DNA of 21,792 bases from a virus, in IMG/VR virus record IMGVR_UViG_3300035565_000021, positions 1-21,792 of that record, one strand, 5' to 3'. Numbering within the stretch: position 1 is the stretch's first letter; each line of letters begins with the position of its first letter. The notes below the pieces were generated by a model that searched no databases, was not told the DNA's origin, and saw only the letters and a program-made list of their open reading frames with translations. The translations under genes and the position numbers were made by a program. Shown in pieces: positions 1 through 21,792 of the stretch.

Positions 1-389
1 GTCTGGCCGGGGTCGTAGAATAAGACTTTCGGGCGAGCGGAGACGATGTCCGCATCCTGGTAGCTGTCGAACATATCCTTCGTGATGATATTAAGCGGAT
101 ACTTTATGCCCGACGTATCCTTGAAATAAGCCGATACGATAGCAAAAGGCTTGGTCGTTACAAAGTCACCCGTCGGCCCTATGGTGTACGACTGCTTGTT
201 CGTGGACAGGGGGAATGACTCCGTGACCGTGGCCTGAGCCAAAAGACTCCGCGCCGACCAGTTGTCAATCATGATATTTAACGCCTGTAGGCAGTCGTTA
301 AGCTCGTCAGCCGTCGGGGTCTCCGACTTGTCCAGAACCCCTATAAGCCTGAGAGATGATAGAATTATGTCCTGCGCTGAGTACGACAT
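1..389 (-). CDS. Tail adaptor / head-completion protein, P22 gp4-like (3' end cut by window)
   Basis: The first 129 residues are visible and the frame runs open off the left edge, so the C-terminus is missing. The N-terminus is helical with the pattern ADELNDCLQALNIMIDNWSA at residues 28-47. It is followed by a stretch with F-P-L, YTIGPTGDF and KP-F-AIV-SAYF. This arrangement is typical of the tail accessory factor family that closes the portal after packaging and forms the platform for the tail. The ATG follows an AGGTGA ribosome-binding site that overlaps the stop codon of the preceding gene, so the two are likely translated in sequence. The family call comes from pattern memory. A generic head-tail connector is the alternative. 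Confidence 0.7.
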   Translation of the reverse strand, partial: MSYSAQDIILSSLRLIGVLDKSETPTADELNDCLQALNIMIDNWSARSLLAQATVTESFPLSTNKQSYTIGPTGDFVTTKPFAIVSAYFKDTSGIKYPLNIITKDMFDSYQDADIVSARPKVLFYDPGQ

Positions 390-396
390 AGGTCAC

Positions 397-717
397 CTAC
401 TTCTTTTTTGATTTTTTAGCCTTCACTGGTGCCTCTGGAACATCCCCTGAAGAATCGTCACACGGTTCTACAGCCTCATCCCGTGGGTCTTCGATGTTCC
501 CATCCTTCTTTACCCGTTCTAGCTTTCTGTAAAGGTCGTGAAGAATATCCTCGTAATAGGCAATCTTGGCCTTTAGCAGGTTGTACGCGTCAAAAACTAC
601 GCTTGTCTCCTGCCATCCCTTCGCCGCGTACAGCTTCTGCTCTTCCTCATCGTTTACGACAATCGGCTTTTCGACGACATGAAAGAGCATTTTCGGGAAG
701 TCGTGCTTCTCGGTCAT
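397..717 (-). CDS. Conserved small phage protein, 106 aa, function unknown
   Basis: The N-terminus contains FPKMLFHVVEKPIVVNDEEE followed by an aromatic GW motif. This resembles a small protein commonly found beside head genes in tailed phages, but its function is not known to me. The middle (about residues 45-75) is a predicted amphipathic helix, and the tail is acidic and then ends in a lysine run (KAKKSKKK). Its ATG shares the tetranucleotide ATGA with the stop of the upstream basic protein, which indicates translational coupling. No catalytic motif is visible. A virion-associated or head-assembly role is inferred only from position. Confidence 0.6.
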   Translation of the reverse strand: MTEKHDFPKMLFHVVEKPIVVNDEEEQKLYAAKGWQETSVVFDAYNLLKAKIAYYEDILHDLYRKLERVKKDGNIEDPRDEAVEPCDDSSGDVPEAPVKAKKSKKK

Positions 718-947
718 GAGAAATTTTCCTCAAGCGACTGGCGTTTTTTCTTCTTCTCGTTGCGTTCCAGTCTTTTAATTGTTTTGGGCTTCGTGACTCC
801 GTGCATCATCTGCCGGGCTTTCGTCTTATGAGAGCCGCCGGAGTTCTCCGGGCTTACTTTGGTTTCGGGAATGGTGACTTTCCCCGATTCCTTGTTTCTC
901 CGGTTCATGAAGCGCTTGATTGATTCAATCTTCTTTTTCTTCTTCAT
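714..947 (-). CDS. Lysine/arginine-rich small protein, 77 aa
   Basis: This is an extremely basic, low-hydrophobicity protein that starts MKKKKKIESIKRFMNRRNK and ends with another KKKKR cluster near residue 68. It carries no recognisable domain. It overlaps the upstream 45-aa gene by ATGA (944-947) and the downstream 106-aa gene by ATGA (714-717), so it lies inside a chain of coupled genes. Its composition suggests nucleic-acid binding, perhaps a DNA-associated virion component. That is inference from charge alone. GGTGTACGAGG precedes the ATG as a weak ribosome-binding site, consistent with coupling. Confidence 0.55.
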   Translation of the reverse strand: MKKKKKIESIKRFMNRRNKESGKVTIPETKVSPENSGGSHKTKARQMMHGVTKPKTIKRLERNEKKKKRQSLEENFS

Positions 948-1081
948 CCTCGTACACCTCCGCGAGTAGGGCCTTTAAGATTGTTCCTTATGGCCATGAA
1001 TGTTTCGATGGGTTCATTGCCCTTCTTTTTCTTTTTTTTCTTGGGCGGTCTTTCGGTCTTACCCTTTTTGTTGGCCTTCAT
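944..1081 (-). CDS. Very basic microprotein, 45 aa
   Basis: An AAGGAG site lies six bases before the ATG at 1081. The frame gives a 45-residue protein with a run of seven consecutive lysines at residues 14-20, followed by GNEPIETFMAIRNN. Its stop overlaps the start of the next gene as ATGA. The good ribosome-binding site, the coupled stop and the fit between neighbours support a real gene. No family is recognised. Like the downstream 77-aa protein it is lysine-rich, and the two may act together on nucleic acid. Confidence 0.55.
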   Translation of the reverse strand: MKANKKGKTERPPKKKKKKKGNEPIETFMAIRNNLKGPTRGGVRG

Positions 1082-1099
1082 GATTGCTCCTTAAATGTC

Positions 1100-1133
1100 G
1101 GGGGATTCCGTCTCTCGTACGGATTTATCCCCC
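1100..1133. promoter_or_regulatory. Strong intergenic hairpin in the leftward transcript
   Basis: GGGGGAT (1100-1106) pairs with ATCCCCC (1127-1133), and inside this TCCGT pairs with ACGGA, separated by a TTT bulge and a seven-base loop. It fills the gap between the 59-aa and 45-aa genes. No U-tract follows on the minus strand, so it is more likely an RNA-stability or processing element than an intrinsic terminator. Confidence 0.6.
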
Positions 1134-1138
1134 GTTTG

Positions 1139-1318
1139 TTACTTCTTGCCCTGCCCGTATGTTTTCGGGTTTGCCTTCGCAAAAGGCGCATAGGTAAAAC
1201 CCGCATCATGAACCTTGGTAACGGGTGTCGGATGCGGAGCCTTCCCCGCTTTCATGCCTGACCTTTTGCCTGCGGTATTACCCCACGGCGCTGACATCGG
1301 TTTTGTTGATTTGCCCAC
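1139..1318 (-). CDS. Small Gly/Lys/Pro-rich protein, 59 aa, GTG start
   Basis: The start is taken as GTG at 1318 because GGGAGGTGAG lies four bases upstream. An ATG further up at 1375 has no such site. The gene begins 41 bases inside the 3' end of the radical SAM gene in another frame. The product is rich in G, K, P and A, with KPMSAPWGNTAGKR near the N-terminus and ending NPKTYGQGKK. No domain is recognised. It could be a small virion protein or, because it sits directly downstream of a radical SAM gene with its own strong ribosome-binding site, a substrate of that enzyme. The second idea is speculative. Confidence 0.55.
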   Translation of the reverse strand: MGKSTKPMSAPWGNTAGKRSGMKAGKAPHPTPVTKVHDAGFTYAPFAKANPKTYGQGKK

Positions 1319-2234
1319 TATTCTCACCTCCCTTCCATTTTCTGAGTAGGTACGGAGTCCAGAAGCCCATCTCATTAATCTCTAAAAACATGCCGTAACG
1401 ACGGGCAATTCTGTCCCTGTAATTCAAATCCTTATAGCTTGCCATCTGCCTGCAATCGTCTTTCAGCTGCAGGTCGTGAATCTTATATTTCCCCGCCTTG
1501 ATCTTGGGTGATGTGTTCTTTATGCGCTCGAACCATTTCGGGCTTATGTCGTCGATCTCGTCAACGCTGTACCTCCGCTCAAGCGGCATACCGCATCCGC
1601 ATATTGAGCAAAATTCTTTTATCTGCCCGGTAAAGTGAAGCGGGACCCTGGTCCACCATCCCGGCTCTACGTTCCATGCGATCTTTTCCCCGCGCTTGTC
1701 GAACTGTTTGTTCATGAGAATCGCAAGCGAGGCGGCTATCTCGCAGAAGTAGGCGCCGAATGGATTGATTGAAGCGCTCCATGACAGTTGAGCCCAGCAT
1801 GAATCTATGATTACCCACTGACGCCATGACTCAAGCGGAAGTTCATCGGGCTGTACGAGTATCGGAGCGTGCAGAACGTCATCTCTCGTATGGTCGTTTA
1901 CAAACACATGCTGAAAGGTCTTGACGATTACTTCCCTGTAATGCTCGTAGCCTTCGGGGAAGCATGACCACAGCCCGCATTTTTCGGGCGGTATCTTCGA
2001 GTGAAGGTATTCGCACATCTCCTCGAACTGAGGATGAAGCAAGGGCTCCCCGCCCATGACTCCGGTCATCTTCGGATACTGAACCATCGAGTCAACAGCG
2101 TTTTTGAAGAAATCCATATCCATGAAAAACGGCTTCTTGTGATGCCCGACAAACCGCGTGCAGTTCCCGCACTCATGGAGGCAGGCGTTTGTAATCTCGA
2201 TTTGAATGGTGTCCATGTTTAGAAGTGGTCTCAT
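1278..2234 (-). CDS. Radical SAM protein with C-terminal cysteine region
   Basis: The 318-aa protein has the canonical CxxxCxxC cluster at C18, C22 and C25 that binds the catalytic 4Fe-4S cluster. It also has the GGEP motif at 61-64 that contacts S-adenosylmethionine. Further cysteines at C146, C164 and C209-x2-C212-x-C214 resemble an auxiliary-cluster (SPASM or twitch-like) region, as in peptide- and carbohydrate-modifying members. The family generates a 5'-deoxyadenosyl radical; the substrate here is unknown. The start overlaps the stop of the methyltransferase gene as ATGA. With the two upstream genes it forms a modification cassette inserted among virion genes, so a virion protein or glycan is a plausible target (inference). 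Confidence 0.85.
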   Translation of the reverse strand: MRPLLNMDTIQIEITNACLHECGNCTRFVGHHKKPFFMDMDFFKNAVDSMVQYPKMTGVMGGEPLLHPQFEEMCEYLHSKIPPEKCGLWSCFPEGYEHYREVIVKTFQHVFVNDHTRDDVLHAPILVQPDELPLESWRQWVIIDSCWAQLSWSASINPFGAYFCEIAASLAILMNKQFDKRGEKIAWNVEPGWWTRVPLHFTGQIKEFCSICGCGMPLERRYSVDEIDDISPKWFERIKNTSPKIKAGKYKIHDLQLKDDCRQMASYKDLNYRDRIARRYGMFLEINEMGFWTPYLLRKWKGGENSGQINKTDVSAVG

Positions 2235-2758
2235 AGGTACACCGCCCAGAAGCCGCCCGCTTCTTTCTCGTGTCCATCCGGGAAGTTTTCTTTCAGTGCC
2301 TGCGGCACGCCTTCCTGATCCGCATCATGACCGCAGATAAGTTTCTTTGCCTTCGGTAGCCATGCCTTGATGTCGGCGTTTATTGATTCAAAGTCATGCG
2401 CTCCGTCAAGGAATACCATGTCAACGGATTTATCCAGAAACATCTTCGCCGCCTGCGTGCTCTCCATCTTCATCAGAATGAGGTTCTGAAAATGACCGAC
2501 GTTATCGGAAAATAGTTTTGATATGTCCTCTTCGGTTGCCCTCTTGTGCGTTTCGTTTATCTCCGACGGGCTCCCCTTGAAGTGGTCAACACACCAGACA
2601 GTCCCCTTGCACCCAGAAAGAAGCGCGTGAGATGACCTGCCTTCCCATGAGCCGACCTCAACTGCTGATTCCATTTCGCAGGCTTTGGCGTATAACCAGT
2701 CGAGCTCGGTTCTGGTCATCCATCCATCGATGTTGTTGTCCTCGCTGTTGTAGCTCAT
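2231..2758 (-). CDS. Class I SAM-dependent methyltransferase, Methyltransf_24 type
   Basis: The 175-aa protein shows motif I VEVGSWEGRSS at 33-43, an acidic residue ending strand 2 (VDHF, D58), and VDMVFLDGAHD at 112-122. This is the signature of the Methyltransf_24 group. Near the end LICGHDADQEG and GGFWAVYL match the last strands of the fold. It is short but complete for the family. It overlaps both the glycosyltransferase (ATGA at 2755-2758) and the radical SAM gene (ATGA at 2231-2234), so the three are coupled. Members often methylate sugars or small acceptors, which would fit action on the product of the adjacent glycosyltransferase. The acceptor is not determined. Confidence 0.82.
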   Translation of the reverse strand: MSYNSEDNNIDGWMTRTELDWLYAKACEMESAVEVGSWEGRSSHALLSGCKGTVWCVDHFKGSPSEINETHKRATEEDISKLFSDNVGHFQNLILMKMESTQAAKMFLDKSVDMVFLDGAHDFESINADIKAWLPKAKKLICGHDADQEGVPQALKENFPDGHEKEAGGFWAVYL

Positions 2759-3561
2759 GACGCCGCCCCGACTTCTTCGGGAACATTTATCTGAAGCGGC
2801 TTGAGTCCCCAGGCTTTGAGCTGCTTTTCCATCATGATTATTTTCTGCTCCGGGCTCTGCTGGTACACATGAAACACCGGCCCAGCGTTGGCGAACTGCA
2901 TTCCGTTGTGAGTCATTACCTGAGTGCTCACGTAGTTGATGTCTCTCCCGTATCTTCTGATAAGCTCCGATACGAGGGTATGCTTGAGGCCGTAGCGCGA
3001 GATATTCCGAGATACGATGTAATCCTCAACCATGTTGTGTCCGCTCATGGGCTTATTGCTGTCCAGCTCGTCCTTGATCGGGAAGCAGTTTGACATTGCT
3101 TCCTCAAGCGTGATGTCCTCAAGCGGGTGATAGTAGTCCATGCACCAATCGGAGAATACGCCGAACCAGTTCCCTTTCCCGAAGTATCTGCCGTCTCGAA
3201 GGAAATACTCGTCGACCTTGAACCTTACAGGCGAGAAATCATGCACGCTGAATGCGGCCGTCGTGTCCTTCTGAAGCGTTGCGGTTACGTCGAAAAAGTC
3301 GGGATGAATCAGAGCGTCTGAATCAATGAAGATGTTCCAGTCGTTCTTGTGCTCTTTCCCGAGTTCGTATATCTGGAACTTCTCCAAGCCCGGAAACCCA
3401 CCGGCCATGTGCTGACCTTCAAGAGTCAGCTTCCGTTCTTTGATAACGCATATTTCCGCGCCGATTTTATACGCGTACTTTACGAGATACGGAAAGCAGA
3501 GGTTCCATATTTCCGGTTCGTAGTTCCCCCCTAGATTCAGAGTGTAAATCGTTTTTTTCAT
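2755..3561 (-). CDS. GT-A-fold glycosyltransferase
   Basis: The N-terminus (TLNLGGNYEPEIWNLCFPYL) and the DSD motif at 80-82 within WNIFIDSDALI are typical of nucleotide-sugar-dependent GT-A enzymes. The Asp pair binds metal and the sugar nucleotide. A later H-x3-VEDYIVSR segment resembles the acceptor-side region of galactosyl/mannosyltransferase-like families, but I cannot fix the exact CAZy family. At 268 aa it is of normal size. GGGGGA precedes the ATG by three bases. It is the first gene of the GT, methyltransferase and radical SAM cassette, and a hairpin separates it from the decoration-like gene upstream. The likely role is glycosylation of a virion or host surface component (inference). 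Confidence 0.78.
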   Translation of the reverse strand: MKKTIYTLNLGGNYEPEIWNLCFPYLVKYAYKIGAEICVIKERKLTLEGQHMAGGFPGLEKFQIYELGKEHKNDWNIFIDSDALIHPDFFDVTATLQKDTTAAFSVHDFSPVRFKVDEYFLRDGRYFGKGNWFGVFSDWCMDYYHPLEDITLEEAMSNCFPIKDELDSNKPMSGHNMVEDYIVSRNISRYGLKHTLVSELIRRYGRDINYVSTQVMTHNGMQFANAGPVFHVYQQSPEQKIIMMEKQLKAWGLKPLQINVPEEVGAAS

Positions 3562-3580
3562 CTATCCCCCGTTAAGGACT

Positions 3581-3601
3581 GCCCCCGCACCACGCGGGGG
3601 C
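3581..3601. terminator. GC-rich hairpin between head genes and modification cassette
   Basis: GCCCCCGC (3581-3588) and GCGGGGGC (3594-3601) form an 8-bp perfect stem with a 5-base loop. There is no clear U-run on the minus strand, so termination would be partial. It may reduce expression of the cassette relative to the coat and decoration genes, or protect the head mRNA 3' end. Confidence 0.5.
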
Positions 3602-3638
3602 TTTGGTTGGTCATCGTCGGCCGTGGTCGCCTTGCCTT

Positions 3639-4076
3639 CTACCTTCGATAGGCGGTGATAGTGCTGTTTGCGTTGAACATGAAAGTCCATGTTCCCGATT
3701 TGATGATCGGCGTTGCTACCGTCTGCCCGTGCGCGGTGTTTCCGACAAGAGTCACGCCGGTGCCGCCCGCCAGGGTGATAACGGTATTCGCAGTAGCTCC
3801 GTTGGCGATGAGCGTCATGTCGAACGTTGCGCCCGCCGGTACAGCCCTGAGCGTTCCGTATCCGATCTGGTTCGCAATGTTTGCGTAGGTGTCGGTCGTT
3901 ACGGTATAATTCGCGTCATGGGTCATCGTGACAATGGCGTTTACCATCTGAGCCGCGGTCAGTGTCGCGTTGGCGTTGGCCAGCGCCGTGAGCTTTGCCT
4001 GTGACAATAGCCCGTCAGGGTTAAAGTCGGTGATGCTTCTGCTTAGTGTGGTGGTTTCAGTATTCGGTGCAGTCAT
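3639..4076 (-). CDS. Probable head decoration / virion surface protein, 145 aa
   Basis: An AAGGAGG site precedes the ATG. The protein has a short helical N-terminus with LTALANANATLTAAQMVNA. A beta-rich body follows, with repeated NGATANTVITLAGGTGVTLV-like strands, ending in NANSTITAYRR. I have seen this architecture (a TAxQ segment, TTDTxANI, then GxGVTLxGN) in proteins encoded next to major capsid genes, where a decoration or surface role is usually assumed. It lies directly downstream of the coat gene with a 12-base gap, which supports co-expression at high level. No enzymatic motif is visible. The exact role is inferred. Confidence 0.6.
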   Translation of the reverse strand: MTAPNTETTTLSRSITDFNPDGLLSQAKLTALANANATLTAAQMVNAIVTMTHDANYTVTTDTYANIANQIGYGTLRAVPAGATFDMTLIANGATANTVITLAGGTGVTLVGNTAHGQTVATPIIKSGTWTFMFNANSTITAYRR

Positions 4077-4088
4077 GGTTATTCCTCC

Positions 4089-5354
4089 TTAACCCCAAAT
4101 TACGCAGCCGAACTCAGGTCTCGGCGCTGCGTAGCCATAGAGTGTGTCGATACGAGTCGGGAACAGGTCGTTCGTGATGTCGTAAGCGCGAATGATTCTC
4201 ATGCTGATCCCGTCGTATGTCTCTCTCGCGGCGAAATCGACCCCGCCGGGCATAATCAAGTCGGCGGTTGCGAGAGTGTAAGCGTCCTGATGATACGCAA
4301 GGTTCATGGTCGGCGTGGCGTTCGCTGCTCCGTACCATGTGCAGTTTGCGCCGTTCGCGGGAAGCGCGGTCACAGTTGCGTTCGCGTTGCCGTTCGAGTT
4401 CGCCGTATAGATACCAGGCGAGATGTTAAGCGTCGCGTTGCCGTTGGCATCTGCGGTGTAGTACGCTGCCCCGTTTGAAGGAGCCAAAACCGCGAACATT
4501 GCAAGCTGTCCGGTTGACTGACCATTTTCCGGGTTCACCGAGTACACGTTAGCAATGGTGAATTTCTCGCCCGTGTAAACGGTTGAGTTCGCGGTCAGAG
4601 CGGTAAGCGAATAGCTGGTTCCGGTCTGGTTCGCGCCGTTGGCGTTTCCCGTGGTTGCTACGCGAGAGCCGCAGGTCAGAATGTTTACGTTCTGATCCAT
4701 GGCAAACTCGAAGCCGAGCGCCTGGCCCATGACGCCCTTGCGGTACTGAGCGCCGATAGAGCCGGTATCGTTATACAAGCCCGAAAGGTTGGCCACCGAA
4801 GTTGCCTGGCCTATCGGGTTAAGCACAACGCGCCTGTTCTCGTCGCGCGGGGTTGCCATGTTGTCCATGAGCATCCCGGCGTTGAGGAAAACCTGCGGGG
4901 CGTTACATACGGCGAGGTTGGAGCCGGTGTTCGATCCGGGAGGAGATCCGGGGGTTCCTACGCAGTTAAACGTCGCGTATCCCGCAGCCTGCAGCCCGTC
5001 GAAGTCGATCTTTGACGATACCCTTGCCATGGCAGGCGATAAAACCCGCTTGCCGAAGTCATCCAATGACAGGGTAAGGTCAACGGATGAGAATGAGGTA
5101 TCTACGCCCGCCTGAGTCGTAAGCGTCAGGGGTACGTAGTTTTCCGTGGTGCCCGCTATGTTGAGCGTGGGGCCTGTTCGGATAGGATACTTATTCGGTT
5201 TCCTGATGTTGATGCTCGACCCTACTTTCGCCCCGGTCTGTGCGAACTCTTGCGAATACTGACGGTTCACACCCTTGGCGAAAACAAGGTTGTTGTGAAG
5301 GATTCTGAGTGCCTCACGTGTTATAAGCGTGAGGGTCAACAGTTGGTTTGACAT
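4089..5354 (-). CDS. Major coat protein, P22 gp5-like
   Basis: The 421-aa protein has the expected size and order for a P22-type HK97-fold coat protein. It starts with an N-terminal arm with REALRILHNNL, followed by GSSINIRKP and YPIRTGP. A spine helix around FGKRVLSPAMARVSSKID comes next, and then an Ala/Asn/Gly/Thr-rich insertion at about residues 225-345 that corresponds to the position of the P22 I-domain. It closes with YDGISMRIIRAYDI and a C-terminal segment ending in EFGCVIWG. AAGGAG lies before the ATG. Scaffold upstream and portal beyond it match the head operon order. Confidence in the role is high; the closeness to P22 itself is modest. Confidence 0.88.
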   Translation of the reverse strand: MSNQLLTLTLITREALRILHNNLVFAKGVNRQYSQEFAQTGAKVGSSINIRKPNKYPIRTGPTLNIAGTTENYVPLTLTTQAGVDTSFSSVDLTLSLDDFGKRVLSPAMARVSSKIDFDGLQAAGYATFNCVGTPGSPPGSNTGSNLAVCNAPQVFLNAGMLMDNMATPRDENRRVVLNPIGQATSVANLSGLYNDTGSIGAQYRKGVMGQALGFEFAMDQNVNILTCGSRVATTGNANGANQTGTSYSLTALTANSTVYTGEKFTIANVYSVNPENGQSTGQLAMFAVLAPSNGAAYYTADANGNATLNISPGIYTANSNGNANATVTALPANGANCTWYGAANATPTMNLAYHQDAYTLATADLIMPGGVDFAARETYDGISMRIIRAYDITNDLFPTRIDTLYGYAAPRPEFGCVIWG

Positions 5355-5365
5355 TTTAAAGGCTC

Positions 5366-5379
5366 CTTGTTTTCACAAG
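5366..5379 (-). promoter_or_regulatory. GAAA-tetraloop hairpin abutting the coat ribosome-binding site
   Basis: On the minus strand CTTGT and ACAAG form a 5-bp stem closed by a GAAA (GNRA) tetraloop, and the 3' arm runs directly into the AAGGAG of the coat gene. It could tune translation or stabilise the 5' end of a coat mRNA. This is a small motif and may be fortuitous. Confidence 0.35.
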
Positions 5380-5390
5380 TGCCATGCCCG

Positions 5391-6263
5391 CTATCTCCTC
5401 TGGAACTGTGCCTGATTCCTCTTTGCCATGAACTCATCAATGGGAATCTTTTCAGGGTCAGCCGTGATCAAACTTCCGGTTGATCCAATCGGTTTAACAG
5501 GGTCTGGCGCTTGCGAGATTCGATTCGTCGTCGTAGTGGTTTGAGCTGGCGATGTCGTCAGCTTTATTTCTAACTTACCTATCTCACGCGCGGACGCCAC
5601 TTCACTGAGGCCGTAAATCCTTCGTGCTTCTTCGGGGTTATCGTGGAGGTATTTAATAATCTGCGGGCCCGCCTCGCTGTCCTTGACGGCGAACGCTGAT
5701 GCCCTGTTGATTATAAGATTCGGACTATTAACAATCCTCTCGATGTCGGGAATAGTTGCAGAGGCTTTTCTGAGATTCTCCTGCCATCGGCTCTCGAACT
5801 GCTGAAGCCTGTCCTGTCTGGTTCTTACTTCCTGCTCCTGCTGAATCTCCCATTTCGTCGAGTCCTTGATAAACTTCTCGCGTGCGGCCTCGTAGAGGTC
5901 AACGCTGTCGAACTGTTCGATTCGCGGGGCTGGTACAGGGTAAGCCGGAATCTCGACCTTCTGCTCCTTGACCGGGGCCGACTCGGTCTTGCGGCCTTCC
6001 GCTAATCCCCGGAAATACGCGGCTTCACTCTCTGCCTCTTGTGCGCGCTTCCGTAGCGTGATGAGCTCATGAACTCCCTTTTCACCTAAAGGCTTCATCC
6101 CCGGTTCCGAGCCGGTCTGGTCGGTTGATTGGTTGGCCTGTGGTTCTTGGTTGTTCGTCTCGATAACGGGCGCCGACCCCGTCTGATTCGCGGCCTCTTG
6201 CATCTGATTCGTGTCTTGGTTGGCAGGCGCCGACCCTGCGTTCGCGGCTATGGTTTCAACCAT
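5391..6263 (-). CDS. Scaffolding protein
   Basis: The start is ATG at 6263, preceded by AGAAGGAG; upstream in-frame codons lie in the neighbouring gene. The 290-aa product has an N-terminal disordered Asn/Gln/Ser/Pro-rich region with repeated TGSxP motifs. A charged helical centre follows (HELITLRKRAQEAESEAAYF at about residues 66-85, then Glu/Gln-rich coiled coil). The tail is short and basic (DEFMAKRNQAQFQRR), like the positively charged coat-binding end of P22 scaffold. Size (P22 scaffold is about 300 aa) and location between portal and coat agree. It would direct procapsid assembly and exit before maturation. Confidence 0.82.
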   Translation of the reverse strand: MVETIAANAGSAPANQDTNQMQEAANQTGSAPVIETNNQEPQANQSTDQTGSEPGMKPLGEKGVHELITLRKRAQEAESEAAYFRGLAEGRKTESAPVKEQKVEIPAYPVPAPRIEQFDSVDLYEAAREKFIKDSTKWEIQQEQEVRTRQDRLQQFESRWQENLRKASATIPDIERIVNSPNLIINRASAFAVKDSEAGPQIIKYLHDNPEEARRIYGLSEVASAREIGKLEIKLTTSPAQTTTTTNRISQAPDPVKPIGSTGSLITADPEKIPIDEFMAKRNQAQFQRR

Positions 6264-6277
6264 GTGAAAATCTCCTT

Positions 6278-6457
6278 CTAGCGTCCATCGAGTTTCGATA
6301 CGCTGTCGTTTAGTAAGTACGTGCCTTTTAAAGCACGCTGGTCGTTCTTCGTTGCAATGGAAATCCCCGCGCCGCAACTGTCGCATCTGTGTATCGCGTA
6401 CCCGTTGCTTGTGTATCTATACGTGATTCTAGGACTTCTGCATTTGGGACATCTCAC
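6278..6457 (-). CDS. Zinc-ribbon microprotein (Com-like), 59 aa
   Basis: The chosen start is GTG at 6457, nine bases after GGAGGGG. A longer in-frame version would extend 70 bases into the portal gene. The protein opens with CPKC and has CDSC about 21 residues later, giving a four-Cys zinc ribbon, then a basic tail ending SVSKLDGR. It resembles in layout the small Com zinc proteins of Mu-like phages, which activate translation of an overlapping mRNA, but I cannot show homology. It overlaps the portal 3' end by 29 bases and ends 14 bases before the scaffold ATG. A role in translation or head assembly is inferred from position. Confidence 0.6.
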   Translation of the reverse strand: MRCPKCRSPRITYRYTSNGYAIHRCDSCGAGISIATKNDQRALKGTYLLNDSVSKLDGR

Positions 6458-8558
6458 CTTGTGGCCCCTCCATAAAGTCTGCGGGATGCTTGTCCGCATA
6501 AAGTTGATTGAGTATTTCGAGAATCTGAGACCGTACTTCGGTATCAGTTTCCTTCGTCTCTTTGTAGAGCTGAACGAGCTTGACCTGAAGCGCTACCTGT
6601 TGAGTTTTCTGCTTTGCCTGCTCGGTCTGCGACTTCGCCATCATGAGTTGAACAGCGGGCGCAGGCGGCAAGGGCTTACTCGGTGGATCTCCCGGCTTCG
6701 GCTCGACAAGCCCGGCGGGAAGTATCTTCTTTGCCCGGCGAGCAAATTCATCCGCTTCGAGGAAGTCAAAGTTCTTAATAACCAGATCGGGCGCGATTCG
6801 CTCAAGCAAGCTGCCCATCGGAGTTTGAAGAAGCTGCATGAACTTCTCGCCTGCCTCTTGACGCAGCGTCGAAGTCGCGGGGCCCGTATCAATCACGACG
6901 CCGTATTTGCCAAACTTCAGGCTGTTGTAATGAGCGCTGCCGCCCTTCGTGTTCATCATGTTTTTAAGATGCTCAAGGTTCATGCCCTGGAACTTATTCG
7001 GTTCCTTCTGCATCCGCTCGAGCGCGGACTTGGCGTTCGTGTTCACCGGCACAAACTGCTCTGTTTCGTCAACGTTTCGTACGGTCACATCTCTGTCGGT
7101 GTCGTAAACGTTCGGGATCATGTCAACGATGATTCGACCGGTTCGCTCAACCGCATCGGCGTAGTGCTCAAAAATATCCATCGTGCCGATGTCGGCCGGC
7201 ATTTGAGCTTGACGAATGGCAATGCCTGACCTCTCGGGGCCTGCCTGACCCATAACGTCGCGGTTCGCCATACCGATAGAGTCGTGAATGTTCTGACGAG
7301 CATCATTAATTGCCTGGAACATTGCGGCCGGGGGCTGTACGGGAGGCTGTCTCTGCGGCATCATCCTGGGGAAGTTCGGGTCATGCTTGGCTTTGAGTAC
7401 GGGAATGTTCCGGGTATTCGACTGAAGATAATCAGACTCATAACCTTCGATCATCTTTGCCGATGCTACCCAAGGCGATTTAGGGGCTAACGCTATGTGC
7501 TCCGCTGCGGATGTGTACCAGTAGTTAAAGAGCTTCTGCGGGTCTTTCGCGTCTCTTACGAATCCCTTGATATATCGCTTTCCCTCGATGTTCGTCTCGC
7601 GTCCGGTCATGAGAACGAGCGGAATCATTGAGCCCGGCCAGTCCTTCTCGTCCAGCACATCGAACGCGGTCACCGTGTAGCACTTGACCTTGTAGCACTC
7701 TTCCTCATCCTCGCGAATGATTGAAGGTACAACCATCTTCGATACTTCCTGCCCCTGCTTCTTCAGGTCGTTGTAAGTCTTCTGCCATGAAGCAATAATC
7801 TCTTTTGCCTTGTCCTCGTCCATTACCTCGCCGTCGGACATCTGAACGCGCTTTTTCTTCTCCGATTCCCTGACGTAATAACGAGCGACAGTCACGGTGT
7901 CCTTGTCGTACCAATGCTCCGAGCCGATCCCTTGCCCCTTGTTAAAGAAATCATCGGGCTTCGTGAATCCCGGGTACTTCTCCTCAAACTCGTCTTTGTT
8001 CATCTTCGTGATGACAAAACCCCACATGGCCTCGTCGGGGTCGTCCGGTTCGGGGTCAAGGTAAACAACGAACGGGTTTTTTAAGAGTCTTAAATAAATC
8101 TCTTTCTCGAACGGGTTCTCAGGGGTCTTGCGCGTTAATACTTCCCATGCGCCATAACCTGACTTTACGCACTGATCAAAAGCAAAGTTCCCGATGACTT
8201 TAAACTTTGACTTGTGCTGAATCTTAGCGACGAGCCCGGCGATAATCTTCGCGGTAGGTTCATCTGCTTGTCCGTCCTCGGGGCGCACCTTGATCATGAC
8301 GCGGTTCTGTCTTTGCTCACCGACAATCTGATTCAGGAATTTATTAAGCAAGTTGATTTGAAGGCACGGGCGCTTATCAAGGCTCCTCTGCTGCTTCTCG
8401 CCTGAATCCCACATGTCTCCGTTGATAAATTTCAGATCCTCAATAGCTGCAGTGCGGTTATGATTGTCCGCGTCAATCGCCATCTTCAGGCGCTTCATGC
8501 ACTTCTCAAGGAACTCAGCTTCTTTTTCCTTTGACATCTTTTTTTCTTTAGCCGCCAT
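6429..8558 (-). CDS. Portal protein, P22 gp1-like
   Basis: At 709 aa this matches the size of P22 portal. Recognisable blocks are the N-terminal AAIEDLKFINGDMWD and the QINLLNKFLNQIVGEQRQNR segment. The NPFVVYLDPEPDDPDEAMWGF wing segment, the FNYWYTSAAEHIALAPKSPW segment and the IGMANRDVMGQ-x-GPERSGIAI region follow. The last 100 residues are Gln/Lys/Glu-rich and helical, like the coiled-coil barrel. The dodecameric portal is the DNA entry channel, docks terminase and nucleates head assembly with scaffold. It overlaps the terminase gene by 11 bases and has GGAAGGGGATGG at the start. Confidence 0.92.
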   Translation of the reverse strand: MAAKEKKMSKEKEAEFLEKCMKRLKMAIDADNHNRTAAIEDLKFINGDMWDSGEKQQRSLDKRPCLQINLLNKFLNQIVGEQRQNRVMIKVRPEDGQADEPTAKIIAGLVAKIQHKSKFKVIGNFAFDQCVKSGYGAWEVLTRKTPENPFEKEIYLRLLKNPFVVYLDPEPDDPDEAMWGFVITKMNKDEFEEKYPGFTKPDDFFNKGQGIGSEHWYDKDTVTVARYYVRESEKKKRVQMSDGEVMDEDKAKEIIASWQKTYNDLKKQGQEVSKMVVPSIIREDEEECYKVKCYTVTAFDVLDEKDWPGSMIPLVLMTGRETNIEGKRYIKGFVRDAKDPQKLFNYWYTSAAEHIALAPKSPWVASAKMIEGYESDYLQSNTRNIPVLKAKHDPNFPRMMPQRQPPVQPPAAMFQAINDARQNIHDSIGMANRDVMGQAGPERSGIAIRQAQMPADIGTMDIFEHYADAVERTGRIIVDMIPNVYDTDRDVTVRNVDETEQFVPVNTNAKSALERMQKEPNKFQGMNLEHLKNMMNTKGGSAHYNSLKFGKYGVVIDTGPATSTLRQEAGEKFMQLLQTPMGSLLERIAPDLVIKNFDFLEADEFARRAKKILPAGLVEPKPGDPPSKPLPPAPAVQLMMAKSQTEQAKQKTQQVALQVKLVQLYKETKETDTEVRSQILEILNQLYADKHPADFMEGPQGEMSQMQKS

Positions 8559-9900
8559 TCCATCCCCTTCCCAAGCTCATCGTTGCCATGAGCGTTGTTA
8601 CGGGTTCATCAGGTACTTTCGTCTCGAAGCCAACCGCGAACGTCCTGAAAGCGTCTGCGCCGTGGGATGTCCAGTCATGGTATGGCCTGTTTGAGAGAAT
8701 CTTTTTTTCCTCGTCATATTCCGAGTGGTAGCCTTCAAGAGCTGACAAACCACGGGCGCATTTCTTTTCATCGAAAAAGCACTCTGAAAACTTGTTTCTC
8801 GCCTGCTCGATGTGAGACAGAACTACATCCATATTTCGGGCGCGCTGTACGACACGAACAGTCCGGATTCCAAGTTCCTCAGCTGTTTCTCGTCTGCTTT
8901 TCCCCGTGCCGATCTCACGTGTGTCCGCATCGTGCGGCATGATGTGCTCTGCGAATACGTAAGGGAGAGACTTGAGATGCTTGGCGTAGTGCGCGAGACC
9001 TTCACCAGAGTTTTCATAGTAGTCAATGAACCTCAGTTCTTTCCCGACCTGCTGCATGAACCAGATAGTCATTGAGTCGTCAATGCCCAAGTCCCAGAAC
9101 GTATAGACCTCTTGGCCTGCCACATGAGGTACGCTTGTAATTCGTCCGTCTTTCCGCGCCTGCTGAATCTGCCGGGAGTAATACGAGCCCTGAATGTAGC
9201 CATCGGGAGAGCAATAGTATTCTTGCTGAATAAGCGCTTCGTCCATGCCCTCGCGTCTGTCGTGATCAATGTCGTCCTCGGTAATAACAGGAGTGCCATC
9301 CTCTCGCTTCGTATCTCGAACGGTTAGAAGCTCGGCGAACCAGTCGTCGTTATTCTTGGCCATCTCGTACATCTGCCAGCCGTGATTACGCCCTCTGAAC
9401 GTAAAAACAAATATGGCCCAGCCTCCGTTTTCTCGAAGGATAGGCCGTATGTAATCCCAGGCGCGAGGGTCTTGAAGAGAGAACTCCGAGAACACGCAGC
9501 CAAGCGGGTTTGTGCCCATGATCGAATCAAAGTCATCCGTGCCGACGATCTGGATAATGCTGCCGTTCGTCAGCGTGATTTTCATTTCTGTGTCATTTTT
9601 TTTTGCAAGCAATTCAGCAGGTATATGATCTAAAAACTTTAGCCCCGTTGCTGCATCAATGCCGTCCCAGATAACCTTTCGGCCGTGACGATAGGTTGGG
9701 AAGAAATAATAATAAATTGCTTTTGTCTTTACGGCTTCGGAGATGATTTTGTTCCATGCGCTTCGGTCTTTCCCTGCTCTCCGGTGATAGACAAATACTC
9801 CGCGCTTCTTGAGAGCAGGCACAGCGCCCATGATGCTGTACTGATACTCTCTTGGCGTGAAGAGATGAGGGATGCGTATTTTTTCAATCGTCGCCGTCAT
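8548..9900 (-). CDS. Terminase large subunit (packaging ATPase and nuclease)
   Basis: The 450-aa protein has an N-terminal ATPase with a Walker A-like HRRAGKDR at 39-46 and a Walker B ending GCVFSEF at 134-140. The C-terminal RNase H-like nuclease has FWDLGIDDS (D270), PHDAD (322-326) and DWTSHGADAFR (409-419), which supply the acidic metal ligands. The enzyme cuts concatemers and pumps DNA through the portal. It is complete and of usual length. It overlaps the small subunit gene as ATGA (9897-9900) and the portal gene in another frame. Terminase group cannot be assigned safely by eye, so headful versus cohesive-end packaging is left open. Confidence 0.92.
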   Translation of the reverse strand: MTATIEKIRIPHLFTPREYQYSIMGAVPALKKRGVFVYHRRAGKDRSAWNKIISEAVKTKAIYYYFFPTYRHGRKVIWDGIDAATGLKFLDHIPAELLAKKNDTEMKITLTNGSIIQIVGTDDFDSIMGTNPLGCVFSEFSLQDPRAWDYIRPILRENGGWAIFVFTFRGRNHGWQMYEMAKNNDDWFAELLTVRDTKREDGTPVITEDDIDHDRREGMDEALIQQEYYCSPDGYIQGSYYSRQIQQARKDGRITSVPHVAGQEVYTFWDLGIDDSMTIWFMQQVGKELRFIDYYENSGEGLAHYAKHLKSLPYVFAEHIMPHDADTREIGTGKSRRETAEELGIRTVRVVQRARNMDVVLSHIEQARNKFSECFFDEKKCARGLSALEGYHSEYDEEKKILSNRPYHDWTSHGADAFRTFAVGFETKVPDEPVTTLMATMSLGRGWNGG

Positions 9901-10337
9901 ATCTTCTTCACCATGCCGCTGTAATCAACCACCTGCACAACGTGAGCGACTTCCCCCTTGTGCTCCATCTCGACCTTCTCGATGTAACCGCCCTTGAGCT
10001 TGTACGCCATGTCGAGGGCTTTGCACTGAACTTGATAATCGGGGACATCAACGAAATCAACAGAGCCGGCGCCCGCATCTTTCCCGCACACAGCGGAAAC
10101 GGTTTTATTCGCGTCTAAAAGCTCAACGTGTTTCTTCGCAAGTCGAGTGTCGTTGAGGCCTGCTTTTTCAAGGGCTTTTTGTAATGCGGTCTGAATTTTA
10201 GTTTTTTTAAGATTCTGAGAAACGATTGCGGAGACTGATTTCGGGGAGTATCCTGATTCAAGTCCTGCTTGACGTTTTGTTTTTCCTGATGCTATTTTAT
10301 TTATGAGTTTTGTTTCTTTTGGCGTTAATCCTTTCAC
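9897..10337 (-). CDS. Terminase small subunit
   Basis: The start is GTG at 10337; an in-frame stop lies 15 bases upstream, so no longer version exists. The 146-aa product has an N-terminal helix-turn-helix (TKRQAGLESGYSPKSVSAIV) followed by helical LQKALEKAGL and a K-x-HVELLDANK region, typical of the terminase_2 type. It recognises the packaging site and loads the large subunit. The ribosome-binding site is weak (CAGG) and lies in the 3' arm of a 5-bp hairpin at 10340-10353, so its translation may be held low. It is ATGA-coupled to the large subunit. Confidence 0.8.
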   Translation of the reverse strand: MKGLTPKETKLINKIASGKTKRQAGLESGYSPKSVSAIVSQNLKKTKIQTALQKALEKAGLNDTRLAKKHVELLDANKTVSAVCGKDAGAGSVDFVDVPDYQVQCKALDMAYKLKGGYIEKVEMEHKGEVAHVVQVVDYSGMVKKI

Positions 10338-10381
10338 GCCTGAATTATTTCAGAATTGCTTGATTATGGGCAGAGTGAAAA

Positions 10382-10414
10382 GGGGGGAATATCGGGGAAT
10401 CTTAGGGAATCTCA
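10382..10414. repeat. Three short tandem GGGGAATnTC-type repeats beside the small terminase gene
   Basis: The plus strand reads GGGGAATATC (10384), GGGGAATCTTA (10394) and GGGAATCTCA (10405), three near-copies at 10-11 bp spacing, about one helical turn. They overlap the end of the 62-aa HTH gene and lie about 45 bp before the small terminase start. Phased repeats here could be a terminase recognition site or an operator for the HTH protein. Neither is shown. Confidence 0.45.
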
Positions 10415-10590
10415 AATTTCTTTTTTATAATTCGCTCGGTTTGATGCTTGCTTATGTGCGGAACACCGTTTATGCGGACGATCTTGATGCCGAGCTCGAT
10501 ACAACGACTTTCCGCTGTTTTCTTGTCGTCGCAGTCTACGGCTTCACATATCTTTTTCCACGTGGCAATTAGGAATTGTCCGTCGGTCAT
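10402..10590 (-). CDS. Small HTH DNA-binding protein, 62 aa
   Basis: ATG at 10590 is preceded by GAGGAGG, a strong site. A TTG four codons upstream lies inside that site and is not used here. The protein is basic and helical. A segment with CDDKKTAESRCIELGIKIVRINGVPHISKHQTERIIKKK looks like a winged-helix or MerR/excisionase-type helix-turn-helix with a short hairpin wing. It sits just upstream of the small terminase gene. A regulator of packaging or late genes, or a packaging accessory, are both plausible. The family is not certain. Confidence 0.6.
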   Translation of the reverse strand: MTDGQFLIATWKKICEAVDCDDKKTAESRCIELGIKIVRINGVPHISKHQTERIIKKKFEIP

Positions 10591-10607
10591 GTGCCTCCTC
10601 AAAGTTT

Positions 10608-10633
10608 CCCGCCCCTGTGGTCGCAGAGGCGGG
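10608..10633 (-). promoter_or_regulatory. Stable hairpin in leader of the HTH/terminase genes
   Basis: On the minus-strand RNA a 10-bp stem (one U-G wobble, otherwise G-C rich) with a 6-base loop forms between 10633 and 10608, ending 17 bases before the ATG at 10590. It lacks a U-tract. On the plus strand the wobble becomes a mismatch, so it is better suited to leftward RNA. A leader structure or transcript-end protector is likely. Confidence 0.5.
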
Positions 10634-10690
10634 GTGCTGAAAGTTAAAAAGTAAAGTCCATATTTTTTTAATCTACACTATAACGGTCTG

Positions 10691-10698
10691 CCTCCTTT
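10691..10698 (-). promoter_or_regulatory. Orphan ribosome-binding site
   Basis: The minus strand carries AAAGGAGG here, but the bases after it offer no usable start codon before a stop (a GTG is followed at once by TAG). It lies in the 134-base gap 10591-10724, which holds no gene I can support. It may be the remnant of a lost gene, or a binding site that sequesters ribosomes. Confidence 0.35.
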
Positions 10699-10707
10699 GT
10701 GACGTTT

Positions 10708-10724
10708 CCGATTCTTCGAATCGG
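10708..10724 (-). terminator. Perfect 7-bp hairpin directly after a stop codon
   Basis: CCGATTC and GAATCGG flank a 3-base loop, starting at the base next to the stop of the putative helicase-loader gene. The minus strand continues AAACG rather than a U-run, so it is at best a weak terminator. It probably marks the 3' end of the replication gene group. Confidence 0.45.
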
Positions 10725-11156
10725 CTAAACATCATGCGCTGCAGCTTGCTTGAAATCCGGTCTGTATCCCCAGTTGTAACGTGGATATTTTTCCGTAAGC
10801 CGTTTGTTGAGTTCGTTGATCTGCGAGCGCTTGTCCGGTAAATCGTTTCGCAGTATTCCGGTAAGTTGCCTTAACGCATCGCTCATCATGGCGTGCTCGC
10901 TCTCGTACTTGTGCTCGATTAGGGTGCGCTTTGGTTCAGGTGGCTGCTGAATAGAATCGAGATACGCAAACACGTTGTTGTTGAGTCCCCCGGTGTAGTC
11001 AGACATCTTCTCTAGTTTCCACTTCGGATACTTCAACAGCCTCTCCGTCCAAAGTTGCTGGTCCGATTCTGACAATCTTTTTCCTGTGAACGTTTCCAGC
11101 CACACCAAAAGACTCGCTACATACTCCAACGATTCGATTGACACGGTCTGCGGCAT
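10725..11156 (-). CDS. Putative helicase loader / replication accessory protein, 143 aa
   Basis: AAAGGAGAAG lies just before the ATG at 11156. The N-terminal half, with LETFTGKRLSESDQQLWTERLLKYPKWKLEKM and then NNNVFAYLDSIQ, follows the layout of the small helical domain of G39P-like helicase loaders (a short hydrophobic start, LsE-x-Q, then fP-x-ldsI). The C-terminal part is charged and ends RYNWGYRPDFKQAAAHDV. The gene overlaps the upstream replication gene by 158 bases in another frame, a long overlap. Its own strong ribosome-binding site and protein-like composition argue that both are real. The loader role is a layout-based suggestion. Confidence 0.6.
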   Translation of the reverse strand: MPQTVSIESLEYVASLLVWLETFTGKRLSESDQQLWTERLLKYPKWKLEKMSDYTGGLNNNVFAYLDSIQQPPEPKRTLIEHKYESEHAMMSDALRQLTGILRNDLPDKRSQINELNKRLTEKYPRYNWGYRPDFKQAAAHDV

Positions 11157-11862
11157 TTTCTTCTCCTTTCACTTCATCTTCCCATCGTTTTTGATTCAGC
11201 CATGTTATCGGCATAGGTATAAACTGCCCGTTGTCTTTTCTCCATTGCTCTGTTTGCTTTTGCTGTTCCAACGCAATGAGCATCTCTGAAAGCAATTCTG
11301 CGCTTGGTTTCAGGACATCCCATTTTTGCCTTGCCTTTTCCCTGCCCTGCTTTTTAGGGTATGCTTTCCAAAAGATTTTAAATCCCTCGTTCAAAGCCGT
11401 TTTTTGAACAATGGTTTTAGATTCTTTCTGGTTCTGGTTCTGGTTATGGTTCTGGTTCTGGTTCTGGTTATGTCCACGATTGTGGCAGGATTTTGGCAGG
11501 ATTGTGATTTCTTTCTTTATATTTTCCCGTATCTTAGATGCTTCACTAACATTTTGATGTTTAGCAATAGCCCTGCTACGTTCATGCAAGAGCCGGGGGT
11601 TCGTCCATGTTACGTCCCCCCCTACGTCTGACCTACGTACAAAGCATATGTCTAAAACGTGCTGTATATTTACCTTACGGGCACCGTGGCAAAACCGCTG
11701 CAATATACTCATATCGTCCGGTAATGAACCTCCGGGAAAATTCCAAGCATGGGCCAAAAGAGTAATATAAATTCCTCTCTGCTCCATTGTCATCATCATG
11801 ACTTTTGGGCTGCTAATCCAATCATCCGGATAGAATGGAAAATAAGCTAATTTTTGTGCCAT
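10999..11862 (-). CDS. Replication initiation protein, DUF1376-like N-terminus
   Basis: The 287-aa protein starts AYFPFYPDDWISSPKVMMMT, with LLAHAWNFPGGSLPDD soon after. This is the DUF1376-type N-terminal domain found in phage replication proteins. A His/Asn/Gln linker (about residues 128-143) separates it from a C-terminal domain with FWKAYPKKQGREKARQKW and FIPMPITWLNQKRWEDE, the usual end of DnaD/O-like phage replication proteins. It would bind the origin and recruit a helicase. The start uses GAGGGG and overlaps the preceding stop as TAATG. The last 53 codons overlap the loader-like gene and may be a less constrained tail. Confidence 0.75.
   Translation of the reverse strand: MAQKLAYFPFYPDDWISSPKVMMMTMEQRGIYITLLAHAWNFPGGSLPDDMSILQRFCHGARKVNIQHVLDICFVRRSDVGGDVTWTNPRLLHERSRAIAKHQNVSEASKIRENIKKEITILPKSCHNRGHNQNQNQNHNQNQNQKESKTIVQKTALNEGFKIFWKAYPKKQGREKARQKWDVLKPSAELLSEMLIALEQQKQTEQWRKDNGQFIPMPITWLNQKRWEDEVKGEENAADRVNRIVGVCSESFGVAGNVHRKKIVRIGPATLDGEAVEVSEVETREDV
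11431..11472. repeat. Hexanucleotide tandem repeat encoding an Asn/Gln/His linker
   Basis: Seven units of GTTCTG or GTTATG on the plus strand encode alternating Asn-Gln/His in the replication protein linker. Unit length is a multiple of three, so copy-number change keeps the frame and would only alter linker length. Confidence 0.8.
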
Positions 11863-12068
11863 TATCCCCTCAGCTCGTACTGATAAACGCCGCGTTTCAG
11901 GAAGGTGCAGGAGATGTCAAATCCGTTGCACCGGAGCTCATGGATCGCCGTGTTGACCGCGCATACATTGGCAAGTTTTATAATATCCATTGTGGTAAGT
12001 TTCGGGTGGTCCCGAAGTGCCTGCAGCACTCTTTTAAGCCTGTCGGATGAGTCTAGCTTGGCGTACAT
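11862..12068 (-). CDS. Winged-helix DNA-binding protein, HTH_39-like, 68 aa
   Basis: The sequence RLKRVLQALRDHPKLTTMDI, then AVNTAIHELRCNGFDI, and a closing GVYQYELRG follows the helix-turn-helix and wing pattern of the phage HTH_39 family: one short helix, a recognition helix with I-x-ELR-x-G, then a beta-hairpin ending Y-x-L. AAGGAGG precedes the ATG. It overlaps the zinc-microprotein gene upstream by 16 bases and the replication gene downstream by TAATG. It is likely a local regulator or replication accessory that binds DNA. The target is unknown. Confidence 0.72.
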   Translation of the reverse strand: MYAKLDSSDRLKRVLQALRDHPKLTTMDIIKLANVCAVNTAIHELRCNGFDISCTFLKRGVYQYELRG

Positions 12069-12232
12069 ATTTTATCCTCCTTCATCTCCCTGAGAAGCCC
12101 GGAAAGCCGATCAAGTGTCTCGTTCAGCTCCTTGCGCTTGGCTTGCCACCAAAGGTTATGGCACGCTCGGCAACAGAACTTTTTATTCCCCCTTGTCGGG
12201 AAAAACTCCTTACACTGCGGGCACTGAGTCAT
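12053..12232 (-). CDS. Zinc-finger microprotein, 59 aa
   Basis: From ATG at 12232 (AAGGGGG upstream) the frame encodes a protein with CPQC near the start and C-C-x2-C at residues 20-24, a compact four- or five-Cys zinc site. A WW pair and an amphipathic charged helix (KRKELNETLDRLSGLLREM) follow. This combination of finger plus coiled-coil helix is common in small phage proteins. It overlaps the HTH_39-like gene by 16 bases. No specific function is recognised. Nucleic-acid or protein binding is inferred. Confidence 0.62.
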   Translation of the reverse strand: MTQCPQCKEFFPTRGNKKFCCRACHNLWWQAKRKELNETLDRLSGLLREMKEDKICTPS

Positions 12233-12244
12233 TTAAATACCCCC

Positions 12245-12266
12245 TTAAAAAACCGTGACACGGTTT
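12245..12266 (-). terminator. Intrinsic terminator or attenuator after the nuclease gene
   Basis: AAACCGTG and CACGGTTT flank one central base (12250-12266), and the minus strand continues with TTT to make a run of six T. This gives a short stem plus U-tract, as in rho-independent terminators. The same 17-bp near-perfect palindrome could alternatively be an operator. Genes downstream would need read-through or their own promoter. Confidence 0.6.
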
Positions 12267-12276
12267 CTAGTGCGCT

Positions 12277-12660
12277 CTATGGTCTTACTCCATAGCCCAA
12301 GCCGCGTAGCCAAGCATAGGTCATGTCAAAGCCCTGGAAGCAACCAGTGTTCCATCCCAAAGCGTAAAGCTTGGCGATCCATTCCTTCTGATCGGCCGTC
12401 GCCTTCTCGCCGATCCGCTTGAGCTCGAATGCGGTCGGCTTCCCGTTGCCCGGCGCCGGGGTAAAAATGAAGTTGTCGAGAGCGCCTTTTTTAAGCCCCT
12501 GCCTTGCCAGAGAATTGAGATACCCCATGCGCGCGCCCTTATTGTTCAGGTGGTTTACCATGCGCTCGTTCGGGATGTGCAGCCATACCACGCCGATTGC
12601 ATCAAGCCAGCCTGCAACGGCCATTTGTTCGTCTTTTTCGTAAGGTGGTTTTGGGATCAT
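12277..12660 (-). CDS. VRR-NUC domain nuclease
   Basis: The 127-aa protein has an N-terminal acidic helix (E11), HIPNE around residue 28-32, LKKGALDNFIF with the catalytic Asp at D62, and AFELKR with E79-x-K81. Together these give the PD-(D/E)xK core of the VRR-NUC family. The size matches standalone phage VRR-NUC proteins, which act on branched or junction DNA in replication and recombination. TAGGAG precedes the ATG. It lies among replication genes. Substrate specificity cannot be read from the sequence. Confidence 0.8.
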   Translation of the reverse strand: MIPKPPYEKDEQMAVAGWLDAIGVVWLHIPNERMVNHLNNKGARMGYLNSLARQGLKKGALDNFIFTPAPGNGKPTAFELKRIGEKATADQKEWIAKLYALGWNTGCFQGFDMTYAWLRGLGYGVRP

Positions 12661-12667
12661 GCGGCTC

Positions 12668-12919
12668 CTAAAATAATCTATTTAAAAATTCTATTTCCGC
12701 ATCCGCTGCTTCTTTTATTTCTTTAATTTTTTGCAACCGTTGTTTCTTAAAAAGTTCTTCTATCTTTGTACGGTGAAGAGTAAAGTTCACGGCACTTCTG
12801 CTATTTTCTATTTCATAATATGACGATGTTGCAATCCCTAGAAATTTTGCAACGTGTTTGTAGTGTAAACTCAAACAAAGCCTGATTCTTTTTGCCTGAG
12901 ACTGGGTAAGCCTGGTCAC
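12668..12919 (-). CDS. XRE-type helix-turn-helix protein, 83 aa
   Basis: I chose GTG at 12919 because AGGAGG lies six bases upstream and the HTH domain then starts naturally (TRLTQSQAKRIRL). The segment KHVAKFLGIATSSYYEIENS is the recognition part. A Lys/Glu-rich helical tail follows, ending IEFLNRLF. An alternative is ATG at 13045, which overlaps the stop of the 46-aa membrane gene as ATGA and would add 42 residues with a C-x2-C-x2-C cluster. The frame is open throughout, so 12920-13041 may be coding. A regulatory role is likely. The target is unknown. Confidence 0.62.
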   Translation of the reverse strand: MTRLTQSQAKRIRLCLSLHYKHVAKFLGIATSSYYEIENSRSAVNFTLHRTKIEELFKKQRLQKIKEIKEAADAEIEFLNRLF

Positions 12920-13041
12920 GTCAAACCTCCTCATATTGGAACATTTACTTAATCTAAGGGACGGAGACTCATACATAAAATGCAGCAAATTCCTATTTAC
13001 ACAAACTTCACATTCACCGCAAGTCCAAGTGTTGCTCCATT

Positions 13042-13182
13042 TCATTTTTTCTCTAAAACAGCCGAAACTACAAAACACGCCACCGCCAGAGCGATAAGAC
13101 CCAAAGTTGTATGAAGCAGAAACATGCCCCAAATTACGAATATGCAGCCGATAACTCCAAATGACCGTGAAAGTATTATCAT
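13042..13182 (-). CDS. Tiny two-segment membrane protein, 46 aa
   Basis: A GGAGGAG site leads to ATG at 13182. The 46 residues are almost all hydrophobic, with two likely membrane segments (about 8-23 and 26-43) and a short basic tail AVLEKK. Its start overlaps the stop of the 112-aa gene as ATGA. Holins, antiholins and superinfection-exclusion proteins can be this small, but nothing specific identifies it as one. Confidence 0.62.
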   Translation of the reverse strand: MIILSRSFGVIGCIFVIWGMFLLHTTLGLIALAVACFVVSAVLEKK

Positions 13183-13517
13183 CTCTCCTCCATTGGTTGC
13201 TGACGCCTTACGATTTGAAATGTGTACGCGCTCACCTTTTTCGTGAAATATGCGTTGCCCTGATCGACACAGTTGGTAATCCCGTCTTGCGATAGGTTCG
13301 CGCCGGGGATCTTCTTTACCGCCATGTTGTAGCCGAAATCGGCGGCATAAAGTACGTCATGCGTTTTGTTTTTATTCCCTACAAAGTACCCGGCAAAGAA
13401 AATTATGAGCGTAAAAAGGAATATGAGGACTCCCCCGAGCTTAATCTTGATTACTACTTTCTCGAAGTTCTCCTCGATGTGCTTCCAAAGATTCATCTGC
13501 CAGCCGGGCTGACTCAT
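13179..13517 (-). CDS. Single-pass membrane protein, 112 aa
   Basis: An amphipathic N-terminus (WKHIEENFEKVVIKIK) precedes one membrane segment, LGGVLIFLFTLIIFFAGYFVG, at about residues 27-47. A 65-residue soluble domain with two aromatic-rich strands follows. The lysines before the segment favour an N-in topology, with the C-terminal domain outside the cytoplasm. The ATG overlaps the stop of the 31-aa gene as ATGA, and its own stop overlaps the 46-aa gene as ATGA. There is no lipobox or clear spanin pattern. Function is unknown; a lysis or exclusion role is possible. Confidence 0.65.
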   Translation of the reverse strand: MSQPGWQMNLWKHIEENFEKVVIKIKLGGVLIFLFTLIIFFAGYFVGNKNKTHDVLYAADFGYNMAVKKIPGANLSQDGITNCVDQGNAYFTKKVSAYTFQIVRRQQPMEER

Positions 13518-13609
13518 CGTACCGCCCAGACTATGCAGTGAACCGCAAGATACCCGGCCGCAAAAGCGATAAACACCCTGGCCGCCAAATCACCGAATGA
13601 TATTTTCAT
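13514..13609 (-). CDS. Single-pass membrane microprotein, 31 aa
   Basis: GGGGGGAG lies four bases before ATG at 13609. The product is essentially one membrane helix (RVFIAFAAGYLAVHCIVWAV) with a short N-terminal polar stretch. Its start and stop both overlap neighbours as ATGA. The tight coupling on both sides is the main argument that so short a frame is real. Confidence 0.58.
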   Translation of the reverse strand: MKISFGDLAARVFIAFAAGYLAVHCIVWAVR

Positions 13610-13773
13610 TTCTCCCCCCAGAAACAGACGTAGTAAATAAATCCCCAGAAGATGATCAATGCGAGAGGCACAAGGAGAGGCCAGAGGTTTATTTCGTAAT
13701 GCTTCTCTTCGGGTCCCGAATCCCATACTTCTCCGCACTGTTTTTCATAGTTCGTCAGCATGTCGGTTTTCAT
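13606..13773 (-). CDS. Single-pass membrane protein, 55 aa
   Basis: AGGAGG precedes ATG at 13773 by five bases. The first 28 residues are acidic and soluble. A Trp-rich membrane segment with LWPLLVPLALIIFWGFIYYV follows, then FWGEK. The stop overlaps the next start as ATGA. This is the first of four consecutive small membrane-protein genes read leftward. No family is recognised. Confidence 0.62.
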   Translation of the reverse strand: MKTDMLTNYEKQCGEVWDSGPEEKHYEINLWPLLVPLALIIFWGFIYYVCFWGEK

Positions 13774-13782
13774 GGTAGCCTC

Positions 13783-13983
13783 CTATTCTTCTTCGTCTCC
13801 GAGATAGGTACTGGCATCAAACTTTGAATCATGTATTGCTCTGACGATTACTAAGCGTAGGTTGTGATCTGCAATATGCCTTTTTTCAATCGGGATTTTT
13901 TTGAACATCGACTTGATATGGCCGGGAAGCCGGAAGGTGTAGGTATCATCAAACTTACTAAATTCTTCGCATTTTTCTTTCAT
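13783..13983 (-). CDS. Small predicted DNA-binding protein, 66 aa
   Basis: ATG at 13983 is preceded by AGGGGGG. The protein has a short strand DDTYTFRLPGHIKSMFKKI followed by two helices (HIADHNLRLVIVRAIHDSKF) and an acidic tail. A beta strand plus two helices is the layout of ribbon-helix-helix repressors, and the strand-LP-x-helix start is similar, but key contacts cannot be checked by eye. It is first in the leftward group that includes the membrane proteins. TGTACACAA repeats lie just upstream and could be its operator. Confidence 0.5.
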   Translation of the reverse strand: MKEKCEEFSKFDDTYTFRLPGHIKSMFKKIPIEKRHIADHNLRLVIVRAIHDSKFDASTYLGDEEE

Positions 13984-13992
13984 TTGCCCCCC

Positions 13993-14020
13993 TGTACACA
14001 ATTCAGAACAATGTACACAA
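13993..14020. promoter_or_regulatory. Paired TGTACACAA repeats upstream of the leftward operon
   Basis: TGTACACAA occurs at 13993-14001 and again at 14012-14020, a 19-bp period in direct orientation. Each contains the palindrome TGTACA. They sit 10-37 bases before the ATG at 13983, downstream of the Cro-like gene, where they would control continued leftward transcription. The spacing suggests an operator. I see no convincing promoter hexamers nearby. Confidence 0.5.
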
Positions 14021-14043
14021 CGCAAGTTAAAAAAAAGAGTATG

Positions 14044-14229
14044 CTATTGACCATGCTTATTCGTTTTATAATGAGATTCGATTTTTTCCATGATGCGAAG
14101 AGTCCCTATGGTTCCCGTTTTTATGAATCTGTAAAGTGTTCCATAGCCGACACCGATTTCTTTTGCGAGATCATCTAGGCTCTTCGTCTTGAGGTCTTTA
14201 TTTACTTTTTGCAGTATTTTGGATTCCAT
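14044..14229 (-). CDS. Cro-like HTH protein, 61 aa, probably leaderless
   Basis: The product is a single small HTH domain: LDDLAKEIGVGYGTLYRFIKTG at residues 18-39, with flanking helices and a Lys-rich tail. Its ATG at 14229 lies only six bases after a perfect TATAAT, and there is no ribosome-binding site, so the mRNA should begin at or next to the AUG. Lambda cI made from PRM is a known leaderless parallel. It is the first leftward gene opposite the repressor, the usual place for a Cro-type regulator. Which of the two proteins is the lysogenic repressor cannot be proven from sequence. Confidence 0.72.
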   Translation of the reverse strand: MESKILQKVNKDLKTKSLDDLAKEIGVGYGTLYRFIKTGTIGTLRIMEKIESHYKTNKHGQ

Positions 14230-14235
14230 GAGGCA

Positions 14236-14265
14236 ATTATATATCCAAACTTGGATAAATGTCAA
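14236..14265 (-). promoter_or_regulatory. Consensus leftward sigma-70 promoter
   Basis: On the minus strand TTGACA (14265-14260) and TATAAT (14241-14236) are both perfect consensus hexamers with an 18-bp spacer. The expected start site falls at about 14229, on the ATG of the Cro-like gene. An operator fills the spacer. Confidence 0.85.
14242..14257. promoter_or_regulatory. Operator O1 in the leftward promoter
   Basis: TATCCAA-AC-TTGGATA is a perfect 16-bp inverted repeat. It occupies the spacer of the leftward promoter right up to the -10 box, so a bound regulator would block RNA polymerase. A degenerate copy (TATCCAG-AT-TTAAATA) lies at 14274-14289, between O1 and the repressor gene. Confidence 0.82.
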
Positions 14266-14311
14266 GTACTTTTTATCCAGATTTAAATATTATTTTAGAG
14301 GAGAATATCCT

Positions 14312-14608
14312 ATGACGCAGATTGCTTCCAGATTAAAGAAATTAATGGAGAGCGAACAATTCAAGCAGATACAGTCTGCCAAGCGATCTGGCGTGTCTCA
14401 ATCGACCATAAACCGTATCCTGCACTCTCAGAACTCCCCCACCTATAGAACCCTATGCGGACTATCAAAAGGCTTTAACGTTCCCACTGAATACTTTACC
14501 CACCCATGCGACATGGTTGCCGACATAATACTAAACCTTAGTACTATGTCTCGCGATCAGGTTACCAAAGTACTAGATTTCGTAAACTTCCAAAAACAGC
14601 AAAAATAA
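14312..14608 (+). CDS. CI-like HTH repressor, 98 aa
   Basis: ATG at 14312 follows GAGGAG by eight bases; upstream in-frame codons lie in the operator region and are not used. The N-terminal domain is XRE type: QIQSAKRSGVSQSTINRILHSQ at residues 19-40, then a TYRTLCGLSKGFNVPTEYF segment typical of phage repressors. A short C-terminal helix (RDQVTKVLDFVNFQKQ) could dimerise. There is no LexA-like autocleavage domain, so induction would need another route such as an antirepressor. It lies between the two operator clusters, the position expected for the switch repressor. Confidence 0.78.
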   Translation: MTQIASRLKKLMESEQFKQIQSAKRSGVSQSTINRILHSQNSPTYRTLCGLSKGFNVPTEYFTHPCDMVADIILNLSTMSRDQVTKVLDFVNFQKQQK

Positions 14609-14646
14609 TCCCCTAAAAAATATTTTCATTCCCCTGCACTTTTCTC

Positions 14647-14674
14647 TTGACTTCTATCCAAAATTGGATATACT
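14647..14674 (+). promoter_or_regulatory. Rightward early promoter
   Basis: TTGACT (14647-14652) and TATACT (14669-14674) are separated by 16 bp, giving five of six matches in each box. The expected start is near 14681, inside operator O3, and transcription would enter the rightward gene series. Operator O2 sits in the spacer, as O1 does in the leftward promoter. Confidence 0.72.
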
Positions 14675-14692
14675 ATTATCCAAGAATGGATA
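14655..14692. promoter_or_regulatory. Operators O2 and O3 at the rightward promoter
   Basis: O2 is TATCCAA-AA-TTGGATA at 14655-14670 (perfect inverted repeat). O3 is TATCCAA-GA-ATGGATA at 14677-14692 (one mismatch). Their centres are 22 bp apart, about two helical turns, so two dimers could bind the same face cooperatively. They match O1 and define the consensus of the switch. Confidence 0.85.
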
Positions 14693-14814
14693 TGAAAGAC
14701 CTTGACCTAAATAAATGCTCCGTATGTGAGTTTCGCAAAGTGTGCGCTTGGTACCTACAATTCTTAAAGGAGAAAAACAATGACACAGACCTACTGGCAC
14801 TTTCTACCCGATAA
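14692..14814 (+). CDS. Possible Cys-rich microprotein, 40 aa
   Basis: This is the first frame after the rightward promoter. The ATG overlaps the end of O3, only about 11 bases after the predicted transcription start and without a good ribosome-binding site. The product has CSVCEFRKVC (C-x2-C-x5-C) and a helix WYLQFLKEKNN. It overlaps the next small gene by 35 bases in another frame. The cysteine pattern is in favour; the weak start is against. Confidence 0.42.
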   Translation: MKDLDLNKCSVCEFRKVCAWYLQFLKEKNNDTDLLALSTR

Positions 14815-14893
14815 CGGCTGTTTAAGATGGGGAACTAGAGAAAAGGTAAAAGTTAAGCATACTCTAATGATGCATGAATTACTTGGAGCTTAA
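14780..14893 (+). CDS. Early microprotein, 37 aa
   Basis: AAAGGAG lies just upstream of ATG at 14780. The product (QTYWHFLPDNGCLRWGTREK at the start, ending MMHELLGA) is Trp-rich and basic with no known domain. Position directly after the early promoter is typical for small host-takeover proteins. That is inference only. Confidence 0.5.
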   Translation: MTQTYWHFLPDNGCLRWGTREKVKVKHTLMMHELLGA

Positions 14894-14894
14894 C

Positions 14895-14977
14895 CGCTTC
14901 CGCATCTTCCAAAGATGACGAAAAAGCGTTAAATAAAACCGAGGCTACGGCCTCACTAGCCGGTAAGGGATAACCGG
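14895..14977 (+). other. Structured leader upstream of the repeat gene
   Basis: Three stem-loops follow in order. In the first, CGCTT/AAGCG encloses CATCTT-cca-AAGATG (14895-14928). In the second, GAGGC and GCCTC close a TACG (UNCG-type) tetraloop (14941-14954). In the third, CCGGT and ACCGG flank an 8-base loop (14960-14977). The stretch 14894-15022 holds no gene that I can support. It may be an untranslated leader or a small RNA controlling the repeat gene. Confidence 0.45.
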
Positions 14978-15022
14978 GGGAGCTTGGCGGGGGCGCACGC
15001 GCGGAACTGCAAAGGAGGGAAC

Positions 15023-15568
15023 GTGAACGAAGCGGTGAAAAATATTTTAGGGGATCGTGTCAGGGATCGTGTCTGGGCTCGTGTCGGGGAGCGTGTCGGG
15101 GCTCGTGTCGGGGCTCGTGTCAGGGATCGTGTCAGGGATCGTGTCTGGGCTCGTGTCTGGGCTCGTGTCGGGGAGCGTGTCAGGGATCGTGTCTGGGCTC
15201 GTGTCTGGGCTCGTGTCGGGGAGCGCGTCAGGGATCGCGTCGGGGAGCGCGTCTGGGCTCGTGTCGGGGAGCGCGTCGGGGAGCGCGTCGGGGAGCGCGT
15301 CTGGGCTCGTGTCGGGGATCGCGTCTGGGAGCGCGTCGGGGAGCGCGTCGGGGAGCGCGTCAGGGATCGCGTCAGGGATCGCGTCAGGGATCGTGTCTGG
15401 GATCGCGTCGGGGAGCGCGTCTGGGAGCGCGTCAGGGATCGCGTCGGGGAGCGCGTCTGGGAGCGCGTCTGGGATCGCGTCTGGGATCGCGTCGGGGAGC
15501 GCGTCTGGGATCGCGTCGGGGAGCGCGTCTGGGAGCGCGTCAAGGATCTTAATTTAAATTTTGCATAG
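15023..15568 (+). CDS. Tetrapeptide-repeat protein, 41 x (x-x-Arg-Val), 181 aa
   Basis: AAAGGAGGGAAC precedes GTG at 15023, which I take as the start. Nine residues (NEAVKNIL after Met) lead into 41 uninterrupted tetrapeptides of the form [G/R/W]-[D/E/A]-R-V, then the tail KDLNLNFA. Each unit is 12 bp with little change in DNA. The two variable positions are drawn from tiny sets while Arg-Val is invariant. A long charged helix or superhelix is possible. From memory, similar [W/R/G/Y]-[D/A]-S-V repeats occur inside or beside DUF6745 proteins, and a DUF6745-type gene follows nine bases later. Function is unknown. A phase-variable or recombination-diversified binding protein is one inference. 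Confidence 0.7.
   Translation: MNEAVKNILGDRVRDRVWARVGERVGARVGARVRDRVRDRVWARVWARVGERVRDRVWARVWARVGERVRDRVGERVWARVGERVGERVGERVWARVGDRVWERVGERVGERVRDRVRDRVRDRVWDRVGERVWERVRDRVGERVWERVWDRVWDRVGERVWDRVGERVWERVKDLNLNFA
15050..15541 (+). repeat. 12-bp tandem repeat array, 41 units
   Basis: The unit is GTC-[A/T/G]GG-G[AT/AG/CT]-CG[T/C], exactly in frame with the gene. In the 5' part (to about 15220) Arg is nearly always CGT. In the 3' part it is CGC after GAG and mostly CGC after GAT, while GCT units keep CGT. That block structure suggests growth by local duplication. The array is far richer in G and C than the genes around it. Confidence 0.9.
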
Positions 15569-15577
15569 GGGTGGATT

Positions 15578-16441
15578 ATGTCTGAATCTAAAAAAGAAAA
15601 TCTTACAAAAAAGGAAGAAGAACTTATTGATATCGTAGCTGAAACATGGATCAATAAAACCTTGTTCAGCAAAACCAAAATAGACCAGGAAAAGGCTATT
15701 GCGGGAATTGTTTTTATTTATTCATTATCAGACCTAAAACCGCCACAGATTGTTATATGCGAAGACCCTATGGATTTATTTACGGCGGCACAAGAACTTG
15801 GTGCGGAAATAGAAAAGGGAAGCACGTTTGATTATTTTGGGCTTGGGTACGATTCTGGATGGTCTGCATTCTATGATTATTTTCAGCAAATAGGAATTGA
15901 CTTGTCCGAGTTCGATTTTAATAAATGGCTTACCTTTCTTGATAGCGGAATATGGGCATCGTTGTTTTACGAGAATTATGCTTTTGTATGCGCTGGGCCA
16001 TCTAAGGTTAATTTGAATAAGGATAATAGCCTTCACTGTGAGTCAGGAATGGCTATCGAATGGCCTAGCGGTTGGGGCTTGTATTTTTTAAACGGAGTTG
16101 CCGTGGACGATGCTGTTGTAACTACTCCTGCTGAAAGCCTTGATCCTAATTTGGTGTTGACCGAGAAAAACGCTGAAGTCAGGCGTGAAATTGTCCGGAA
16201 AATAGGTATTGAACGAGTTATGCAAAAACTCAACGCAAAAATTATTGACAAGTGGGAAGAATACGAACTGCTTGAGCTTCCCATTGCAGGCATGATAACA
16301 AAAGCAGTTTATCTGAAAATGAAAAATCCATCTATCGGGACGTATCACGTAGAGGGAGTTCCGTCAGATATAAAAACCTGCCAAGCGGCACTATCTTGGA
16401 GGATCGGAGGTATCTCTTGGGAACCAAATCAATTAACCTAA
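15578..16441 (+). CDS. DUF6745-type protein, 287 aa
   Basis: AGGGGTGG precedes the ATG. The protein has an N-terminal helical segment (EELIDIVAETWINKTL, then IDQEKAIAGIVFIYSL). A central WSAFYDYFQQIGID block follows, then the LHCESGMAIEWPSGWGLYFLNGV strand-rich part. The C-terminal half carries KNAEVRREIVRKIGIERVMQ and KNPSIGTYHVEGVP. I recognise these blocks from proteins annotated DUF6745, which have no assigned function. In many of them a tetrapeptide repeat sits upstream of the FYDYF block; here it is a separate gene. The gene is A/T-rich compared with the repeat array. No catalytic triad is evident. Confidence 0.75.
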   Translation: MSESKKENLTKKEEELIDIVAETWINKTLFSKTKIDQEKAIAGIVFIYSLSDLKPPQIVICEDPMDLFTAAQELGAEIEKGSTFDYFGLGYDSGWSAFYDYFQQIGIDLSEFDFNKWLTFLDSGIWASLFYENYAFVCAGPSKVNLNKDNSLHCESGMAIEWPSGWGLYFLNGVAVDDAVVTTPAESLDPNLVLTEKNAEVRREIVRKIGIERVMQKLNAKIIDKWEEYELLELPIAGMITKAVYLKMKNPSIGTYHVEGVPSDIKTCQAALSWRIGGISWEPNQLT

Positions 16442-16455
16442 AAGGAGAAAGCAAA

Positions 16456-16755
16456 ATGTTAATCGTTCAGGGTGATGTATTTTTAACGAAGTGTGCAATA
16501 CCAAAAGATGCAAAAAAGAAAAAAGGTTTTGTTCTTGCCGAAGGAGAAGTTACCGGACATTGTCACGCAGTACTTGAACAGGACTGCGCGGAACTTTACG
16601 AAAAAGACGGCGTGTTATATCTCAGCGCAACCAAAGATGTTACGGTGAGACATGATGAACACAAACCGATTACTGTTCCTGCGGGGAATTGGAAAGTGGG
16701 CATCGTAAAAGAGTTTGACCCATTTGAAGAAGAAACGAGAAACGTGCAGGACTAG
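16456..16755 (+). CDS. Conserved partner of DUF6745 protein, 99 aa
   Basis: AAAGGAG precedes ATG at 16456, 14 bases after the DUF6745 stop. The protein is a small beta-rich fold: MLIVQGDVFLTKC, LAEGEVTGHCHAVL with H35 and H37, then TVRHDEHKPITVPAGNW with H66 and H69, ending EFDPFEEETRNVQD. The conserved histidines could bind a metal. I recall this protein beside DUF6745 genes in bacterial genomes, which makes the pair a unit. The function is not known to me. Confidence 0.7.
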   Translation: MLIVQGDVFLTKCAIPKDAKKKKGFVLAEGEVTGHCHAVLEQDCAELYEKDGVLYLSATKDVTVRHDEHKPITVPAGNWKVGIVKEFDPFEEETRNVQD

Positions 16756-16757
16756 CA

Positions 16758-16816
16758 CCCCGCTCCCCGAAAAACTTCTGTAGCGTGCTTTTACAGAGCG
16801 AGTAAGACGAGCGGGG
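16758..16816 (+). other. Long-range stem in the leader before the recombinase gene
   Basis: CCCCGCTC (16758-16765) pairs perfectly with GAGCGGGG (16809-16816). Inside it CTGTA (16778-16782) pairs with TACAG (16792-16796). It starts two bases after the stop of the 99-aa gene, so it may be a 3' end structure or the start of a structured leader. No U-run follows. Confidence 0.5.
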
Positions 16817-16901
16817 ACAATCACAGCCAGATTAACCGCAAGGAGCCGAAAAGCATCACACCTATATGGCGTAAGCGTAACCGGGTAGGGCTGATCAGGA
16901 G

Positions 16902-16931
16902 GTTTAAAGCAGGCAGCACGAGCCTTTAAAC
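16902..16931 (+). promoter_or_regulatory. Hairpin immediately before the recombinase ribosome-binding site
   Basis: GTTTAAAG (16902-16909) and CTTTAAAC (16924-16931) form an 8-bp perfect stem with a 14-base loop. The AAAGGAGG of the recombinase gene begins six bases later. It could regulate ribosome access or mRNA stability. The rest of 16756-16949 holds no gene I can support. Confidence 0.5.
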
Positions 16932-16949
16932 GTGCAAAGGAGGAACATT

Positions 16950-17870
16950 ATGAGTACGGCAACATTGGAGAAACCGCCAAAATCGGCGGCAAGCAAGTTG
17001 AAGGCGAAAGACCCGGCACTGGTTACGCCGGGAAAGATCAAGATGATGATGTTTTCAAAGTCCGGTGTCGGCAAGACGTGGCTTGCTATGGACTTCCCCT
17101 CTCCGTTCTATATTGATTCGGAGGGCGGCGCAAGGCTCGGACACTATCAGGAAAAGCTCAAGAAGGCCGGGGGAGCATATTTCGGGCAAGAGGACGGCGC
17201 ACTTGACTTCCCTTCCGTGCTTGAGCAGGTACAGGCACTCGCCACGGAAAAGCATCAGTTCAAAACACTCGCCATTGGTTCAATAACGAAACTCTATCAG
17301 TCCGCGATTGCCCATGAAGCTGAACGCCTCGGAGAAAAAGACGCTTTCGGAGCCAGCAAGAAACCCGCTATCGCTTACATGCGCCGGTTGGTAGCGTGGA
17401 TACAGCGCCTTGACATGAATGTATTGTTCGAGGCGCATGAGGCCGTTGAGTGGGGATTGAATCCCACAACGAAACAGCGTGAGGAAATTGGACAAGTCCC
17501 CGATGTATGGGACAAGCTGATTTACGAACTCGACCTTACGCTCCGGCTTGAGAAGCGCGGCAATTCCCGCGTAGCAGTTGTCAGAAAATCCCGGCTCCTG
17601 GGATTTCCCGAAGGAGAAATATTCCCGCTTGAGTATGCCGAGTTTGGCACTCGCTATGGTAAGGACTTCATCGAATCCGCTGTTTCGCAAATCGTGCTTG
17701 CCACTTCCGAACAGGTAAAGGAAATCAAGGCACTCATGGAAGTGGTCAAGGTGGACGAAAAGGAAATTGAGAAGATTCTCACGAAGGCCAATGCGGAAGC
17801 GTGGGAAGAACTCACCACACAACAGGCCGCCGCAACAGTCGCATGGCTGAAAAAGAAAGTAGGTGTTTAA
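16950..17870 (+). CDS. Sak4-like / AAA_24 RecA-type ATPase
   Basis: ATG at 16950 is used because AAAGGAGG lies seven bases upstream; a GTG six codons earlier overlaps that site. The 306-aa product has SGVGKTW (Walker A, about 38-44), a FYIDSEGG segment, FKTLAIGSI as the Walker B strand, and a helical C-terminus (EIEKILTKANAEAWEELT). This is the layout of the AAA_24 (Sak4-like) family, RecA-core proteins that support single-strand annealing recombination in phages. The next gene is a DUF669 SSB-like protein, the common partner, which strengthens the call. Confidence 0.82.
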   Translation: MSTATLEKPPKSAASKLKAKDPALVTPGKIKMMMFSKSGVGKTWLAMDFPSPFYIDSEGGARLGHYQEKLKKAGGAYFGQEDGALDFPSVLEQVQALATEKHQFKTLAIGSITKLYQSAIAHEAERLGEKDAFGASKKPAIAYMRRLVAWIQRLDMNVLFEAHEAVEWGLNPTTKQREEIGQVPDVWDKLIYELDLTLRLEKRGNSRVAVVRKSRLLGFPEGEIFPLEYAEFGTRYGKDFIESAVSQIVLATSEQVKEIKALMEVVKVDEKEIEKILTKANAEAWEELTTQQAAATVAWLKKKVGV

Positions 17871-17871
17871 C

Positions 17872-18300
17872 ATGGTTATGACCTTCGACCCGAAAACCGA
17901 AAAGGAAGTATCAGAGGCCGCGTGCGCTCCTGCTGGTGAGTATGACTTTGACGTGCTCAATGCGGAAGATACCCTGAGCAAGAGCGGAAACCCAATGATT
18001 AAAATTACCATTGGACTTTACATTGACGGCTCGGTAAAGAACCGCGTGTTCGACTATCTGCTTCCGGCAATGGAGGCGAAGCTCCGGCACTTCTGCGATA
18101 CCGTAGGACTTCTGAAACAATACGAGGCCGGAACGCTTGAGGCAGCGGATTGCGTTGGAAGATCGGGGCGCGTCAAGATCGGCATTGAACCAGCGGGACA
18201 GTATCCCGCAAAGAACGTTGTCAAGGATTACGTCTGCCGTCCGGCTAAACCACTCGCGCAGACGGATGTAAAGCAGGATGAAGGAGATATACCGTTTTAA
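17872..18300 (+). CDS. DUF669-type SSB-like protein
   Basis: ATG at 17872 follows the recombinase stop directly, with AGGTG upstream. The 142-aa protein has GEYDFDVLNAEDTLSKSGN, a beta-rich core with MIKITIGLYIDG and RVFDYLL, then GRSGRVKIGIEP and a C-terminal acidic tip ending DEGDIPF. That tip is the same kind of acidic tail with a terminal Phe that SSB uses to recruit partners. DUF669 proteins are usually found next to Sak4-like ATPases and are thought to bind single-stranded DNA. The pair forms the phage annealing/recombination module. Confidence 0.8.
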   Translation: MVMTFDPKTEKEVSEAACAPAGEYDFDVLNAEDTLSKSGNPMIKITIGLYIDGSVKNRVFDYLLPAMEAKLRHFCDTVGLLKQYEAGTLEAADCVGRSGRVKIGIEPAGQYPAKNVVKDYVCRPAKPLAQTDVKQDEGDIPF

Positions 18301-18305
18301 AATCC

Positions 18306-18330
18306 GGGGGCATATTGCCCCCTGTCTTTA
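18306..18330 (+). terminator. Intrinsic-type terminator after the SSB-like gene
   Basis: GGGGGCA and TGCCCCC flank a 3-base loop (18306-18322), followed by TGTCTTTA. The stem is strong; the U-tract is imperfect. It starts six bases after the stop codon and probably ends or thins the recombination transcript. Confidence 0.65.
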
Positions 18331-18340
18331 TAATTCTACC

Positions 18341-18425
18341 GTGGCGGTGTAGTGGGCAGAGAGGCCGAAGCGGGATGCCTAAGCGGTTACTCATAAGCAA
18401 TCAATCGGGACACCTATGCCGCCAC
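18341..18425 (+). other. 85-nt region closed by a 7-bp stem, tRNA-sized but not a tRNA
   Basis: GTGGCGG (18341-18347) and CCGCCAC (18419-18425) would close an 85-base domain. It contains AGGCCGAAGCGG and an ACTCATAAG segment resembling a Met anticodon loop. No T-loop consensus and no proper anticodon stem are present. It precedes a small gene and may be a structured leader. Confidence 0.35.
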
Positions 18426-18449
18426 TTACTTAGCGCATTGGAGGGAGAG

Positions 18450-18668
18450 ATGGCAAAGTATATTAGATTTAACGAGAAAGACGAGCCATACGAAACAATA
18501 AGTATCCCCCAGCGATTAATTCCGATAGGGGCAAAACTGGTGGAATGCTACGAAACAGATTTCCAGATAATTGTTTGTGGAGAACCGAAAGACAATGACG
18601 AATCGCATAATTGCGATCACATGGGGTGCTCAACGCTTAATCACGTTTTATACAGATTTAATAAGTAG
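18450..18668 (+). CDS. Small phage protein with Cys/His motif, 72 aa
   Basis: GGAGGGAGAG precedes ATG at 18450. The product begins AKYIRFNEKDEPYETISIP and later has a CGEP-x9-HNCDHMGCSTLNHVL segment, with enough Cys and His for one metal site. The ending resembles small early proteins of many tailed phages whose function is unknown. Longer in-frame starts extend into the structured leader and lack ribosome-binding sites. Confidence 0.6.
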   Translation: MAKYIRFNEKDEPYETISIPQRLIPIGAKLVECYETDFQIIVCGEPKDNDESHNCDHMGCSTLNHVLYRFNK

Positions 18669-18699
18669 AGCCGCTATTTCCAAAGTGTAGGGGGTGGGG

Positions 18700-18930
18700 A
18701 TGGGCATACACATAAAAACAACCGATGAATTATGGCAAGAAGTAAGGCAACTCGCACTTTACGAGCCCATTGTCCATAACGGACTTTGCTTGCAAAGGAT
18801 TGGGAGGTTTTCCAGAGAGCATACAGCTATGTCTATGGTACTTGCGCTTAATGAAGCCCTGAAAATCACGAGAAAAGAGCATTTAAATTACGTCATGACA
18901 TTAACCCACGCTCAAGAGGGGTGTAAGTGA
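18700..18930 (+). CDS. Hypothetical protein, 76 aa, tail formed by a direct repeat
   Basis: GGGGGTGGGG precedes ATG at 18700. The protein is helical, with no known domain. Its last codons (LTHAQEGCK) are encoded by the left copy of a 23-bp direct repeat. Deleting one repeat unit would leave the gene intact with the end ...THAQEG and a stop, so the current C-terminus was probably altered when the methyltransferase gene arrived. Its stop overlaps the next start as GTGA. Confidence 0.55.
   Translation: MGIHIKTTDELWQEVRQLALYEPIVHNGLCLQRIGRFSREHTAMSMVLALNEALKITRKEHLNYVMTLTHAQEGCK
18901..18923 (+). repeat. Left copy of a 23-bp direct repeat flanking the Dam-type gene
   Basis: The sequence beginning TTAACCCACGC and ending AGAGGGGTG is identical, base for base, at 19358-19380. 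The period is 457 bp and the methyltransferase gene fills the interval. Each copy carries the GAGGGG ribosome-binding site for the gene after it. Confidence 0.9.
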
Positions 18931-19361
18931 ACGTACACTTTATGAGTAAAACCGTTATTTGGGCAACTCCGCAAGAGTTATTCGATTCGCTTAATGAAGA
19001 ATTTAAATTTACTCTTGACGTGTGCGCTCTCCCTGAAAATGCTAAGTGTGATAATTATTTTACTCCCGAAACAGATGGATTATCTCAACCGTGGGAAGGT
19101 GTCTGCTGGATGAACCCACCTTATGGCCGGGAAATAGGTAAGTGGATTAAGAAGGCTTATGTCTCGTCTTTGATGGGGGCTACCGTGGTTTGCTTAGTAC
19201 CTGCCCGAACCGACACGGCATGGTGGAATGATTACGTTGTAAAAGGTGAAATACGATTTTTGAGAGGTCGCCTTAAATTCGGGGGATCTAAAAACTCCGC
19301 ACCGTTTCCAAGTGCAATAGTAATATTCAATCATAAGGTACATGATAAGTTTTTTAATTAA
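18927..19361 (+). CDS. dam: Phage N6-adenine DNA methyltransferase (Dam-type)
   Basis: GTG at 18927 overlaps the previous stop as GTGA and has GAGGGG upstream; ATG at 18942 is an alternative. The 144-aa protein shows the phage Dam pattern: WATPQELFDSLNEEF, LDVCA, NYFTPETDGLSQPW, the catalytic NPPY at 63-66, VCLVPARTDTAWW and FLRGRLKFGG. Such compact enzymes methylate adenine N6 and protect phage DNA from host restriction or affect replication timing. The recognition sequence cannot be read. The gene lies exactly between two 23-bp direct repeats, which suggests gain by recombination. Confidence 0.88.
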   Translation: MNVHFMSKTVIWATPQELFDSLNEEFKFTLDVCALPENAKCDNYFTPETDGLSQPWEGVCWMNPPYGREIGKWIKKAYVSSLMGATVVCLVPARTDTAWWNDYVVKGEIRFLRGRLKFGGSKNSAPFPSAIVIFNHKVHDKFFN

Positions 19362-19380
19362 CCCACGCTCAAGAGGGGTG
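19358..19380 (+). repeat. Right copy of the 23-bp direct repeat
   Basis: This is identical to 18901-18923. It contains the stop codon region of the methyltransferase gene at its left end, and its GAGGGGTG serves as ribosome-binding site for the 76-aa gene starting at 19383. Confidence 0.9.
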
Positions 19381-19382
19381 AG

Positions 19383-19613
19383 ATGATGAAACGGTTAAAC
19401 AAAAAGCAATTATCCAGAATACGAGTAAGTACAACCGAAAGTGGTTTTACGGTTTGGATACGAGATGCAGAAAAAGGGACTGAGCATTGGATTGTGGATG
19501 GTTCTCTCATAAAAGAGGATGGGGAAATTAGACTCTCTACGATAAGCGGGGCATGGAAAACCGTTATTGAAATCCTGCCAGATTTGGGGAGTTTATTATT
19601 AATGCGTAAATAA
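19383..19613 (+). CDS. Hypothetical protein, 76 aa
   Basis: Two ATG codons in a row (19383 and 19386) follow GAGGGG, which lies in the repeat. The product is basic at the N-terminus (KRLNKKQLSRIRVS), with beta-rich GFTVWIRDAEKGTEHWIVDG and a hydrophobic end. No domain is recognised. It was probably adjacent to the 18700 gene before the methyltransferase insertion. Confidence 0.55.
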   Translation: MMKRLNKKQLSRIRVSTTESGFTVWIRDAEKGTEHWIVDGSLIKEDGEIRLSTISGAWKTVIEILPDLGSLLLMRK

Positions 19614-19623
19614 AGGAGCCACC

Positions 19624-19668
19624 ATGCAGGTAGAGGTTTTCGGGCGCGGCCTTATCGCGTTCTTTTGA
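19624..19668 (+). CDS. Possible leader peptide, 14 aa
   Basis: AAAGGAG leads to ATG at 19624 and a 14-codon frame (QVEVFGRGLIAFF after Met) that stops exactly where a 20-bp perfect palindrome begins. A short translated frame followed by a hairpin is the layout of attenuators or stalling leaders. The peptide itself may have no other role. Confidence 0.4.
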   Translation: MQVEVFGRGLIAFF

Positions 19669-19687
19669 GCTATCTATATAGATAGCT
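19668..19687. promoter_or_regulatory. Perfect 20-bp palindrome
   Basis: AGCTATCTATATAGATAGCT is a perfect inverted repeat. It begins at the last base of the leader-peptide stop and ends 25 bases before the next ATG. It can form an 8-bp hairpin in RNA or bind a dimeric regulator in DNA. Confidence 0.7.
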
Positions 19688-19712
19688 ACATCAATCGCGG
19701 GAGGAAAATCAA

Positions 19713-19859
19713 ATGGCAGAGAACGATAAAAACTTAAAAATTGAAGCCATCAGATGTGCAGCGGGCATTAATAGTGCTCATGTAGCAGCAGCCAAGGATG
19801 TTAAGCCGGAGGATGTGGTAGGTTTGGCTAAGAAGATTTACGAGTTTTTGAAAGGTTAA
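19713..19859 (+). CDS. Helical microprotein, 48 aa
   Basis: GGGAGGAAAATCAA precedes ATG at 19713. The product is charged and alpha-helical (NLKIEAIRCAAGINSAHVAA, then DVVGLAKKIYEFLKG). Its size and amphipathic last helix suggest a small interaction module. No family is recognised. Confidence 0.55.
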   Translation: MAENDKNLKIEAIRCAAGINSAHVAAAKDVKPEDVVGLAKKIYEFLKG

Positions 19860-19865
19860 TTACGC

Positions 19866-19892
19866 ATAGCTGGTCATAAGGCGGCCAGCTAT
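19866..19892 (+). terminator. Hairpin after the 48-aa gene
   Basis: ATAGCTGG and CCAGCTAT form an 8-bp stem with an 11-base loop, followed by TACTTT. It is terminator-like but weak in U content; partial termination or 3' end protection is likely. Confidence 0.45.
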
Positions 19893-19912
19893 TACTTTAA
19901 GGAGTCCTAACC

Positions 19913-19999
19913 ATGCCTAACGTTGATAAAGTTTCCGACCGCCCTAAGTTCTGCGAGGCAGTGGCGGACTTTTATATACCGGATTGGAGGACAAAATAA
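19913..19999 (+). CDS. Microprotein, 28 aa
   Basis: AAGGAGTCC precedes ATG at 19913. The 28-residue product (NVDKVSDRPKFCEAVADFYI after Met-Pro, ending DWRTK) stops with TAATG overlapping the next gene. The good ribosome-binding site and the overlap support it despite its length. No function can be assigned. Confidence 0.42.
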   Translation: MPNVDKVSDRPKFCEAVADFYIPDWRTK

Positions 20000-20202
20000 T
20001 GGAAGACTTAATTAAGGCATTGCAAATTTTACTGAAATATGGGAATCCTAAATATCCAACCCATTGCGAACACGACGTGCTCCACATTGCCGATATCGAT
20101 GCTTCGCAAGTTTCCGAGGAAGACATTAAAACATTATCGAACTTGGATTTCAATATAGACAAAGACGGATATTTTTATTCATTTCGATTTGGAAGTTCCT
20201 GA
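19999..20202 (+). CDS. Small acidic protein, 67 aa
   Basis: GGAGG lies before ATG at 19999, which overlaps the preceding stop as TAATG. The product starts with a helix (MEDLIKALQILLKYGNPK), has a CEHDVLHIADID segment, and ends in aromatic strands (GYFYSFRFGSS). It resembles small early phage proteins of unknown role. The Cys/His cluster could be a metal site. Confidence 0.58.
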   Translation: MEDLIKALQILLKYGNPKYPTHCEHDVLHIADIDASQVSEEDIKTLSNLDFNIDKDGYFYSFRFGSS

Positions 20203-20208
20203 GCATAA

Positions 20209-20331
20209 CTGTTTAGACATTCATATGGTGGTGTCCTTATATCCATAAGCCGATATTGGCAGGAAATAAACTATCGGGACATTGAGCACAAAAGAGGGCG
20301 TAAATTCAACGAGCTACCATATTTTAATTGA
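20209..20331 (+). pseudogene. Possible gene remnant in the gap 20203-20345
   Basis: One frame is open for 40 codons and reads protein-like at its end (SRYWQEINYRDIEHKRGRKF), but it lacks ATG, GTG or TTG and any ribosome-binding site. Its stop falls in the ribosome-binding region of the next gene. It could be the remains of a gene that lost its start. I see nothing else in this gap. Confidence 0.2.
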
Positions 20332-20345
20332 AAGGAAGAGTACAA

Positions 20346-20573
20346 ATGAAACTGGGGAAAATAAAACAACATTTCTGTAATCATGTTTGTAACCTAGAGG
20401 ATTTAGCGCGCATTGACAACAATCAGGTAAGCTGTGTATGTAAAAAATGTGGCAAAATTCTCTATGCAGAATATGGGCTTGCGCTTAAATGTACTTGGTC
20501 AAGAAGGGTCACTCTCCCCGAAAGGAGTCCCCATGAGGGAAAAGCGAGAAGAAATAATAAAATTACTTGTTGA
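20346..20573 (+). CDS. Zinc-ribbon early protein, 75 aa
   Basis: AAGGAAGAG precedes ATG at 20346. The protein has CNHVCN near the start and CVCKKCGKILYAEYGLALKC in the middle, giving a four- to six-Cys zinc site of the type seen in small phage proteins with a CxRCGK core. The last 20 residues overlap the next gene in another frame and are probably unconstrained. Confidence 0.6.
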   Translation: MKLGKIKQHFCNHVCNLEDLARIDNNQVSCVCKKCGKILYAEYGLALKCTWSRRVTLPERSPHEGKARRNNKITC

Positions 20574-20874
20574 CCTTGTTCAATCAAACCGGCACGCATA
20601 CAAGCCAGCAAGCGAAACAGCAGACTCCATCCTTTCCCTTCTCTCCACTCGCATCTTGGCGCAGAAGTGTGTATGCAAACCTAATGAGATTGTTTGCCCG
20701 TACTGTGATGGTACGTTACCAAAATCAAGAGAGCTTACGCATGAGGAGCTTGCGGAGTGGGCAATAGAACTTATTAAATTCTGCGAAAGCCATCCGTTCT
20801 ATGCTCACAATCCAGATATGCAAGCATTAATTTTACCCACCGGCGAGAGGCTGGTGGTAAAAGAAAGGAGGTGA
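20533..20874 (+). CDS. Cys-containing early protein, 113 aa, with shared STRILAQK module
   Basis: AAAGGAG lies before ATG at 20533. The helical N-terminus (EEIIKLLVDLVQSN, then SETADSILSLLSTRILAQ) leads to C-x-C and C-x2-C (CVCKPNEIVCPYCDGT), then KSRELTHEELAEWAIELIKF. The DNA encoding STRILAQK is identical over 26 bp to part of the gene at 21330, and both proteins continue into a Cys module, so they share a domain. Function is unknown. Confidence 0.6.
   Translation: MREKREEIIKLLVDLVQSNRHAYKPASETADSILSLLSTRILAQKCVCKPNEIVCPYCDGTLPKSRELTHEELAEWAIELIKFCESHPFYAHNPDMQALILPTGERLVVKERR
20642..20667 (+). repeat. 26-bp direct repeat, first copy (inside the 113-aa gene)
   Basis: The stretch beginning TCTCCACTCGC and ending GGCGCAGAAG recurs exactly at 21634-21659, in the same reading frame in both genes. 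Confidence 0.9.
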
Positions 20875-20878
20875 TAAA

Positions 20879-21157
20879 ATGAATAAAGGGACAGGATGTG
20901 CAACTGAAAAAAGGCAATCGCATGTTGCGGAAGAAATATCGTCTCTTCGAGAGACCGTGAAGTATTTAGAGACTGAAGTTTCTGGATTGGCAGAAAGACT
21001 CGCTTCTATTTTACGAATAGAACCCGCGAATACAACTCCCACAGACAAGGTTGACAGGTCTATCGTACCACTTGCGGAAAATATAAGGGAAATTCGCTGG
21101 GGGATAGCTAACCAAGCGTCTCGGATAGTCGAACTCAAGAATATGTGTGAACTTTAG
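20879..21157 (+). CDS. Coiled-coil early protein, 92 aa
   Basis: The ATG follows AAAGGAGGTGAT, a full match to the 16S anti-Shine-Dalgarno, so high expression is expected. The product is helical with heptad-like Leu/Val spacing in SLRETVKYLETEVSGLAERL, a Pro/Thr-rich break, and a second helix (IREIRWGIANQASRIVEL). It resembles small phage coiled-coil proteins found among early genes. Function is unknown. Confidence 0.65.
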   Translation: MNKGTGCATEKRQSHVAEEISSLRETVKYLETEVSGLAERLASILRIEPANTTPTDKVDRSIVPLAENIREIRWGIANQASRIVELKNMCEL

Positions 21158-21204
21158 CATATTTCCGTGGGTTAGCGCATACGAAATCACGCTAGGAGGA
21201 TGGG

Positions 21205-21333
21205 ATGCAAAGAAGACCGATCACTAAGGATTGGAGTACATCCTGTGGGAATGATTTCGTTATGCTTGAAGACACCAGGCCCACTGACTTTAAATTCTGC
21301 GCTTTCTGCGGGAAAAGGTTGGAGACAAAATGA
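21205..21333 (+). CDS. Zinc-finger microprotein, 42 aa
   Basis: TAGGAGGATGGG precedes ATG at 21205. The product contains a Cys in STSCGNDF and the pair C-x2-C in KFCAFCGKRLETK, a minimal zinc-ribbon end. The stop overlaps the next start as ATGA, which supports coupling and reality. Confidence 0.55.
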   Translation: MQRRPITKDWSTSCGNDFVMLEDTRPTDFKFCAFCGKRLETK

Positions 21334-21792
21334 AAATTTACGAATTACACAATAAAACAACTAGTTTACTTTTCTGCAATAAAGAAATTGCAGAGTTAAA
21401 TTTGGGTATTGTTGCGACAAGCAGTCTGCAAATACTAGAACGAGCAACGCTTGACGAACTATCATCCTCCACTCGCAAGGGTGAAGATGAAAAACTGGTT
21501 AATGCTTTTGTACAAGGGGCTAAGTGGTGGGAGTATAAGGCTAGCGGTGGAACAATGTGGCAATCAGATCAAAAACTCGCAGAAAAAGAGGTGCTAGAAA
21601 GACTAAAAATCGGATCATTTAACAATCAACCTATCTCCACTCGCATCTTGGCGCAGAAGAAGTGCGGATGCAACAATGGAAGAATAGAAAAAGGCCCGGA
21701 TGGAGCAACGTATACTGTAATTTGTGAACGTTGCCACGGCTCCGGCACTCTATCAAGAGAGCTAGATGCTCTTGAGTGCGTGGAAGTGCTGA
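21330..21792 (+). CDS. Early protein with STRILAQK/Cys module (3' end cut by window)
   Basis: GGAGACAAA precedes ATG at 21330, and the frame is still open after 154 codons at the right edge. The N-terminal part is a helical region with AKWWEYKASGGTMW. The C-terminal part carries ISTRILAQKKCGCNNGR, then CERCHGSGTLSREL, a two-pair Cys site like a DnaJ-type zinc ribbon. The STRILAQK stretch is shared, at DNA level, with the gene at 20533. Confidence 0.62.
   Translation, partial: MKIYELHNKTTSLLFCNKEIAELNLGIVATSSLQILERATLDELSSSTRKGEDEKLVNAFVQGAKWWEYKASGGTMWQSDQKLAEKEVLERLKIGSFNNQPISTRILAQKKCGCNNGRIEKGPDGATYTVICERCHGSGTLSRELDALECVEVL
21634..21659 (+). repeat. 26-bp direct repeat, second copy
   Basis: This is identical to 20642-20667, 992 bp away. 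It encodes the same STRILAQK peptide in frame. Confidence 0.9.

What the first reader, a model, noticed from the sequence alone, without database searches (positions are those of the whole stretch)
15023..16755. Tetrapeptide-repeat gene, DUF6745-type gene and 99-aa partner as a three-gene unit
The sequence shows 41 perfect-frame 12-bp units coding x-x-Arg-Val, then a DUF6745-type gene nine bases later, then a small His-containing gene. From memory, related [W/R/G]-[D/A]-S-V repeats and the same 99-aa family accompany DUF6745 in bacteria, where no function is assigned. Here the repeat is a separate protein. Inference: the repeat protein is a variable binding scaffold and the other two act with it, perhaps in defence, counter-defence or self-recognition.
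Basis: partly seen in the sequence, partly recalled or inferred. Interest (0 to 1): 0.85.

Follow-up and report, generated by a model that had tools for sequence, protein, structure and literature searches.

The report
Phage trio with a hypervariable repeat protein
This phage carries three adjacent genes of a widespread, uncharacterised module: two constant partner proteins, and a protein built almost entirely of a four-amino-acid repeat whose variable letters look like a changeable recognition string.

Summary
Window 15023-16755 encodes a 181-aa protein with 41 in-frame x-x-Arg-Val tetrapeptides, a DUF6745 protein and a 99-aa protein ('P3'), each with its own ribosome-binding site.

Co-occurrence is strong. 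P3 sits beside DUF6745 in most of 160 viral and bacterial loci. In one cyanobacterial order 44 of 45 genomes with P3 also have DUF6745 (p = 2e-23). In most relatives the repeat array lies inside the DUF6745 protein. The window's split form recurs in at least six other phages, some with 10 or more tandem stand-alone array genes.

In six loci P3 lacks its N-terminal strand and the DUF6745 C-terminus carries it, against 90 with the normal form and no mixed case. This points to a physical DUF6745-P3 complex.

Arrays use a small alphabet (W/R/G/E x D/A/S/N) with nearly frozen silent sites: pN>pS in 37 of 40, though not in the window's own. Two near-identical phages share 95-99% identical flanks but unrelated array strings.

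Best reading: a constant DUF6745-P3 core with an exchangeable recognition array. In phages its role may be counter-defence, as for the analogous Tweety gp54. The target and the P3 chemistry are unknown.

The parts
15011..15019 (+). Ribosome-binding site AAAGGAGGG of the repeat gene
   Evidence: Read directly, 3 nt before the GTG start
15023..15568 (+). Stand-alone tetrapeptide-array gene, 181 aa (P0001), GTG start
   Evidence: N-terminus VNEAVKNIL resembles stand-alone arrays of other phages (MNFSEAVKKQV in L043, NISEAV in L236)
15050..15541 (+). Array of 41 x 12 bp = 41 units [G/W/R][E/D/A]RV; 72% GC against 48.6% for the window
15567..15574 (+). Ribosome-binding site (AGGGGTGG) of the DUF6745 gene, overlapping the stop of the repeat gene
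   Evidence: Read directly
15578..16441 (+). DUF6745 protein, 287 aa (P0002): N-domain joined directly to DUF6745, with no internal array
   Evidence: Pfam PF20530 E 2.8e-11; N-domain recognised by comparison with fused relatives, where the array sits between the two domains
16442..16447 (+). Ribosome-binding site (AAGGAG) of the third gene
   Evidence: Read directly
16456..16755 (+). Small all-beta partner 'P3', 99 aa (P0003), with conserved QGDV, GEVTGHxH and H-x-E-H motifs
   Evidence: 60-sequence alignment; AlphaFold2 pLDDT 92.8, pTM 0.81

Best explanation
The three genes encode one module with a constant core and a variable part. The core is a complex of the DUF6745 protein and the small all-beta protein P3. 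The variable part is the tetrapeptide array. In most relatives it is built into the DUF6745 protein; in this phage and at least six others it is a separate protein supplied in trans.

The array works as a recognition string: positions 3 and 4 of each unit are scaffold, and positions 1 and 2 (W/R/G/E and D/E/A/S/N) are the letters that set what it binds. Length and order change quickly by unit gain, loss and exchange while letters are kept diverse.

In phages the most likely job is early in infection: to bind and neutralise a variable host or prophage factor, that is counter-defence.

Shown by sequence: co-occurrence, cis/trans exchange, P3 strand transfer, frozen silent sites with variable letters in most relatives, and reshuffled arrays between close relatives.
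Inferred: the physical complex, binding by the array, the role of the letters.
Speculative: counter-defence (about 0.3 on its own), and metal binding or catalysis by the His/Glu cluster of P3.
For: 1) Co-occurrence: a P3-based scan gave 223 viral and 83 genome relatives. DUF6745 is the only neighbour conserved across loci (111 loci; the next neighbour family is in 11). In 120 genomes of one cyanobacterial order: P3 in 45, DUF6745 in 52, both in 44, p = 2e-23.
2) Cis/trans exchange: the array is inside the DUF6745 protein in 39 loci. Where it is separate, the DUF6745 beside it has no array: the window, L043, L077, L235, L240, L245; L239 also has both partners near its array genes. The stand-alone-array records were found through the array alone, yet 5 of 8 hold P3, against 1 of 29 records with arrays in another protein type, p = 7e-4.
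3) P3 strand transfer: 6 loci have QGDV missing from P3 and present in the DUF6745 C-terminus; 90 the reverse; no mixed case, p = 1e-9.
4) Letters: pN>pS in 37 of 40 arrays, pS exactly 0 in 18, median pN 0.150 against median pS 0.006; the excess is absent in the other frames (13 and 9 of 40).
5) Turnover: L018/L021 have 99% and 95% identical flanks and array order no better than shuffled.
6) Tweety gp54 shows the same coding signature (GCC48 GCA48 / TGG11 GGG34 CAG3 / AGC38 TAC10). Changes in its repeat number tune counter-defence (PMC9262239, PMC8549241).
Against: No binding partner is known. No PDB fold matches either conserved protein. AlphaFold2 gives the array low confidence (pLDDT 45-50, drawn as long helices), so an ordered binding surface is not demonstrated.

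The window's own array has pN 0.159 and pS 0.196 (ratio 0.81), so the excess seen in relatives is not visible in this one array.

The pair is also a chromosomal gene pair in cyanobacteria and in the STM4011-4015 cluster of Verrucomicrobia, which fits a phage-only counter-defence role poorly. No PADLOC or NCBIfam model matches the pair. Many DUF6745 proteins have no tetrapeptide array. The phages are metagenomic, and array order could be affected by assembly.
Confidence: 0.55

Rival explanations
1. The array is a spacer or ruler. Its length sets the distance between partners, and its letters only keep a low-complexity scaffold soluble; unit number, not string content, is the tuned variable.
For: In Tweety gp54 the reported escape mutants differ in repeat number. 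Arrays range from 12 to 62 units. AlphaFold2 models the array as extended helices. LRR-type and tripeptide repeats occupy the same slot in other DUF6745 proteins.
Against: A spacer does not explain why codon positions 1-2 vary while silent sites are frozen, nor why the same W/R/G x D/A letters recur with different codons in different lineages. A separate protein with no fused domain, as in the window, cannot be a spacer between fused domains.
Confidence: 0.2
2. The module is ordinary cell or phage physiology, for example a protein-modification or replication-associated complex, and array variation is a by-product of slippage with weak selection.
For: Chromosomal pairs are common in one cyanobacterial order (44 of 120 genomes). 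In Verrucomicrobia the pair lies with radical-SAM STM4011/4012 and STM4014/4015. In phages it lies near replication or recombination genes (AAA_24 and DUF669 in the window; DNA polymerase in Ma-LMM01).
Against: Slippage with weak or purifying selection should leave silent differences; 18 of 40 arrays have none with abundant replacement differences. Complete array replacement between 95-99% identical relatives and 10-27 tandem array genes suggest the variation matters.
Confidence: 0.25
3. The variation is targeted, as in diversity-generating retroelements (templated adenine mutagenesis).
For: Replacement-only variation at defined columns.
Against: No reverse transcriptase in the window or in 32 array-bearing records, though records may be fragments. 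The changed bases are not confined to template adenines: NGG takes T/A/G, and GAY/GCY alternate. Unit gain and loss is not a retroelement trait.
Confidence: 0.03
4. The array is not translated, and the 12-bp repeat serves as DNA (binding sites or a recombination hotspot).
For: A 12-bp tandem repeat, 72% GC in a 48.6% GC window; some frames on both strands are open.
Against: Strong ribosome-binding site and start, in-frame fusion in 39 relatives, amino-acid-level convergence with different codons, and frame-specific pN>pS.
Confidence: 0.03

Closest known systems
Mycobacteriophage Tweety gp54 (with Che8 gp57 and PMC gp51), tetrapeptide-repeat protein with counter-defence activity
   Same: 12-bp units, tetrapeptide array with W/G(/Q) letters, frozen silent positions, copy number variable between relatives, non-structural gene of a phage
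   Different: Alanine-Alanine constant positions; unrelated flanking regions (phrog_3416, no Pfam match); no P3 in the Tweety genome
DUF6745 (PF20530) proteins with internal tetrapeptide arrays plus a P3 neighbour, e.g. prophiGD102-1 gp37-gp38 of Mycobacterium abscessus
   Same: Same DUF6745 family, same partner family, same kind of repeat
   Different: Array fused inside the DUF6745 protein rather than separate; constant residues Q-L rather than R-V
Split loci L235, L240, L245, L043, L077 (uncultivated phages)
   Same: DUF6745 without array, P3, and separate array gene(s) in one place
   Different: Several to many array genes per locus; a divergent P3 subfamily (HGEC / SETTGNHH)
Microcystis phage Ma-LMM01 gp174-gp175
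   Same: DUF6745 (phrog_31813) and P3 (phrog_27831) adjacent
   Different: No tetrapeptide array found in the 8-kb locus
TAL effector-like repeat codes
   Same: Only in principle: constant scaffold with a few variable residues per repeat
   Different: Repeat length 4 against about 34, no sequence relation, no evidence of nucleic-acid binding

Membership tests
DUF6745 (PF20530) | Pfam profile match above the curated cut-off | tested here: met
   43.5 bits against cut-off 27, E 2.8e-11, residues 123-238
DUF6745 (PF20530) | Conserved LHxxxGPA / NAEVRR core | tested here: met
   P0002 has LHCESGMA and NAEVRREIVRKIG; alignments A2 and A3
P3 family (phrog_27831-like) | QGDV strand, GEVTGHxH, HxEH, terminal V-x-D | tested here: met
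   phrog_27831 E 2.5e-7; invariant columns in 60 sequences include G6, A28, E31, G34, H37, H69, E86, D99
Tweety gp54 family | Tetrapeptide array with W/G letters and frozen silent sites | tested here: inconclusive
   Array and letters match, but the window array has silent variation in one column (CGT/CGC)
Tweety gp54 family | Homologous N- and C-terminal regions | tested here: not met
   Tweety gp54 matches phrog_3416; P0001 and P0002 do not; no DUF6745 in gp54
Tweety gp54 family | Counter-defence activity | not testable with these tools
   Needs plating assays
Known anti-phage defence systems (PADLOC) | Match to a PADLOC model | tested here: not met
   No match for P0002 or P0003; only weak low-complexity matches for P0001
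Diversity-generating retroelement target | Reverse transcriptase in the same genome | tested here: not met
   RVT_1 absent from the window and 32 array records; some may be fragments

The most novel reading that the evidence does not exclude
A protein-encoded recognition code. A constant DUF6745-P3 effector core is given specificity by exchangeable tetrapeptide strings, in cis or as libraries of up to about 27 stand-alone genes, with one or two letters per unit. Phages use it to track changing host or prophage targets, and some bacteria carry the same core on the chromosome.
Probability: 0.3. Interest if true: 0.95.

Novelty: categorically new. Interest (0 to 1): 0.8.

Why it matters
If right, this is an undescribed class of modular protein in which a hypervariable four-residue repeat acts as an exchangeable recognition string on a conserved two-protein core, spread through phages of many hosts and through bacterial chromosomes. 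It would place Tweety gp54, so far an isolated curiosity, in a large set of similar arrays. It makes direct tests possible: does the string determine the target, and does the P3-DUF6745 complex neutralise it? A held library of 5.39 million papers has no mention of DUF6745.

Tried and rejected
1) Tweety gp54 as a homologue: rejected, flanks unrelated and no P3.
2) Diversity-generating retroelement: no reverse transcriptase.
3) Known defence system: no PADLOC match.
4) Solved or known fold: no PDB match for P3 or the fused model; the P230 match to P0001 is low complexity. The viral library gave one clear match, an uncharacterised phage protein, and weaker ones in archaeal rod-shaped viruses.
5) DNA or charge mimicry: the constant third residue is R, S, Q, N, K, E or A in different lineages, so a fixed charge role is unlikely.
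6) A programmed frameshift between DUF6745 and P3 in L003, L047, L052 and L059: re-read as transfer of the P3 N-terminal strand to the DUF6745 C-terminus, with a new downstream start.
7) Phage isolates: stand-alone arrays and DUF7666-like array proteins gave no match; DUF6745 occurs in few isolates.
8) The promoter/terminator scan near the genes was close to its shuffled background.

Full report
OBSERVATION. The record is a 21,792-bp virus record of IMG/VR with P22-like portal and coat genes on the minus strand and an early region on the plus strand: HTH repressor, then the three genes, then AAA_24, DUF669 and Dam methylase. The array 15050-15541 is 41 units of 12 bp. In frame it reads [G/W/R][E/D/A]-R-V; R and V are invariant, and the only silent variation is CGT/CGC in one column. 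The gene has a strong ribosome-binding site and a GTG start. The DUF6745 gene follows after nine bases, and the 99-aa gene after 14 more. Pfam confirms DUF6745 (E 2.8e-11). The 99-aa protein ('P3') has only a PHROG of unknown function (phrog_27831).

THE PAIR IS REAL AND WIDESPREAD. A profile scan with P3 gave 223 viral relatives and 83 in genomes of bacteria and archaea; 80 of each were fetched. DUF6745 was found beside P3 in most viral loci and in 64 of 80 genome loci. Several of the rest are contigs that end at the edge of, or inside, a repeat array. Clustering all neighbours shows that only DUF6745 (111 loci) and P3 (106) are shared; the next neighbour family is in 11. In 120 genomes of the order of one Nostoc, DUF6745 is in 52, P3 in 45 and both in 44 (Fisher p 2e-23). 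Named examples are Microcystis phage Ma-LMM01 gp174/gp175 and the Mycobacterium abscessus prophage prophiGD102-1 gp37/gp38, whose gp38 carries a long [G/R/W][D/G]-Q-L array.

WHERE THE ARRAY SITS. In 39 loci the array lies inside the DUF6745 protein, between an N-domain (LTxEQ...W..IGL.T.PADR) and DUF6745. In the window P0002 has both domains joined without an array, and the array is the gene upstream. This split is not unique. L240 has DUF6745, then stand-alone arrays, then P3. L235 has DUF6745, P3, then arrays. L245 has arrays, then DUF6745 and P3. L043 and L077 also have separate arrays beside an array-less DUF6745 with P3. L239 has both partners near its ten array genes. Up to about 27 tandem array genes occur in one locus (L241), 15 in L236 and 10 in L239, each with short conserved ends; neither partner was detected in the L236 and L241 records, which may be fragments. 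P3 belongs to a different subfamily in L235, L240, L245, L043 and L077, so the split probably arose more than once. The stand-alone-array records were found through the array alone; 5 of 8 hold P3, against 1 of 29 records whose arrays are in other, mostly DUF7666-like, proteins. By Rosetta-stone logic, a part fused in most lineages and separate in others works with its partner.

PHYSICAL LINK BETWEEN DUF6745 AND P3. In L003, L047, L052, L059, L106 and L188, P3 lacks its N-terminal strand (QGDV), and the DUF6745 protein carries this motif at its C-terminus. In the 90 other scorable loci it is the reverse, and no locus mixes the two (p 1e-9). Strand exchange is the simplest explanation, and it needs the two proteins to associate. 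This is inference from sequence, not a measured complex.

THE ARRAY ALPHABET. In 40 arrays of 12-62 units, replacement differences exceed silent ones in 37; 18 arrays have no silent difference at all; median pN is 0.150 and median pS 0.006; the other two frames show the excess in only 13 and 9. A few arrays are close relatives, so the counts are not fully independent. Letters recur across lineages with different codons: TGG/AGG or CGG/GGG/GAG at position 1, GAY/GCY at position 2, and fixed residues at 3 and 4. The window's own array is not an example of the excess (pN 0.159, pS 0.196). L018 and L021 share 99% and 95% of their flanking DNA, but their arrays (28 and 30 units) align no better than shuffled strings. 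L088 and L089 have identical flanks and differ by three units. Assembly error could contribute, although the longest internal exact repeats are 50-67 bp in the window, L018 and L021, and 59 bp in L088/L089.

STRUCTURE. AlphaFold2 gives P3 an all-beta fold at pLDDT 92.8. The fused relative L018 has confident N- and DUF6745 domains and a low-confidence helical array. Neither has a PDB match. P3 has one clear viral match, an uncharacterised phage protein, and weaker ones in archaeal rod-shaped viruses. Conserved H37, H66, H69, E31 and E86 in P3 suggest a metal or catalytic site; this is speculation.

FUNCTION. The only functional precedent is Tweety gp54, a phage tetrapeptide-array protein. Mutants with altered repeat number overcome prophage-encoded defences (PMC9262239, PMC8549241). 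Its array has the same signature of zero silent variation (PMC2884959), but its other parts are unrelated and Tweety lacks P3. Counter-defence is therefore my preferred biological role at modest confidence (about 0.3), and 'constant core plus exchangeable recognition array' my preferred mechanism (0.55). Chromosomal copies, including those with the STM4011-4015 cluster in Verrucomicrobia, show that the core is not only a phage device.

VERDICT. The claim that separation of the repeat is peculiar to this phage is corrected, and the functional claim stays open.

Noticed in passing
L241:44-5705; also L236, L239, L245: Tandem families of about 10-27 small stand-alone tetrapeptide-array genes with conserved short ends, packed over 2-6 kb of phage DNA.
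   Followed up: partly
L208, L211, L216-L229, L244, L247: The same [WRG][DA]SV arrays also occur inside a different phage protein (DUF7666-like by memory; ends in PSFDGKTWRLHSG), almost always without DUF6745 or P3.
   Followed up: partly
L111, L116, L119 and other Verrucomicrobia loci: The DUF6745-P3 pair lies with radical-SAM STM4011 and STM4012 and with STM4014 or STM4015; in L116 the DUF6745 protein carries leucine-rich repeats where others carry tetrapeptides.
   Followed up: partly
L026, L032, L062: DUF6745 proteins with other repeats in the same slot: tripeptides [LR][DA]A (L026, L032) and about 20-residue repeats (L062).
   Followed up: no
L002:5128-6627: A DUF6745 protein with an array that is open only if TGA is read as an amino acid; alignment fits glycine (code 25), so the phage probably infects a recoded host.
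   Followed up: partly
L003, L047, L052, L059, L106, L188: The N-terminal QGDV strand of P3 is moved to the C-terminus of DUF6745.
   Followed up: yes
P3 model mcd14fde6b80d: Weak structural matches of P3 to uncharacterised proteins of Acidianus rod-shaped virus 2 and Sulfolobus islandicus rod-shaped virus 1.
   Followed up: no
L004:2624-3229: An alanine-rich Imm5-like repeat protein two genes upstream of the P3/DUF6745 pair (Pfam PF21805, E 1.2e-5).
   Followed up: no
window 1278-3561 (-): Three late-region genes that look by eye like a radical-SAM protein, a methyltransferase and a glycosyltransferase; not checked with profiles.
   Followed up: no
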